DNA of 64,000 nt from Planctomycetia bacterium (GTDB lineage Bacteria; Planctomycetota; Planctomycetia; Gemmatales; HRBIN36): assembly GCA_016795155.1 (NCBI GenBank), contig JAEUIE010000053.1, positions 124,001 to 188,000 on the forward strand, given 5' to 3'. The notes beneath the pieces were generated by a model that ran no database searches, was not told the origin of the DNA, and saw nothing but the letters and a program-made list of their open reading frames with translations. Position numbers and translations under genes: made by a program. Below, piece by piece: positions 1 to 64,000 of this stretch. Positions within the stretch are counted from its first letter, which is position 1. Each line of letters begins with the position of its first letter.

Positions 1-1770
1 GGTAATGCTGGTGCAGAAGAAGTGATCGACTTTGATATGCTGGCTGCACAGGCCGTGGATTCTGAACGAGCGGAGCAGGCAGAGGTCAACAAGACCGAAA
101 TGGTCGATTTCACCTGTCCGCATTGTGACGAACAGGTGAAATTAAGTATCGAAAATGCGGGAAAGCGGGCTCCCTGTCCCAGTTGTCGACGCATTGTAGC
201 AGTACCCAAGGTAGATATCGACAAGCCAAAAGACTGGAGAGAAAAAGAAGCAAGGATACCGACGCTGGCCAAAAAGGAAGAGGTCAAGCTGGAAGGTGCC
301 TGGGGCAATCAGGAAATAGCCAGAGTCAGCATGGAAGCCTTGGAAGAAGCGAAAGCGATCAGAAAAGCTGAACGCAAACTGACCACCAAAGATTATATAC
401 GCTATTCGATGCTTGTTTTGCTAACTTTGTCAGCCTTGTACTGTGGCTGGTGGGGATGGAGTAAATACCGTGCTGGCTCCATTGAATCTTGGGCAGTCAG
501 CATCGTGGAAAATGGTGTAAAAAATTCTGGTTTGCCCGCGGAAATGCTGGCAGTATTACGACGAGGTTTCGGTGAGTGGAAACTGTTGACAGGTACGGAA
601 CTAGATCAGAAGAAGGATGGCGTTAGCGTGCTTCGCAGTGCGTTGACAACAACAAGCGATCCACTCTGGAACTGGTTGCTGGCACGCGACATTGCAGAGG
701 TTGCAGGTCAGCAAATGTCGCTAGATCTTCAACAATCTGCAGGACCCATTGATATCACATTTTTGATCCAACTGCTGGGTAATGTGCCTTCTGGCGAAGC
801 ACAGGAAGAAGTTCTACGCGTATTGTGTCGGTCTTTGCTGTTCCGAGCGCAATCTGATCAGAAACTAATGGATTCAGCCCAGACCATTCTTCTTTCAGTT
901 ATTAAACAAACCATCAAGCCTGTAACAATGTCAGCTGCTGGCAAGTCAGGAACAGCGGCTCAGGATTTCAGTGATCAATTGAACGGCATTGGCATTCTTG
1001 CTCAGGAACTGAACAGAATGAAAGCAGCTGAACAGGCTCTTCGTCTGGTTGGCAAAGCAGCTAACCAGGGAGAACGGCTCATTTACAAAAAAGAAATGCC
1101 TGTGCCTCGAAACCTGGTTGCTGCGGTAACTGCACTTTCAGCAGCAGAGTTGGAAATCAGTAAGGAAAAAGAGCAGGATGCTGAACTAGGGAAAATGATC
1201 GGACATTTTTTGGCTCAACGGGCTGGGCCTGCCAATGAGCTTTATCAAAAACGTCGAGAAGCGGGATTCGCTGAAGTGAATTTGCTTCCGTTTCTCGAGT
1301 TAGCACAGTGTTCCCTGGATGATGGCAAACTGCAAGAAGCACAAACTTATCTCAACCAAGCAATGTCGATTGCTCAAATCTACACCAGCCGAAATAAGGA
1401 AGTCTGGCGGCAGCGAGTCTATGCACATGTCAAATTATGCGAGATGACTGCTCAGGCGGGAAACATCTCATTAGCGGAAACACGAGTCAAACAATTGAAG
1501 CTGGAAGAGTATCCAGGCGCTGCTCAGGTCGCCATGGCGTTGATTGCCCGTCAACGTGATCTCAGCGCTGATTCCAAGGAAGGACTTCTGGCAGGATTGC
1601 CAGGTCAGTCCGCAGGGCAGGCGTGGGCTGCCTATTCAATAGCTTTGAAGCAGTCTAAATTAACTCGCAATGCATATCCAACTGTTACCAGTGCAATTTC
1701 GGATGAACCAGGCCATTCACTCAGTGTGCTGGGCGGCTTGCTGGGTTTCAGGATTCAGGCTTCGAAGTAA
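1..1770 (+). CDS. Zinc-ribbon, single-pass membrane protein with repeat-like C-terminus (5' partial)
   Basis: The reading frame is open from base 1, so the true start probably lies before the window; the first possible start inside it is GTG at 22 (582 residues). Counting from there, a zinc ribbon is formed by C32-x2-C35 and C52-x2-C55 (CPHC, CPSC), followed by a charged linker and one hydrophobic segment at about 129-147. The remaining ~430 residues are helical and Ala/Leu/Gln rich, with a TPR-like stretch around 410-500. This layout, a short zinc ribbon and a membrane anchor before a helical domain, is common among uncharacterised planctomycete proteins. No enzymatic motif is visible. Its last 23 bases overlap the end of the convergent mobA gene. 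Function unknown; an anchored scaffold is only a guess. Confidence 0.75.
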   Translation, partial: GNAGAEEVIDFDMLAAQAVDSERAEQAEVNKTEMVDFTCPHCDEQVKLSIENAGKRAPCPSCRRIVAVPKVDIDKPKDWREKEARIPTLAKKEEVKLEGAWGNQEIARVSMEALEEAKAIRKAERKLTTKDYIRYSMLVLLTLSALYCGWWGWSKYRAGSIESWAVSIVENGVKNSGLPAEMLAVLRRGFGEWKLLTGTELDQKKDGVSVLRSALTTTSDPLWNWLLARDIAEVAGQQMSLDLQQSAGPIDITFLIQLLGNVPSGEAQEEVLRVLCRSLLFRAQSDQKLMDSAQTILLSVIKQTIKPVTMSAAGKSGTAAQDFSDQLNGIGILAQELNRMKAAEQALRLVGKAANQGERLIYKKEMPVPRNLVAAVTALSAAELEISKEKEQDAELGKMIGHFLAQRAGPANELYQKRREAGFAEVNLLPFLELAQCSLDDGKLQEAQTYLNQAMSIAQIYTSRNKEVWRQRVYAHVKLCEMTAQAGNISLAETRVKQLKLEEYPGAAQVAMALIARQRDLSADSKEGLLAGLPGQSAGQAWAAYSIALKQSKLTRNAYPTVTSAISDEPGHSLSVLGGLLGFRIQASK

Positions 1771-2401
1771 GTTGCTTCTGTAACTTCTTGGCTTGTTCAT
1801 AGTCATCTTTGTTGTTCAGATTGATTAGCAGTCGATCAAAAGGATCTATCAACTGTCGTTCATCATCATTCACAACACGCACCTGCAGGCAATCCAGGAA
1901 AGCTTGAAGACTTTTCTTCTGAGCCGAGATAACTGCATCGAGTTTGGGCTTAATGTTTGAAAGATACAAGCCGGGCATTGGCTGAGGATTGTTCATGGAT
2001 TGAAAAATAACGGCTTCATTCTGCTCCAATCGTGAGAGGAGAAACGGAATGATGTCTGGAGTAACAAACGGATAATCACAGCCTGTTACCAGCACTGGCT
2101 TTGCGTCTGAAATCTCGTGAAACGCACTTTGCAATCCAATGAGTGGTCCGGGATACGGTGTTTTATCGTGGATCACTTGAATCTGTTCGTTGCCTATTAT
2201 CGATTCTGCTTCATGGCCCAAAACCACTATCAATGGATTACAATAAGGCCGGATCACATTTATCAGATAATTCAATAAATAATCGCCATTCCATGATAGA
2301 AGTGCTTTATTTTCTCCCATGCGACTGCTGGCTCCACCAGCGAGGATGACGCCTGCTAATTCAGCGAGTTTTTGTGCATTGTTGTAGTCTGAAAGATTCA
2401 T
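1748..2401 (-). CDS. mobA: Molybdenum cofactor guanylyltransferase (MobA-like)
   Basis: A 217-residue nucleotidyltransferase of the MobA/MocA type, which transfers GMP from GTP to molybdopterin. The nucleotide-binding signature is seen near residues 19-35 (ILAGGASSRMGENKALL, with the LAGGxSxRMGxxK pattern), and the metal-site region has GCDYPFV. Length fits single-domain MobA. The ATG at 2401 is the only good start. No other molybdenum-cofactor gene is in the window, so a related sugar-nucleotide or CTP:molybdopterin transferase cannot be excluded, but the glycine-rich motif favours MobA. The 3' end overlaps the preceding convergent gene by 23 bases. Confidence 0.85.
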   Translation of the reverse strand: MNLSDYNNAQKLAELAGVILAGGASSRMGENKALLSWNGDYLLNYLINVIRPYCNPLIVVLGHEAESIIGNEQIQVIHDKTPYPGPLIGLQSAFHEISDAKPVLVTGCDYPFVTPDIIPFLLSRLEQNEAVIFQSMNNPQPMPGLYLSNIKPKLDAVISAQKKSLQAFLDCLQVRVVNDDERQLIDPFDRLLINLNNKDDYEQAKKLQKQLTSKPES

Positions 2402-2475
2402 GGGAAACCTGCTTGCTGTTAGTCTATTTGAAACCTAAAGTTGGGTATCCCCGGGTTTGCATAGATGGTGTTATT

Positions 2476-3900
2476 GTGGACGTTTCCGATCCGATTCTAC
2501 TTAAAGTTCTTTCGTTCCATCCCAATTTGTCTGAATCAGATTTCAAGGTAATGGAATCGTGGTGGCTGATGGATCGTAAGAGTGACGAAACCATTGTGGA
2601 CTTTATGACACGTCAGGGTGTATTCTGTAGCGATGCTGCGCGCACTATTGATATGGTTCGCCGGGGAATCCTGACTTATTGCGATCCTAAACGTGTCTTT
2701 GGCGAGCATGGGCATCACAGACTGCGAGAGTATGCACAGCAATTCGGTTTTAAATCTGCCAATGCTCAGCCAGCAGCGGCCAAGGCTGATACGCGCAGCA
2801 AACTGAATGAAGTCAAAGATTGGCTGGCCCGGCGAGCTGAAGGAAAACAACAAACTGTAGCGGTTGCTGTTTCTGAAACAACTGACAATACCAAAATTGA
2901 TCCACCATCAACTCACTCAATCTCACTGGAACCACCCCCTTCCACTACGGTGCCTCGTATCGCACCGGTGCCTGATCGAACGTCGCAGGTGTTTTCACGC
3001 AGCAAGTTTCCCCAGATAGGCGAACAATATGGAAAATATCTGTTAACGGAGGAGGTGGCGAGAGGTGGTACTGCAGTCGTCTTTCGAGCAATGAATCGTT
3101 CGCTTAACAGCACTGTGGCAATAAAAGTGCTGAAAATGGACCGCGAGGAAGGATTAAATCAGGATCAGGCGAGAATGCTGGAAAGCTTGCGCCATGAAGC
3201 GCAACTGCTTGCACGATTCAATCACCCGAATCTGGTAAGGGTTTACGACCTTGATGAAGAGGCTACCTTTCCATTTCTAGTTCTTGAATTTGTCGATGGT
3301 TTAAGTCTCTACGATATTCTGGCACACGTAGGCAGGTTGCGGGTTGACCGTGCGATACGAATTGTCAGTTGTGTGGTGGAAGGGCTCTCGGCAGCATATC
3401 GCAAAATGGGGCTGGTGCATCGTGATATCAAGCCAGGCAACATACTTTTGGCTCGCGAAGGTTGTGTGAAACTGGCTGATCTGGGGTTGGCAATGACTAC
3501 TGATACCTGGACCAGTAATAGTTCGCTTAATTCCAGCGTGTTGGCAGGCACTGCAGCTTATATGGCACCGGAAATGTGCACCAGTGGCGAAATCGATATG
3601 CGTTCGGACATCTATTCACTGGGGGCCACATTCTACCATGCCATCGTGGGAGAAATGCCTTTCAAAGGCAAAAACCGCATGGAAGTGATGCTCAAGCATA
3701 CTCGCGAGATGCCTGTTCCGCCACATCAAGTTGTGTCGGGTCTCCACAGTTCTGCATCAGAAGTGATTCTGAAAATGATGGCGAAAAACCCTATGGAACG
3801 GCATCAGGATTATGAGGAGTTACTTGAAGATCTGAAACGAGTTCAAACTGGCAGCGCTTCTGATTTGCAACTGAATATGCCAATGGGGTCTACATCCTAA
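2476..3900 (+). CDS. Serine/threonine protein kinase with N-terminal extension
   Basis: A Hanks-type kinase. The kinase domain begins around base 3028: glycine loop ARGGTAVVF, lysine in VAIKVL, catalytic loop LVHRDIKPGNILL, a DLG in place of DFG (ADLGLAM), and MAPE. Ahead of it are ~180 residues of unrecognised sequence ending in a Pro/Ser/Thr-rich linker; there is no transmembrane segment, so it is probably cytoplasmic. The frame extends back to GTG 2374, but that start would lie inside divergent mobA and the first ~20 residues look non-coding. GTG 2476 or ATG 2551 are better; the choice is uncertain. The stop overlaps the Rieske gene by four bases. Substrates are unknown. Confidence 0.85.
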   Translation: MDVSDPILLKVLSFHPNLSESDFKVMESWWLMDRKSDETIVDFMTRQGVFCSDAARTIDMVRRGILTYCDPKRVFGEHGHHRLREYAQQFGFKSANAQPAAAKADTRSKLNEVKDWLARRAEGKQQTVAVAVSETTDNTKIDPPSTHSISLEPPPSTTVPRIAPVPDRTSQVFSRSKFPQIGEQYGKYLLTEEVARGGTAVVFRAMNRSLNSTVAIKVLKMDREEGLNQDQARMLESLRHEAQLLARFNHPNLVRVYDLDEEATFPFLVLEFVDGLSLYDILAHVGRLRVDRAIRIVSCVVEGLSAAYRKMGLVHRDIKPGNILLAREGCVKLADLGLAMTTDTWTSNSSLNSSVLAGTAAYMAPEMCTSGEIDMRSDIYSLGATFYHAIVGEMPFKGKNRMEVMLKHTREMPVPPHQVVSGLHSSASEVILKMMAKNPMERHQDYEELLEDLKRVQTGSASDLQLNMPMGSTS

Positions 3901-4208
3901 TTCAGTTTGACTTGAATTTCATCTCCCTGAGCACGAACTTCGTAGCATCCAATAGATAGTTTTGGGCTATTTACCCATTTACCATCGGTGAGTCTGAATT
4001 GCCAGCCGTGCCAGGGACATTCCACCACATCATCCTGCACCGCCCCCTCCGCGAGGGATGCCCCCATGTGTGGGCAATAATCATCAACAGCCAACCAGAT
4101 GTTTCCAGGCCGGTGAAATACTGCAATAGTTTTCTGTCCGACGTTTATAGCTTTTGAAGTGCCAGGTGGAATGTCTGACACTTTTCCAACGGTAACAAAA
4201 TCAGACAT
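3897..4208 (-). CDS. Rieske [2Fe-2S] ferredoxin-type protein
   Basis: A small protein of about 103 residues with both Rieske cluster ligand boxes: C-P-H-M-G (CPHMGASL) and C-P-W-H-G-W (ECPWHGWQF). It resembles the ferredoxin component of ring-hydroxylating dioxygenases and the NirD small subunit, and would carry electrons to an unidentified partner. An upstream TTG at 4220 extends the frame by four codons, but ATG 4208 has a GAGG about eight bases upstream and is preferred. No oxygenase or nitrite reductase is adjacent, so its redox partner cannot be inferred from context. Confidence 0.85.
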   Translation of the reverse strand: MSDFVTVGKVSDIPPGTSKAINVGQKTIAVFHRPGNIWLAVDDYCPHMGASLAEGAVQDDVVECPWHGWQFRLTDGKWVNSPKLSIGCYEVRAQGDEIQVKLN

Positions 4209-4275
4209 GCCGTGCCTCAACCCTGGTGAATAGAATAACGAAGATCTTTATACAGGTTTCCAATACTTGGTGTTT

Positions 4276-6096
4276 ATGACAACTTCGAACAGCAGTGCAA
4301 CAGGTGTTGCCTGGAATTTAGCCGATCTCTATTCCTCGATCGACGATCCTCAACTCGATAGGGATATGACGGCAGCCTGCGAACAGGCAAAGCAGTTTGA
4401 GAAAAAGTATCGAGGCACTTTGGTTGAAGGATGTAAAGCATCCTGGCTCGCTCAAGCGTTGTCAGAATTGCAGGCACTGTGTGAAATCATGGACAAGCCT
4501 TTGATCTATGCACACTTGGTTCACGCGGCCAAGACTGACGATCCCAAACATGGTGCCTTGCTGACTAGGACACGTGATGCACGAACGCAGGCAAATCAAT
4601 ACCTGATATTCTTTGATCTGGAATGGGTGGCTGTAGCAGATTCTGTTGCTCAACAGTTATTATCCGATCCTGCACTGGCTACCTGGAGGCATTATCTTGA
4701 AGTCAAACGCCTATTGAAGCCACATTATCTTTCAGAGCCTGAGGAGAAACTGTTCGAGGAGAAAAGTAACACCGGAAAAGCTGCATTTGTCAGGCTCTTT
4801 GATGAGACTGTTGCCGGCCTGTCATTTGAGTTGAAACTCGAAGACAAGACAGAATCGCTCACATTGCAGCAGATGCTGACGAGACTCTATGATTCTCGTC
4901 AACCAGTGCGACAGGCTGCTGCTGAAGGTATTACCCAGGGGCTTAAGGCCAGCAGCAAGCTTTTGACTTACATTTACAACACTTTGCTGCAGGATCATCA
5001 AGTTGATACGAGGTTGAGACACTTTAGCAGTCCCATGGAGTCCCGCAACCTGGCCAATGAAATTACCCAGGCAAGTGTTGATGCCTTGATGGCTGCTGCT
5101 GAAAAACACCAGGGAATGGTTGCCCGTTACTACAGCTTGAAAGCCAAACTACTCGGACTGCCCAAGTTGCATGATTATGACCGTTATGCACCCTTGGGGG
5201 AGAATTTGCCTACGTGCAACTGGTCGCAGGCACGGCAGATTGTCCAGGAAAGCTACAGTACTTTTGATCGATCCAGTGGTGATATCGTTGAGAAGTTTTT
5301 TAACCAGAATTGGATTGATGCAGAGCCACGTCCAGGCAAACGGGGTGGAGCCTTCAGCGCATCAACTGTGACGAGTGCTCACCCTTATATTCTGATGAGT
5401 TATACCGATAAGCTGCGTGATGTCATGACTTTGGCTCATGAACTGGGGCATGGCATTCATCAATACCTTTCAAGAGACGTCGGTTATCTTCAGACTGATA
5501 CTCCGTTGACTACTGCAGAAACAGCCAGTGTGTTTGGCGAAATGCTGACTTTCCATCGGCTGATGACTCTTTACCCTGATCCAAAGGTGAAACTGGCACT
5601 ATTGTGCAGCAAAATCGAAGATTCTTTCGCCACGGTTTTTCGCCAAGTAGTATTAACCCGTTTTGAGCAATCAGCCCATGTTGCACGTATGCAGGAAGGG
5701 GAACTGACTACCGAGAGATTGAACTCACTCTGGATGGATGCCAATCGACCAATGCATGGCAACGCCGTGGAATTGACAGAAGGTTACTCCTGGTGGTGGC
5801 TTTACATTGGCCACTTCATACATAGCCCGTTCTATTGTTATGCTTATGCCTTTGGTGAACTGCTGGTATTAGCGCTCTATGAGCAATACCGCAAGCAGGG
5901 TAACAGTTTTGTATCCCAATATTTACAGATGCTCTCCGCAGGTGGTTCCATCAGCCCACCTGAACTCGTTGGTAAGTTAGGCATCAATATCAATGCACCG
6001 GAATTCTGGAACCAGGGTCTCCAGTTGTTATCCGAAATGGTAATTCAAGCAGAACGGCTCAGTGAACAAGTGACAGCAATGCAGTCAGGAAAATAA
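4276..6096 (+). CDS. pepF: M3 family oligoendopeptidase F
   Basis: A zinc metallopeptidase of about 606 residues, the usual length for M3B oligoendopeptidases, which cleave short peptides in the cytoplasm. The zinc-binding motif is H388-E-L-G-H392 (LAHELGHGIH); the downstream TTAETASVFGEML segment supplies the expected third, glutamate ligand. No signal peptide. TTG 4267 and GTG 4270 precede ATG 4276 in frame; ATG is chosen. It opens a plus-strand run and is followed three bases later by the phosphopantothenoylcysteine decarboxylase gene. Confidence 0.92.
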   Translation: MTTSNSSATGVAWNLADLYSSIDDPQLDRDMTAACEQAKQFEKKYRGTLVEGCKASWLAQALSELQALCEIMDKPLIYAHLVHAAKTDDPKHGALLTRTRDARTQANQYLIFFDLEWVAVADSVAQQLLSDPALATWRHYLEVKRLLKPHYLSEPEEKLFEEKSNTGKAAFVRLFDETVAGLSFELKLEDKTESLTLQQMLTRLYDSRQPVRQAAAEGITQGLKASSKLLTYIYNTLLQDHQVDTRLRHFSSPMESRNLANEITQASVDALMAAAEKHQGMVARYYSLKAKLLGLPKLHDYDRYAPLGENLPTCNWSQARQIVQESYSTFDRSSGDIVEKFFNQNWIDAEPRPGKRGGAFSASTVTSAHPYILMSYTDKLRDVMTLAHELGHGIHQYLSRDVGYLQTDTPLTTAETASVFGEMLTFHRLMTLYPDPKVKLALLCSKIEDSFATVFRQVVLTRFEQSAHVARMQEGELTTERLNSLWMDANRPMHGNAVELTEGYSWWWLYIGHFIHSPFYCYAYAFGELLVLALYEQYRKQGNSFVSQYLQMLSAGGSISPPELVGKLGININAPEFWNQGLQLLSEMVIQAERLSEQVTAMQSGK

Positions 6097-6099
6097 GTC

Positions 6100-6738
6100 A
6101 TGGCAAAGATTCTGCTTGGCGTAACTGGTTCCGTGGCAGCGATCAAGACTCCCGATTTGGTGGAGGCGTTGCTTCAACAGGGACACCATGTCAAAGTTAT
6201 TGCCACAGCGCACTCCCTCTATTTTTTTGATCGTTCCAGTCTGCCTGAAAACTGTTTGTACACCGATAAGGATGAATGGCCTCGACAAAACACTGGTAAA
6301 ACCTGGCAACGATGTGACGAAGTCTTGCATATTGATCTGCGTCGCTGGGCTGAGTTACTGGTCATTGCTCCTCTTGATGCCAATACCTTGGCAAAGCTGG
6401 CAAATGGTATATGCGATAATTGCCTGACTTGTGTTTGGCGTGCCTGGGATTTGGGCCGTCCTCTCTTACTGGCACCTGCGATGAATACTCTGATGTGGGA
6501 ACACCCACACACGGTCAGACACCTCGTACATCTCGCACAATTGTTTGGGATAACGATTGAGCCTTCGCTGGAAGCTGACCAGCTTGCTGACTTACTCGGA
6601 AAGCAGACAGTCAGTCCCTTACGTCTGGTCGGGCCAATATCCAAGAAGCTGGCATGTGGCGATACTGGGCAGGGGGCCATGGCGGAACTGCCCGATATTC
6701 TCAATAGTATCCAAGGCATTCTTACTGCACCATCATGA
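6100..6738 (+). CDS. coaC: Phosphopantothenoylcysteine decarboxylase, monofunctional eukaryotic-like (PPCDC/HAL3)
   Basis: A 212-residue HFCD-family flavoprotein that would decarboxylate 4'-phosphopantothenoylcysteine to phosphopantetheine in coenzyme A synthesis. It has the N-terminal ILLGVTGSVAA loop, the catalytic-histidine segment VLHIDLRRWAELLVIAPLDA, the PAMNTLMWEHP motif, and the substrate clamp with catalytic cysteine ACGDTGQGAMAE. Most bacteria fuse this activity to the CoaB synthetase in one ~400-residue CoaBC protein; here the reading frame ends after the decarboxylase. From memory these motifs are nearly those of animal and plant PPCDC/HAL3, including YTDKDEW near residue 50. It ends in a 4-nt ATGA overlap with the next gene. 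No CoaB is present in the window. Confidence 0.88.
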   Translation: MAKILLGVTGSVAAIKTPDLVEALLQQGHHVKVIATAHSLYFFDRSSLPENCLYTDKDEWPRQNTGKTWQRCDEVLHIDLRRWAELLVIAPLDANTLAKLANGICDNCLTCVWRAWDLGRPLLLAPAMNTLMWEHPHTVRHLVHLAQLFGITIEPSLEADQLADLLGKQTVSPLRLVGPISKKLACGDTGQGAMAELPDILNSIQGILTAPS

Positions 6739-9488
6739 CGAAACTTAAAACCCTGGTATTACTCACCAGTTATCAACCTGCCAGCAAGTACCGCCAGTCA
6801 CCGGGGCAGGAGGAAATCGATGCGTTCTGGCACGGATATTTTCTGCTTTGGCATCCATCCCTGATTCTTCAATCTGCAGGGTTGCCCCGCTTAGCGACTT
6901 ACCATGATTTTGAACAGCCTGTTTCGGATCATGTCTTTGTTATTCCACAAACACCTCATCGTTATCACTCTGCTGAATGGGTCGAAGATCAGCAAAAAGC
7001 TGGTTCGGTATTTATTGATGCATTGCCTGAATGGGAACAGACTCTGCAGCCATGGATCAAGGCAAATACAGGAAAACCAGGTATTGAAACAGATTGGATA
7101 CCTTTTGCCAGCCTTGGCATGGGCTATCTGATACTGCAGGCTTATTGCGATGCCCAGGATCATGTCAATCCATTGGATGTTGAGGCATTTTATAGCCAGG
7201 TGAGGGAGGCAGCTCTGGCTGTTGAAAAAGATAAGCAACAGCATCATCTGGAACAGGCTGCCCATTTGCTGCAGGAATCACGCGAAGTAGTCAATCCTTC
7301 GCAACTCTATCAAGCGATTTCCCTTTTTCTGCATCGTGAGCCTGAAAGCACCAGTCTCGAACACTGGCTCAAGAGCGATATTGCTTTCACGATGGTGACT
7401 AATTCGGAATGGCTGCAAAAGTGGGCACATCATCATTGCGAGCAGGCAGGTCTGCTGAAGGAAAAACTCACTAACGGGCAGATAGATTGGTGGGGCAACG
7501 TCGCGGTTGAGCAACCCGATGCACTTTTGCCCTGGTCTGCGGTCATGGCTAATCTGCAGGCAGGCTTGTGTGATTGCAAGAAATGGACCAATCAACGTTT
7601 GGAATCGCATGGCCGGGCTGATTTCGCTGCCTCCCCGGCTATGCCGGCAATGTTGCAGTCGTTTGGTTTGAAGAGAAGCCTCGGTTTCAGTTACGACCAG
7701 GCGGTTTGGCCTATGGCTTCGCAAAGTCTGGTTGGATGGCGTGGACCAGACAGCACGTTGCTTGAAAGTTGTACGCGAAAGCCAGAACCGCTCGATTCAT
7801 CACTCACTGCCTTTCATCTTGGCTATCTTTTCCATGAATGCACTACTTCCGAATATGTAGGGTGGATTCACCTTGGGGGGCTATTCACAACGGATACGAT
7901 TCCCCTCTGGTTGCAATGCTGGAGCACCTTGCACAAATTAGCGCCGGTTTTTGGCCAGTTCAGTCATCTCGAAAATACCATTCGTGACATTCCGGCGACA
8001 GAACAGTTCACACCTCCCGCAGCAGACGATTTCCAATCGGATTATCTGCTGGAACGAACTGGGCAAACAGAAAATTCGCATAAGCAAACAAACCCAATCA
8101 GTGTATTTAGTAAAGCTACAGTGCGTTGGCGGCATTGGGAAGTGGTTCAGACACTGATCGGTTTATCTGCGTCCATTTCAACAAAACAAAATGATGATGT
8201 GCCTGAACGTGATTCGGTATCTACGCAAAAATTGCTTACTAACTCAACGGATCAGGACGAGTCACTCAACCATGCCTTAAGGACGGCATCCGAAAAAATA
8301 GCGAAAAAGGTTGAGGGTAATTCGAACTCAACTGGTTATCTAGTCATTAATCCATGTAGCTTCATCCGAAATGTTACAGTCCATTTGCCTGAAGCAACCA
8401 CCTTATTGCCTGCTCCGGCACTTGCGTCACAGAAAGCTGCTAAAGGAATTGATGCAGTGATTGAGGTGCCTGCTATGGGTATTGCCTGGGTGCCTAGAGC
8501 TGTTGCAAAAGGAGAGTTGGTTCGATTGCCCAAGAACACTGTTGTGCAAGGCACTACACTAAGAAATACTCACATCATTGTGGAAGTAGATCCAGCTACT
8601 GGTGGCCTGCGATCCTTATTGGATGCAGCACGAAACATCCCTCGTTTGGGACAGCAGTTGGTCTATGCTCCGGGTTCCCAGATGGTTTGTGATAGTGTAC
8701 GGGAAGTAAGAAATGGCCTGGCAGTTGGAGAAATTCGATGCACTGGCAAACTGGTGGACGCTCATCACAATACTCTGGCTGAATTTCAACAAAGCTATCG
8801 ACTTGCAGCCGGGCAGCGTTTTGTTGAACTTGATATACAGTTGACGCCAACCACTGAATTAGTGGGTTACCCCTGGCATGCTTATTTTGCAAGCAGATGG
8901 GCCTGGCGTGATCCTGCAGCTCGATTGTATAAGAGCGTTCATCACACGAAGCTGTTCAGCCAACAGACTCGCCCGGAAACTCCTGGATTCATCGAACTGG
9001 AGACCCAGCAGGGGAGAACGGCAATTTTCTCTGGCGGCCTTCCGTTTTGGCAACGACACAGTTCACGCATGCTTGATACCTTATTGGTAGTGGAGGGTGA
9101 AACGGAAACGCAATTCCGCTTTGCTTTGTCTGTCGATGATGATTTGCCTCATAGAACTGCGCAGGATTGGTTGACGCCAGCAATCGTGGTTCCCAACCAG
9201 AAGCAACCTGCTTCAAGTACAACGGGTTGGCTGTTTCATCTCGATGCTCCGAGCGTTTTGATTCTGGATATCAGTAGAGAGCCTTTCAAAGAAAAGAGTA
9301 TCCTAGTGCGACTGGTAGAGTCATTTGGATATGCAACCGATGCTGTTTTGCTTTGTCCCAGCCCGCCCAAATCGGCAGCGGTTGTGAACAGTTGGGGAGA
9401 TGTGATGCACACTATAACGCCACAGCAGGACAGTGTCCCACTAAGATTGGGCTGTTATGAGTTTCAGCAAGTGCGTCTCGATTTTTAG
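6735..9488 (+). CDS. Large GH38 alpha-mannosidase-like protein
   Basis: A 917-residue protein with no signal peptide, so probably cytoplasmic. The central part (about residues 290-345, GRADFAASPAMPAMLQSFG onward) and the C-terminal beta-rich region (about 530-900, including YLVINPCSF and a long segment on either side of VDPATGGLRSLLD) resemble the glycosidase and beta-sandwich layout of GH38 alpha-mannosidases. I cannot identify the catalytic aspartate with certainty, so activity is unproven. A low-complexity linker lies at ~420-520. Its start overlaps the stop of the decarboxylase by 4 nt, indicating translational coupling, and uvrC follows after 25 bases. Fold assignment is moderate; substrate unknown. 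Confidence 0.6.
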   Translation: MTKLKTLVLLTSYQPASKYRQSPGQEEIDAFWHGYFLLWHPSLILQSAGLPRLATYHDFEQPVSDHVFVIPQTPHRYHSAEWVEDQQKAGSVFIDALPEWEQTLQPWIKANTGKPGIETDWIPFASLGMGYLILQAYCDAQDHVNPLDVEAFYSQVREAALAVEKDKQQHHLEQAAHLLQESREVVNPSQLYQAISLFLHREPESTSLEHWLKSDIAFTMVTNSEWLQKWAHHHCEQAGLLKEKLTNGQIDWWGNVAVEQPDALLPWSAVMANLQAGLCDCKKWTNQRLESHGRADFAASPAMPAMLQSFGLKRSLGFSYDQAVWPMASQSLVGWRGPDSTLLESCTRKPEPLDSSLTAFHLGYLFHECTTSEYVGWIHLGGLFTTDTIPLWLQCWSTLHKLAPVFGQFSHLENTIRDIPATEQFTPPAADDFQSDYLLERTGQTENSHKQTNPISVFSKATVRWRHWEVVQTLIGLSASISTKQNDDVPERDSVSTQKLLTNSTDQDESLNHALRTASEKIAKKVEGNSNSTGYLVINPCSFIRNVTVHLPEATTLLPAPALASQKAAKGIDAVIEVPAMGIAWVPRAVAKGELVRLPKNTVVQGTTLRNTHIIVEVDPATGGLRSLLDAARNIPRLGQQLVYAPGSQMVCDSVREVRNGLAVGEIRCTGKLVDAHHNTLAEFQQSYRLAAGQRFVELDIQLTPTTELVGYPWHAYFASRWAWRDPAARLYKSVHHTKLFSQQTRPETPGFIELETQQGRTAIFSGGLPFWQRHSSRMLDTLLVVEGETETQFRFALSVDDDLPHRTAQDWLTPAIVVPNQKQPASSTTGWLFHLDAPSVLILDISREPFKEKSILVRLVESFGYATDAVLLCPSPPKSAAVVNSWGDVMHTITPQQDSVPLRLGCYEFQQVRLDF

Positions 9489-9513
9489 TCTGTTCAATCG
9501 GTAATATGATGGT

Positions 9514-10863
9514 ATGGACAATGAATTGGAATCAAAGCAGCCCCTGACTCCCTCTGAAAAGGTGAGAACCTTTCCCACGCAACCTGGCGTTTACCTGATG
9601 AAAGACGCTCAGGCCAGGGTTATTTATGTTGGTAAAGCAAAGAACCTTCGCAATCGTGCTGGTTCCTATTTTCATAAGCAAGCTCAATTCGATAGCCGTA
9701 TCGCTGGGCTGATTTCGGAAATTGCCGACATCGATTTTATTTGTGTGGATTCTGAAGTCGATGCACTATTACTGGAAGCTCGGCTAATCAAGGATATTCG
9801 CCCGCGGTTTAACAGTGATCTGAAAGACGACAAAACTTATCCTTATCTGCAGATTCGTGTACGTGAAGATTTTCCACGGGTTGAGTTTACTCGCAAGCCC
9901 AGGCGGGGTGCGAAGCTGTATGGGCCATTTACTAGTGCGCGCAGTCTTCGTGCAGCCATCCAGGTTCTGCAGCGCATATTTCAGTTTCGAACCTGTAAGC
10001 TGGATATCAACGAAGGCGATGAGCAATGGCGCTGGTTTCGGCCATGCTTGCTTTACAACATCAGGCAATGTAACGCACCCTGCAATATGCGCGTCAGCAA
10101 GGAGCAGTATCGCGAGCAGATTCGCAGGTTGCAGATGGTGCTCGATGGTAAGAAGGATGGCTTAATCCAGGAGTTGCAGGAAACAATGAAGCGGGCTGCT
10201 GTTGAACTCGATTTTGAGAGAGCCGGGAAACTGCGTGATCAGATACAGGCGCTGGGCAATCTCAAGTTACGTGGTGAAGTAGATAAAGATGTTCAGCCTG
10301 AAGTTTTTGTCCTCGATCCCAAACGTGGTGTAAGAGGATTGCAGAAGATTCTCAAGCTCGAGGCATTGCCACGGGTCATTGAAGGCATTGATATTGCTCA
10401 TTTCCAAGGTTCAGAAACGGTTGCATCGTTGGTGCAGTTTGTGGATGGCGTGCCATTCAAGCCAGGATATCGACGGTTTCGTATTCAAAGTGTTAATGGT
10501 GTGGATGACTTTGCGTCCATCCGCGAAGTCGTGACTCGCCGGTATCGACGATTGCAGACCGATGAAGAACTTTTCCCTGATGTGATCATGATAGACGGTG
10601 GAAAGGGGCAATTGCATGCGGCTCATGACGCCCTCCGTCATCTCCGTATTACCCAGCCTTGTTTGATTTCGCTTGCTAAACGTGAAGAAGAAATCTATCA
10701 ATTGGGACAATCAGAATCACTGAAACTGAGCAGGAATGCAGCAGCATTGCGTTTATTGCAGTATATTCGGGATGAAGCCCACCGCTTTGCCCAGCAATAT
10801 CACAAGCTGCTCCGGCACAAAAAGCTGTCAGATGGATATGATGAAATAGTTGAACAATCATGA
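9514..10863 (+). CDS. uvrC: UvrC-like excinuclease subunit, short form without HhH domain
   Basis: UvrC makes both incisions in nucleotide-excision repair. This 449-residue version has the N-terminal GIY-YIG nuclease (GVYLMKDAQARVIYVGKAKN; Glu in LLLEARLIK), a four-cysteine-like region (FRPCLLYNIRQCNAPC), the UVR helices (DFERAGKLRDQIQAL) and the RNase H-like nuclease with D293 (IDIAHFQG), D361 (MIDGGKGQL), D420 and H423 (RDEAHRFA). It ends 26 residues later, so the C-terminal tandem helix-hairpin-helix DNA-binding domain is absent, and the stretch between UVR and RNase H-like parts is also shortened; typical UvrC is ~600 residues. The frame is uninterrupted. Its stop overlaps the next start (ATGA). 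Confidence 0.88.
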   Translation: MDNELESKQPLTPSEKVRTFPTQPGVYLMKDAQARVIYVGKAKNLRNRAGSYFHKQAQFDSRIAGLISEIADIDFICVDSEVDALLLEARLIKDIRPRFNSDLKDDKTYPYLQIRVREDFPRVEFTRKPRRGAKLYGPFTSARSLRAAIQVLQRIFQFRTCKLDINEGDEQWRWFRPCLLYNIRQCNAPCNMRVSKEQYREQIRRLQMVLDGKKDGLIQELQETMKRAAVELDFERAGKLRDQIQALGNLKLRGEVDKDVQPEVFVLDPKRGVRGLQKILKLEALPRVIEGIDIAHFQGSETVASLVQFVDGVPFKPGYRRFRIQSVNGVDDFASIREVVTRRYRRLQTDEELFPDVIMIDGGKGQLHAAHDALRHLRITQPCLISLAKREEEIYQLGQSESLKLSRNAAALRLLQYIRDEAHRFAQQYHKLLRHKKLSDGYDEIVEQS

Positions 10864-11489
10864 ATGGTGTTTTCATGCCTGGGATACTCATTAGCTTGTT
10901 AACTTTGATGACTCCTGTTCAGGAGAACAGTGAGTGGGTCAGCCTGTTTAATGGCAAGAATTATTCAGGTTTGACGTTTTACATCTCAGCAGGTCCGGAA
11001 CGAACTTTTGATGTGAAAGATGGTTGTCTCTGGATCAAGGCGCCACTTGCTGGATACACCTATACTCGGAAAAAGTATTCCAATTTTGAGTTGGAGTACG
11101 AGTGGAAATATGAACGACCTGAAGATTTGACAGACGATTCCAAATTCGCAGGCAACACGGGAGTGTTACTTCATATCTCTAGGATCATGAAAAACTGGCC
11201 CAAGGCTGTTGAAATCGAAGGAAAGTATCTTGAGGAAGGCAAACTGTTATTTCACAGCAAGGCACAAGGCACATTTACCGATCATGAAGTAGCCCGCAAA
11301 GCCGCTGTTAAACCTGTCGGGCAATGGAATCAGATGCAGGTGCTCTCCAAGGATGGAAATATCCTGGTTAGGTTCAACGGCAAGCTTGTTGCAGAAGGCA
11401 CCACCGATCTGAAAGAGGGCAATATTGGCTTTCAGGCACAAGGCTCCGATGTCTTTTATCGCAACATTCGCATTCGTGAATTGAAATGA
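10860..11489 (+). CDS. DUF1080 secreted beta-jelly-roll protein
   Basis: A 209-residue protein with an N-terminal hydrophobic segment (about residues 4-18) that looks like a signal peptide, then a single DUF1080 (3-keto-disaccharide hydrolase-like, concanavalin-type) domain: it opens with WVSLFNGKNYSGLTFY and ends YRNIRIRELK, both typical of the family. Members are abundant in planctomycetes and probably act on sugars outside the cytoplasm. The start overlaps the uvrC stop by four bases, so it is co-translated with a DNA-repair gene, which is unlikely to reflect shared function. Substrate not inferable. Confidence 0.85.
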   Translation: MNGVFMPGILISLLTLMTPVQENSEWVSLFNGKNYSGLTFYISAGPERTFDVKDGCLWIKAPLAGYTYTRKKYSNFELEYEWKYERPEDLTDDSKFAGNTGVLLHISRIMKNWPKAVEIEGKYLEEGKLLFHSKAQGTFTDHEVARKAAVKPVGQWNQMQVLSKDGNILVRFNGKLVAEGTTDLKEGNIGFQAQGSDVFYRNIRIRELK

Positions 11490-11525
11490 TCTCGTTTGCT
11501 GACAAAGAGCCTGTAAAACAAAAGT

Positions 11526-12287
11526 ATGTCTACGACAACAGAATCACCACCTCCGTCTGCAACGGCACTGGACAAAAGTAATGTCCGAATTCGCAAGATG
11601 TTTGGCTCTATCGCGCCATACTACGATCTGCTCAATCATCTCTTAAGCTTGAACATTGATAAAAGCTGGCGCGCTAAGACGGTCAAGCTGGTGGCCCCTG
11701 TTGCAGATCATGGGCCGATTCTTGACGTTTGCACAGGATCGGGAGACTTGGCCCTCGGATATCAGAAAGTTGCTCAAGGTAAAATCGATGTTGTGGGTGC
11801 TGACTTTTGCGGTCCGCTTCTGGATAGAGCATGCAGAAAAGCTAAAGATCCCAATAAGAAATGGAACAAACCGGTTCGCTTTCTTCAGGCCGATGCCCAG
11901 CGATTGCCATTTCCCAGCAATCAATTCCAAATTGTCAGTGTAGCCTTTGGACTGCGAAATGTTGCCGATACGAACCGTGGCTTATCGGAAATGATTCGAG
12001 TCTGCAAGCCTGGTGGCCGTGTAGTTATCCTGGAATTCTCCAAACCTCGTGTCAAAGTGATTGACAAACTCTATCTGTGGTATTTTCGTTCTGTGCTGCC
12101 TCGTGTTGGACAATGGTTTTCAAAAAGTCCCGATGCAGCGTACAACTATCTACCTGCAAGTGTACTTTCATTTCCAGACTACGAAGAATTATGCCAGCGA
12201 ATGCAGTCGTTGGGACTGTGCGAGGTATCTTATCATCCATTGACCTTTGGTGTAGCGACTATCTACATTGGGAAAAAATCAGGCTAA
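11526..12287 (+). CDS. ubiE: UbiE/MenG quinone C-methyltransferase
   Basis: A 253-residue SAM-dependent methyltransferase of the UbiE/MenG type, which methylates demethylmenaquinone (or the equivalent ubiquinone precursor). Visible family marks are FGSIAPYYDLLNHLLSLNID near the N-terminus, the SAM motif ILDVCTGSGDLAL, the VSVAFGLRNVAD segment, and VVILEFSKP; the end (FGVATIYIGKK) is also characteristic. Planctomycetes generally use menaquinone, so MenG is the likely role. It lies 36 bases after the DUF1080 gene and 18 bases before corA. Confidence 0.92.
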   Translation: MSTTTESPPPSATALDKSNVRIRKMFGSIAPYYDLLNHLLSLNIDKSWRAKTVKLVAPVADHGPILDVCTGSGDLALGYQKVAQGKIDVVGADFCGPLLDRACRKAKDPNKKWNKPVRFLQADAQRLPFPSNQFQIVSVAFGLRNVADTNRGLSEMIRVCKPGGRVVILEFSKPRVKVIDKLYLWYFRSVLPRVGQWFSKSPDAAYNYLPASVLSFPDYEELCQRMQSLGLCEVSYHPLTFGVATIYIGKKSG

Positions 12288-12305
12288 CAAATCATCGGGT
12301 ACAGT

Positions 12306-13349
12306 ATGAAGCTTCAGATTCTTTGTCGTTCTGCTGGCAGCGCGCAGCCATCCATCATCACTGAAGCTGCATTGATAGAAGCACTGTCGAATAATGACAG
12401 CACACTCTGGATTGACATCGTGTTTGGTACAGAAGATGTTGCAGCAACTACAACGTTCCTGAATCGATACTTCACGTTTCACCCACTGGCTCTTGAAGAC
12501 GCGTTGCTGGAAACCCACTTGGCACGTGTGGATGATTGGCAGAAGTATCTTTACATCGCTTTCCACGTCATGATGTATCGAAATCATGCTGTACATCAGC
12601 AGGAATTGGACATCTTTCTTGGCGCCAACTACCTGGTCACCATACATTCGGAAGAAATCGAAACGTTACAAAAGTTGTGGGATCAGCTACAGAAAAATTC
12701 TGATCAAAGGCAGATGCAAACACCAGACAGGCTGCTCTATCATCTCTTTGACAAGCTAACCAACACGTCCATGCAGACCGCCGACTGTCTGGACGATGCT
12801 TTGGATGAGATCGAACAACAGATTTTCAGTCGTCCTCAGCGTGGACAGTTGGGTGAACTGTTTCGCTTGAGAAGAGTGGTTTTGCAGATGCGGCGTATGT
12901 TTGGCAATCAGCGAGAAGCCATGAATCGCCTGGCACGCGATATATTTGGTGTTATTCATCCTGAAAATCGTGTGTACTTTCGCGATATCTACGATCATCT
13001 CGTCCGTATGCATGAACTATCTGATGGTTTGCGCGACATGGCCAGCAGCGCCCTCGAAAGTCACATTTCCGTTACCAGCTATCGCATGAATGAGGTGATG
13101 AAGACACTTACGGTGGTAACGGTACTCTTTATGCCGTTAACATTTCTGACAGGCTACTTTGGGATGAATTTCTTTGGCGATCAGTTCAATATCGATAATC
13201 CCTGGTCGCATTATTTCTGGTTCATCGTCTGCATGCTGCTGATGGTAATAACCCCAATCGCCATGCTCTATTGGATGAAGCGTCGAGGCTGGTTGAATTC
13301 TTCGCTGCAGCCTGAGCGGCAAGATCTCCATTCAGATCACAAAACATAG
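12306..13349 (+). CDS. corA: CorA-type magnesium/cobalt transporter
   Basis: A 347-residue inner-membrane Mg2+ channel of the CorA family. The large N-terminal cytoplasmic domain is followed by two C-terminal transmembrane helices at about 266-290 and 302-322. The first ends in the diagnostic GMN pore motif (GYFGMNFF). The C-terminal tail is polar and slightly basic. It is in the plus-strand run between ubiE and serA; there is a 69-base gap before serA. Confidence 0.93.
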   Translation: MKLQILCRSAGSAQPSIITEAALIEALSNNDSTLWIDIVFGTEDVAATTTFLNRYFTFHPLALEDALLETHLARVDDWQKYLYIAFHVMMYRNHAVHQQELDIFLGANYLVTIHSEEIETLQKLWDQLQKNSDQRQMQTPDRLLYHLFDKLTNTSMQTADCLDDALDEIEQQIFSRPQRGQLGELFRLRRVVLQMRRMFGNQREAMNRLARDIFGVIHPENRVYFRDIYDHLVRMHELSDGLRDMASSALESHISVTSYRMNEVMKTLTVVTVLFMPLTFLTGYFGMNFFGDQFNIDNPWSHYFWFIVCMLLMVITPIAMLYWMKRRGWLNSSLQPERQDLHSDHKT

Positions 13350-13418
13350 TCAATTCGCCTGCCATTTTCTAACTTGTAAGTTTCAACTCGAATCATAACT
13401 TCACCTGAGGAGCATCGG

Positions 13419-15038
13419 ATGCCTCGTGTTCTTATTTGCGACAAGATGGAAGCAGATGGCTTAACCATTCTTCAAAATGCAGATATCGAAGTCGATAATC
13501 GTCCGGGAATGAAAGGGGATGAACTGAAGGCAGCATTACAGGCAGCCGATGGAGCCATCGTTCGCAGTGGTACCCGAATCACAGCAGATTTACTGGAAAC
13601 CCCCGGAAAGTTACGGGCGATTGTGCGTGCTGGTGTCGGAGTAGACAATATTGACATTGCCACGGCAACCCGCAAGGGCGTGATTGTGATGAACACGCCT
13701 GGTGGCAATACCATCAGCACCTGTGAGCAAACCTGGGCGTTGATCTTTGCTTTGATGAGGCACACTGCACCAGCTGATCTTGTCATGCATCAGGGCGGGT
13801 GGGATCGTAGCAAATTCGTTGGCACCCAACTGGCCGGAAAGACACTAGGTGTTATTGGCTTGGGGCGCATTGGCCGTGAAGTTGCTAAACGAGCACTGGT
13901 CATGGAAATGAAAGTGGTAGGGTATGATCCTGTACTTACTGCTGACCGGATCCAGGCAATGGGGTTTGAAGCAGCGTCGGATGTGCAGACAGTCTTAAAG
14001 CAGGCGGACCTGGTAACTATTCATGTGCCACTCACTGAAGAAACCAAAGACCTCATTGGGGCTGCAGAACTGGCTTTGATGAAAAAGGGCAGCCGGATCA
14101 TTAACTGTGCTCGCGGTGGTATCATCAATGAACATGCCCTGGCTGATGCATTGAAGTCGGGTCACCTGGCTGGTGCCGGGCTTGATGTCTTTGTAGAAGA
14201 GCCGCCACCAGCAGATCATCCGCTTCGTTCACTATCTAATGTGGTGCTGACGCCTCACTTGGGGGCATCTACCAGTGAAGCACAGAAATCAGTGGCGCTC
14301 GAAGCTGCTCATCTTCTGGTTGATTATCTCACCAAAGGCCAGGTGAATTCTGCAGTTAACCTGCCCGCTGTAGATCGCGCGACATTGCAACAGCTACGTC
14401 CATACCTTGATGCAGCCCGCCGCATGGGACTTCTTCTTGCCCAAATTCAGGAAGGATCGATCAAGAAAGTATCACTCACGTTCCGCGGTGAATTGACAGG
14501 TTCAGCCATGTCCTGGCTGTCGGCTGCACTGGCGACCGGGCTGATGGAAACGCATCTTAGCGAAATGTTGACACCTGTTAATGCAGTGTTGGTAGCTCGC
14601 GAGCGAGGCATTGATATTATCGAAGAGCATAATCCTGGCAGGGGCGACTTCAATACACTCATCACGGCCAGCATGGTTACTGATAAAGTGACTCATCAAG
14701 TTTCAGCCACGTTATTTGGCAACGATTATTTACGTCTGGTTCAGATCGATGGCTTCAATCTGGAAAGTTATCTTGATGGCAACCTGTTGCTCTTCACTCA
14801 CCGTGATTTGCCCGGCCTCATCGGCTACATTGGAACTGTCTTTGGGCATCATGGTGTCAACATTGCCCAAATGGTAGTAGGCAGAAAAGAGAAGGGGGGC
14901 GAAGCAGTGGCAGTCCTCAATCTCGACAATCTACCAACAGAGGCAGCATTGAATGAGGTCCGAAACCATCAGCACATTCGTACGATGCACCTGGTGAAGC
15001 TGCCACCTGCGGGTGAAGTCCCAGCCTGGTTAGCTTGA
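13419..15038 (+). CDS. serA: D-3-phosphoglycerate dehydrogenase with ACT domain
   Basis: A 539-residue long-form SerA, first enzyme of serine synthesis (3-phosphoglycerate to 3-phosphohydroxypyruvate). The NAD fold shows LGVIGLGRIGREVAKRA; the catalytic Arg is in NCARGGIINE, Glu in DVFVEEPP and His in LTPHLGAST. An allosteric substrate-binding region and a C-terminal ACT domain (about 455-530, FTHRDLPGLIGYIGTVFG) follow, suggesting serine feedback control. A ribosome-binding GAGG lies about 9 bases before ATG 13419. The 3' end overlaps the convergent DUF1501 gene by nine bases. Confidence 0.95.
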   Translation: MPRVLICDKMEADGLTILQNADIEVDNRPGMKGDELKAALQAADGAIVRSGTRITADLLETPGKLRAIVRAGVGVDNIDIATATRKGVIVMNTPGGNTISTCEQTWALIFALMRHTAPADLVMHQGGWDRSKFVGTQLAGKTLGVIGLGRIGREVAKRALVMEMKVVGYDPVLTADRIQAMGFEAASDVQTVLKQADLVTIHVPLTEETKDLIGAAELALMKKGSRIINCARGGIINEHALADALKSGHLAGAGLDVFVEEPPPADHPLRSLSNVVLTPHLGASTSEAQKSVALEAAHLLVDYLTKGQVNSAVNLPAVDRATLQQLRPYLDAARRMGLLLAQIQEGSIKKVSLTFRGELTGSAMSWLSAALATGLMETHLSEMLTPVNAVLVARERGIDIIEEHNPGRGDFNTLITASMVTDKVTHQVSATLFGNDYLRLVQIDGFNLESYLDGNLLLFTHRDLPGLIGYIGTVFGHHGVNIAQMVVGRKEKGGEAVAVLNLDNLPTEAALNEVRNHQHIRTMHLVKLPPAGEVPAWLA

Positions 15039-16115
15039 GCTTGGGCTGCTGAACAATTCCGTAATCGGTTCGCCATATGGCAGTGCTGTAGTGGTACGCA
15101 AGCCTGCAGCATAGCGAACGGTATTGGCAATGGCACTCGCATGAATCGGTCGGCTGGCTGGTTCCATGCCCAATCGGTCTGAACTGCCAATGACCTGTCC
15201 GCCTCGAACTCCACCACCGGCAAAGAGAGCCGACCAAACACCAGTCCAGTGGTCACGTCCGCCACGTAAGTTGATTTTGGGCGAGCGACCAAATTCACCG
15301 CAGGCCACTACTAAAGTGGAAGACAACAATCCCCGTTGTTCCAAGTTAGCGATCAACGTCGTGAATGTGGCATCAAACATGGGTGCTACCGTGTTCTTAT
15401 AATCCTGTAGCGTGGTGTTCAGTGAAGCACCATCAGCATGGCAATCCCATGAAAGTGAATCGTAAACCGTGTTGAACATATTAATGACAACATGCTGATG
15501 CCCCTGTTCAATGGCCTGCCTGGCGAGCAGGCAGGATTGACCAAAAGCATGTTGACCAAAGGCTTCTTGCATCTTGTTGGTTTCTTTTCCGAGCCTTATA
15601 GCAGTGTTTGGCGCTATGGATCGAAATCCATCTTGACCCCGACTCAACTCAACCCCTGTATTTTCGATTTGACACGGAATGAGCAGGCTTTCCTGTTTTG
15701 CAGGCAGTTCCTTTACTACATGCGGGTACTGGCCTAGCTTCCCCTGTTGAACCAACTGCAGGCCAGTTTCGTGAATCGGTGGTTCCTGATGAAAAACCGA
15801 ACGCACCACTGCAAGCCGGTGTGCCTGTTGTGCTAAACGTGGGAAGAGTTCGGTGAACTGCATGCCTGGAATACTGGTACGAATTGCCTTAAATGGGCCA
15901 CGATATTCCAGCGGGGCATTGGGCTTTGGGTCCCAAGTATCAATATGGCTTGGTCCACCAACCAGGTTGATGAAGATACAGCGAAACGCATCTCGTGTGA
16001 CGGGAGATTCTGAGGATCCAAGACAGGTAGACGTTATCAGTCCGGCTGCACCTAAGTGTAAAACGTCTCGTCGTGTGAGCTTGGGTATAGAAATCGGCGT
16101 TGCATTGCTGTTCAT
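15030..16115 (-). CDS. DUF1501 family exported protein
   Basis: A 361-residue DUF1501 protein, an alkaline-phosphatase/sulfatase-like fold of unknown activity that is greatly expanded in planctomycetes. The N-terminus has a Tat-like signal (TRRDVLHLGAAGL). Family marks include FINLVGGPSHIDTWDPKPNA and VACGEFGRSP with the GGRDHW segment near the end. The frame extends to 16160, but ATG 16115 has a GAGAG-type ribosome site and leaves a normal signal peptide. It is shorter than the other two copies in this window (about 480). No DUF1549/1553 partner is adjacent. Confidence 0.88.
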   Translation of the reverse strand: MNSNATPISIPKLTRRDVLHLGAAGLITSTCLGSSESPVTRDAFRCIFINLVGGPSHIDTWDPKPNAPLEYRGPFKAIRTSIPGMQFTELFPRLAQQAHRLAVVRSVFHQEPPIHETGLQLVQQGKLGQYPHVVKELPAKQESLLIPCQIENTGVELSRGQDGFRSIAPNTAIRLGKETNKMQEAFGQHAFGQSCLLARQAIEQGHQHVVINMFNTVYDSLSWDCHADGASLNTTLQDYKNTVAPMFDATFTTLIANLEQRGLLSSTLVVACGEFGRSPKINLRGGRDHWTGVWSALFAGGGVRGGQVIGSSDRLGMEPASRPIHASAIANTVRYAAGLRTTTALPYGEPITELFSSPSSS

Positions 16116-16208
16116 AAAACTCTCACCACAGTGGGGATGACACTGAGAGAATAGTATCAAAGTTTGCGTTCAGGTGCCAGCAACAACCATGATGAACTCA
16201 AACAAAAA

Positions 16209-16237
16209 CACGAGTTGATACACTTGTTCAACTCGTG
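16209..16237 (-). terminator. Intrinsic terminator of lexA
   Basis: A perfect 10-bp stem (CACGAGTTGA / TCAACTCGTG) with a 9-nt loop lies just past the lexA stop. On the minus strand it is followed by a run of five T (TGTTTTTG), the form of a rho-independent terminator for lexA transcripts. Confidence 0.7.
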
Positions 16238-16261
16238 CTCTCGAAGGTAAATCAGATTGCA

Positions 16262-16870
16262 TTATACTTTACGAAGTACGCCGACGAGGACACCCAGCAC
16301 ACGAATGTCTTTGACGTGATCAACATAGATAGGTTTCATCGCACCGTTGCAGGGTTCCAGACGAATGCGTTTGTTTTCCTTGTAGAACTTCTTTAACGTG
16401 GTTTCGCCATCCACCCAGGCAACAACCCGTTCACCATTCTTGGCTGTTTCCTGCTTCTTGATAACTACGTAATCGCCATTTTGAATGTGATCTTCGATCA
16501 TCGATTCACCCGATACTCGAAGTACAAAGTTGTTATCGGCTTTAAACAATTCCCCTAGTTCCAGTTGTTCATTCAGTTCGATGGTGGAAACGGGAGCACC
16601 AGCAGAGACTACACCCAGCATTGGCAAAGTCACACTGCCCGGTTTGTAACCGACAATGTGAATGGCTCTAGCTGAAAATCCTTCCCGTTCAATGAAATTT
16701 TTCTTTTCCAGTGCCTTAAGGTGGCACATCACCCCATTCGGAGATTTGATCTTAAAGCGATTGGCAATCTCTCGCACGGTTGGTCCATATCCGCGTTCAT
16801 CAATCTTTTCGCGAATGAACTCGTAGATATCCAGTTGTCGTTCAGTCAATTGATCGCTGGCAACTCGCAT
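16262..16870 (-). CDS. lexA: SOS repressor LexA
   Basis: A 202-residue LexA. The N-terminal winged helix starts LTERQLDIYEFI and has GYGPTVREIANRF; the C-terminal peptidase domain has the autocleavage bond A90-G91 (VVSAGAPV), nucleophile S123 (VSGESMIEDHI) and base K160 (GETTLKKF). All residues for RecA-stimulated self-cleavage are present. The reading frame continues upstream to 16975, but ATG 16870 begins with the conserved domain; the extra 35 residues would cover the operator region. Two TGTACA-core palindromes upstream are probable autoregulatory sites. Confidence 0.95.
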   Translation of the reverse strand: MRVASDQLTERQLDIYEFIREKIDERGYGPTVREIANRFKIKSPNGVMCHLKALEKKNFIEREGFSARAIHIVGYKPGSVTLPMLGVVSAGAPVSTIELNEQLELGELFKADNNFVLRVSGESMIEDHIQNGDYVVIKKQETAKNGERVVAWVDGETTLKKFYKENKRIRLEPCNGAMKPIYVDHVKDIRVLGVLVGVLRKV

Positions 16871-16904
16871 GATCGCCTCTTGCAAAAAGGGGACTGAGTG
16901 ATGT

Positions 16905-16914
16905 ACTGTACAGT
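16905..16914. promoter_or_regulatory. Candidate LexA operator 1 (ACTGTACAGT)
   Basis: A perfect 10-bp palindrome 35 bases before the lexA start, with core TGTACA. Its left half also pairs with a second ACAGT at 16920-16924 to give an ACTGT-N10-ACAGT inverted repeat. Location fits autorepression of lexA; the assignment is by position and symmetry only, as the operator sequence of this lineage is not known to me. Confidence 0.5.
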
Positions 16915-16942
16915 GTATAACAGTCTTGCACGGGTGGTAAAG

Positions 16943-16954
16943 TGTACATGTACA
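16943..16954. promoter_or_regulatory. Candidate LexA operator 2 (TGTACATGTACA)
   Basis: A perfect 12-bp palindrome made of two TGTACA hexamers, 39 bases centre-to-centre from operator 1. On the minus strand a consensus -35 hexamer TTGACA (16975-16970) lies just upstream, so a repressor bound here would cover the -10 region of a lexA promoter. It also sits 44-75 bases before the possible trpD starts and could affect that divergent gene. Confidence 0.5.
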
Positions 16955-17028
16955 AAAAATCTTAATCTGTGTCAAATATTCACTAGATTACTTCATTTAT
17001 GTCAACCATCCCTTTTTTTGAGTTTTGC

Positions 17029-17997
17029 ATGATTGATGATCGGTTTGTGAAAATGCTGGATGGTCAATTGTCTGATGACGAGAGCAGAAATCTCTTAAGT
17101 TCCATGCGAGGACTTCCAGTAACGGGAGAAATGCTGGCACAGGCAGCCAGTCTGTTGCGGGATCGTATGACAACCATCGAGTATCCTGAACCTCTGCTCG
17201 ATACCTGTGGAACCGGTGGCGATCATCAATGCACCTTGAACATCAGCACTGCAGCAGCATTTGTTGTTGCTGGCGCTGGTGTGAAAGTTGCCAAGCATGG
17301 CAACCGGTCGGTTTCCAGTTCGTCAGGCAGTTCAGATGTTTTGAATATATTGGGAGTTCACACGGATATTCCTTCAGAAGGAGTTAAGGCTTGTCTTGAT
17401 GAAGCGGGCATTGGTTTCTGCTTTGCCCCAAGGTTCCACCCCAGGCTGCGAGCCATGGCGCCAATCAGGAAGCAACTGGGTTTTCCCACTATTTTTAATC
17501 TGCTAGGCCCTTTGTGCAATCCGGCAATGGTTCAACGCCAGGTCATGGGTATAGGCAGCAGAGAGTATCTGCGTCCCATGGCTGAAGCACTTTTATCATT
17601 GGGTGTAGAACGGGCTGCGGTGGTACATGGCGATCCTCGATTGGATGAAGTCTCACTGCAAGGGGCTACTCAGGTGTTTCTGATTTCAGATGGGACTATT
17701 CGTGAAATGTCGTGGTCGCCCAGTGATTTTGGGTTTGAACCGCAATCCATAGAGTCGATCCGCTGTTCTGATGCGAGTGAAAGTGCAGATCAGATCAAAA
17801 GAATTCTACAAAATGAATCAGTTCCCGGTTTGCCCTGGGTACTGGCTAATGCAGCAGCCAGTTTGCATGTCACTCATCCGGAAAAAACACTAAGTGAATG
17901 TGTACAATGGTCACAGGAGGTGGTACGCTCAGGCAGAGCGTATCGTGCACTGCAATTATTGCAGTTAGTCAGTCAAAAGTACCTCTCTTCTTCCTGA
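17029..17997 (+). CDS. trpD: Anthranilate phosphoribosyltransferase
   Basis: TrpD joins anthranilate to PRPP in tryptophan synthesis. The PRPP-binding signature is DTCGTGGDHQCTLNISTAAA, followed by KHGNRSVSSSSGSSDVL and FNLLGPLCNPA. ATG 16999 gives 332 residues; ATG 17029 gives 322, has a GAG ribosome-like site 8-9 bases upstream, and starts where the family usually starts (MIDDRFVKMLDG), so it is preferred. No other trp gene is nearby. It is divergent from lexA and shares the 128-base regulatory gap; the nucleoside hydrolase gene follows after eight bases. Confidence 0.93.
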   Translation: MIDDRFVKMLDGQLSDDESRNLLSSMRGLPVTGEMLAQAASLLRDRMTTIEYPEPLLDTCGTGGDHQCTLNISTAAAFVVAGAGVKVAKHGNRSVSSSSGSSDVLNILGVHTDIPSEGVKACLDEAGIGFCFAPRFHPRLRAMAPIRKQLGFPTIFNLLGPLCNPAMVQRQVMGIGSREYLRPMAEALLSLGVERAAVVHGDPRLDEVSLQGATQVFLISDGTIREMSWSPSDFGFEPQSIESIRCSDASESADQIKRILQNESVPGLPWVLANAAASLHVTHPEKTLSECVQWSQEVVRSGRAYRALQLLQLVSQKYLSSS

Positions 17998-18005
17998 CAG
18001 CTTCC

Positions 18006-18932
18006 ATGTCGAAAAAGACCATTATCATTGGCGATCCTGGCATAGACACGGCTTTTGCTATCGCCCTGGGTCTGTTTCATCATGAACTTGACGTGGTTGC
18101 TTTGGCAGCGACTGCAGGGAATGTATCTGCGGAGCAAGCCTCAGAAAACCTGCACAATCTGGTGGAACATTTTGATCCGCAAAGGCTGCCTCGAATTGGT
18201 CATGCAATACCTGTTTCGTTTGAGCCATTTGGGCAGCGTATGTGTGGAGCGCATGGTCTGGGTGGGCTGAAGCTATCTTCGGTAAAGAAGTTGCATAGCC
18301 TGCCTGCGGATAAAGTCATTGTGGAAGAAGCGAAAAAATATCATCACGAAGCGCACATCGTATTGCTTGGACCTGCAACTGTGTTGGCACTTGCTTTGGA
18401 ACGAGATCCTGAATTGCCCTTTCATTTGAAGGGCCTGGTCATTGTTGGTGGTGTCTACCAGGAAGCAGGAGATGCAGGTCCGATATCAGAGCATCACTTC
18501 CATGCAGATGCTTTATCTGCCCGCAAGGTAATACAGTGTGGTATCCCTCTTGTACTGATCCCGCTTGATATCTCTCGTCGTTTTGCTTTTTCACCTGCAG
18601 AACTCGATGAACTGTTGGCGGGAAATTCATCGGTAAACAACCTTCTCCGACGATTGGTTCCCGGTGGCTTACGGGCATCAGCGGAACATTGTGGTATTGA
18701 AGGGCTGATCCTGCCCGATCTTGCGGGTATCTGTTATATGCTTTGGCCCCAGTTCTTTACAACTAAGCTGCGTGTCATGGACATTGAAACCCAAGGGGAG
18801 TTAACGCATGGCATGTGTGTTATCGAACATCGACACACCAAAAAAACTCCCAATGTAGAGTTGGTAGTGGATGCTGATCTGGTAAGCTTGAAAGCAGAGC
18901 TACACAAAGCCTTTCATGGATTTTGCGGATGA
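18006..18932 (+). CDS. Inosine-uridine nucleoside hydrolase family protein, altered metal site
   Basis: A 308-residue IunH-fold protein; the family hydrolyses the N-glycosidic bond of ribonucleosides at a Ca2+ site. The signature is IIIGDPGIDTAFAI: catalytic D10 and D14 are kept, but the second aspartate of the usual DPGxDD is T15, and the first aspartate of DxDPG is Ile. The C-terminal calcium aspartate may be in LPDLAGICYML, where the usual His-Asp is Pro-Asp. HALGLG-type loops (GAHGLGGLK) are present. ATG 18006 is chosen over an upstream 36-residue extension inside trpD. Activity may be changed or lost. It overlaps the next gene by four bases. Confidence 0.8.
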   Translation: MSKKTIIIGDPGIDTAFAIALGLFHHELDVVALAATAGNVSAEQASENLHNLVEHFDPQRLPRIGHAIPVSFEPFGQRMCGAHGLGGLKLSSVKKLHSLPADKVIVEEAKKYHHEAHIVLLGPATVLALALERDPELPFHLKGLVIVGGVYQEAGDAGPISEHHFHADALSARKVIQCGIPLVLIPLDISRRFAFSPAELDELLAGNSSVNNLLRRLVPGGLRASAEHCGIEGLILPDLAGICYMLWPQFFTTKLRVMDIETQGELTHGMCVIEHRHTKKTPNVELVVDADLVSLKAELHKAFHGFCG

Positions 18933-20590
18933 CCAAGGATTCCTGGTATCTCTTAAAGTGTTCCACCTGTTGGGCCACATTACGCATCAAGAATGAATAT
19001 ACGCATATGCGAGGGAAATGCCCCTCATGCGGTTCTCGCATACCGGCTCCTATCCCTAAAGCACTATCTTTTGATGCTGATCTGGTCGATGGTGAGCCAC
19101 TCGATGAAGAATGGCCTGAACCCGCTACCTTGATGTCGAAGCAAGAATCTGAAGTCTCTTCCTACGCCCTCAGTCAAACGGATGGCACAACTGGATCAGT
19201 GACAGCAACCAACCAGGCGAAGCAGGAAGAGGAGGAAAGTGGCGTCTACTCTTTGGCATTCGAGCCTGATTTGCCCAAGACACCGGGAGTTACGCGATCA
19301 GCAGAGTGGGATCAATCGCCTGTCAGTACACAACCACCAACGCCTGAAAAGAAAGGCGACAACAAGCCGCTTCCGCCAGCTGTCATTGATTTGTCCGCAC
19401 CTGCTCCAACGAATGATGATAAAGTTTTGTCTTTCAAAACAGAAATCGATCCACTGTTTGGCGATGAAGTCAAAGTGGAAGTGAAAACGGAAGCTCCCAA
19501 GCCTGTTCAACAAGAACCCGCTGTTGTACAACCCGCTCCAGTTGCACGCCTGGCTACGCAGGAAGACGAAGAGGATTTGTCTTCGAGCCAGATTTCGTCG
19601 ATTGGAGCTGCAGTAAAGAAAAAGAAGAAAAAGAAAACAACAGAATCTTCACCTCAGCCAAGTTCTGAATTGGATAAGCCAACATCCGATACCCATCTCT
19701 ACCGTTTGAGTTCTGCAGAAGAGAACCGTGTCAAGCTCGACGAAGTCCCGAAGGCACTGTTCATTGATGGTGTCTTTACTTTTCCGTGGCAGCCTCGAAA
19801 TCTTCCTCCGTGGATATGGCTATCCATCTTTTTCGGATTAATATTTCTGCTCTTTAGGTTGATGGCATATGTACTGGAATCTGGCAGCATGATGGCCCAG
19901 GTGGGCGTTGGTGCTATTGGTATGGCTTCAGCAGTGTTTATCTTGTTTACCCTGTCATATGGCGCCGCCTGTTGGTCGAACACAATTACTTTTACCTCGG
20001 CAGGTAGCTTGGCAGTTGACTGGTCAACAGATGGGTGGAAAGAAAATGTCGTCACCATGCTGAGGATTGGGTACTACTTTGTTATCGCCATGCTGATGTC
20101 TACGCCATTTCTGGCCCTGAATGTGTTAGATATTGGCACATACCTGTGGTTGATGTCCATTCTCTTCTTTTTCCCATTGTTTCTATTCAGTGGACTAGCT
20201 TCGCTGACATTTTGGAACTTTATTCACGAAGGCGTGTTTAAGAAAGTGCTCGCCAAGCTACATCACTACCTGCTGATGTATGTCATCAGCTTGGTATTAT
20301 TTGGTATTGCAGGCGTAGCCATCTATTTCACAATACGATTTGGATGGATTTGCCTGTTCTCAGGCCCGCTCTTTGCCGCTGTCTGGTTGATCTATGGTCG
20401 CTTGTTGGGGCGCATGGCATTTCTTCTTCAGCAGGAACCCAAGCGAAAGAAAAAGAAGAAGAAAAAGAAACAACCTCAGGAAGAAAACTCCGACGCTGCC
20501 CATGCTGATGACGAATCGGTTCTGGAAGAGATGAATGTAAAAGGCCCACGGGAGGACGCCCGTGGGCCTGGGGGAGCGCGACCGGTGTAA
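18929..20590 (+). CDS. Zinc-ribbon polytopic membrane protein with lysine-rich tracts
   Basis: A 553-residue protein of unknown function. The N-terminus has two CxxC pairs (LKCSTCW; GKCPSCGSR) forming a zinc ribbon. Residues ~50-270 are acidic, Pro/Gln-rich and probably disordered, with a lysine run (AVKKKKKKKTTE) near 225. The C-terminal half holds about five to six hydrophobic helices (from ~290 to 490), then another lysine run (KRKKKKKKKKQPQ). ATG 18929 overlaps the nucleoside hydrolase stop (ATGA) and is preferred over TTG 18923. The final 16 codons run through two strong hairpins. Layout resembles other planctomycete ribbon-plus-membrane proteins; no enzymatic motif is seen. Confidence 0.8.
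   Translation: MTKDSWYLLKCSTCWATLRIKNEYTHMRGKCPSCGSRIPAPIPKALSFDADLVDGEPLDEEWPEPATLMSKQESEVSSYALSQTDGTTGSVTATNQAKQEEEESGVYSLAFEPDLPKTPGVTRSAEWDQSPVSTQPPTPEKKGDNKPLPPAVIDLSAPAPTNDDKVLSFKTEIDPLFGDEVKVEVKTEAPKPVQQEPAVVQPAPVARLATQEDEEDLSSSQISSIGAAVKKKKKKKTTESSPQPSSELDKPTSDTHLYRLSSAEENRVKLDEVPKALFIDGVFTFPWQPRNLPPWIWLSIFFGLIFLLFRLMAYVLESGSMMAQVGVGAIGMASAVFILFTLSYGAACWSNTITFTSAGSLAVDWSTDGWKENVVTMLRIGYYFVIAMLMSTPFLALNVLDIGTYLWLMSILFFFPLFLFSGLASLTFWNFIHEGVFKKVLAKLHHYLLMYVISLVLFGIAGVAIYFTIRFGWICLFSGPLFAAVWLIYGRLLGRMAFLLQQEPKRKKKKKKKKQPQEENSDAAHADDESVLEEMNVKGPREDARGPGGARPV
20542..20569. terminator. Strong hairpin 1 inside the 3' end of the zinc-ribbon membrane gene
   Basis: A perfect 11-bp stem (AGGCCCACGGG / CCCGTGGGCCT) with a 6-nt loop. 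There is no T run on either side, so it is not a textbook intrinsic terminator, but its place between two convergent genes suggests a role in transcript 3' ends. Confidence 0.5.
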
Positions 20591-20600
20591 CCCGGTCGCG
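20577..20600. terminator. Strong hairpin 2 spanning the stop codon
   Basis: A perfect 9-bp stem (CGCGACCGG / CCGGTCGCG) with a 6-nt loop that contains the TAA stop codon (20588-20590) of the zinc-ribbon membrane gene. It lies seven bases after hairpin 1 and 14 bases before the end of the convergent BBP7 gene. The 20541-20612 stretch is much more GC-rich than its surroundings. Confidence 0.5.
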
Positions 20601-20613
20601 GCGGTGGGGCTGC

Positions 20614-21969
20614 TTAATATCGGAGTTCCAGTCCCAGGTTCAGACCGTGTGCATAGTATCGGCCTTCCTTGAACATATTGGAGACTGGTATTGGTTGTGC
20701 GGCTGTGCCCAGGTCAATGGTACCTGCACCGTTAGAAGGTGCACCGCCGCCATTCATCTGAGCCACGCGTGTCATCACCAGGATATTGTACCCTGCGAAC
20801 ACACTGCAATGTTCCGTGATGTGGAAGCCTGCATTCAGGCTGCCTTCTAATGCAAAGGCTAGACGGGTGCGTTCTTCTTTATAGATGGTTGGTGCAGGAT
20901 AAACTTCGAAGGGGATATTAACATCAGTGTTGCCAACCACTTCGACTGCTGACAGGCTCTGTCGCATAGCACCAAATGCTAACTTGCCAAAGCCATTCAG
21001 AAAGAACCTGCCAAGATCAGTATCGAAGCGGGCGCCTACCTGAGCTGCATAAAACTGATTGTATGCACGGTATTGTCCACCCAGGAAAGTAGTGCTGGTG
21101 GTAGGATTGCCAAATTCATTAATGATGTAACGGTCATCTGTCACGCTGAGGAATTGAGTAAGCTCGTGATTGAATTCCAGGTCAAGGTAACGGAGACCAT
21201 ATATCTCACTGACAACGGTGTTGCCGATGGTGAAGCCGCGGTGATTCACATTAGCTTCGAAGCCGTATAGCTGTGAACTGGCTTTGCCTTCGATGGATGC
21301 TGCAAGATCCGCATCGAAAACTACAGGTGTTTCGGTAAGTACATTGACTGGAAGTGGTGGATCACCGGAAACGATCGTGGTAATGGTGACATCGCTTAAC
21401 CCCGTCTGAAACTGAACATTATTGACCGAAGCGGTTCCTCGGAACCCAACGGTCTTGCGTTCCAGCTGAAAGTAAGAGAACTCAGCACCCCAATCATGAT
21501 TGGAGTCGAGGAACATACCTATGGTGATACGGCCGCCGGTGCGATCCTGTCCATCCAGACCTGAGCCTGTCAGAATACTGGGATCGAGCTTGGCAACGCC
21601 GGAGATATCTTTGGTTTCAAAAAGAATCGGATTCAGCGGATCGGTGATGTTATAGGAAGCTGATCGGAAGCCATATGGCATGCTATCCCGAAAAGCAGGC
21701 AATGAATCTATACCACTATTCCGGAAAGTACTGCCTAACTGCCACACGAGCACTTCGGCCCGGCCATACAGACGGTAGTCATTTCCAAAGGATGAGCAAC
21801 CGTTTCCATTGCTGCATCCGACAGCACAATCGTGCTGGGCAATGGTACCAGTGCGGGCTGCTGTACCACTAGCCATCCGTACGGAGGCTAACTCAATATT
21901 TTCCTGGGCCGCGGCGAAACCTGTGCCGGCCAACATCGCAGTCAACGACCAAACGATCTTGCGCTTCAT
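20614..21969 (-). CDS. BBP7-family outer-membrane beta-barrel protein
   Basis: A 451-residue secreted protein with a clear signal peptide (basic MKRK, hydrophobic core, AAAQ cleavage region near 22). The rest has alternating beta-strand character with many aromatic residues, and features of the planctomycete BBP7 family: an early YGRAEVLVW segment, GRITIGMFLD, GAEFSYFQLE, and a closing LGLELRY strand ending in an aromatic residue, as in outer-membrane barrels. GGGGGAG lies about five bases upstream of ATG 21969, a strong ribosome site. Probably an abundant outer-membrane protein; function unknown. Confidence 0.82.
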   Translation of the reverse strand: MKRKIVWSLTAMLAGTGFAAAQENIELASVRMASGTAARTGTIAQHDCAVGCSNGNGCSSFGNDYRLYGRAEVLVWQLGSTFRNSGIDSLPAFRDSMPYGFRSASYNITDPLNPILFETKDISGVAKLDPSILTGSGLDGQDRTGGRITIGMFLDSNHDWGAEFSYFQLERKTVGFRGTASVNNVQFQTGLSDVTITTIVSGDPPLPVNVLTETPVVFDADLAASIEGKASSQLYGFEANVNHRGFTIGNTVVSEIYGLRYLDLEFNHELTQFLSVTDDRYIINEFGNPTTSTTFLGGQYRAYNQFYAAQVGARFDTDLGRFFLNGFGKLAFGAMRQSLSAVEVVGNTDVNIPFEVYPAPTIYKEERTRLAFALEGSLNAGFHITEHCSVFAGYNILVMTRVAQMNGGGAPSNGAGTIDLGTAAQPIPVSNMFKEGRYYAHGLNLGLELRY

Positions 21970-22316
21970 GGAACTCCCCCTGCATCACGCAGATGCCTGT
22001 ATCCAATGCAAGGTCATAGCCCCTGACTTGATCGGTGTTTCTTGGGTCAGATCAAGCCCCGGGACCTGGTCCCTGCGTGTTGGCAAACTTCAACTTCATA
22101 ACCTCATGGCGAACATCGGTTCAGTGGTGCGTTGCTTGCTGAACTTTTCGGTCAAGTTGGTCTTGACACGAATATCGCACACTCTGGTTATGCCAGCTTT
22201 GTTATCGGCAACGAAGGGGAGGTGAATAAAATGTTTGCCTAAAAAGAATTTGGGAAATTTGGATAAACTTCTACCCGCTGAATATGCTCGTTGCGGTTTT
22301 ACTGTTAAATAACAGC
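21970..22316. other. 347-base non-coding gap upstream of the BBP7 gene
   Basis: No credible gene or RNA gene is seen. It must hold the BBP7 promoter and the 3' end of the upstream minus-strand gene. Visible structure: an inverted repeat GTCAAG-N5-CTTGAC at 22151-22167, and a small stem CTGTTA-AA-TAACAG at 22302-22315 just after the stop of the upstream gene. No strong promoter match was found by eye. Confidence 0.5.
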
Positions 22317-25067
22317 TTATTTTGGCACATTGGCTGTAGTTGACGAGACTTTTTCAACTCCTGGTGTAACCGGATTAATATTGATCGACTCTATTTTCAA
22401 ATCATCGAGATAGACAGTTCCCATCCCAGTTAATGCAATGGAGAGAGAAATCTGTCCAGAACTTGGGACGGTTCGATACAATTCGATCTTTTTCCAATTG
22501 GTGGAATGATACAACCGAACCCCCAATGCTTCTGTGCCGGCTGAATCATAGATCAGTAATCCGTCGGCACTGGCTTTGAGGGGTTGCGGGATGCGGTACC
22601 ATCCTGTCAATTTCACGGTGGTTCCGGGTGGCAACTGAACTGGTGGGGTAGTCAAAGCCAGGAAAGTACGTTCCAAAGCATCCGGTGCATAATTGGGATC
22701 TTTTGGAGTAATAGACAGTTTCCAGCATTGATTTCCTTCATGAGGAGATTCACTCACCCTGGCTTCAGCTAGTAGAACTTCATCCAGAGTATCTTTCTTA
22801 ATTGACCAGCCCGTTGGAACCGGCCCAACTGGTGCTTCACAATCTCCATCGCGCAGCAGGTTTCCGCTCAACTGCCCCTGATTGGTTTGCTTCAGCCAGT
22901 CGTAATATCGAGGCAATGTGTAGTAACTCAATGTGTATGGCGAACTCACTGGACTACTAAGACCTTTCACTGTGTAATCCCAGTGGTTTCGCATCAGTTG
23001 TCTGATGTATTGCCCACTTCGCTGACTTGCTTGATAAGACAGACGTTGATCCGCGAGATTACCACGCGAAAACGATTGAAAAGCATCTTGCAGATGCTTG
23101 TAGGCCTGTTCGCGAAGTTGATGGTCATACGGCCTGTTCAAGCCGTGTGATTTGAGCTGTTCATGCACTGCTTCTACAGTAGTCAATTCCTCTCGTGCGG
23201 CATCATAGGCCCACTGTGCAGTCTGGCGTGCTGACTGTTGTGCTTTCTGCTGAATCGTTCCAATCTTGTTGGCATCGTTGGTGCAGAGCAGGGCAGTGCA
23301 AATCGAAAATTCGGGGATCACCACTTCTACACCACCTGCTGCCCGTCGATGATGCAAGGCGCGTAAATCACCAGGCACTACTTCGTATACCTGTGAATCG
23401 ATAGGAACCCCAGGAATGACGAGTTGCAGATGCTTGACATGACTTGGACCCATGACAAACTGGTTGTCTGGTGTAGTCCAGATAGGCAATACGAGGAAAC
23501 CACCTTCACAACGGGCAACTGCACAATGGATGCGAGGATCGCGTGTATTGATCCAGACGATGTCTTGCATGGTTGCCAGAAATGGTTCCAGCAGGTTGAA
23601 ATGCTGGTTCAATAAAGCCAACTCGAGTTTTCTAGCCTTGCCCAGTTTTTCATCATTCAGCGATGCATCAGCCCAGAATCCGAGTCCACGATAACCTGCT
23701 GACAGTGCCAAAAATGACATCAAACGAATTTGCCCGGGATTAGGCCCCAAATCAGCTTGATTTTTGGTTCGTTCAACACCCGTAAGCATAACTTTCGTAG
23801 ATTCAGGTACATGAGTTTGAACCCAGGTCCAGAAATAGGCATCAGGCTGAGCCAGACGGGTTCGGCTCACCAGCCAATCGCGATATTCAATGGGATTCAG
23901 GGTAGTCATCAGTGGCCAGCGATGGACACCGATCATTTCGAGATGCTGGCTGTATTGGCGGTAACCATTCCACACAGACCCAGAATAGAGTTGTCCTTGA
24001 GTACGTGATCCACGGAGCGATTTGCTGACGATATCTGCCTGGTCAGTTGTCAGTCCACTTTCACCACTCAATTGCCAGGCTAGGACATGATCAGTGCGAG
24101 GAAAGCGATCTATCTCGTTACGCAAGGAAACGCTGGTCAATGCAGCCAGACCACCGGTTGGCGGTCGCAACTCCGGGATCAGCCAGAAGCCTTCGCGAAC
24201 GGCGGATGTCAGTACTGACTCTGGGGTTTTACTGTCTATCCACAGTGTATTGAAACCAATCTCGCGTAGATTTTTCAGTGAGTTGGTGTCGGTGTAGCGA
24301 ATACCTCGCATAAAGAAGGTCTGCTTGTTGACCATCAGTTTGTTTCGAGTCAGTTCTACCAAGGGAGTATTGTTGCGCATCGGAGTAATACTGGTTGGTG
24401 TGGAGGTATTTTTGGGTTCACTGGTAGAAATGTTCAAAACTGGACTGACTTCCACATCATCGATCCAGACCAGGTGCTCACCTGGTCCGCTATACACATT
24501 GAGTTGCAGTTGATCAAAATAGGCACCCTCGACATTGACTTTGCGATTCAACTCACCTTGTAATAGCGAAACCTGTGAAGCAACCTCTTTCAAAGGGTTA
24601 CGAAGCCAGAGTTGTTGCCACTGGCCAGATTGGACATACATATCGCCAACGACGAGCATCGTAACCGGCTGATCCAGATTTTTGCTGTTGCGTTCACGTG
24701 GAAGCACGACTCTTGCAGCAATCTTAAGTCCAGGACGATTGGCTTTGATCCAGACACTGATCAGCATGTCCTCTACGATTTCAGTACGTGGCAATCCATA
24801 CCAGTAGTAGATGTTTGTTCCGGATTTTGCGATAAGATGGATATGTTCTGAATGAGTTCCCGTGTGCGCAACGGTATTGGATATCTGATGGCGGTTTTCC
24901 TGGAATGGTGCATCAGCAGTACCAGATCGCCAGGCCATTGTGCCTTGTTCAAAACTGTCACGATGATGGTTGGACGTTGGGGGTTGGGCAGTAGCTGAGA
25001 TCATCAGGCCGCTCATTACAAGAAGCGCAAACAGGCCGCTGATATGACGAATTGGGCCGGTATCCAT
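22317..25067 (-). CDS. Large secreted protein with glycosidase-like barrel and carbohydrate-binding-like ends
   Basis: A 916-residue protein with a signal peptide (residues 1-28, ending ATAQPP). Residues ~30-215 form a jelly-roll-like region ending HLVWIDDVEVSP, typical of carbohydrate-binding modules; ~240-520 resemble a glycoside-hydrolase TIM barrel (KLMVNKQTFFMRGIRY, REIGFNTLWID, FWLIPELRP, VLAWQLSGE); ~600-700 is helical; ~735-905 is a second module (NLLRDGDCEAPVGPVPTGWS to VYLDDLKIES). Catalytic acids cannot be fixed by eye. GGAGG precedes ATG 25067. Likely an exported polysaccharide-active or binding protein; family not identified. Confidence 0.7.
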   Translation of the reverse strand: MDTGPIRHISGLFALLVMSGLMISATAQPPTSNHHRDSFEQGTMAWRSGTADAPFQENRHQISNTVAHTGTHSEHIHLIAKSGTNIYYWYGLPRTEIVEDMLISVWIKANRPGLKIAARVVLPRERNSKNLDQPVTMLVVGDMYVQSGQWQQLWLRNPLKEVASQVSLLQGELNRKVNVEGAYFDQLQLNVYSGPGEHLVWIDDVEVSPVLNISTSEPKNTSTPTSITPMRNNTPLVELTRNKLMVNKQTFFMRGIRYTDTNSLKNLREIGFNTLWIDSKTPESVLTSAVREGFWLIPELRPPTGGLAALTSVSLRNEIDRFPRTDHVLAWQLSGESGLTTDQADIVSKSLRGSRTQGQLYSGSVWNGYRQYSQHLEMIGVHRWPLMTTLNPIEYRDWLVSRTRLAQPDAYFWTWVQTHVPESTKVMLTGVERTKNQADLGPNPGQIRLMSFLALSAGYRGLGFWADASLNDEKLGKARKLELALLNQHFNLLEPFLATMQDIVWINTRDPRIHCAVARCEGGFLVLPIWTTPDNQFVMGPSHVKHLQLVIPGVPIDSQVYEVVPGDLRALHHRRAAGGVEVVIPEFSICTALLCTNDANKIGTIQQKAQQSARQTAQWAYDAAREELTTVEAVHEQLKSHGLNRPYDHQLREQAYKHLQDAFQSFSRGNLADQRLSYQASQRSGQYIRQLMRNHWDYTVKGLSSPVSSPYTLSYYTLPRYYDWLKQTNQGQLSGNLLRDGDCEAPVGPVPTGWSIKKDTLDEVLLAEARVSESPHEGNQCWKLSITPKDPNYAPDALERTFLALTTPPVQLPPGTTVKLTGWYRIPQPLKASADGLLIYDSAGTEALGVRLYHSTNWKKIELYRTVPSSGQISLSIALTGMGTVYLDDLKIESININPVTPGVEKVSSTTANVPK

Positions 25068-25258
25068 ACCAACCTCCAGAATCTCGATACAGTTATTTCA
25101 AGTGGATACCACAACCCCGAAAACGCGCAAAGCCCAATCCGGCTTGCAGTTAGTTGTTCAGATGACAATGAAGTTTCACAATTACTCTGGTTAAGGATTT
25201 GCTTGCTGACATTGCCCATGTGCCTTACACTAACACAGCAAACTAATTGGAGAAACGT

Positions 25259-25594
25259 ATGCAAATCGTCGTGACGGCTCGTCATGGGCATTTGTCAGCG
25301 GAACATCAAACACAAATAGAAGCTAAAGTGGGTAAGTTACTCCATTATTTCAGTCGAGTTGAGTCAATAAATGTAACCGTCAATCTGGAACATCAGCACG
25401 GACCGAAAGATGTTGAAATACAGTTAAATGCAGAACACAAGCATGATTTTGTGGCAAAAGACAGTGATGTTGATATCTTTGTCGGCTTGGACAAAGCATT
25501 GGCCAAGATGGAGCATCAGATTCGCAAGTATAAAGAGAAGATACAGGATCATCGTCGCGCCCCAGCTGCTGGCGATATTATCGGTAACCCATAA
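25259..25594 (+). CDS. hpf: Ribosome hibernation-promoting factor, short form
   Basis: A 111-residue HPF/RaiA protein, which binds 30S subunits and inactivates ribosomes in slow growth. The fold signature is seen in MQIVVTARHGHLSAEHQTQI and VNVTVNLE-type strands, with the basic helix DKALAKMEHQIRKYKEKIQDH. It lacks the C-terminal dimerisation domain of long HPF. ATG 25259 has GGAG seven bases upstream; TTG 25247 is rejected. It starts a run hpf-ptsN-HPr-ptsI; in proteobacteria hpf also lies beside ptsN. Confidence 0.92.
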   Translation: MQIVVTARHGHLSAEHQTQIEAKVGKLLHYFSRVESINVTVNLEHQHGPKDVEIQLNAEHKHDFVAKDSDVDIFVGLDKALAKMEHQIRKYKEKIQDHRRAPAAGDIIGNP

Positions 25595-25627
25595 GGGGCT
25601 GTCAGACCGGGAGTCAGCGTTTTACCT

Positions 25628-26107
25628 ATGAGCATACGCATTACTGATTTTGTCATCCGAGAAGCTATTGTGCCTGGCATCCACGCCGGTACCAAGGATG
25701 CCGTCATTCGAGAACTGGTTGCGAGCCTGAAATCAACCGGGAAGGTGGCTGAATCGGATGAAGAAAACATTGTCAAAGCCATCACCCGTCGGGAACAACT
25801 CGGGTCAACTGGTATAGGTCGAGGTGTGGCAATCCCCCATGCCAAACACGAAAGTGTTGGCAAACTCATAGGCACTGTTGGCATAGCGCCAGCTGGTATT
25901 GCCTTTGAGAGTCTCGATAACGATCCGGTAAACATCTTTGTCATGCTGCTTTATGCTCCCGAGCGGCCTGGTGAACACTTACGGGCACTGGAAGCGGTTT
26001 CCAGGCTGCTGCGGGATGAGAAGTTTTGTCAAACACTCTTGCAAGCCAAGACTGGTGATGAAATCTGGCAGCTACTTTGTGAAGCGGATGGCATCGCAGC
26101 AAGATAG
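25628..26107 (+). CDS. ptsN: PTS IIA (PtsN/fructose-type) phosphocarrier
   Basis: A 159-residue EIIA of the fructose/nitrogen class. The phosphorylated histidine is H71 in GRGVAIPHAKH; VNIFVMLLYAP and the ending helix are also typical. No EIIB or EIIC domain is fused or adjacent, so its role is probably regulatory rather than sugar uptake. It is 33 bases after hpf and 26 before the HPr gene. Confidence 0.92.
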   Translation: MSIRITDFVIREAIVPGIHAGTKDAVIRELVASLKSTGKVAESDEENIVKAITRREQLGSTGIGRGVAIPHAKHESVGKLIGTVGIAPAGIAFESLDNDPVNIFVMLLYAPERPGEHLRALEAVSRLLRDEKFCQTLLQAKTGDEIWQLLCEADGIAAR

Positions 26108-26133
26108 CTCAAACGAACTGGGAGCAAGGTTCG

Positions 26134-26433
26134 ATGACGGGTAATGCTAGTAAAGAACGAAAGGTGGAGATTCACTTTCCAGTGGGTCTGCACGTTCGTC
26201 CAGCTACTATCATTGCTCAGAAAGCAAGGAGGTTTCAGGCAGAAGTATTTCTGGTTTACCAGGAGCGAAAAGTAAGTGCACGCAATGTTTTCGATATGTT
26301 CCTGTTGGGAGCTGAGAAAGGCGCTATTGTCACTCTGGAGACGGATGGTGCCGGCGATTCAGAACAGGCACTCGAAGCACTGGCTGCTCTGTTTGCTCCT
26401 GATTGCCCCGAAATGATTTTGCCTGAAGATTAA
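26134..26433 (+). CDS. ptsH: HPr-like phosphocarrier
   Basis: A 99-residue HPr with phosphorylated H20 in FPVGLHVRPATIIAQKA. It accepts phosphate from enzyme I and passes it to EIIA. The position of the regulatory serine (Ser46 in Gram-positive HPr) is an asparagine in VSARNVFDMF, so HPr-kinase control at that site is not expected. A GGGAG ribosome site lies about ten bases before the ATG. Lies between ptsN and ptsI. Confidence 0.92.
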   Translation: MTGNASKERKVEIHFPVGLHVRPATIIAQKARRFQAEVFLVYQERKVSARNVFDMFLLGAEKGAIVTLETDGAGDSEQALEALAALFAPDCPEMILPED

Positions 26434-26461
26434 CCATCATTGATGAGTATCGCCGCCTGAT

Positions 26462-28216
26462 ATGGATAGCAAACCCGGAATACCTGTTGCACCTGGAGTA
26501 GCGATCGGCCCAGCCTTTGTGCTGCATGCCGAATCTTACCGTATTCCGGATCGGTTTATCGCTCGTGGCAGTTACCCTTCCGAAATTGCTCGGTTTAAAC
26601 AAGCACTCGAAGCTGCAGCGGCAGAGGCCAGACAGCGTGCATCAGATCTGGAAGTTGCTGTAGGAGCGCAGGTTAGTGCAATATTCAGTGCCCATGCGGC
26701 AATGATGGAAGACCCCGGATTTCATCAGGAAGTGGAATCACATATTCGTGATTCAGGGTACACGCCGGAATATGCAGTCAGCAAGATCATCAATAAACGT
26801 GTCAATCTTCTGGCAAGTCTCAAAAAAGATTACTTTGCGGCTCGCGATGTTGATTTGCGCGATCTGGAAAAACTTCTACTTCATCATCTGCTCGGTAAGC
26901 GACGCGAACCACTGGAGCAATTGTCGCAGCCTGTCGTCTTACTTGCAGAGGATTTGACACCAAGTGAAATATTATCTATCGACCGGACAAAAATCCTGGG
27001 AGTTGCCACTGAGCATGGTGGCAAGACGAGTCATAGTGCCATTTTGGCTGCTGACCTGTTGCAGGTACCAGTAGTTTTTGGCCTGGGTCGAATACTCAAT
27101 CTCGTTTCGGGTGGTGATAGGGTTATTGTAGATGGCGGAAGGGGATTACTGATCCTTTCGCCTGATGAAGAAACTCTGGAGCGCTATGAGCGGGCCAGGG
27201 CTTCCTATGCAGTCCATGAAGAAGATTTGGCTCAGCTTCGGGATTTGTCTGCAGAAACTCTGGATGAAGTTAAAATTCAATTGCTGGGTAATATCGAGAT
27301 TCCCGAAGAGATTCCATTATGTCTGGAACGTGGTTGTGAAGGAATTGGACTGTACCGTACCGAATTCCTGTATCTCGACCAAAACAAGCATCCAAACGAA
27401 GAAGAGCAGTTTGCTGCCTATTCAGATGTCGTTAAACAAATGGCAGGTCGGCCTGTTACTATTAGAACACTGGATCTGGGGGGAGATAAATTTACCCAGT
27501 TTGGTGAATATACACATGCCGAGAAGAACCCATTTCTAGGGGTACGCAGTATCAGGCTGTGCCTGAGAAACCTTGATTTATTCAAACCTCAGTTACGGGC
27601 GATCTTAAGGGCAACGGCCATTCCGGATGCCGATGTCCGAATTATGTTCCCTATGATCTCCACGTTAAGAGAACTGCGTGACAGTAAACATGTACTGAGA
27701 AATGTCATGGAAGACCTCGAAGAAGACGGATACACCTTCCAACGGAAGGTCAAGATTGGTACCATGATTGAAGTACCATCGGCTGCGATCATGGCCGAAC
27801 AACTGGCGAAGGAGGTGGACTTCTTCTCCATTGGTACGAACGATTTGATCCAGTATGTCCTGGCTGCTGACAGAACCAATGAAAATGTCGCAACACTGTA
27901 TACCCCTGCTGATCCCGCCGTCTTGCGGTTGATCAAACTGGTAGTCGATGCTGCTAACAAACAAGGCATCGAAGTAAGTGTATGTGGCGAAATGGGAGGC
28001 GACCCGGACTATACCATGCTACTGGTTGGCTTGGGACTGCGCTGTATTTCAGCAGGTTCAGTCCATGTGCCCGAAGTGAAGCAACTGATCAGGTCGTTTC
28101 GAACTGAAGAAGCCATAACGGTTGCTCGAACTGCCTTGCAGCTTGAGACAGCCCGGGAAGTTAACAATTACTTGCGCGAACAGACACGCCGCGTTCTACC
28201 CCAGTATGAAGATTAA
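26462..28216 (+). CDS. ptsI: PTS enzyme I (phosphoenolpyruvate-protein phosphotransferase)
   Basis: A 584-residue enzyme I that transfers phosphate from PEP to HPr. The phospho-histidine is H191 (GGKTSHSAILA); the PEP-binding barrel has RTEFLYLD, TIRTLDLGGDKF, FFSIGTNDLIQY and the catalytic cysteine in VCGEMGGD. Length and order of domains are normal. With ptsN and HPr it forms a complete phosphorelay without a permease in view. A 146-base gap precedes DUF2344. Confidence 0.95.
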   Translation: MDSKPGIPVAPGVAIGPAFVLHAESYRIPDRFIARGSYPSEIARFKQALEAAAAEARQRASDLEVAVGAQVSAIFSAHAAMMEDPGFHQEVESHIRDSGYTPEYAVSKIINKRVNLLASLKKDYFAARDVDLRDLEKLLLHHLLGKRREPLEQLSQPVVLLAEDLTPSEILSIDRTKILGVATEHGGKTSHSAILAADLLQVPVVFGLGRILNLVSGGDRVIVDGGRGLLILSPDEETLERYERARASYAVHEEDLAQLRDLSAETLDEVKIQLLGNIEIPEEIPLCLERGCEGIGLYRTEFLYLDQNKHPNEEEQFAAYSDVVKQMAGRPVTIRTLDLGGDKFTQFGEYTHAEKNPFLGVRSIRLCLRNLDLFKPQLRAILRATAIPDADVRIMFPMISTLRELRDSKHVLRNVMEDLEEDGYTFQRKVKIGTMIEVPSAAIMAEQLAKEVDFFSIGTNDLIQYVLAADRTNENVATLYTPADPAVLRLIKLVVDAANKQGIEVSVCGEMGGDPDYTMLLVGLGLRCISAGSVHVPEVKQLIRSFRTEEAITVARTALQLETAREVNNYLREQTRRVLPQYED

Positions 28217-28362
28217 GATGTTTGACTGTTTGAACATTGATCGTCACGGGGGAGGGAACTCCAGAAAGAAGTACTGATGCTGAGTTGATTGAGCTTTTGC
28301 CGATTCAGCCGTCTTCTTTCATAGACATAGTGTGTCACGCGCCGTTGGGAAACCACGGCGAG

Positions 28363-29214
28363 ATGTCTGAGGTGAATGTCCAGCCTGATGTGTGCAAGCT
28401 CCGTCTTCGTTTTTCGAAGGCCGGAGATATTCGATTTCTCAGCCACCATGATCTCATGAGGCTGATGGAACGATTGATGCGTCGCGCACAAATCCCTTTC
28501 CGGTCAACGGAAGGTTATAATCCCAAACCCAAGATTACTTTTGCCAGTGCCCTCAGTCTTGGCATTGTGGGACACAAGGAAGTTGTTGAACTCGAACTGG
28601 ATGGTAAGCATGATGCGGTCCGGGTGTTGATCACATTGAATGAGCTCGCGCCGGAAGGGTTGGACTTTTTGTCAGTAGATACCGTTCCTGTTCGCAGTAC
28701 TGCTCAGCCTGTACGCGCCATCTATTTCTATCCGCTGCCTCCGGTATATCGTCCGGACATCAGCGATCGCTTGTCGCAACTGATGCTGAGTGACACGCTG
28801 GTCATTGATCGTATCCGCAATGTATTGCAGGCCCCGGCCAGGGCAGAACCTTTGGCAGAAGAACGCCTTGACGCATTGACCACCGCTGAACCTCTGATGA
28901 CCCGTGTTGAGGTCAAGAAACTGGACATCAAGCCGTTCATACATCGTCTCTGGCGAGACAGCCAGGGATATTGGATGGACGTTGCTATTACCAATCACGG
29001 AGCTATTCGCCCCGAAGAATTGCTCCGTCTGGTAGATTTGGAAAACCACATGCTCGATGGCGAATCCGTCCTCGAGCGTACCGAACTGTTCCTGGAAGAC
29101 GAGTTGCCAGCCGCGAAACCGGCTGTTTCATCCGGTGCTGTACCTTGTCTTAAGCAAGGCGACCTGCAGGAACCTACTTTAACCCAAGTACCGGTTGTAT
29201 ACCGGTCTGTTTGA
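28363..29214 (+). CDS. DUF2344 / TIGR03936 radical-SAM-linked protein
   Basis: A 284-residue DUF2344 protein: the family start LRLRFSKAGDIRFLSHHDLM, then FRSTEGYNPKPKITFASALS and LGIVGHKEVVELEL. In many bacteria this family is adjacent or fused to a radical SAM protein and sits next to the RNase E/G gene; its function is not established. Here no radical SAM partner is in the window, but RNase E/G follows after ten bases, preserving half of that neighbourhood. TTG 28237 would add 42 residues of unlikely sequence; ATG 28363 is chosen because the domain begins directly after it. Confidence 0.85.
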   Translation: MSEVNVQPDVCKLRLRFSKAGDIRFLSHHDLMRLMERLMRRAQIPFRSTEGYNPKPKITFASALSLGIVGHKEVVELELDGKHDAVRVLITLNELAPEGLDFLSVDTVPVRSTAQPVRAIYFYPLPPVYRPDISDRLSQLMLSDTLVIDRIRNVLQAPARAEPLAEERLDALTTAEPLMTRVEVKKLDIKPFIHRLWRDSQGYWMDVAITNHGAIRPEELLRLVDLENHMLDGESVLERTELFLEDELPAAKPAVSSGAVPCLKQGDLQEPTLTQVPVVYRSV

Positions 29215-29224
29215 GAAAGAAACA

Positions 29225-31948
29225 ATGACTCCCGAATATCAACGTCCCGTAACCCGTAAACGCGTTCGCAAGGAAATGCTGATCAACGCTATTCCAACTG
29301 AAGAAGTGCGCATTGCCATCATGGAGGATGGAGTACTGGAAGAACTGTACGTAGAACGTTCCACCCAGGAAAGTTTTGTTGGCAACATCTATCGTGGAAA
29401 AATTGTCAACATTGAACCGAGCATACAGGCTGCATTTGTGGACTTTGGCGTAGGCCGAAATGGCTTCCTGCATGTATCTGATGTGGATCCACAGTATTAC
29501 AAACATCTGACAGAAGGTAACGATAGACATCGTAAGGATAACCTGCTTGATGTTCTTGACATCCCAGAAATCTCTCTGGAGGAAGAAGAAGCGCTTGAGG
29601 CAAGCGCATTGATGGATGACGATGATGAGGAAACCATCGAGACTGTCGAAATCATTGAGGATCAAAGCGATGAGGAAGTGACTCTCGAAGACGAATATGT
29701 TCCACCTGAGAGGCCTCGATCACGACGCTCTTCATTTGAAGATTCCAGGGGCGGCGGATCACGTACTGGTCGTTCGCGAGATAGAGATTCACGCCACTCG
29801 CATGACAGGTCTGAACGAGGCCATCGTGAAGGGAATCGCTCACATGGTCGAGATCGGCAACAGCCGGTGATTGCTCCTCCTGCAGTTAAGGAAACGCAAA
29901 TCATCGAGCCAACACCAACAACAATCACACATATTAAGCAGAATGTAACAGAGCCGCCAGCCAGCGGGTTCGGATTCGGGATTTTATTTGAACCGGCTTC
30001 CGATACCGAAGTACAGGCTGATCGCGTTATCACGGAATCTGTACCCGCTTTACCTGTCGAACCCCATTTGGGACTTTCGTCTCAGTTCGAACAACCTGTA
30101 TATTCACAAGAGAAAATTACAACCAATGCCTCGTCGTTTGATTTGGAAGACTTCAGCTTTCCATCAATCGATCAATCACCCTCTGCAGTGCCAATGCCAG
30201 CAGCGGAAAGAAAGACGGAAGAAACGACAATAGAGTTGGATGCCTTTGATGTGAGCTTTGCATCAATGAAAGCACCAGAATCGCCTGTTTTTCCAGAATT
30301 TGGCCATGAGCAAACAAGCAAGCTCAGTAATGAAATACCTGATGTAGAAATTGATACTGGAGTTTCTCAACCAATTGATGAAGTCATTCCTCATTTTGAT
30401 CGAGGCGAAGAACCTGAGTCTTCCATTCCGACTTTCAATCGCGAAATGGTAGATGAGCCTATTCAGTTTGATGAATCCACTGAAAGCGAGCTAAGTGAAG
30501 AAGCATCACCACATACTCGTGAATATGGCGCTAGGCGTCCTCGATCCGGTGGCCGTGATCGTGATGGCAATCGCGGACGTGGAAATCGTGGAGGTTTTCA
30601 ACGAAGTGGTCCTGGCGGAGATCGCCGGCAGCGAAATACCAGTCGGGATTTTGGCCGTGATGGTCCTAATGCAGCTCCCAAGCCTCCTATTCAGGAAATT
30701 TTCCGAAGAGGTCAGGAAGTACTGGTGCAGGTTATCAAGGAAGGTATCGGCACCAAGGGGCCAACCTTGTCCACTTACATCAGCATTCCAGGGCGTTACC
30801 TGGTCGTTATGCCTGGCCTCAGTCGTATTGGTGTCTCTCGCAAAATAGGTGATGAACAACAACGTCGCCGACTTCGCAACATCCTACAGGATTTGCAGCC
30901 ACCACGCGGGTTGGGGTTCATCATCCGTACTGCCGGCTTGGATAGAACCAAGAAAGAGTTGCAGCGCGATCTGGCATACCTCACACGATTGTGGCGGGTG
31001 ATTGCCAATCGTATTAAGAAATCCCGCGGTCCAGCTCCGATTTATCAGGAAAGTGACATTATCACTCGAACGATTCGCGATATTTTCAACAATCATATCG
31101 AAAAGATTCGTGTGGATGAACCGGTTTCCTATCAGCATGCTCATGAGTTCATGCAGTTTGTCATGCCTCGTTATGCAGACAGGCTGGTGCTTGAGCAGGG
31201 GCTTGAACCACTCTTCCACCGGTTTGGTATCGAAGCAGAAATTGGGAACATTCAGAACAAACGGGTTCCACTCGCTAACGGTGGTTCACTGGTGATTGAT
31301 CAGACGGAAGCACTTGTTGCCATTGATGTCAACTCCGGCCAGTTCCGCCAGGAAAGTGATGCCGAGGAAAACGCTTACCAGATGAACCTGGCTGCTGCCA
31401 AGGAAGTGGCTCGACAACTCAGGCTTCGTGATCTTGGAGGTGTGATCGTCATCGATTTCATCGACATGCGCGAAGAACGGCATCGCCGTGAAATTGAGCG
31501 AGCACTTCGCCTGGCGATAAGCCGTGACCGAGCACGAACCAAGGTGCTGCGCATGTCCCAGTTTGGCATCATACAAATGACCAGACAACGCATCAGGCCT
31601 TCACTCAAGCGAACGAATTTTGACGAATGCCCTGCCTGCCGTGCAACTGGCTTGGTCAAAACCGGTGAGACCATGAGCATCGAGGTGATGCGAATGCTCC
31701 AACTGGCAGCATGGCGACCCAATGTGTCACGTGTACGCATTCGAGTTGCCGATACACTGGCACAATACCTGCTTAACCGCAAGCGACGTGAAATTGCCAA
31801 GCTGGAAGAAGAAGGGAAAATCCAGGTCACCATTCTCGGTGTTCCTCAAGCAATGCCTGAAACATTGGAGATTCAATGCCTGGATGAATCTGGTGGAGAA
31901 ATCCGTTTGACTCGTCCACCTGAGCTAAAGAAGAAACAAAGCAAGTAG
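29225..31948 (+). CDS. rne: Ribonuclease E/G with very long insertion in the S1 domain
   Basis: A 907-residue RNase E/G-type endoribonuclease, probably the central mRNA-decay and rRNA-processing enzyme. The S1 domain starts at ~35 (VGNIYRGKIVNIEPSIQAAF, GRNGFLHVSDV), is interrupted from ~98 to ~488 by an acidic then Arg/Gly/Pro-rich disordered stretch, and resumes with FRRGQEVLVQVIKEGIGTKG. The catalytic part has D701 (IDVNSGQ) and Asp residues at 744/747 (VIDFIDM), and the Zn-link cysteines C802/C805 (CPACRATG). No C-terminal degradosome tail is present. ATG 29225 has GAGAAAGAAAC upstream; earlier starts overlap DUF2344. Confidence 0.93.
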   Translation: MTPEYQRPVTRKRVRKEMLINAIPTEEVRIAIMEDGVLEELYVERSTQESFVGNIYRGKIVNIEPSIQAAFVDFGVGRNGFLHVSDVDPQYYKHLTEGNDRHRKDNLLDVLDIPEISLEEEEALEASALMDDDDEETIETVEIIEDQSDEEVTLEDEYVPPERPRSRRSSFEDSRGGGSRTGRSRDRDSRHSHDRSERGHREGNRSHGRDRQQPVIAPPAVKETQIIEPTPTTITHIKQNVTEPPASGFGFGILFEPASDTEVQADRVITESVPALPVEPHLGLSSQFEQPVYSQEKITTNASSFDLEDFSFPSIDQSPSAVPMPAAERKTEETTIELDAFDVSFASMKAPESPVFPEFGHEQTSKLSNEIPDVEIDTGVSQPIDEVIPHFDRGEEPESSIPTFNREMVDEPIQFDESTESELSEEASPHTREYGARRPRSGGRDRDGNRGRGNRGGFQRSGPGGDRRQRNTSRDFGRDGPNAAPKPPIQEIFRRGQEVLVQVIKEGIGTKGPTLSTYISIPGRYLVVMPGLSRIGVSRKIGDEQQRRRLRNILQDLQPPRGLGFIIRTAGLDRTKKELQRDLAYLTRLWRVIANRIKKSRGPAPIYQESDIITRTIRDIFNNHIEKIRVDEPVSYQHAHEFMQFVMPRYADRLVLEQGLEPLFHRFGIEAEIGNIQNKRVPLANGGSLVIDQTEALVAIDVNSGQFRQESDAEENAYQMNLAAAKEVARQLRLRDLGGVIVIDFIDMREERHRREIERALRLAISRDRARTKVLRMSQFGIIQMTRQRIRPSLKRTNFDECPACRATGLVKTGETMSIEVMRMLQLAAWRPNVSRVRIRVADTLAQYLLNRKRREIAKLEEEGKIQVTILGVPQAMPETLEIQCLDESGGEIRLTRPPELKKKQSK

Positions 31949-31962
31949 TATTCGCCTTGTTG

Positions 31963-31996
31963 GCAAGCCATTGACAAGTGATTGACAATGGCTTGC
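31963..31996. terminator. Hairpin between convergent rne and solute-binding gene
   Basis: A perfect 11-bp stem (GCAAGCCATTG / CAATGGCTTGC) with a 12-nt loop, centred between the two gene ends. No long T run follows; a terminator or 3'-end stabiliser for one or both transcripts is inferred from position. Confidence 0.5.
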
Positions 31997-32005
31997 TTGA
32001 ATGGA

Positions 32006-33031
32006 TCAGTCTCGAAATGTCTTACGCAAGAATGCCTGCACTTCATCCCAATGGTTGGCCACTGCCTTGTAATCTACTTCCATTGCATTCACTGTGGTTA
32101 GGGTTTGAATGCGTGGCTTATCCAGAACTACTTTAGGGTTGAGGGGAATTTGTGCGCTGGGCCCCAGGGCCAACTGCCTTTCCACAAGCTCGCTTAATAG
32201 ATAGTCAATCAGCTTTTTGCCTGTATCTGCGTGTGGAGCATTCTTGATTAGTCCGAGTGTATTGGGCAGAAACAGTGTGCCAGTAGTGGTTTGATCCAGA
32301 TACACCATTCTCACAGGCTTCTTCATGTTCTGAACAACCACAGCATCGTCAGTATCAGTCAGTCCCATATCGATTTGACCATCTCCCACCGCGACAGCTA
32401 CATCTTTGTTCCCAGGTAGAATGACAGCCGATTGAGCCATCTGTTCCATCAGTTTTTGAGTCGGCTCACTTCCCAACCGTTGCCACAAACAAGCCATGTG
32501 CGTTGCAGTGGTTCCAAAAAATGGCTTAGCCATTCCCCAACGCTTGTTCCACCATGGCTGCAACAGTTCCTGTAGTGTTTTGGGCGTATCAAGCTCTGCG
32601 ATGCGTTCATGCACTACCAGGACTCGGGCTCTTGCCGCAAAGGCTTGCCAATAGTTACCTGCAGGTCGCGTCCAGGAAGGATAATCTTTTGCCGATGACG
32701 AAACATATGGCTGCAGCAACTGTTTCTGTGCCAGACGCTGCATTAGTACAGGCTCATTGCACCAGAATACATCGCAACGTGGTTGACTGGATTCTCGCAC
32801 AATCGATTCGTAAAGTCCTACCGTCTTGTTGGCTTCCGTATCCGACCGAATTTCGACCTGAATACCTGTGGTTTTCGTAAACTCTGCCAGCAGGCCGACT
32901 GCGTATTCACGATCCTGGCTGCAATAAAGTACCACTCGCTGTGACGCTTGCTTATGACAACCCACAGTGAGCAGGACCAATCCCAACATTACACAAAATA
33001 GACTTCGATTAACAGCCAAGATGATTGGCAT
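32006..33031 (-). CDS. Periplasmic solute-binding lipoprotein (Fe3+/ABC type)
   Basis: A ~341-residue extracellular solute-binding protein of the family used by iron(III) and related ABC importers. The N-terminus has a hydrophobic segment and a lipobox-like LLTVGC. The mature part opens VVLYCSQDREYAVGLLAEF and has FWCNEPVLM and GLTDTDDAV, typical of the fold. GTG 33043 is possible, but ATG 33031 has GAGA nearby. No permease or ATPase gene is adjacent, so the ligand and transporter are unknown. Confidence 0.83.
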   Translation of the reverse strand: MPIILAVNRSLFCVMLGLVLLTVGCHKQASQRVVLYCSQDREYAVGLLAEFTKTTGIQVEIRSDTEANKTVGLYESIVRESSQPRCDVFWCNEPVLMQRLAQKQLLQPYVSSSAKDYPSWTRPAGNYWQAFAARARVLVVHERIAELDTPKTLQELLQPWWNKRWGMAKPFFGTTATHMACLWQRLGSEPTQKLMEQMAQSAVILPGNKDVAVAVGDGQIDMGLTDTDDAVVVQNMKKPVRMVYLDQTTTGTLFLPNTLGLIKNAPHADTGKKLIDYLLSELVERQLALGPSAQIPLNPKVVLDKPRIQTLTTVNAMEVDYKAVANHWDEVQAFLRKTFRD

Positions 33032-33119
33032 CAAGATTCTCACTGTATTAGAATAGCAATGCGATATCTGAAAGGATGTCGTACTTTCATGCTATGCAGC
33101 CAAGTAATATTGGGAACTC

Positions 33120-35108
33120 ATGCCACCCCATCCAAGTGCCTATCTGGTAGTGCGTCAAGGTTCTCAGTTCGGACGTGTTTACGAACTCGAAGCAGGAAAA
33201 AAACTGCTGATGGGTCGGGCCGAATCCAACGAAGTCGTGCTCGATGATGATTTGTGCAGCAGATTTCACGCAGAAGTATTCCGCAATACTGCAGGGCAAT
33301 GGTCCATTCGTGACTGCGGCAGTCGAAATGGTACGAAAGTCAATAACAAGCTGCTCGAGAAAGATTGTCCTCTGCAACCCAATGACGAAATAGTTGTTGG
33401 TCGTAATACGTTCGTCTTTGTCCGCCACCTTTCTGAATTGCAGAGTGATCAGGAACTGTCAGATTCGCCGCTCGGACATGACATTGTTTCCCGAGTGCTG
33501 GTTTCGACTCGCTATGACAATGGCGAGACGATGCTGCCACCGACGGAGGAAGACGCAGCTTCCAGTGATGCAGGGCAGATGGATGGTCCAAAGCATCAGA
33601 AATTGACGAAAGACCTGGCGTTTCTGTTTCGTCTGGCGTTACAGATGGGACAGGCCCTCACGCTCGATGATTTGATTGAGCAGGTACTCACTGCATTGCT
33701 CGAAGCAACGCAGGCAGATTGTGCAGCGATTCTTCATCAGAATCAGCAGGGATCCCGGAGAGAATGGAAAGTGCTGGCGCACAAGAATCCGCCTCAACTG
33801 GAGAACTCGTTCATACCACCGCCGGTCAACGTAATCAGAGAAGTACTGGGAACCAAGCAGGCTGTTCTTGCCAGGGCACGAAACCGGTTTCAACCACAAC
33901 AGAGCAATCGGAGCATTGCTTCCTTCATTATCGCGCCGGTCAAAATCAGTGATACAGTGGAGTTCCTTCTGTTCGTATATGTTGCAAATCCACTTCATGT
34001 CCTGCAGCAGGATTCACTGGAGATGTGCGTTGCTATCAGCAAGCAATTGGCGGTTGTTGCTCAGGGAATGAAGCGGCAGGAAGAACTCAGACAGGAACTC
34101 CAGGGGCTGCGAGAGCATATCGCTTCAGAAGTTCAACTCATTGGTAGAAGCCCTACGATTGAGGCAATTCTAGCTCAAATTGGCAAAGTAGCTGCAACGA
34201 ATGCAACCGTGCTGATTCGCGGCGAAAGCGGTACAGGTAAAGAACTAGTGGCTCGTGCCATTCATCTAGCCAGTCCGCGAAAAGCTAATCCGTTTATTTG
34301 TCTTAACTGTGCTGCCTTGCCGGAATCACTTCTCGAGAGTGAACTGTTCGGCCATGAGAAAGGTGCATTTACTGGAGCCACGGAGCGAAAAATCGGTAAG
34401 TTCGAAGCTGCCAATGGCGGCACTATATTCCTTGATGAAATCGGCGAAATGCCTGCCAGCGCTCAGGCAAAACTGTTGCGAATACTGGAAGGCCATGCGT
34501 ATGAACGCATCGGCGGTTCGGAGCCTGTCAAAGTAAATGTCAGGGTGGTTGCAGCTACCAATCGACCACTGGAGGAAGCCATTCGCCAGGGTCGTTTCAG
34601 GCAGGATTTGTATTATCGACTGCAAGTGGTTGAAATACGAGTACCTTCACTGCGTGAACGTCTTGAAGATATTCCGTTGCTGGCCAATCATTTTCTCGAA
34701 AGGTATAAGCAGGATATTGGCAAGAAAATTCCGGGGTTCAGTGAGGCAGCCATCGAGAAATTAAGACGACATCAATGGCTGGGGAATGTTCGTGAGCTGC
34801 GTAATGTCATTGAACGTGCCGTTGCACTTTCTGACGGCGGTATGATTGAGAGCGATGATCTATGGTTGTCTCCACTCACCTTGCCGTCTGCTACCGGTTC
34901 CAGTGAAACTCGTTCACAAGGCGCGTACCGCCCGTTGACATTGGAGAGCCTCGAGAAGGAACATATCATCAGTACTTTGAAACATGTCAATTGGGTGAAA
35001 AGTCAGGCTTCCACCATTCTCGGGATTGAACGCTCTACTCTTGATAGAAAAATGAAGGCCTACGAAATCAATCGAGATGAATCAAACAGTGAGATACCTT
35101 TAAAATAG
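33120..35108 (+). CDS. FHA-GAF-sigma54 AAA+ transcriptional activator
   Basis: A 662-residue enhancer-binding protein. An FHA phosphopeptide domain (~15-100; [37 protein letters not shown]) is followed by a GAF-like domain (~155-320), a sigma-54 AAA+ domain with Walker A at 368 ([15 protein letters not shown]), GAFTGA, and Walker [12 protein letters not shown], and a C-terminal Fis-type helix-turn-helix ([17 protein letters not shown]). It would activate RNA polymerase carrying sigma-54, controlled through phosphothreonine binding instead of a receiver domain. Ser/Thr kinases such as the one at 2476-3900 are candidate partners. Target genes unknown. Confidence 0.93.
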
Positions 35109-35140
35109 CTGAATCAGTTGTGAAGAGAGGTAAACTTTAC

Positions 35141-35170
35141 TTGGTCAATCATTGTTTCTTATGGTAGAAT
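35141..35170 (+). promoter_or_regulatory. Possible sigma-70-type promoter for the cytochrome/DUF1501 pair
   Basis: TTGGTC at 35141-35146 and TAGAAT at 35165-35170 are separated by 18 bases, 73 bases ahead of the ATG at 35243. Match to the consensus is partial; assignment is by eye. Confidence 0.3.
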
Positions 35171-35242
35171 AATTGAGTTAGACCTGCCTACAGACCCTTA
35201 TTTCCTGCCAATGGGTTTGTTTGTTTTGCCGAGGAAAAGCTG

Positions 35243-37474
35243 ATGATACGCCGCCGAATCGGCATCATCTTCTCCTGTTGTTTTTTTCTCTTCGTTCATC
35301 CGCTGATAGCGGATGACAAAATTGATTATTTTGAGAACCATATTCGACCCATCCTGGCCGAGCATTGTTATTCCTGTCACGGGCCGGAGAAGTCCAAAGG
35401 CAATATCCGGTTGGATTTACCATCTGATCTTCAGAAAGGGCTGGATTCTGGGCCATTGTTTGTTCCTGGAAAACCGAAGCAAAGCCGATTGATGGAATTG
35501 CTGAGCCATTCGGCAGACATCAAAATGCCACCTAAAAAGAAATTGAGTGACGAACAGATTGACAAAGTACAAAATTGGATTGAACAAGGCGGTCACCTTC
35601 CAAAAGATAAAACGGTAGTATCTGAAAGCTGGAAGAATCATTGGGCATTTCAGCCTGTGAAAGCAAGTTCGACAAAACCACTTACTGAAACAATCAATCA
35701 ACTGGTCGAAAAGCGGTTGAGAACTCAATCGTTTGCATCTGCAGCCCCTGCAGATCGGCGCACGTTGCTTCGACGGATCAAGTTTGATCTGGTGGGATTA
35801 CCACCTTCCTTCGAAGAAATGCATAACTTTGTCAATGATCCAGCAGGTAATGATGAAGTAATGTCAAAATGGATCGATAAGGTGCTGGTTAGTCCTCAGT
35901 TTGGTGAGCGCTGGGCAAGGCATTGGCTCGATCTCGCAAGATATGCAGACAATAAAGGTTACATCGGTGTTGGAGTGGATCGCACTTACCCCTTTGCCTG
36001 GACCTATCGCGACTGGGTAGTGAATGCCTTCAACCAGGATATGCCTTACGATCAATTCCTGTCATACCAGATTGCTGCAGATCAACTGATTCGAAAAGAT
36101 AATCCGCAGGATCTGGCTGCAATGGGTTTCATGACAGTTGGTCGCCGGTTCATTAACAATCCGCACGACATTATTGATGACCGCATTGATGTGACCATGC
36201 GGTCCATGATGGGGCTTACCGTTCAGTGTGCTCGTTGCCACGATCATAAATACGATCCGGTAAGTATCAAGGATTATTACAGCCTATACGGAGTATTTAA
36301 CAGCAGCACCGAGCCTGACTTGGAAGAAATGCCACTACTGGGCATGTCGCCACCTCCAGAAGCATCTGCGGCATTCAATCAGGAATTAGTGAAACTCAAA
36401 AACGAATTGACCAAGTGGGATAAAGACCACGAGCAGAATAAGAAAGATAAGCCCATACTGTTTTTTGAACAGCGCAAGCCGCTTGAGAACAAAATACGTA
36501 GATTGCATGCTGATCATCCCGGTGCGCCGCCTCGCGGTATGATTCTGCTGGATAAGCCCCAGCCTGTGGAACCAGTAGTCTTTGTGCGTGGAAATCCGGG
36601 AAATCGTGGTCCTAAAATACCTCGACAGTTCCTGCCTTTTCTCACCAATCAGCAAGTTGAGCCGTTCAAGCAGGGCAGTGGACGGGTTGAGTTAGCCAAG
36701 GCTATTACCAGCCCTGATAATCCACTGACAGCCAGGGTTTGGGTAAACCGGGTTTGGGAACATTTAGTGGGTAAGCCATTGGTTGCCACCCCCAGCGACT
36801 TCGGTTTGCGAAGTGAACCACCCACCCATCCAGAGGTACTCGATGAACTGGCTGCTTCTTTAGTCAGAAATAAATGGTCAACCAGGAAATTGATCAAGAG
36901 TATCATGATGAGCCAGGTCTACAGGCAATCATCAGATCATGCGGAATCCTGGAAAAAGGACCCGGATAACCGCTGGCTGGCCCGCATGAACCGCAAACGA
37001 CTCGAATGGGAACCTATGCGGGACAGTTTACTCTTGGTCAGCGGGCAGCTTGATTCAACACTTGGCGGGCCTTCAGTGGATATCTTCAAGCAAGGCAACC
37101 GGCGCCGTTCTCTCTATGCCTTTATTGACAGACAGAATCTCCCTGGCCTTTTCCGCACATTTGATGTCGCAATTCCCGATACTCATTCTCCTATGCGCTT
37201 TACCACTACAGTGCCACAGCAAACGCTTTTCTTTATGAACAGCGTCTTTCTGGCAGACCAGGTTAAAGCGTTTCTTCAGCAAAATGCTATTCAGAACATC
37301 ACAGACCCCACCGAACGCATACACCGTTGTTATCAACTGATATTTGCACGTGATGCACGAGAACACGAATTTGCACTCGCAAGAGATTATCTGGGTAACA
37401 AGCCTGATCCGAATGCCTGGAAACAATGGGTGCATGCTTTATTGATGACAAACGAATTCATCTTTGTGGATTGA
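35243..37474 (+). CDS. PSCyt1-DUF1549-DUF1553 planctomycete cytochrome
   Basis: A 743-residue exported protein. A signal peptide (about 1-23) precedes a cytochrome-c-like PSCyt1 domain with heme motif C42-Y-S-C45-H46 (HCYSCHGPEKSKGNIRLD); DUF1549 (PSCyt2) covers ~150-360 (RRTLLRRIKFDLVGLPP, FGERWARHWLDLARYAD) and DUF1553 (PSD1) ~480-720 (NPLTARVWVNRVWEHLVG). GAGGAAAAG sits before the ATG. Such proteins are nearly always followed by DUF1501, as here 13 bases later, and are thought to act together outside the cytoplasm; the reaction is unknown. Confidence 0.93.
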   Translation: MIRRRIGIIFSCCFFLFVHPLIADDKIDYFENHIRPILAEHCYSCHGPEKSKGNIRLDLPSDLQKGLDSGPLFVPGKPKQSRLMELLSHSADIKMPPKKKLSDEQIDKVQNWIEQGGHLPKDKTVVSESWKNHWAFQPVKASSTKPLTETINQLVEKRLRTQSFASAAPADRRTLLRRIKFDLVGLPPSFEEMHNFVNDPAGNDEVMSKWIDKVLVSPQFGERWARHWLDLARYADNKGYIGVGVDRTYPFAWTYRDWVVNAFNQDMPYDQFLSYQIAADQLIRKDNPQDLAAMGFMTVGRRFINNPHDIIDDRIDVTMRSMMGLTVQCARCHDHKYDPVSIKDYYSLYGVFNSSTEPDLEEMPLLGMSPPPEASAAFNQELVKLKNELTKWDKDHEQNKKDKPILFFEQRKPLENKIRRLHADHPGAPPRGMILLDKPQPVEPVVFVRGNPGNRGPKIPRQFLPFLTNQQVEPFKQGSGRVELAKAITSPDNPLTARVWVNRVWEHLVGKPLVATPSDFGLRSEPPTHPEVLDELAASLVRNKWSTRKLIKSIMMSQVYRQSSDHAESWKKDPDNRWLARMNRKRLEWEPMRDSLLLVSGQLDSTLGGPSVDIFKQGNRRRSLYAFIDRQNLPGLFRTFDVAIPDTHSPMRFTTTVPQQTLFFMNSVFLADQVKAFLQQNAIQNITDPTERIHRCYQLIFARDAREHEFALARDYLGNKPDPNAWKQWVHALLMTNEFIFVD

Positions 37475-37487
37475 CCCTGGAGCAATC

Positions 37488-38942
37488 ATGCCTGTGACCC
37501 CAACACTTGCTCATCTTCTGCTGAACCGCCGGCAACTGCTGGCTCGGTGCGGCATGGGCATGGGTTCATTGGGGCTCAGTTCATTGCTGGCTTCGCAGGG
37601 AATGATGCAGGCTTCAGAAAAAGACAAACCTTCACCGCTCAATCCACTATTGCCTCGCTCGCCTCATTTCGTTCCCAGGGCCAAACATATCATCCACATC
37701 TTTGCCAATGGTGGGCCAAGTCATGTGGATACATTTGACCCCAAACCCAAATTGACTGAATACCATGGGAAAATGCTCCCACGACCCAACCTGGGCACGG
37801 AGCGTAAGACCGGTGCCGCATGGAAGTCGCCTTTTGAATTCAAACGCTATGGAAAGAGTGGCATCGAAGTCAGCGACCTGTTTCCACACGTCGGCTCGTG
37901 CGTTGATGATTTGTGCATCATCCGTTCGATGTATGCTGACATTCCTAATCATGAACCATCGCTGCTCTTGATGAACTGTGGCGAAGCGCGTTTGATTCGT
38001 CCCAGTTTTGGCTCTTGGATTACCTACGGCCTGGGTTCTGAGAATCAGAATCTGCCTGGTTTCGTCGTAATGTGTCCAGGCGGATACCCCATTCAAGAAT
38101 CGCAGAACTGGCAAGCCGGTTTTCTTCCGGGCATCTACCAGGGTGCTTATCTCGATACCAAGCACGACAAAGTTGAAAAGCTGATCGAGAATATCAAGAA
38201 CAATCGGTCAAGCTACCAGGAACAACGTAAGCAGATTGACCTGGTGCAATCTCTGAATGCTTTGCATCAGTCAGAGCGGAAAGACGATTTGCAACTCGAA
38301 TCCCGTATTCAATCGTTTGAACTCGCCTACCGAATGCAGATGCAGGCTTCCGATGTCTTTGACCTCAGCAAGGAACCGCCCCATATTCTTGATATGTATG
38401 GGCCAGGTGTGCATGCCCGACAACTGCTATACGCCCGCCGCATGATCGAACGAGGCGTTCGCTTCGTGCAGGTCTGGCATGGTGATGGACAGCCTTGGGA
38501 TAATCATGACGACCTGGAAGTGAACCACAAACGATTAGCCAAGCAGTGCGATCAGCCTATTGCAGCACTGCTGAAAGACCTGAAGCAGCGTGGCTTGCTG
38601 AACGATACTCTTGTTATTTGGGGTGGCGAGTTTGGCCGGACTCCGGTCGTGGAACTGCCCACACCTGGTTCCAATGCTGGCAAAGTCAACGGCCGCGATC
38701 ATAACCACTGGGGCTTCTCGATGTGGCTGGCAGGCGGAGGGGTGAAAGCTGGCACCGTAGTGGGTGCCACCGACGAATTCGGGTTTCAATCAGTTGAGAA
38801 CAAAGTCCATGTTCACGACTTGCACGCAACCTTATTGCATCTGCTGGGGTTTGATCATGAAAGATTCACATACCGCTATGCAGGAAGAGATTTCCGGCTG
38901 ACTGATGTGCATGGCAAGGTCGTGAAAGACATCATTGCTTGA
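37488..38942 (+). CDS. DUF1501 protein, partner of the PSCyt1 cytochrome
   Basis: A 484-residue DUF1501 protein. The N-terminus has a Tat-like signal (LNRRQLLARCGMGMGSLGLSS). Family marks: [68 protein letters not shown] and the end [23 protein letters not shown] 37488 with GGAG seven bases upstream is chosen over an earlier start inside the preceding gene. Close similarity in layout to the DUF1501 gene at 45015-46454 points to paralogy. Confidence 0.93.
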   Translation: MPVTPTLAHLLLNRRQLLARCGMGMGSLGLSSLLASQGMMQASEKDKPSPLNPLLPRSPHFVPRAKHIIHIFANGGPSHVDTFDPKPKLTEYHGKMLPRPNLGTERKTGAAWKSPFEFKRYGKSGIEVSDLFPHVGSCVDDLCIIRSMYADIPNHEPSLLLMNCGEARLIRPSFGSWITYGLGSENQNLPGFVVMCPGGYPIQESQNWQAGFLPGIYQGAYLDTKHDKVEKLIENIKNNRSSYQEQRKQIDLVQSLNALHQSERKDDLQLESRIQSFELAYRMQMQASDVFDLSKEPPHILDMYGPGVHARQLLYARRMIERGVRFVQVWHGDGQPWDNHDDLEVNHKRLAKQCDQPIAALLKDLKQRGLLNDTLVIWGGEFGRTPVVELPTPGSNAGKVNGRDHNHWGFSMWLAGGGVKAGTVVGATDEFGFQSVENKVHVHDLHATLLHLLGFDHERFTYRYAGRDFRLTDVHGKVVKDIIA

Positions 38943-38946
38943 GAAA

Positions 38947-40797
38947 CTACAGACCTTTTAAGTATTCCACCAGATCCTTGAGTTCCTGTTCCGTCAGCTT
39001 TCCATTTCCGGTTACCTTCTCTGGTGCATGCGGGCCAGTGAGAAGTTGTTCCAGTGTGTGAGCCCTGCCATCGTGCAGATAACTCATTCTGTCATACACG
39101 CCACGCAGGGTAGGAGGGTTGAATCCCTGGTAGTAGTCATAATTGCTTTCCAGACCAACTTTATGCACTTTGTTGTCTGTCAAGTATTCACCACGATGGC
39201 AAGTGGCACAACCAGCCTTGCTGCCTTCAAAGACTTCTTTTCCTCGGTGCATGGCTTCACTCATTTGTCCAGTCTTGCCACGATGCGGACTGACCGGTCC
39301 TGATAACGTTTCCAGGTAGGCTACCATGGCACTCACTTCATGATCGTTCATAGGCTTCCCCAACATCGATTCCTTCATCGATTTTCGCATGGCAGCGCCG
39401 AGGTCTTTCTGCCAGCCATGCCATGTCCAGGGGCCAGTGTGCGAGACATAACGCATCGAAGGCACCATTTTCGGGTTGCCCACCTGCCCATCATTCGTGG
39501 TGTCCATGGCAATGCCGTTACTATGTCCATCATGATGGCAACTGGCACAGGAATACCATTGATCGAAAGATCGGGTTCCATCGTAGAAAATGGTTTCGCC
39601 TTCACGGGCAAGACTTGGCGTTACCGGGCCTCCAAGAGCAATAGTTCGAACGATGGAACGTGATGCAACATCAATGACCTGGATAGCATTGAGAAGGTAG
39701 TTTACCACATAGAGAAGCCTGCTATCTTGGCTGAAACGAATATACATTGGTCGCCCACCTACCGGCAGTCGGAAATATCGCTCTTTATCTTGCCGCAGAT
39801 CTTCGTCGATCAGGAATCGACTGTTGAAGCCTTGGAAAGGCAGCTTCGTATTCTTAAAGAACAGCACTTCGTGCGTGCCGGATGCAGAGCAAGCCATCCA
39901 TTCCTGATTGGGACTAACTGCCAGTCCGCAGGGATCAGCAACTGCCTGGCCTTGAGTATCTAAATACAGTGAAGAAATGCGTTTCTCACTATGAATGCGG
40001 ATACGAGCAATCCGGCTCGTTGTGACCCAGCCCAACTTGATCGTGCGCTGATTCGGTGCAGAACCGAAATGATAAATGTAAGGCGTATAAGCAAATTCAC
40101 CATCGGGACTGATCACCAACTGCCCCTGGTTGAGGCCTGTGAAAGGCTCATCACGGATTAGTTTCCGCTCTACAACGTTGACAAAACTCATGGAGCCGTT
40201 GCCACTGCAGGTAACGACCAGTGTTTTATCATCGGGTGTAAGAGCTAATGTTCGAGGCCAGCGTCCTACGGGTATGCGTGCCTGTTCCTTGAGACCATCC
40301 AATTCAACGACTGCAATTGCATGTGCTGTACTGAGAGCGATATAGGCCAGCTTGCCTGCCTTATCAATTACAATTCCTCGTGGTTCGAATCCAAGCCAGA
40401 GTCTATTGCACTCTATCAACTGGCCATTGGCTTGCAACTGATAAGCAACAACCTCATGAGAAAAGGTAGCGGAAGCCAGCAACATCTTTCCGTCGGGAGA
40501 GAGTGCCAGATCGGAAGGACGTTGTCCGCAGAGAATCTCCTGAATTACTTGATTATCTGACAGTGAAACAACACTGATGGTGCCACTGGTTTGATTGGCA
40601 GTGAAAAGCCATTTCTCATCAACAGACAAAACACAATCGACGGGTGAACGATCAATCTCGGCCTGCTTACTTGTTATCACAGTTTGAGCCTGCAAAGAGC
40701 TGTACCAGATCAGCAACAGAACCGACAAAAAACAGTCAAGTACGAACGATGGCAAGACAGTCTGCCTCATAATCTTCCGAATGGTGTATCTTGCCAT
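38947..40797 (-). CDS. Beta-propeller di-heme cytochrome c protein
   Basis: A 616-residue exported protein. After an N-terminal hydrophobic segment (~15-38), residues ~50-390 form a YVTN-type beta-propeller (repeats such as RPSDLALSPDGKMLLAS). Two heme-c motifs follow: C417-A-S-C420-H421 and C530-A-T-C533-H534, in the layout of MauG/cytochrome-c-peroxidase-like domains (PPTLRGVYDRMSYLHDGRA). It ends four bases from the convergent DUF1501 gene and is the last gene of a long minus-strand run, 12 bases after the PfkB kinase. Probably periplasmic electron transfer; substrate unknown. Confidence 0.88.
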   Translation of the reverse strand: MARYTIRKIMRQTVLPSFVLDCFLSVLLLIWYSSLQAQTVITSKQAEIDRSPVDCVLSVDEKWLFTANQTSGTISVVSLSDNQVIQEILCGQRPSDLALSPDGKMLLASATFSHEVVAYQLQANGQLIECNRLWLGFEPRGIVIDKAGKLAYIALSTAHAIAVVELDGLKEQARIPVGRWPRTLALTPDDKTLVVTCSGNGSMSFVNVVERKLIRDEPFTGLNQGQLVISPDGEFAYTPYIYHFGSAPNQRTIKLGWVTTSRIARIRIHSEKRISSLYLDTQGQAVADPCGLAVSPNQEWMACSASGTHEVLFFKNTKLPFQGFNSRFLIDEDLRQDKERYFRLPVGGRPMYIRFSQDSRLLYVVNYLLNAIQVIDVASRSIVRTIALGGPVTPSLAREGETIFYDGTRSFDQWYSCASCHHDGHSNGIAMDTTNDGQVGNPKMVPSMRYVSHTGPWTWHGWQKDLGAAMRKSMKESMLGKPMNDHEVSAMVAYLETLSGPVSPHRGKTGQMSEAMHRGKEVFEGSKAGCATCHRGEYLTDNKVHKVGLESNYDYYQGFNPPTLRGVYDRMSYLHDGRAHTLEQLLTGPHAPEKVTGNGKLTEQELKDLVEYLKGL

Positions 40798-40809
40798 GAT
40801 TCAATCTCG

Positions 40810-41865
40810 TCAGGAAACTTGTTTCCACCGCTCCCAGACCTGCTTGGGAGTTGCAGTACCTGTCGTACCCAGTTGTTGAATGGTGATGGAGGCAATCAAA
40901 TTGCCAAACGCCGCTGCTTCTGTCAGCGAAGCTCCAGACGCAAATGCACAGGCAATTCCAGCCGAGGTGCTGTCACCAGCTCCCACTATATCAATTGGTT
41001 CGGTTACAGCATAGCCGGGTACCTGCCTGACCTCATACTGTTGGATTCCTGAGCAATCAACATCGTGGGTGAAGCGAGCAGCCAGGAAAATACCCTCTTC
41101 ACCAGAAGTACAGAAAACAGGTCGCTGTAGTTGAAAAGCCAGTGCACGGGCTGCCTGTTCAGGTGTCATGCTGTCAGTGTTCAATGCTGCCTGGCATTCA
41201 GACAGGTTAGGCTTAGCCCAGCAGTATGAAAATTGGCCGATGCGTTCCCGGCTGTCGCATAGCAATAGCTTGTTAGAGTTCGACTGTCCCAGTTCTGCCA
41301 GTTGATGCCGGATCATGGAGGTGATTACACCGGTTTCCGCCACACTGACCTGATCCAGTACAAGCAGCGCATCAACATCTTTCCACAATCTGGGAAGAGA
41401 TTCGTAGAGGTAGAGTTGAACATCGCCAGGCGTTTCAGTTCGATTCTTGATGTCGAGCCGATTCAATTCACGCGACGGTGCACCCGGCTTGTTTAACATG
41501 GGTTTGGTGTAAGTGGGCGTGTGCCGCAGTGGGGTTTCCAGCAAGTAGGAAACATCGATGCCACGTTGCGTCAATGCTTTTTTGACATCGTGTCCGCGCC
41601 CATCGGTACCGATGAAGGAGAGTAGATGAATTTTACCTACCCCCAGAGCAGCCAAGTTGTTGAGAATAGTACCAGCAGCTCCGGGTGAATGTCGTATGCT
41701 AGTCACCTGGTATGCAGATAAGCCTGTTTCAATTGATGGTTCAGTCAGCGTATCATCTATTTCGAGGTATTCGTCGAGAAACAGATCACCCACAACTCCA
41801 ATTCTCAATGAAGGCAGTTTTTTCAGTATAGTTCGTATCAACATGTCGCTGAGCATGTTCGACAT
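40810..41865 (-). CDS. PfkB-family carbohydrate kinase, RfaE/HldE-like
   Basis: A ~351-residue ribokinase-fold sugar kinase. The N-terminus LRIGVVGDLFLDEYLEID and SPGAAGTILNNLAALG resemble the heptose-7-phosphate kinase domain of RfaE/HldE; the ATP/anion-hole motif is DIVGAGDSTSAGIACA. There is no nucleotidyltransferase domain, so it corresponds at most to RfaE domain I. The ATG overlaps the stop of the adaptor gene as TGATG; GTG 41868 is an alternative. Substrate is inferred by resemblance only. Confidence 0.82.
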   Translation of the reverse strand: MSNMLSDMLIRTILKKLPSLRIGVVGDLFLDEYLEIDDTLTEPSIETGLSAYQVTSIRHSPGAAGTILNNLAALGVGKIHLLSFIGTDGRGHDVKKALTQRGIDVSYLLETPLRHTPTYTKPMLNKPGAPSRELNRLDIKNRTETPGDVQLYLYESLPRLWKDVDALLVLDQVSVAETGVITSMIRHQLAELGQSNSNKLLLCDSRERIGQFSYCWAKPNLSECQAALNTDSMTPEQAARALAFQLQRPVFCTSGEEGIFLAARFTHDVDCSGIQQYEVRQVPGYAVTEPIDIVGAGDSTSAGIACAFASGASLTEAAAFGNLIASITIQQLGTTGTATPKQVWERWKQVS

Positions 41866-43130
41866 CACTGCGCCGAGGAAAGTTTTGCTGGTTCTTTGTT
41901 GGCAAACTGGATTGGCGTTCCATCTTCCAATGCTTCCGAGCCGCGACTGATAAACGTCTCACCAGGTTTCAGACCCTTTTTGACTTCAACCCAGCCTGGT
42001 TCGCGATAGCCGAGTTCCAGGATGCGTGCCTGGGCTACCCATTCTGTCTGGCCATTTTTGCCTGTTTTCTGAATCGGGACAAAAGCCACGAATCCACGCT
42101 CATTAGGTCGAACCGCTTCTTCCGGCACCACACACGCATCCTGATTGGTTCGCAGAGGAAAGCGAATGCGAGCTGTATACCCGGCCTGCATCTGTTTCAT
42201 GTCACTGGGAAAGATCTCTGACTTGCTTTCAAACATATGCGTTTCATTGTTGGCAATGGTGCTCATGTAAAACAATCTGCCACGGTATGTTTGCCTTGGA
42301 GATGCAAGCAAAGTGAATTCAACATCTGACAATTGGGGAGCCTGGACGAGTACGGAAAACATTGCAAGGTTCCGCACGGATATGCCGAATAATGGAGGAA
42401 CAGCAGAAACCATTTGAGCTGTTGCATCAGCGAACGATACAGCCAGGTTACCTGTCATTCTACTGCGAACTGCAGAAGATGCACTTTCCGGAATCCAACC
42501 GACCAGTCGCAAGCGAGTTATATCGGCGATGGTAGCTACAACACCTTTTTCATCAATGTAACTACCCGCTGTTACTTTTCTTAAATTGATCCGACCTGCA
42601 TATGGCGGACGGACTCGTGAGCGATTGAGTTGTATTTCTGCAAGTTGTCTGTTGGCTTCGGCTGCAGCCAACTCTGCTTCACTGGTCTTTTGTACTAGGG
42701 CAGTACGGGTACGCTCTTCTTCAGTAATGGCTCCTTTTGCATCTTCAGCACGTCTGGCAGTGTCTTTGGATTGTTCCAGCGCGGCACGAGCCCGCAGTTC
42801 ATTGGCCTTGGCCAGTGATAATTGAGTCTCAAAACGCTTTTGATCAACTACCAGGAGAACGGTGTCTGGAGTGACGAATTCACCTTCACGAAACAAGACT
42901 TCGTCGACGATGCCACTGACACCTGCTGCGATGTCGGTGATGCGCTCCGCTTCGATCACACCAGGCGTTTCGACGGTGTACTGCAATGATCGCTTTTCTG
43001 CTGTGCCAATCTCGACATTGCGTTTCAAATTCACCTTGCTGGGAGGTACAGCCGGAACAGCTTGCTGATTTGCAGTGCCACAACCTGTCAAACCGAGCAC
43101 AAACAATAAAAGTACGCTTTGATAATGCAT
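41865..43130 (-). CDS. Efflux membrane-fusion (HlyD/RND adaptor) lipoprotein
   Basis: A 421-residue periplasmic adaptor. The signal ends in a lipobox (LGLTGCG). The biotinyl-lipoyl half motifs are IAAGVSGIVDEVLFREGEFV and VRPPYAGRINLRKVTAGSYI, separated by a long alpha-hairpin (~105-170) rich in Ala/Glu; a beta-barrel and a proximal domain follow. Adaptors of this class link an inner-membrane pump to an outer-membrane channel, but neither is encoded next to it. Lies between RNase HI and the PfkB kinase and is translationally coupled to the latter. Confidence 0.88.
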   Translation of the reverse strand: MHYQSVLLLFVLGLTGCGTANQQAVPAVPPSKVNLKRNVEIGTAEKRSLQYTVETPGVIEAERITDIAAGVSGIVDEVLFREGEFVTPDTVLLVVDQKRFETQLSLAKANELRARAALEQSKDTARRAEDAKGAITEEERTRTALVQKTSEAELAAAEANRQLAEIQLNRSRVRPPYAGRINLRKVTAGSYIDEKGVVATIADITRLRLVGWIPESASSAVRSRMTGNLAVSFADATAQMVSAVPPLFGISVRNLAMFSVLVQAPQLSDVEFTLLASPRQTYRGRLFYMSTIANNETHMFESKSEIFPSDMKQMQAGYTARIRFPLRTNQDACVVPEEAVRPNERGFVAFVPIQKTGKNGQTEWVAQARILELGYREPGWVEVKKGLKPGETFISRGSEALEDGTPIQFANKEPAKLSSAQ

Positions 43131-43182
43131 GAAGTTATGCTATTTGTTCCAGGCGATACCGCATGGGGTACTCAGTCTTTTT

Positions 43183-43914
43183 TCATGCTTTCCTGATTGA
43201 TCGTACGCTGATTATCGGCGTCTGGTTCTTCAATTCGAGTTCGCCCAGGACAACGACAGCGTCGCCTGATTGGTAATTAGAAGGAACTCGAGCATGAGCC
43301 AGTCGCCAACTCACACCATTTGCCACCACGGCATACGAATCGTTCTGTTGAGAGGTTTTCAACTTCAGCAATGAACCTTGTAGTTTTACTTTTACATATT
43401 CCTTAATACTACTCGCAGGCACGTCTGGCGGTTGTTTTTCGATCTTACGAGCAGGCTTGTTGTTAGTTGCTGATGTTGTCGATAATGGCTTGTGCAACCC
43501 CAATGATTCGATGGGCAACCTGGGATCATCCAGTGCTTCGTTGCACAATTCATCAGCAACGGTATTCTGTTCTCGGTAGACATGTTGGAAATGAACTTTA
43601 CCAAGCTGTTTAATCAAGCCATCCGCAAGTGCTTTAAGTTCAGCAATCTTCTCATTTTTTACTTTGTAGACGCCAGTCATCTGTCGAACCAGCAGTTCAC
43701 TATCCGCACGGATATGGACTTCATCAGCGCCTAATTCCACAGACTTTTCCAACGCACGCAGCAGGCCGTGATACTCGGCGACGTTGTTGGTCGCATGCCC
43801 CAGCTTGCCTTTCAGTTTGATTGGTGTTTCGGAGGCTCCCAGAATGTAGCATCCATAGGCAGCTGGTCCGGGGTTGCCTCGTGATCCGCCGTCGATGTTG
43901 ATTGTCAGCTTCAT
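43183..43914 (-). CDS. rnhA: Ribonuclease HI with C-terminal beta-rich domain
   Basis: A 243-residue protein. Residues 1-130 are a type-1 RNase H that cuts RNA in RNA-DNA hybrids, with all four acidic residues: D8 (NIDGGSRGNPGP), E47 (NNVAEYHG), D71 (IRADSELL) and D121 (NTVADELCN). After a Pro/Lys linker (~140-168), residues ~170-243 are beta-rich (KVKLQGSLLKLK to ISVRSIRKA) and are not part of standard RNase HI (~155 residues); an OB-like fold is possible but unproven. It is eight bases after the secreted-protein gene. Confidence 0.9.
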   Translation of the reverse strand: MKLTINIDGGSRGNPGPAAYGCYILGASETPIKLKGKLGHATNNVAEYHGLLRALEKSVELGADEVHIRADSELLVRQMTGVYKVKNEKIAELKALADGLIKQLGKVHFQHVYREQNTVADELCNEALDDPRLPIESLGLHKPLSTTSATNNKPARKIEKQPPDVPASSIKEYVKVKLQGSLLKLKTSQQNDSYAVVANGVSWRLAHARVPSNYQSGDAVVVLGELELKNQTPIISVRSIRKA

Positions 43915-43922
43915 GCCGGTAA

Positions 43923-44528
43923 CTATTTCTCTCCAAGAATAATAATGCTGGTGGCTACCAGTCTGCTGAACCCCTGCAAGTCTTCACGTGCTACCTGCAC
44001 GATGACGACTTGTCCTTTGGATAGGTTAGTACGATCACCTGGTTTTCCAGGTAGTGCAGACTCCGTGCGTTTTCGATTCGTTTTGGAGCCAGTTTTTGAT
44101 TTTGAGGCATCGTCATCAGTTTGATTTTGCTTTGATTCAGAATCCTGAGAATTCTTCCTGCGCGTCGTTGACTGATTGTCTGTCGGAGCCTGTGCATTAT
44201 CCAGCAATCGTATGACAGTATCTTCATGAACACGCAATTCCAGCTCTCTGGTCTTTTCCTTAAAGACAAATTCTTTGGGGACAGGAGGCCGATATTTGCC
44301 TGACGCACCACCTCGCACAGTATTATTGTTAGCTGATCGAGTGGTAGAGGTAACGAGTTCCTTGTATTCCACTTCAATCTTACTGCCTTTATCAGAGACT
44401 TTGGATATTTCGCCTTTGAAAGCTCCAATAAAGGTCAATGCTCTCGGTGATTTCTTATCTTGTGCAAAACTATCAACATGTAACAGCGACAAAAGCAGTA
44501 ACAGTACCAAGTTCATGCATTTCAACAT
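43923..44528 (-). CDS. Secreted protein of unknown function
   Basis: A 201-residue protein with a signal peptide (LLLLLLSLLHVDSFAQ). The mature part has a beta-rich first segment (GAFKGEISKVSDKGSKIEV), then a Ser/Asp/Gln/Lys-rich, probably disordered stretch (~105-165), and a short hydrophobic end (GQVVIVQVAREDL). ATG 44528 is preferred; the longer frame from 44651 would overlap dgkA. I do not recognise the family. It lies between dgkA and rnhA, likely in one transcript. Confidence 0.7.
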   Translation of the reverse strand: MLKCMNLVLLLLLSLLHVDSFAQDKKSPRALTFIGAFKGEISKVSDKGSKIEVEYKELVTSTTRSANNNTVRGGASGKYRPPVPKEFVFKEKTRELELRVHEDTVIRLLDNAQAPTDNQSTTRRKNSQDSESKQNQTDDDASKSKTGSKTNRKRTESALPGKPGDRTNLSKGQVVIVQVAREDLQGFSRLVATSIIILGEK

Positions 44529-44631
44529 AGGATCACACCTGCCAGTATCGGGCGATGCTGGATGCAAATCAAAGATAGCAGTCAATTGAAACCCGTGCCA
44601 GTAATAAATTGAATCACTTTGATAAACTCCT

Positions 44632-45006
44632 TTATTGCTGAAACATGGCAAACAAGCGAGGAATAAAGATGATGCATCCGATTACCAACGCAGTCAGGCT
44701 CGCAACCAGCACTGCCCCTGCTGCAATATCAAGCGACTTCCAAAATCGATCTTGTTGATCGGGGTTTAATCCTTGAAACAATACTTCGATAGCACTGTTG
44801 AATAATTCTGCCGTAAATACCAGTCCGATACTGAAAATCAACGCGATCCATTCTGCAGATTCGATGCGCAGTAATGCACCTAACAAGATGACAATCAGGG
44901 CAACAGGAATATGAATTGAAAAACTGGCTTGTCCGGTTATTCCCCACCGGACGCCTCGAATGGCGACACGGAATTTGTCAATCCAAGTGAGAGTGGGTTT
45001 GGGCAT
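44632..45006 (-). CDS. dgkA: Diacylglycerol/undecaprenol kinase (DgkA)
   Basis: A 124-residue small integral-membrane lipid kinase with three hydrophobic helices. The signature AELFNSAIEVLFQGL and the segment SLDIAAGAVLVA match the DgkA family; the latter is closer to the Gram-positive undecaprenol-kinase form. It would phosphorylate diacylglycerol or undecaprenol for lipid recycling. It is eight bases after the DUF1501 gene in the minus-strand run. Confidence 0.9.
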   Translation of the reverse strand: MPKPTLTWIDKFRVAIRGVRWGITGQASFSIHIPVALIVILLGALLRIESAEWIALIFSIGLVFTAELFNSAIEVLFQGLNPDQQDRFWKSLDIAAGAVLVASLTALVIGCIIFIPRLFAMFQQ

Positions 45007-45014
45007 GCTGATCT

Positions 45015-46454
45015 CTAAGCCAGCATCTTGTTTATAACGTGTCCATGTACATCGGTAAGCCTGAAATCACGGCCTTGGAAGCGGAAGGTCAGCTTGGTAT
45101 GATCGAAACCCAGCAAATGCAGCAAGGTGGCATGCAGGTCGTGAACGTGTACTTTGTCTTCAATCGCATTAAAACCAAAGTCATCGGATTTTCCCAACAC
45201 AACACCCGGTTTCATGCCACCCCCTGCAAACCACATGGTGAAGCAATTGGGATGATGATCCCGTCCATCATCGCCGCCCTGAACCATGGGCGTTCTGCCA
45301 AATTCGCCTCCCCATATGACAAGAGTATCTTCCAATAAGCCTCGTTGTTTGAGATCTTTGACGAGGGCAGTGCAGGCTTGATCGGTTTTCTTGCACTCTG
45401 CTTTCAAGCCGCTGACCAGTCCACCATGATGATCCCATGCTTCATGGAACAACTGGACAAACCGAACCCCTTTTTCAACCAGCCTTCTGGCCAGCAGGCA
45501 ATTGTTGGCAAATGAAGGCTTTCCCGGTTCTGCACCATACGCATCCAACACAGCCTTGGGTTCCTTGCTGATGTCCATCAGTTCAGGAGCAGTTGCCTGC
45601 ATGCGATAGGCCAGCTCAAAGGAATTAATCCTGCCAGCGATTTCGGGGTCTCCCATGAAACCCAAGCGTTCTTCATTGAGTGCCTTGAGAGCATCAAGCG
45701 TATCCCGCTGTGCTTCACGATCTATGCCAGGCGGATTCGACAGGTACAAAACTGGATCGCCTGCGCTCCGGAAAAGCACACCATTATGTGCTGTCGGCAG
45801 GAAGCCTGCTCCCCAGTTCGATTGTCCACCACTGGGGCCTTTGCTGCCCGAACTGAAGACAACAAAACCAGGCAAATCTTCTGCTTCACTGCCCAGGCCA
45901 TAGGTTACCCAAGAACCGAAACTAGGCCTTCCGAATTGCTGTGCTCCGGTGTTCATGAAGATTTGCGCAGGGGCATGGTTGAATGCATCCGTCGTCATCG
46001 ATTTAACGATGGTCAAATCATCAACTATGGTAGACAGGTGAGGCATCAACTCCGATATCTCGGTCTGATTCTTTCCTACCTTGTTGAATTTGAACTTTGG
46101 TCCCAACAGCTTTGAATTCGGGTTAATGAACGCTGCGCGATAGCCCTTCAATAATTCTGCAGGAGGCAATGTGCCATTGTGCTTGGCTAACATGGGTTTG
46201 TTATCGAACAGTTCCAGATGACTGGGTGCGCCAGCCATGAACAGGTAAATAATCCGTTTGGCTTTGGGAGCAAAATGAGGTTTCTTCGGAGTCAGTGGAG
46301 TAACAGACTTCTTATCACCATCCCTGCCAATCAATCCCTGGCTGAGTAGATTCATCAATCCGATAGTGCCAAGGCCAACACCGCACTCACGAAAAAACCA
46401 TCTCCGTGTAAGGTGCTGTCTCTCTTGCTGAAGCAATTGCTCGATCGGTTTCAT
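45015..46454 (-). CDS. DUF1501 family exported protein (third copy)
   Basis: A 479-residue DUF1501 protein. Signal region: [20 protein letters not shown]. Family marks: [73 protein letters not shown] and [23 protein letters not shown] 46454 with a GAGAGAAG ribosome site is preferred over 46475. No DUF1549/1553 partner precedes it; it heads the seven-gene minus-strand run instead. Confidence 0.92.
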
Positions 46455-46588
46455 GACTTCTCTCAAATCAACCATGCAAGTTCAGTTTACACGGAAAGAA
46501 CAATCCCTGCCAACTCTTTCACAACTCTAACCGTTGCGATTCATGTCACTAACATAGCAACACAAGAGCCAAAGGAGAGTAAGTACCC

Positions 46589-47773
46589 ATGTTGCGATTG
46601 TCCAGGCTTGCAGATCAGGTGAAGCCTTCCGCTACATTAGCTGCCGGTGCCAAGGCCAAGGAAATGAAAGCTGCTGGCATCAAAGTCTATGATTTTACCC
46701 TCGGTGAACCCGATTTTCCCACCCCGCCTCATATTGTTGAAGCTGCGGTGAAGGCCATGCATGCAGGTCACACCAAGTATACCGCCGCTGAAGGCTTACC
46801 GGCGCTGAGGCAGGAACTGTGCAAGAGCTACAAACAGCGTTTTGATCTCACTTATACTCCCGATCAGGTCATCATCTCTAACGGCGCCAAGCACTCCCTT
46901 CACAATGCTCTTGCGGCATTGGTTGGCCTTGGTGATGAAGTTATCATCCCTACACCCTACTGGACCAGCTATGCTGATCTGGTCACTATGACCGGTGCGA
47001 GCATAGTTTTGGTGAACACCACCATTGAGGAAGGATTCAAACTAACTGCTGCTAAACTCAAGAGTGCCATTACACCCAAAACGCGACTCTTGATGATGAA
47101 TTCTCCCAGCAACCCTACGGGTGTCACTTACTCACGAGACGAGCTTCTCGCCTTATCACAAGTGGTAGTCGAGCACCAATTGGCAGTGCTCTCAGATGAA
47201 ATCTATGAGAATCTCTCCTACGACAATGTGAAGTCTACTTGTATAGCCAGCCTGCCTAGCATGCAGGAACTTACCATTGTCGTCAGTGGCGCCAGCAAAA
47301 GTTTCGCCATGACAGGGTGGCGTATCGGCTGGGCTCTTGGACCAAAGCACGTGATCAAAGCCATGGGCAACATTCAAAGTCAGCAGACGGGTTGTCCCAA
47401 CAGTATCAGTCAGTATGCCGCTCTGGTTGGTTTGACCAGCGACATGAAAGCCATGAATGATATGCGAGCCGAGTTCCAGGCCCGGCGTGATCTTATCTGC
47501 AAGGGCTTGGCCAGTTTGCCTGGTATCACAGTGCATCAACCAACCGGGGCCTTCTATGCCTTCTTCAATGTGTCAAAGCACTTTGGCAAGACTTTGCATG
47601 GCATCAAGATTAACGATTCAGCTGACTTCTGCCGTGCTGCCTTGGAAAAAGTGCAGGTAAGTGTTGTTCCAGGTTCTGCCTTCGGTGCCGAAGGTTACGT
47701 TCGGCTTTCGTTTGCTTCCAGCCGGGAAGATCTGCAGGGTGGAGTGGAGCAGTTACGAAAACTGCTTTCATAA
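46589..47773 (+). CDS. aspC: Aspartate/aromatic aminotransferase, class I
   Basis: A 394-residue PLP enzyme of fold type I, aspartate-aminotransferase-like (Ib subgroup). The PLP lysine is in VVSGASKSFAMTGWRIGW; other marks are FTLGEPDFPTPPH, NSPSNPTGVTYS, LSDEIYENLSYD and the substrate arginine in GYVRLSFASS. An AAAGGAGAG ribosome site precedes ATG 46589 by about ten bases. It is monocistronic and divergent from the DUF1501 run. Confidence 0.94.
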   Translation: MLRLSRLADQVKPSATLAAGAKAKEMKAAGIKVYDFTLGEPDFPTPPHIVEAAVKAMHAGHTKYTAAEGLPALRQELCKSYKQRFDLTYTPDQVIISNGAKHSLHNALAALVGLGDEVIIPTPYWTSYADLVTMTGASIVLVNTTIEEGFKLTAAKLKSAITPKTRLLMMNSPSNPTGVTYSRDELLALSQVVVEHQLAVLSDEIYENLSYDNVKSTCIASLPSMQELTIVVSGASKSFAMTGWRIGWALGPKHVIKAMGNIQSQQTGCPNSISQYAALVGLTSDMKAMNDMRAEFQARRDLICKGLASLPGITVHQPTGAFYAFFNVSKHFGKTLHGIKINDSADFCRAALEKVQVSVVPGSAFGAEGYVRLSFASSREDLQGGVEQLRKLLS

Positions 47774-47777
47774 AAAG

Positions 47778-47809
47778 TCAAAGCTTCAAGCCTGAGCTTG
47801 AAGCTTTGA
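47778..47809. terminator. Bidirectional intrinsic terminator
   Basis: A perfect 14-bp stem with loop CTGA (arm TCAAAGCTTCAAGC) immediately after the aspC stop. An A run (47772-47776) precedes it, giving a T run on the minus strand, so it is a clear terminator for the Gfo/Idh gene and probably also ends aspC transcription. Confidence 0.8.
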
Positions 47810-47828
47810 ATAACATCCAATGTTGATC

Positions 47829-49202
47829 TTAATATTCGCGGTTCTTCTTGCGACCCGGTTCGGGAATCGGGTAAATGCCTTCGGCATTTGCTTTTACCGG
47901 AGCAGGCGAATCGATGGTGAGTTTATCCACATCGGGAGCCATCTCGTGGTCGTGGTTCATCATCTGATCCAGCGTGACTTCACTGCAAGTATGACTGGCA
48001 AGCCGACCCATGGCAGTGACCAGACTTGCCATGGCTCCACGTCGGGCTTCGTTATGAGGCTTGTCATCACGAATGGACTGAATGAGATTGTCCCATTCAA
48101 GTTGGTAGGGATTATTTTCACGAGCCTTACATTTCCAGATAATATTCTCCGTTTTCATTTGATGACCCTTGAAGGTCTTGCAGCGGGCAGGAGAATGGCC
48201 TGAAGCCGAGATGACCGCTGCACCCTTGGTGCCATGTGCATAACTGGCGAACTCTTCGCGTGCACCAGTGATACATCGGCCTTCCAGATACATCTTCGTG
48301 CCATCTTCGAAGGTGTATTCCACGGTGTAATTGTCGAAATTCTGATCGACAAAGTCTTTGCGGTAATGACGGCCACCGTTGCCTGATGCTTTGACAGGCC
48401 AGGCGTCTTTCATCCAGCAGCATTCGTCAATGTTATGGATGTAGAAGTCGCTGAATGCTCCACCACTGGCCCAGAGGAAACCGTGGAAATTGCGAATCTG
48501 GTATTCCAGTTCATTTAATTTCTCAGGTTTCTTCCTGACTTGGAAGGTTCCAACCGGGCCATGCATGCGATAAGCACGCAGCAGAGTGATGTCTCCGATC
48601 TCACCCTTTTTGATGCGATCAAAGAGTTCCTGGCGAACTTCGCAATGTCGGCACATCAGGCCAACACCTACCTTGAGGCCAGCTTTCTCCGATTCATCAG
48701 CCAAGGCCAGCATTTTTCGCGTGCTGGGGCCATCAACCGTAGTTGGCTTTTCCATGAAGACGTTGAGTTTCTTTTTGATTGCATACTGGAAGAATGGCCA
48801 GCGGAAGGCAGGAGGAGTGGCAAAGATCACCACGTCGCCGGGTTTCAACACATCCATAGCATTCTTGAATGCATCGTACCCGACAAACTTGTTTTCATCT
48901 TTCACGGCGAGTCGTTCTTCATTATCTACTCGACGTTTCAATTCATCGTAACTGGATTTCAACCTGTCTTGGAACGCATCAGCCATAGCGGTTATGCGGA
49001 TGGGGCCAGACCTGGTAGCGATTGCGTTCTGGGCAGCGCCTGTGCCACGGCCGCCACAGCCAATCAGCGCAACGTCAATGGTGTTATTTTCACCAGCATG
49101 TACGCTGGGAATGCTTACGCCGGCAAGTGATGAGGTTGCGACGATTCCAGTAGTTGTTTTGATAACATCGCGACGAGAGGGGGAATTCAATCGTTCGGAC
49201 AC
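47829..49202 (-). CDS. Exported Gfo/Idh/MocA-family oxidoreductase
   Basis: A 457-residue NAD(P)-dependent sugar-oxidoreductase-fold protein with a Tat-type signal (SPSRRDVIKTTTGIVATSSL), a layout common in planctomycetes. The nucleotide fold opens DVALIGCGGRGTGAAQ, followed by NVFMEKPTTVD, the EKP catalytic segment of the family. GTG 49202 with AGGAG seven bases upstream is the best start; the frame to 49292 would add an improbable extension. The substrate is probably a sugar or inositol derivative, not inferable here. Confidence 0.88.
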   Translation of the reverse strand: MSERLNSPSRRDVIKTTTGIVATSSLAGVSIPSVHAGENNTIDVALIGCGGRGTGAAQNAIATRSGPIRITAMADAFQDRLKSSYDELKRRVDNEERLAVKDENKFVGYDAFKNAMDVLKPGDVVIFATPPAFRWPFFQYAIKKKLNVFMEKPTTVDGPSTRKMLALADESEKAGLKVGVGLMCRHCEVRQELFDRIKKGEIGDITLLRAYRMHGPVGTFQVRKKPEKLNELEYQIRNFHGFLWASGGAFSDFYIHNIDECCWMKDAWPVKASGNGGRHYRKDFVDQNFDNYTVEYTFEDGTKMYLEGRCITGAREEFASYAHGTKGAAVISASGHSPARCKTFKGHQMKTENIIWKCKARENNPYQLEWDNLIQSIRDDKPHNEARRGAMASLVTAMGRLASHTCSEVTLDQMMNHDHEMAPDVDKLTIDSPAPVKANAEGIYPIPEPGRKKNREY

Positions 49203-49342
49203 AATCTCGCTCCTGGTGTGAAAATGGCGGAATAAACCGGCGGGAATCGGTACTGATTTTATTATACAGCCGATACTAACGAAGATACTCACTCGAATGC
49301 TCAGAAGCGAGTCTAAACTTCATCTCTGCCATTTTTTCTTCA

Positions 49343-50452
49343 TTAACCGGCTCGACGGTAAGCCCGGTCACGCAGTTTGTCGATTTGCATCCGACGTTGA
49401 GCTTCAGGTGCATAGGCGTCAAATTCGCCGCCATTTGGCTCGATCAGGCAAAAGACATGGTAGGCCATTCGGCGCAGTTCCAGATCTCGCCGTTCCAGAG
49501 CATCTACTAAATGAGGCAAGGCAGGCCTTCCGATATTGAGAAGTTCATGTTCAGCTTTATCTTTTTCCGATCCCTTCAACTGTTCAATCAATTCAAATAC
49601 TCGTTCATGTTTAAGCACCGCATCTATGGTTTGAGCCGGAGCCATATTGCTCATGGACAGAATTTGCGGTGCAGCATCAGCAACGAAACCTCTTCCCTGC
49701 TGTTCTTCCGCAAAGTTCTGACCCAGGTAACGGGCAATCACTGTCTGATTCTTCACAATTTCATCTGGTGTACCTTGGGCAACCACCGATCCATCAGTGA
49801 TGACATAAGACCGATCGGTAATGCGGAGGGTTTCCCGAACATTGTGATCGGTTATCAGAATGGAGATGCCTCGCTTGCACAAATTACGAACAATCACCTG
49901 AATTTCGCTGATGGTGATCGGATCGATGCCCGTAAACGGTTCATCAAGCAAAATCAAAAGAGGTTCAGTTGCCAGGCATCGGGCAATTTCCAGACGACGT
50001 TTTTCACCGCCTGAGAGCGTTTGAGCAATACTGTTTTTCAGACGATGCAGTCCGAACTCTTCCAGCTTGGCGTGGGTAATTTCCAGTCGTTGTTCTGCGT
50101 TGGGCCGTTTACCCTGCAAGGAACGTAAGCCGGGCATGGCTTCCAACACTGCAAGGATATTCTGTTCAACCGTCAACTTGCGAAAGATGCTAGATTCCTG
50201 AGAAAGGTACCCCAGCCCCAGTCGGGCACGCTGGTACATTGGCCAGTTCGTCACTGTCTTTTCTGCAAAGCTGACTTTGCCACGGTCTGGCTTCACCATT
50301 CCGGTGGTCATGCGGAAACTGGTTGTCTTCCCAGCACCATTGGGGCCTAGGAGCCCGACAACTTCACCTTGATTGACATGAAAGCCAACGCCGTTGACCA
50401 CTTTGCGTCGGCCATAGGTTTTTTCAAGCCCTTCGACAGTCAGCAGCGACAT
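49343..50452 (-). CDS. lptB: LptB-like ABC ATPase with C-terminal extension
   Basis: A 369-residue ABC ATPase. Residues 1-240 match LptB, which powers lipopolysaccharide transport: Walker A GLLGPNGAGKTT, Q-loop YLSQESSIFRKLTV, signature LSGGEKRRLEIARCL, Walker B LLILLDEPFTGIDP and H-loop ITDHN. The remaining ~125 residues, helical and HEAT-like (GRPALPHLVDALERRDLELRR), are not in ordinary LptB (~240). GAGGA precedes the ATG. Permease subunits are not encoded nearby. It follows the gene at 50489-51970 by 36 bases. Confidence 0.88.
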   Translation of the reverse strand: MSLLTVEGLEKTYGRRKVVNGVGFHVNQGEVVGLLGPNGAGKTTSFRMTTGMVKPDRGKVSFAEKTVTNWPMYQRARLGLGYLSQESSIFRKLTVEQNILAVLEAMPGLRSLQGKRPNAEQRLEITHAKLEEFGLHRLKNSIAQTLSGGEKRRLEIARCLATEPLLILLDEPFTGIDPITISEIQVIVRNLCKRGISILITDHNVRETLRITDRSYVITDGSVVAQGTPDEIVKNQTVIARYLGQNFAEEQQGRGFVADAAPQILSMSNMAPAQTIDAVLKHERVFELIEQLKGSEKDKAEHELLNIGRPALPHLVDALERRDLELRRMAYHVFCLIEPNGGEFDAYAPEAQRRMQIDKLRDRAYRRAG

Positions 50453-50488
50453 GGATGTATTCCTCAGGATCTGAAACTGTCACTACGC

Positions 50489-51970
50489 TTAGCGAGGCGG
50501 CTGGTTAACCACCGTGCCTGAATTCAGGAAACCTGCTTTATTTGCTGGCTCATTGAATGCTGGCGCCTTCTTGGCGTTTTCCATGCGATTGATTTGTTCC
50601 AACACTTCTTCTGAAAAAGCGGGTAGTGGAGAAACAATGTTATTCTGGTAGGTACCAGCATTCACAATGTGCATGCGAGTGGGCAGCGGCTCGGTTGGTG
50701 CTGGTATGGTCGGCGAAATCCCTAGGCGTTTGAGGTAATCCTGAAATTCCGCCAACGTCCGGGGATCATTCTTCCTGGGCTCATTAGGCTTGGCTGGTGG
50801 TACCTGTTGAGGTTCAGGCTTGTTGCCTGACTGCCCTTTGCCTGAAACACCGGGAATACTTGGCAAACCACCTGGTGAAGAACTTTGTTTAGGCTCTTCA
50901 ACGGGTGGTTTGTTAGCCACTGATGCAGGCGTTTTATCAGCTACTTGCTGTATGGCTGCTCCGCTCATGCCTGGAATCGTTGGTAAAGTGCTTGATTCAG
51001 CCTTTTCACTGGCTGGAAGCACTTTCGTTGTGGCATCATTTGCTTCTTCCATGCTGGCAAAAGTATTTGCGGACTTCCCAAGGCTCTGCTGACTGCCAGT
51101 TGGACTCGATTCTGATTTGGCGATTTCCGGTTGCTTGCCAGTTGCGTAATAGACCCATTGGCGCAACACGGCAAACTGATCCTTCGAGACCGGCCACTGT
51201 TTAATGTTGCCGTGAGGCTGAAACGCTCGTTGCAGCAGTTCACTTGCATCGGGCTTAACTTCGTCAACCAGTGCAAGAACGCGTTCCAGGTTGTATTTAG
51301 TCATAGCTGGCGAAGCAGGTACGCCGTTCAGTCCTCGTTTCAGGACAAAAGCACGTTTGCCTTCACTGACACCATGACATGCACCAGTACCGCATCCGCT
51401 CATCAGCGTGGGTTGTATACGCAATGCAAAATCTTGAGTAGCCTGCGGAGTCAGCATGGTTGGCCAGTCTTCGAGTTTGACTGGTTGCAAAGGCAATACT
51501 GTATTGCCGGGCAATGCAGGAATGTCTGGTGAACTGGAAGAAGGCTTATTCTGGTGTGCTATCCATTGCCGAGCTAATGTTTGTGCCTGCGAACTTCGCG
51601 GATCGGCTTTCAAGGCTGCGTTAATCTCCAGCTTGGCTTCCGCTAGTAGCTCATGATTCATGCAGAATTGTGCCAGGCGGCAATGCTCGTTGGGATCTTC
51701 AGGTACACTGCATTTCTTAAGGTAGGCATAGGCTTCTAACGGCCCTGAACAAACCTTGGCAACCATAGAAGCTGGATAACGCGATTCCCCGCTGCTGGAT
51801 TTGCTGCGGATGATGTAGAAACTACCTTCCTGCACAACGCGGCCCGAGAGAACTGCTCCATTTTTGAGAAGCAGGAAATCAACCGGTGCAGGAGGATCAG
51901 CATGCAGTTGGCATACTATCCCCAGCAATACAAGAACTAGAGCCATCCATGGCTTCATACGGTATCCCAT
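50489..51970 (-). CDS. Secreted Pro/Ser-rich protein with a heme-like CxxxCH motif
   Basis: A 493-residue protein with a signal peptide (about 1-25). Residues ~28-75 form a small beta domain (DFLLLKNGAVLSGRVVQEGSFY) seen in other planctomycete secreted proteins; ~90-140 is TPR-like; ~180-275 contains CGTGACHG (a CxxxCH motif) in a cytochrome-like context, and 280-430 is a low-complexity Pro/Ser/Lys linker. C-terminal ~40 residues are unassigned. The start could be ATG 51970 or 51958. Probably periplasmic; no function assigned. Confidence 0.7.
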   Translation of the reverse strand: MGYRMKPWMALVLVLLGIVCQLHADPPAPVDFLLLKNGAVLSGRVVQEGSFYIIRSKSSSGESRYPASMVAKVCSGPLEAYAYLKKCSVPEDPNEHCRLAQFCMNHELLAEAKLEINAALKADPRSSQAQTLARQWIAHQNKPSSSSPDIPALPGNTVLPLQPVKLEDWPTMLTPQATQDFALRIQPTLMSGCGTGACHGVSEGKRAFVLKRGLNGVPASPAMTKYNLERVLALVDEVKPDASELLQRAFQPHGNIKQWPVSKDQFAVLRQWVYYATGKQPEIAKSESSPTGSQQSLGKSANTFASMEEANDATTKVLPASEKAESSTLPTIPGMSGAAIQQVADKTPASVANKPPVEEPKQSSSPGGLPSIPGVSGKGQSGNKPEPQQVPPAKPNEPRKNDPRTLAEFQDYLKRLGISPTIPAPTEPLPTRMHIVNAGTYQNNIVSPLPAFSEEVLEQINRMENAKKAPAFNEPANKAGFLNSGTVVNQPPR

Positions 51971-52019
51971 AACCCCGCACTATAACGAGGTTGCCAATCA
52001 GGTCAAGGCAGGAACTCAT

Positions 52020-52880
52020 TCATATTCTTTCGCAATAAATAATTCTTGCGATTATCTCCTCCAGCAAATTCTCCGTAACGGCATGCCGCAACCATAGATA
52101 ACTTGTCGTCAGTCGCGGATTTATTTCGATGGCTACATCCTGATCTTCTCCCAAAACTGCATCAATGCCGACGTAACCATTCAGACCGGGGATGTTAGCA
52201 ACAGCCTGGCAGGCAATGTTGATGGTTCGTTGTTGCAGCATTTCATCCTGCACCAACTCGCCTCCGAGGTAGCGAAATCTACCATCAGTAGAAATATGTT
52301 GCTTGCAGGGGGGCAGTGGGGTGATTTCGCCATCGGGTGCTATGAGCAATGCTGCGCTGACGGCCTGCCCCGGATGGTATTCCTGAAGGATTGCATCTGA
52401 TCCGAGTTGTTCGCCGTTCCACCAGGCGATGTCGAGTGAACCGGCACCGTAGCGGTGTTTGCGAAGGAATTTGCCTGGCTGAATGAGTGGAGAGTCAGGC
52501 AACCAGGTCATTGGAGTCAAAACATGATGCATTTGCCAATGCTGGTAGAGGTTCCATTTGTCTGCAGTGAATCGAATGGCTTCCGAATTGGGGCCAAGAA
52601 GTGGGCAACATGCATCTTCAACACTTTTAACACATGCTTGGAGGATGCCATCAAATTCTGGAGCAATGATTAAGGCGCAATCGGCTTTTCGAGCAGTTTC
52701 ATACAATCTTTCCGTGAAGCCGGTTGATGAGTCAGAAACCGCAACCGGTTCCCAGCCATGAAGTTGCTGGGCATCTTCCCATACTGCATCGAACATGGCT
52801 CGGCCTTCCCGCCGCACTGATTCGGGCAAGTTGGCTGAAGCAGATTGAGCACAGGCATGTTCGTAGATTAAAAGCTTCAT
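52020..52880 (-). CDS. ATP-grasp ligase, MfnD/DUF201-like
   Basis: A 286-residue ATP-grasp protein. The nucleotide site includes DKWNLYQHWQMHHV, FLRKHRYGAGS, ILQEYHPGQAVSAALL, and the metal-binding end DVAIEINPRLTTSYLWLRH. The last motif resembles archaeal tyramine-glutamate ligase MfnD and related proteins of methanofuran/tetrahydromethanopterin pathways, which some planctomycetes carry; this is inference, and no C1-pathway gene is adjacent. It is 49 bases upstream of the gene at 50489-51970. Confidence 0.75.
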   Translation of the reverse strand: MKLLIYEHACAQSASANLPESVRREGRAMFDAVWEDAQQLHGWEPVAVSDSSTGFTERLYETARKADCALIIAPEFDGILQACVKSVEDACCPLLGPNSEAIRFTADKWNLYQHWQMHHVLTPMTWLPDSPLIQPGKFLRKHRYGAGSLDIAWWNGEQLGSDAILQEYHPGQAVSAALLIAPDGEITPLPPCKQHISTDGRFRYLGGELVQDEMLQQRTINIACQAVANIPGLNGYVGIDAVLGEDQDVAIEINPRLTTSYLWLRHAVTENLLEEIIARIIYCERI

Positions 52881-52929
52881 CGCTGTTTCTGCACTTGAGA
52901 TTTTATCTGTTCACAGATACGCTTTAAGC

Positions 52930-53529
52930 ATGAGCAAGGCTATTGAATTGCAGCCGGTGACCTGGGAAAGGATGATGCGTGCCGTGGAGAAAGTGCGCGA
53001 GAGATTATTGCGTGCAACACAAGCACTGGAACAGGCTGGTATTCCGTATGCCGTGGTTGGTGGCAACGCTGTAGCAGCCTGGGTATCGCGGGTGGATGAA
53101 TCTGCGGTACGTAATACTGCGGATGTCGATTTACTTATCAATCGTTCGGATCTTTCAGCCGTAACCATGGCACTGGAGCAAGCCGGCTTTCGCTATCGTC
53201 ATGGCGCAGGCATTCATATGTTTCTCGATGGCCCCAATGCCAAAGCGCGTGATGCTGTGCATGTACTGTTTGCTGGTGAGAAAGTACGGCAAGAATATGT
53301 AAGTACAAGTCCGCTGGTTACTGAATCGGTCACCGCACAACTTGCCAATTTCAAGCACATTGATTTAGAAGCACTTACAAGAATGAAACTGAACTCGTTC
53401 AGAGATAAGGATCGAATGCATCTACGTGATTTAATTTCGGTCGGCTTACTAGATCAATCGTGGCCTGCACGGTTCGAACCGCCCTTGGCTGCCCGGCTGC
53501 AGGAACTGCTGGATAATCCCGAAGACTAA
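52930..53529 (+). CDS. Nucleotidyltransferase-fold protein
   Basis: A 199-residue protein with the minimal nucleotidyltransferase layout: AVVGGNAVAAWVSRV (Gly-Gly helix) and NTADVDLLINR, the paired acidic residues of a metal site. It resembles substrate-binding NTase proteins of the AbiEii/HEPN-NTase group, but no partner toxin or antitoxin is adjacent (neighbours are an ATP-grasp ligase and a flavoprotein). Function uncertain. Its last four bases overlap the convergent BaiN gene. Confidence 0.7.
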   Translation: MSKAIELQPVTWERMMRAVEKVRERLLRATQALEQAGIPYAVVGGNAVAAWVSRVDESAVRNTADVDLLINRSDLSAVTMALEQAGFRYRHGAGIHMFLDGPNAKARDAVHVLFAGEKVRQEYVSTSPLVTESVTAQLANFKHIDLEALTRMKLNSFRDKDRMHLRDLISVGLLDQSWPARFEPPLAARLQELLDNPED

Positions 53530-54788
53530 TCTTCACTCATCGAACGTCCTGCCAGCCAGCCTGTGCTGAATGCTGCCTGGAAGTTGTACCCGCCAATCGG
53601 GCCATCAATATCGAGAACTTCCCCTGCCAGCCAGAGGTTTGGTACGATCTTACTTCGCATGGTGCTTGAATCGACTTCTTTCAAATGTACTCCGCCTGCT
53701 GTGACCTCCGCTTTGGGGAATCCCAATGTGCCTTGCAAGACGAACTCGGTTGATTTGATCCATCTCAGCACATTGGTACGTTCCGATTTGTTGAGTTCAG
53801 ACATTTTTCTATCCATCGGCACCTGGGCCTGCTGCATCAGGGCTTCGACCAGGCGGTGTGGCAACTTTTGTCCCAAAAGAGTTGCTACCTGCCGTTTGCC
53901 ACCAGCGTTTGCTTCCTGCAGAAGCCATTGCTGTAACGCTGCATCGGTGTCGTCAGGCAGCCAGTCGCATCGCAGACGCAACTGTTTAGGATGCGGATGG
54001 CCTGTGTAAGCCCGGCTCACATTCAGTGCTGCAGGGCCGGAACAGCCCAGATGCGTGAAGAGAAACGATGAACGGGCTGTGTGCAGAATCTGCTTTCTGC
54101 CCGATTGCGTAGTGTCGATCATGGCTACTATCGTATCTGGCAACGTGATGCCCTGCAGAGCCTGCGCCCACGGTATCTGCCAGGTGAAAGGCACGAGAGC
54201 AGGGCGGGGTGGCACAATCGTGTGTCCCAGTTCACTGAGCCAGGCATATGCATCGCCGGTGGTGCCACAGCCAGGGTACGATTGCCCACCGGTGGTTATC
54301 ATCAATCGCTTGCAGGTATAATCCTGTTGCGTGGTTTGGACCTGCCAATGCTGTGCATCGTTTAACTGAATGAGTTTTTGAACCGCTTCCCTTAGTTGAA
54401 GTATTGCGCCACTGCGATTTAGACGTTTCACAAATCCATGCTGGATATCGACAGCACTATCGCTGGCAGGGAATATCTTGCCTGTGGACTCAGTCTTGAG
54501 TTCTATCCCCTCTGACTCCACGTAATGAATCAGATCCTGCGGGCTGAGGGCGGCCAGCGGCGAATGCAGGAATTTGCCCTGATAATCGGGGAAGGCGGAG
54601 ATGATGCCTTTACGGTCGGTAGCATGCGTCAGGTTGCAGCGGGTGCCTCCCGACATCAGAATCTTGACACCAGGCTTGGGCGCCTTTTCCAGAAGCAGCA
54701 CCCGTTTGCCACCTTCTGCGGCACGGGTAGCGCCAATCAGGCCGGCAGCGCCTGCTCCGATCACTATGACATCCCAGACATTCGTCAT
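53526..54788 (-). CDS. BaiN/HI0933-like FAD-dependent oxidoreductase
   Basis: A 420-residue flavoprotein. The FAD Rossmann motif is VIVIGAGAAGLIGATRAAEGG, followed by LMSGGTRCNLTH, the hallmark of the HI0933/BaiN family, and the C-terminal FAD loop GPIGGYNFQAAFSTGWLAG. Members include bile-acid reductases but most are unassigned. ATG 54788 is preferred; the frame to 54875 would add 29 improbable residues. Divergent from the DUF2142 gene. Confidence 0.88.
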   Translation of the reverse strand: MTNVWDVIVIGAGAAGLIGATRAAEGGKRVLLLEKAPKPGVKILMSGGTRCNLTHATDRKGIISAFPDYQGKFLHSPLAALSPQDLIHYVESEGIELKTESTGKIFPASDSAVDIQHGFVKRLNRSGAILQLREAVQKLIQLNDAQHWQVQTTQQDYTCKRLMITTGGQSYPGCGTTGDAYAWLSELGHTIVPPRPALVPFTWQIPWAQALQGITLPDTIVAMIDTTQSGRKQILHTARSSFLFTHLGCSGPAALNVSRAYTGHPHPKQLRLRCDWLPDDTDAALQQWLLQEANAGGKRQVATLLGQKLPHRLVEALMQQAQVPMDRKMSELNKSERTNVLRWIKSTEFVLQGTLGFPKAEVTAGGVHLKEVDSSTMRSKIVPNLWLAGEVLDIDGPIGGYNFQAAFSTGWLAGRSMSED

Positions 54789-54864
54789 CTCATTTCTCTG
54801 GTTCCAAACTGTCTCCACATTGTACGATAGGAATGTTGACTCTTGAAATCTTCTGGTTGTTTCG

Positions 54865-56835
54865 ATGCAGGCCAAGTTTCCCCAGTATCGACATGCACTC
54901 CTGCTGGTGACACTTCTGGGGATGTTGCTTCTCTGGCTCGTTGGCTATCTCGCTCCAGTTCAAACGATTTGGGAGAAGAATGATGCGACCTTCCTGAAAC
55001 GGACAGTCAAGCAGCTTGAAGGAATTCAGATCGATGCTGCGGGGAATTATCAAACAGGGACTGTTTCCGGTTGGCTGGAATGGACGGATGATTCACTCAA
55101 AGGACTGCAATATCTGAAGCTGTCTCTGCAGGCATCCACGGTTGTACAATCGGATCAATGGCTTTTACAGTTCAAGACAAACAATGTCGATTATTATGAT
55201 CCCGATTACCTGCGTACCCGGACGCTACATCCACTGGTTGAATACCGGGGTGACTTCGCAGAAATAACGTGGTTTCTGCCAGAACCTGCTACCGCATTTC
55301 GCGTGCAGGTTCCTTCTTTAACTCGTTTTAGTCTGAATCAGTTTGCCGCTGCGGGTATTGATCCTACACAGCACGCAAGGCATTATCAACTGCTGGTCTT
55401 GAAACTGGTGCTCTTGTCTCTCACTCTTGGCAGCTTCATCTGCTGGTTGATTGGTATCTGTTCCGCCGGTTTCACAGCATTGAACCTGAATGGACTTATC
55501 AGCACTGGCATTTTACTGGTGCATGGCATAGTTCTGATATTCCTTCTTCCCCCTTTTCAAGGCCCTGATGAGAACAGGCATTGGAAAGCTGCGATGAAAC
55601 TGTATCGATCTGATGGCCAGCAAGGTTCCATCCTGCATAGCCTGCCCGGCATACTGAATGCAGAGAAGCCACGCTGGCGTTCGGAGGTTCCTTTTCAGGC
55701 ACTTCGTCTCAAATCGCTGAAAGATCATGCATTGCAACCTGCTGAGAACATTGATGTAGGTTACGTCAAGCATTGGGGTTATCCGCTGGTGGGTTTGATT
55801 TCGACCGTCTTTCCCACCGTTACAAGCGTTCAGGAAGCACTCTGCTTTTACTTCCTTTGCAGAATGGTTCCGTTACTTCTGCTCGTATTGCTGGTGTATC
55901 AGTCCTGGCAGATGGGTGCAGGCTCATGGACACTGGTAACCTTCTGTTCGCTGCCTCTGGTGTTGCAGCAATCGACTATCATCTCAACGGATACGGTTCC
56001 CATCCTTGGTACGTTTGCCGTGATGCTGTTGCTGATTCACCTGCGTTCATTATCATCTACATTCAGTTGGATAACTGTTTGGCTCATTTGTTTACTGGTG
56101 ATTGCCGCCAAGCCGCCCATCTATGCATTGATCGTGCTGTTGCCTCTCAGTGAATTGAACTGGAAACGATGGTTGCGTTGGCAATTCGTGGTACCTGCAC
56201 TTGCTGTTATCATGCTAATAGCTGCGGCAGGCATCTGGTTGCTTTGGCGAGTGGTGGATAGTGCGGGCATGGAACTGGGTAAGGAAGCCAGGCTGCAACT
56301 GCAATACCTGATGACCGGCGAGGGCATTGCTCAATTCATCCAGGCTGCGATGGAATATCCCGGGCGGTTTCTGAATCCTTCAGCCTGGTGCGGGCCGTTA
56401 GGATGGCTTGATACCAACATTTCGCCTCAACATGTGTCGCTGTTGCTGACCAGCCTTTTGATTGCAGTCTGCTTCGATCTTGCTGCCTGGTTCAGGCAAT
56501 CGGGTTCGTGGAATGAAGCAGCTTTCTATAAGCTGCTTACGACCGTTGTAAGCGTGATCGTGATGGGCCTCATTGTCTGGTGGAGCCTGGCTCTGGTGAT
56601 GTATCTGACGATAACGCCTTACCAGGCGGATAGTATTGTGGGAATGCAGGTGCGTTACATGTTCCCGGTGCTGATGGCGTTGATTCTGTGGCCAGTCCAT
56701 CGGTTCAAGACCTGTCTTTCTCCGGTGTCTGAAACACAGCAGCAATGGAGGTTGCCTGGTTATGTGCTTTTGTTTTTAGCGCTATGCCGGGTTATTTTCC
56801 TGGCTGGCGATTTGCAGTTACGGTATTGGGGTTAA
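54865..56835 (+). CDS. DUF2142 polytopic membrane protein
   Basis: A 656-residue integral-membrane protein with about 11-13 hydrophobic segments. The motif PPFQGPDENRHWKAAM after the second or third helix is characteristic of DUF2142 proteins, thought to be related to GT-C-type glycosyltransferases. A soluble beta-rich region (~40-165) follows the first helix. Neighbours do not reveal a polysaccharide cluster. Likely involved in surface glycan assembly; this is inference. Confidence 0.8.
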   Translation: MQAKFPQYRHALLLVTLLGMLLLWLVGYLAPVQTIWEKNDATFLKRTVKQLEGIQIDAAGNYQTGTVSGWLEWTDDSLKGLQYLKLSLQASTVVQSDQWLLQFKTNNVDYYDPDYLRTRTLHPLVEYRGDFAEITWFLPEPATAFRVQVPSLTRFSLNQFAAAGIDPTQHARHYQLLVLKLVLLSLTLGSFICWLIGICSAGFTALNLNGLISTGILLVHGIVLIFLLPPFQGPDENRHWKAAMKLYRSDGQQGSILHSLPGILNAEKPRWRSEVPFQALRLKSLKDHALQPAENIDVGYVKHWGYPLVGLISTVFPTVTSVQEALCFYFLCRMVPLLLLVLLVYQSWQMGAGSWTLVTFCSLPLVLQQSTIISTDTVPILGTFAVMLLLIHLRSLSSTFSWITVWLICLLVIAAKPPIYALIVLLPLSELNWKRWLRWQFVVPALAVIMLIAAAGIWLLWRVVDSAGMELGKEARLQLQYLMTGEGIAQFIQAAMEYPGRFLNPSAWCGPLGWLDTNISPQHVSLLLTSLLIAVCFDLAAWFRQSGSWNEAAFYKLLTTVVSVIVMGLIVWWSLALVMYLTITPYQADSIVGMQVRYMFPVLMALILWPVHRFKTCLSPVSETQQQWRLPGYVLLFLALCRVIFLAGDLQLRYWG

Positions 56836-56910
56836 TTTCTGGTTTGTGGTCATCTCGCTCCGTCGAGATGATGGGATCGCGCGATGTGAGTAAATATTCC
56901 GCGCGACTTA

Positions 56911-56950
56911 CCCCCTCACCCCGGCCCCTCTCCCACAAGTGGGAGAAAGA
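56911..56950. repeat. REP-like palindromic element
   Basis: A C-rich tract ending in a perfect 8-bp stem with a 2-nt loop (TCTCCCAC-AA-GTGGGAGA, 56929-56946). Its sequence resembles short C-rich palindromes that are dispersed in many genomes. Only one copy is seen in this window, between the DUF2142 and protease genes. Confidence 0.5.
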
Positions 56951-57045
56951 GAACATTCAGCAGGAATCTGCTTGACTTCAATAATTGTGCCGATTCAAAT
57001 CCTACTTATTATCCCACAACGCTCGCCCGAGTGAGGAACGTGAAG

Positions 57046-60000
57046 ATGCTGCGCCGATCCAATTCATCATCCAATCAACACCGAAGCGTTCGCTTAAACC
57101 TGGAACATCTCGAAGACCGAACCGTGCCTGATGCCGGGCTGACATCCAAGCTGTCGCTGCTTCAGCCGAAGGATAGTGCACCGGCTACGCATAATCTATA
57201 CACGCTGACCGAGGTGATGGTGCAGTTTGCCAACGCCAATGGCCTGGCCGCGTTGCAGCAGGCCATGAAGCCGGTCGGGCGCAATGTGGCTATCGCTCCG
57301 GTTCAATTTGACTGGGGCAACAGCTTCCAGATTTTTGCAACGCAGCAGGGTTCGAGCGTTCTTCAGGTGGGGTTGCAGCCTGGCACTACACCCAAAGCTG
57401 CGGTGGCGTATCTGAGTTCGATCAAGGGAGTGGAATGGGCTGAACCCAATTATCTCTATCAAGGTGATCCGCGTGATTTCACGCCTAATGATACTCAGTA
57501 CGGCAGTCAGTATCATCATCCGCTGATGCAGAATAATCTCGCGTGGGATTCGACGCTAGGTTCTCCTACGGTGCGAATTGCAGTGCTGGATGATGGTGTT
57601 GCCACCAACCATCCTGATTTAAGTGCCAACATCTGGGTGAATCCAGGAGAATTTGGTGGCGAAGTTGGTGTCGATGATGATGGCAATGGCTACATCGATG
57701 ATCTAAATGGCTGGGATACGCTCAGCAACGACAATAACCCTAATCCGACAGGAAGCAACACACACGGTACTCACGTAGCAGGCATTGCTGCAGGGCGCAC
57801 GAACAATGCAACAGGCATTGCTGGCGTGTCGGGCAACTCGAAACTGGTGCCTGTTCGCTGGTATGATGGTGCCAGTTGGCCAGCCTCGGTGGTGGCAGCA
57901 AGTTATGCCTATGGCGTGGCGAACAACATCAAGGTCTTCAATGCCAGCTACAACTTTGATGGATGGGTAGGGAACAACACTGTCACCGCAGCAATGGATT
58001 TGGCCTACAACAGTGGCGCCTTGCTCTTTAATTCAGCGGGAAACAACGGCGAACTCAATCCGGCTCGGCAGGCATTTGAACAGGTGATCCTGATCGCCAG
58101 CACAACCAGTACCGATGCGAAGAGCGGATTCAGCAATTATGGATTTGGTACCGATCTCAGTGCGCCTGGCAGTGGCATTCTTTCGACCACAACCAATAAT
58201 GGTGGAACAACATTCAATTACGAATTTTTCGATGGCACCAGCATGGCAACTCCCAATGCAGCTGGTACTGCCATGATGGTCTGGTCGCATAACCCCACGT
58301 GGACACGAGATCAGGTCATTGCACGGATGGTAGGTCTGGCTGATGATATCAGTGCCCAGAATCCAACCATTGCTCTCGAACTGGGCGGTGGTCGTGTCAA
58401 TACATACAAGGCCATGCGGGCTGATCTGTTTGCCTTGCCTGAACCACGCATGAAACGGCTGACTGGTCTGCCAGCAGATAACTCATCAATCAACACACCG
58501 CCTACCGCCTTTTCGCTGGATGTGGCGAATGTGCTTGATCCGGCAACCGTTTCACTTTCACAATTTGAACTACGTGGTGATGGGCCTGACAATACTTTTA
58601 ATACCGGCGATGATGTACTGATTCCGATCAGTCTGCCTGCCGGGTTCAATTACCGGGTTGGCACTAACCGGTTTGATTTCACCATCAACGGAACCATGCT
58701 GCCTGATAGATATCGTTTCAGTGCGCTTTCCGGAGCGAATGGATTGAAAGACCCGTTTGGCCAGCAGCTTGATGGGAATGGCGATGGGAATCCGGGAGAT
58801 AACTATACCAGAACCTTCACAATCAATGCCCCCAGCCTGGCGGGTACGGTCTTCCACGATTTGAATGGCAACGGCACGGGTGACCCGGGCGAGCCTGCCA
58901 TTGCTGGTCAGCAGGCTTATCTCGATTTGAATCTCAATGGACAGTTTGATTCCAACGCTCAGACATTCAACAGTGGCACGCTCAATATCAACATCCCGGA
59001 TAACAATACAGCATGGACCAGTGCACCGATCGTTGTGAGTGGTATGACAGGGACGGTCACCGACATCAATGTGCGGATCAATCTTTCGCAGACCTATACT
59101 GGTGACATGGAATTCAGGCTGCTGGGTTCCAACGGGTCCACGATTGTCAACCTGATAACGCAGCGTGGCGGCAGTGGTGACAATTTCATCAACACGGTAC
59201 TGGATGACCAGGCAGCCAACCCGATCAGTTCGGGTAGTGCTCCATTTACTGGCAGCTTCCAGCCTGAACAGCCGCTTTCTGCGATGAATGGCCTTAACCC
59301 CAATGGCACCTGGACCCTGCAGGTTCGTGATATTGCCAGTGGTGATTTGGGTGTTCTTCAGAACTGGTCAATTTCAGTAGGAACGGGAATCCCTGAGCCG
59401 ACAGCCACTGCCGATGTAAACGGTTTTTATCGCTTCTTTGGCATGAGCGCTGGTAATTACCGCATTCGAACCATTGTTCCTGCAGGGTTCAATCAAACCA
59501 GTCCGGCGAGCGGATATTATGATGTCTCGCTGCCACCCGATGGTTTCATCGGCAATCTGAATTTCGGCCAGGCACAGCAGAACACGATTTACGGCAATGT
59601 CTACAACGATCTGGATGGCAATGGCAACCAGAATGGTGGCGAAACGGGTCTGGGCACCAGAACCGTGTATGTGGATGCCAACAACAACAATATCTATGAC
59701 GCAGGCATTTACACTGTCAATTCGGGCACGCTCAACATCAACATTCCTGATAACAATACCGCCTGGACCAGTGCACCGATGGTGGTTTCGGGTGTTGCAG
59801 GAAGCATCGCTGATGTGAATGTTCTGGTTAATCTGACTCAGACCTACACCGGCGACATGGAATTCCGGCTGCTCGGACCAGGCGGTTCACAAATTGTCAA
59901 TCTGATCACGCAACGTGGCGGTGGTGGCGATAATTTCGTCAACACGGTACTCGATGATGAAGCAGCGGTTGCCATCAGTGCAGGGTCCGCACCGTTTACG

Positions 60001-61179
60001 GGCAGCTATCGTCCTGAGCAGTTACTTTCGGCTTATGATGGACTCGTAGCCAATGGTACCTGGACGCTACAGGTTCGCGATATCGCAGGCGGCGACCTGG
60101 GTGTGCTGCAGAACTGGTCGCTGATCATCACTGATTCTACTGCGGAGAGATTCAGCAACACCGATGCAGCAGGCAACTATGTCATGTCGGGCATGCCGGT
60201 TGGCGCCTATCTGCTGCGAAGTGTACCCCAGGTTGGATGGAAGCCAATCAACCCAGACTTCGGACAAGGCATTGCAGGCACAATGAATGTGGGTGAATCG
60301 CATTTCTCCAGATCGTTTGGCCTGCAGCAGGATAGCATTGCACCGTCTATTCAGTCCATCGTTCGCACGGGTAGCAATCCGACCAATGCCGGCAGTGTAC
60401 AGTTTACGGTGGGATACAGTGAAGCCGTTGCTGGTGTGTCGGCAGCCAACTTCGGCCTGATAACAGGTGGCGGCATCGCTGGCGCCAGCATTTCTTCCGT
60501 ATCTGGATCGGGCAACACCTGGACCGTAACCGTGAATACGGGGACCGGCGATGGTACGATTGGCCTCAATCACACCAGCGGCGTGGGCATCACCGATCTG
60601 GCATTGAACCCACTCACCAGCGGCAACTTTACCGGCGAAGCCTACACGATAGACAAGACTGCACCAGTGGTGCAAGCCTACCGTGTTATCTTCGGCAATA
60701 ATCAATCGTACAACCTGATAGGCAGTACGCGCTTCACGTTGCCCTGGCAGGTTTCCGCCATTGAAGTGGTATTCGATGGGCCCGTCACTGGCGCTACCGG
60801 TTCGCTGGTTCGTACCAATGGCAGCCTGCCTATAGCATCCTTTAATGGTTCAGGAACCAATACTCTTCGCTGGACGTTACAGAACCTGTTGATGACCGAC
60901 CGTGTGTTCAGTGAACTGGCAGGTTCTGGCGGCAGCACGATTTCCGACCAGGCTGGCAATGCACTGGGCAACGGCACCAATTACTCCCGCAACTTCAATG
61001 TGCTCTGGGGCGATGTGAACGATGATGGCTTCGTCAGCATTGCGGATGCACAACTGGTGAACATCCTTATTCGCAACAGCCAATACAGCCTGTTTGGCGA
61101 TATGAATGGCGACGGTGTTGTCAATAATGCCGATACGCAGCTTGCCCGCCAGCGGGTTGGCCAGCAATTGCCAGCTTAA
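57046..61179 (+). CDS. Subtilisin-like S8 protease with nested P-domains and dockerin
   Basis: A 1377-residue extracellular protein. The N-terminus has the planctomycete LEHLEDRTVPDA motif. The S8 protease has D182 (VLDDGVATNHPDL), H240 (THGTHVAGI) and S399 (GTSMATPNAAG). After a linker, two 250-residue units each begin like an SdrD/Cna-B domain (VFHDLNGNGTGDPGEP), contain a proprotein-convertase P-domain, and finish the SdrD-like part. A bacterial-Ig-like stretch (~1110-1190) and a C-terminal dockerin (~1321-1377; GDVNDDGFVSIADAQLV, GDMNGDGVVNNADTQLA) follow. ATG 57046 with GAGGA upstream is preferred to GTG 57031. It is probably secreted, Ca-dependent and cell-surface or matrix associated. 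Confidence 0.93.
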   Translation: MLRRSNSSSNQHRSVRLNLEHLEDRTVPDAGLTSKLSLLQPKDSAPATHNLYTLTEVMVQFANANGLAALQQAMKPVGRNVAIAPVQFDWGNSFQIFATQQGSSVLQVGLQPGTTPKAAVAYLSSIKGVEWAEPNYLYQGDPRDFTPNDTQYGSQYHHPLMQNNLAWDSTLGSPTVRIAVLDDGVATNHPDLSANIWVNPGEFGGEVGVDDDGNGYIDDLNGWDTLSNDNNPNPTGSNTHGTHVAGIAAGRTNNATGIAGVSGNSKLVPVRWYDGASWPASVVAASYAYGVANNIKVFNASYNFDGWVGNNTVTAAMDLAYNSGALLFNSAGNNGELNPARQAFEQVILIASTTSTDAKSGFSNYGFGTDLSAPGSGILSTTTNNGGTTFNYEFFDGTSMATPNAAGTAMMVWSHNPTWTRDQVIARMVGLADDISAQNPTIALELGGGRVNTYKAMRADLFALPEPRMKRLTGLPADNSSINTPPTAFSLDVANVLDPATVSLSQFELRGDGPDNTFNTGDDVLIPISLPAGFNYRVGTNRFDFTINGTMLPDRYRFSALSGANGLKDPFGQQLDGNGDGNPGDNYTRTFTINAPSLAGTVFHDLNGNGTGDPGEPAIAGQQAYLDLNLNGQFDSNAQTFNSGTLNINIPDNNTAWTSAPIVVSGMTGTVTDINVRINLSQTYTGDMEFRLLGSNGSTIVNLITQRGGSGDNFINTVLDDQAANPISSGSAPFTGSFQPEQPLSAMNGLNPNGTWTLQVRDIASGDLGVLQNWSISVGTGIPEPTATADVNGFYRFFGMSAGNYRIRTIVPAGFNQTSPASGYYDVSLPPDGFIGNLNFGQAQQNTIYGNVYNDLDGNGNQNGGETGLGTRTVYVDANNNNIYDAGIYTVNSGTLNINIPDNNTAWTSAPMVVSGVAGSIADVNVLVNLTQTYTGDMEFRLLGPGGSQIVNLITQRGGGGDNFVNTVLDDEAAVAISAGSAPFTGSYRPEQLLSAYDGLVANGTWTLQVRDIAGGDLGVLQNWSLIITDSTAERFSNTDAAGNYVMSGMPVGAYLLRSVPQVGWKPINPDFGQGIAGTMNVGESHFSRSFGLQQDSIAPSIQSIVRTGSNPTNAGSVQFTVGYSEAVAGVSAANFGLITGGGIAGASISSVSGSGNTWTVTVNTGTGDGTIGLNHTSGVGITDLALNPLTSGNFTGEAYTIDKTAPVVQAYRVIFGNNQSYNLIGSTRFTLPWQVSAIEVVFDGPVTGATGSLVRTNGSLPIASFNGSGTNTLRWTLQNLLMTDRVFSELAGSGGSTISDQAGNALGNGTNYSRNFNVLWGDVNDDGFVSIADAQLVNILIRNSQYSLFGDMNGDGVVNNADTQLARQRVGQQLPA
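58840..59589 (+). repeat. Protease internal repeat unit 1 (SdrD-like with inserted P-domain)
   Basis: First copy of a 750-bp in-frame unit. It encodes VFHDLNGNG, then a P-domain (58975-59379), then the closing FYRFFGMSAGNYRIRT strand set. Landmark segments recur exactly 750 bases later without indels. Confidence 0.8.
59590..60339 (+). repeat. Protease internal repeat unit 2
   Basis: Second copy of the 750-bp unit, encoding VYNDLDGNGNQNGGE, a P-domain (59725-60129) and the closing NYVMSGMPVGAYLLRS region. GGCACG and GAACTGGTC landmarks are at +750 from copy 1. The P-domain part is the most conserved; flanking parts have diverged more. Confidence 0.8.
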
Positions 61180-61244
61180 TTGTTTGACTTGAAGCAGCGA
61201 CTTGTTCTAATGAAGCACCTAGGATTTGCAACAGGGAGTGATAC

Positions 61245-61904
61245 ATGCAGTGGTTGAATCGATGGATGCTGGCTGGGCTGGCGCTCTTCTGTCTTACTGG
61301 TTTAGCCGCTGCCCAGGCTGCATTGCAGATCATTGTGGGAAGCGCTACCGCCAGTTCGCCTTCAACGGGTAATACTTTTGAAGTGAGCATTACCAATGTA
61401 GGGAATGCTCCGAGTGCACCGCTGGCCGGGTTTTCTTTTGGAATATCGGTGCCGGGCGGATCGGGAATTACGTTTACCAATGCGACCATCTTGACAGCAC
61501 TCAATCCCTATCTGTTTTTGGGCCAGTCATCCACTCCTCCATTTTCCAATACGGCATTTCCGAATCAGTCGTTCATTGCTACTGATCTGTATGCCACGGC
61601 TGGTGGCGTGCCTGTTCTGCCTGGGCAGACCTTTGGGCTGGGATTGATTTCGTTTGATGTGGCAGTTGGCTCCAGTGATACTACGGTAACGTTGGCTGGG
61701 TTTCCTGCTACCGGCTTGAGCGATGAAAATGGAAGCACGGTCGATTACGATGGATTTAATGGCCTGATAACCATTGCAGCAGTGCCTGAACCAGCGACCT
61801 GGGGCATGATTGGTTTGAGTACGATGGCAGCCGCTGGCTTGTGGTATCGGCAACGCAGGAATCAGAAGCTGGCACTTGAGGCGAGATTATCAAAGGAAGA
61901 TTAA
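61245..61904 (+). CDS. PEP-CTERM sorted exported protein
   Basis: A 219-residue protein with a signal peptide (1-23) and a C-terminal PEP-CTERM sorting tag: VPEPATWGM, a hydrophobic stretch, then basic YRQRRNQ, recognised by exosortase. The body is beta-rich and Gly/Ser/Thr-rich and matches no family I know. AGGGAG lies eight bases before ATG. No exosortase gene is in the window. It follows the subtilase by 65 bases. Confidence 0.88.
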   Translation: MQWLNRWMLAGLALFCLTGLAAAQAALQIIVGSATASSPSTGNTFEVSITNVGNAPSAPLAGFSFGISVPGGSGITFTNATILTALNPYLFLGQSSTPPFSNTAFPNQSFIATDLYATAGGVPVLPGQTFGLGLISFDVAVGSSDTTVTLAGFPATGLSDENGSTVDYDGFNGLITIAAVPEPATWGMIGLSTMAAAGLWYRQRRNQKLALEARLSKED

Positions 61905-61920
61905 CTGTTAAACACCAATC

Positions 61921-61951
61921 GAAAACGGCAGGAGATACTCCTGCCGTTTTC
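61921..61951. terminator. Bidirectional intrinsic terminator
   Basis: A perfect 14-bp stem (GAAAACGGCAGGAG / CTCCTGCCGTTTTC) with loop ATA, between the convergent PEP-CTERM and response-regulator genes. A-run on one side and T-run on the other fit termination in both directions. Confidence 0.85.
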
Positions 61952-61967
61952 GTATTTCAGCGTCAAC

Positions 61968-63386
61968 TTAGCCTGCCTGGCGTTTTTCGTCCTGCCAGGC
62001 GTTGAGGCGGTTGTAGAGCGTTTTCAGGCTGATGCCTAGTTCAGCAGCGGCGGCGGGTTTGTTGCCCTGGTGTTTGTTCAGCACGCCGAGGATATGATCC
62101 ATTTCTACATCTTTGAGTGAACGCCCATCGGGGCCGGTTGCTTGCGTCGCTGCGACGGCTGGTCGTGCGGCGCTGATCGGCACGGTTGCAGCCTGGCTGA
62201 CTGCCTTGACATAGTATGGCAGATGATCGGCCTGGATGGGACCGCCCCCGGCAATGATGAATGCATGCTCCATGGCGTTGGCGAGTTCACGAACGTTGCC
62301 CGGCCAATCGTGTTCGAGCAGGGCATCAATCGCTTCAGGAGTGAGCACCTGTTTGGCATAAGAGATATCTCGGCGGGCTGCTCGGGCCAGCAGATGCATG
62401 GCTAAGTCGGGTATATCAGTTCGACGTTCCCGCAGAGCAGGCAGCTTGACTTCAAAGGTATTGACCCGGAAGAAGAGGTCTTCGCGGAAGGTGTCAGCTT
62501 TCACCATTTCGCGCAGATCGCGGTTGGTGGCGCACAATACCCGCACATCCGTCTTGAAGGGTTCCGTTTCGCCCACTCGACGGATTTCTCGTGATTCGAG
62601 GAAACGGAGCAGCTTCACCTGAATGTTCTTGTTGAGTTCGCCTAGCTCATCCAGAAACAATGTTCCGCCGTTGGCGACTTCAAATAGACCTTTGTGTTCA
62701 CGATCAGCGCCGGTGAACGCGCCTTTGCGATGGCCGAACAGTTCACTCTCAGCCAGTTGTTCTGAGAGTGCCCCGCAGTTAACAGGAATAAAGGGCTTAT
62801 CTGCCCGCAGGCTTTGCTGAACGATAGTACGAGCCACCAGTTCCTTGCCGGTGCCAGTTTCGCCCAGAATCATCACAGTACTCTCGGTGGGAGCAATGCG
62901 TGTGATGAGGCGGTGTACCGATTGCATAACTGGCGAATCACCAATGAGGATCGTCGGCCCTTCAGCAGCTTTGACGCGGCGTTCCAAAGCGATGGTTTTG
63001 TTGACTAAATCTCGCTTCTCAGCAATACGACGCAGCAGGCCTTCGAGGTCAGCAAGCCGACATGGCTTGGTGAGATAATCAAACGCACCCAGGCGTACCG
63101 CCTGCACGGCAGTATCGACGCTGGCGTAGCCTGTCAGAAGTACCACTTCGGTGGAAGGGCTGAGATGCTTGATCTGTTCGAGGACATCGATGCCGGTCTT
63201 GTTGGGCATCTTGATGTCGAGCAGAGCGACATCAAACGGGCCTTTTTCGAGTGCCTTGATGGCTGCCATGCCGTCCTGACAGATGATGACCTCATGTCCC
63301 AGGCCAGGGAGTTCGCTGCGCATGAATTCGCGGAGCGACGGTTCGTCGTCAGCGAAGAGAATGCGTAGGCCTTTGCTGGTTGCCAT
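61968..63386 (-). CDS. NtrC/AtoC-type sigma-54 response regulator
   Basis: A 472-residue regulator: receiver domain (~8-120) with phospho-Asp in VALLDIKMP and TGYAS/LTKP, sigma-54 AAA+ domain with Walker [20 protein letters not shown], Walker [12 protein letters not shown], and C-terminal Fis-type helix-turn-helix ([16 protein letters not shown]). It is phosphorylated by an unidentified sensor kinase; none is in the window. AAGGAT lies upstream of ATG 63386. Targets unknown. Confidence 0.94.
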
Positions 63387-63607
63387 GTTCTATCCTTACC
63401 GTGTCGGGCGTTACCGTGTCGGGCGTAGCGCCGCTGTGATGCCAAGGTTGTGAGTTTGCGTCAAGGGGAAATGAGAGCTTAGAGCAATCAAAAGTTGTCT
63501 CCCGTGTACTGCGATCCCTTTGTGATCGTTGTGTTTTTGCTTTCCCCCGACCGGTGGTCTTCGACCACTGGCTACCGTTTTTGACCCCTTCGAAAGTTGA
63601 TGAGAAA
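63387..63607. other. Gap between response regulator and secretin fragment, with tandem 15-mer
   Basis: 221 bases without a gene. It contains two exact tandem copies of TTACCGTGTCGGGCG (63396-63410, 63411-63425) just upstream of the response-regulator start on the minus strand. Nothing else stands out. Confidence 0.5.
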
Positions 63608-64000
63608 TTATTTCAGGTTTGCAGGTTTAACGAGCGTCAGTCGAAGATCGACCTTGATATTCTCCAAGTTGTCGCCATTGCCAAGAGGCAATGTTTTGGT
63701 TTCGTTGAGTCTCCATTTACCCCGATAACGAACCGACTTCTGACTGGTAAGCAGACTCCCATCCGTGGATGGTTGCTTGGAAGTAAAGAGAACGGACATG
63801 TCAACCTGGCAGTCTTCACCCTGGTTGTCATAGGCGATGCAACTGACAATGATGCCCACTGGTTCGTACTGAACCGGAGTTGTATTCGGGATAGGCTCTT
63901 CGCCACCGACGACGAAACGTGCTGGTTTGCCAGCGAGGACTTTCAATGCAGGATTGCATAATACCCGTTCGATGCTGGCCTTCAGGTCGTATACTTTGAC
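63608..64000 (-). CDS. C-terminal fragment of a secretin-like protein (5' partial)
   Basis: The minus-strand frame runs open to the window edge, so only the last ~130 residues are seen. The visible start VKVYDLKASIERVLCNPALK, then VLAGKPARFVVGGEEPIP resembles the conserved core of type II/III secretion and pilus secretins (NPTLVTLSGRPARFxxGGEVP). The segment after it, to the end (PVQYEPVGIIVSCIAYDNQ, SVLFTSKQ), is less like a standard secretin. The call rests on one motif. Confidence 0.6.
   Translation of the reverse strand, partial: VKVYDLKASIERVLCNPALKVLAGKPARFVVGGEEPIPNTTPVQYEPVGIIVSCIAYDNQGEDCQVDMSVLFTSKQPSTDGSLLTSQKSVRYRGKWRLNETKTLPLGNGDNLENIKVDLRLTLVKPANLK

Follow-up and report, generated by a model that had tools for sequence, protein, structure and literature searches.

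The window, a 64,000-nucleotide stretch of a contig (JAEUIE010000053.1) from a planctomycete of Gemmatales type, contains a single, uninterrupted open frame at positions 29195-31948 of the forward strand that encodes an RNase E/G. The ATG at 29225 is the likely start, since it sits eleven bases past the stop (29214) of the upstream gene. This gives a protein of 907 aa, and all residue numbers below use this start. The upstream neighbour (28237-29214) is a DUF2344 gene (PF10105), itself preceded by a PTS enzyme I-like gene. The rne/rng gene is present in single copy in the host genome. Features of the gene are listed in Table 1.

Table 1. Features of the RNase E/G gene and its S1 insert (window coordinates; residues numbered from ATG 29225).
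Feature	Position	Strand	Basis
rne/rng-family gene, RNase E/G, 907 aa	29225..31948	+	TIGR00757, PF10150; alternative TTG start 29195
S1 domain, first half, residues ~50-92	29372..29500	+	PF00575 at residues 51-90; E. coli alignment; pLDDT ~95
S1 insert, residues 93-484, ~392 aa, mostly disordered (predicted)	29501..30676	+	E. coli alignment gap; pLDDT <50 over 140-480; common site in Gemmatales
D-x-L-x-D-[IV]-L-x-[IL]-P-[DE]-[VI] (105-116), then acidic helix (118-129)	29537..29611	+	By-eye comparison; helix pLDDT ~76-83
Acidic block, residues 117-158	29573..29698	+	Composition; net charge -15 over 121-150
Arg/Gly/His-rich block 1, residues 163-212	29711..29860	+	Composition
Acidic Pro/Ser-rich linker with short motifs, residues 213-436	29861..30532	+	Composition; no Pfam domain
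GFGFGI, copy of the F-[GAST]-x-G-[ILV] motif, residues 248-253	29966..29983	+	Motif match
MPAAERKT, degenerate copy of M-x-[GSA]-[AST]-E-[RH]-R-T, residues 324-331	30194..30217	+	Profile built without the window
Arg/Gly-rich block 2, residues 437-480, adjoining second S1 half	30533..30664	+	Composition
S1 domain, second half, residues 485-517	30677..30775	+	Aligns from E. coli 83 onward; pLDDT 84-96
RNase E/G catalytic core, PF10150, residues 520-789, with Asp701 and Asp744	30782..31591	+	Pfam; alignment
Zn-link CPAC (Cys802, Cys805) and thioredoxin-like domain PF20833, residues 802-884	31628..31876	+	Pfam; invariant Cys

The protein belongs to the RNase E/G (Rne/Rng) family; it matches profile TIGR00757 with an E-value of 4e-145 (483.8 bits against a cut-off of 326), and both PF10150 (331.6 bits) and PF20833 were also matched. 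The catalytic residues Asp701 and Asp744 align with the AIDIN and VIDFIDM segments of E. coli RNase E. Together with the Zn-link residues Cys802 and Cys805, they are invariant in 79 planctomycete sequences. Judged by this conserved Asp pair and the Zn-link cysteines, the window protein is a catalytically intact RNase E/G. Scores for the two narrower equivalogs fell below their cut-offs, at 393 bits for RNase E (NF008074, cut-off 908) and 411 bits for RNase G (NF008689, cut-off 594). The gene stops 23 residues past PF20833, leaving a C-terminal tail of ~20-30 aa. With no long non-catalytic C-terminal region, the enzyme is not an RNase E proper, the equivalog that carries a C-terminal scaffold. 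The preliminary description was thus right to report that the usual degradosome scaffold is missing.

The extra length of the protein lies within the S1 domain. In a phmmer alignment, residues 13-92 match E. coli RNase E up to position 78, and residues 482 onward match from position 83. Hence, ~390 residues of the window protein take the place of ~5 in E. coli. The preliminary description had proposed an S1 domain split by an insertion of about this size; the alignment gap, and the common insertion site in all Gemmatales measured, bear this out. Its coordinates for the insert (29519-30690) were accurate to within ~18 bases. The Glu/Asp block, two Arg/Gly(/His) blocks and long acidic/Pro stretch that it listed are all evident from composition.

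We modelled the protein with AlphaFold from a 79-row alignment that included relatives with short inserts; a 31-row alignment of Gemmatales only modelled the S1 domain poorly. Both S1 halves and the core were predicted confidently (pLDDT 88-98 for residues 11-90 and 84-98 for residues 481-890). For residues 140-480 the pLDDT was 33-49, and this region is predicted to be disordered. One acidic helix, at residues 118-129, was modelled with moderate confidence. A Foldseek search with the model returned E. coli RNase E as the top match, and Caulobacter structure 4OXP for the S1/5'-sensor part. No folded known domain was seen in the insert, either in the AlphaFold model or by Pfam searches of 31 proteins (the window protein and 30 relatives), in agreement with the earlier reading of the sequence.

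The distribution of the insert was determined by taking rne from ~200 planctomycete loci and measuring the S1 loop; counts refer to the non-redundant set. Every one of 37 Gemmatales proteins has the insert (median 397 aa, range 154-503). In seven Isosphaerales-like proteins (Paludisphaera, Aquisphaera and kin) the median is 617 aa (range 595-637), and 13 other proteins have long inserts of 120-309 aa. Short S1 loops were found in 91 proteins (median 35 aa, range 7-102); in Pirellulales and Planctomycetales, which belong to the same class, the loop measures 25-91 aa. On a tree of the core, all Gemmatales rows form one clade (support 94) and long inserts require seven changes. Thus, the loop grew more than once, separately in several planctomycete lineages.

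These data also bear on the origin of the insert. It had been suggested that the scaffold moved from the C-terminus into the S1 loop. We rejected this relocation. Short-insert relatives (~525-630 aa) lack both features, the scaffold tail and the long insert, and so have no scaffold to move. Furthermore, family f27 (L116, L117, L147-L150) has both an S1 insert of 233-290 aa and a C-terminal tail of 250-384 aa. The tail after the core profile has a median length of 45 residues in Gemmatales and 22 in short-insert proteins. What is supported, in place of a move, is a scaffold-like IDR in the S1 loop.

Three further observations concern other family members. The one f27 tail that was read, from L147, is basic and has PAKKAAKK-type repeats. 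At L120-L123, L126-L128 and L131, the RNase E/G open frames extend ~230-600 residues before the S1 region, taking start codons as read; these extensions are perhaps N-terminal disordered scaffolds. In genomes of family f62 (e.g. G142, G160 and G176) PF10150 matches as two weaker pieces, which suggests that RNase E/G is split or strongly diverged there.

We examined the charge pattern and short motifs of the inserts. Charge segregation gave z = 6.7 for the window insert, with a median of 5.2, and exceeded 3 in 53 of 66 inserts. Hence, the window insert has the alternating charge blocks in a disordered region that are a trait of BR-body RNase E. Arg-Gly pairs are concentrated towards both ends; the median RG/GR density was 0.053 for the first quarter of the insert, fell to 0.007 across the middle half and rose to 0.109 over the last quarter. 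The motif F-[GAST]-x-G-[ILV] occurs in 19 of 37 Gemmatales inserts (40 copies; 1.1 expected by shuffling) and in 7 of 7 Isosphaerales-like inserts (0.2 expected), and in none of the 104 others (91 short and 13 other long). A second motif, M-x-[GSA]-[AST]-E-[RH]-R-T, is present once each in 27 of 37 Gemmatales inserts (0.01 expected) and is absent from the Isosphaerales-like, 91 short and 13 other long inserts. When a profile of the M-x-S-A-E-R-R-T module was run against 19 genomes, there was one clear match per genome, only in rne.

By sequence, the window's copies of both motifs are weak and degenerate. For GFGFGI, 6% of shuffles yield the F..G pattern and 0.03% yield GFGxG[IL]. MPAAERKT was picked by a profile built without the window and ranked second of 2001, one of 2000 shuffled inserts scoring higher. 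A module match in the window at E 1e-6 was discarded as circular, because the window sat in the profile alignment. In the same family as the window, L062/L063, L066 and L069 carry neither motif in their inserts of 154-216 aa. Hence, the motifs are not essential to this family. The Isosphaerales-like inserts (L168, L171-L174, L179 and L189) have invariant segments of their own, DLPPSRT and RAGEPGYxPRRER, and a predicted acidic helix, IDxELExEI...LEREMGxR, that is also invariant. Taken together, disorder, charge segregation, RG-rich ends and conserved short motifs are the properties expected of a scaffold or RNA-condensate region.

The genome encodes candidate degradosome partners, namely PNPase and several DEAD-domain proteins. 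Its PNPase (804 aa; L256:608-3022 (-), contig G000:C68) has an RGG-rich disordered C-terminal tail. Among Gemmatales, 18 of 28 PNPases have at least four RG, compared with 4 of 25 in other planctomycetes. The tail tracks phylogeny, and is present also in f4 relatives with short inserts. It fits a shared RNA-condensate chemistry, confounded by phylogeny; for the same reasons, we rejected it as proof of co-condensation.

We consider it probable that the S1 loop is an internal scaffold and RNA-binding loop, with roles in RNA binding, self-association and partner docking. The loop exits the barrel beside the RNA-entry face, so that each monomer of the expected tetramer would extend a long, flexible arm with both of its ends fixed to the enzyme. 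Arg/Gly-rich segments near the two roots of the loop may bind RNA non-specifically by the S1/5'-sensor channel. The negatively charged parts, the acidic helix and the middle of the loop, would act as competitors of RNA or as partners of the basic blocks, both within and between molecules, and this could produce an RNA-tunable self-association. Mid-loop, the F-[GA]-x-G-[IL] and M-x-[SG]-A-E-R-R-T motifs are putative docking sites for partner proteins. Thus, the loop would perform, within the catalytic domain, the job of the C-terminal tail of E. coli and Caulobacter RNase E.

An acidic helix next to the S1 barrel could alternatively be the functional element. In this case the insert would be a regulatory gate: the helix would imitate RNA and lie back across the RNA channel, a mechanism already suggested for the S1 insert of Caulobacter, with the remainder serving as spacer and as RG-rich bait for RNA. 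The insertion site is shared with Caulobacter 4OXP, where the insert is acidic and partly helical, and the helices protrude into the RNA site (PMC4245959). In the window protein the modelled helix at residues 118-129 is acidic, and the acidic D-x-L-x-D-[IV]-L-x-[IL]-P segment just past the first S1 half recurs, by eye, in the window's own family, albeit shortened in two members. However, confidence in the helix is only moderate. A gate also needs just ~50-150 residues, which leaves inserts of 390-640 residues, the mid-insert motifs and RG blocks towards both ends unexplained. Hence, we regard a gate as an unlikely account of the insert.

Neutral growth would mean that a surface loop tolerant of change varied in length through drift and low-complexity expansion; its composition would be constrained, but it would have no specific function. 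We consider this rather improbable. OB-fold loops of this type can lengthen freely. Consistent with drift, length spans 154 to 637 aa, the insert sequence is mostly not alignable among relatives, and the separate lengthenings implied by the core tree are also as expected. Conversely, the motifs far exceed their shuffled expectation in both Gemmatales and Isosphaerales-like inserts, most inserts are RG-rich at both ends and strongly charge-segregated, and none of the 37 Gemmatales has lost the insert. Nor was there a tandem-repeat array in the window rne gene. An artefact (an assembly or frame error, or a two-gene fusion at the locus) is refuted by the relatives and can be set aside: the frame is open throughout, GC at codon position 1 stays as high across the insert as in the flanks, and the architecture, found in all 37 Gemmatales and so not a local sequence error, recurs in dozens of independent assemblies, single-contig genomes among them.

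Published descriptions place RNase E scaffolds in free tails at the C-terminus. The internal scaffold reading can be taken further, though we do so tentatively. Possibly, the Gemmatales and Isosphaerales degradosome is assembled from inside S1, with F-[GA]-x-G-[IL] repeats and M-x-[SG]-A-E-R-R-T docking lineage-specific partners, and RG and acidic blocks driving RNA condensates, as a platform with an evolutionary origin independent of the C-terminal one. If true, an order-wide planctomycete group has an equivalent hub inside the RNA-binding domain, and a degradosome platform can evolve elsewhere in the enzyme. Partners and condensate chemistry would then sit right at the substrate entrance. 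The motif sequences are concrete baits for planctomycete RNA-decay partners.

Within the literature searched for RNase E together with Gemmata or Planctomycetota, no paper dealt with this insert. In 2011, planctomycete RNase E/G proteins were listed as 509-588 aa, without scaffold (PMC3071783), which fits the short-insert relatives. The window enzyme shares its core domains, and the absence of a C-terminal scaffold, with RNase G and these short enzymes, the form present in most planctomycetes; it differs from the latter in its long insert, their S1 loops being 7-102 aa in the measured set.

Parallels are found in alpha-proteobacteria and plants, where S1 inserts of RNase E are 50-150 aa, charged and predicted to be disordered (PMC4245959). 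A Caulobacter RNase E fragment containing the insert binds RhlB (PMC4245959). In the alignment, the window insert occupies the identical S1 point to that of Caulobacter crescentus RNase E (PDB 4OXP) and is likewise charged and acidic. As a charged disordered insert between E. coli positions ~78 and 83, it is of the Caulobacter/plant type, whereas at 392 aa it lies outside the size reported for that class. The Caulobacter insert is ~66 aa, compared with ~390 in the window and up to 637 in relatives. Unlike the Caulobacter and plant (Arabidopsis) inserts, the planctomycete insert carries lineage-specific motifs and, towards each end, an RG block. Caulobacter RNase E also has a C-terminal scaffold, which the window enzyme lacks.

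That scaffold offers a second comparison. The charge-block disordered C-terminal tail of alpha-proteobacterial RNase E forms condensates (PMC10412687, PMC12691583), and in Caulobacter these condensates, driven by the alternating charge blocks, recruit PNPase and stimulate it (PMC10412687). Like the degradosome tails of E. coli and Caulobacter (BR-bodies), the window insert is long and predicted to be disordered, with charge blocks, short conserved motifs and Arg-rich RNA-binding-like segments, although no known scaffold motif was recognised in it. The tails are free and follow the catalytic domain, whereas the window insert is an S1 loop tethered at both ends. The architecture that the preliminary description called different is in part known already, since Caulobacter and plant RNase E carry shorter inserts at this site. 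The insert enlarges a feature of a kind already described; its size, composition and motifs are new.
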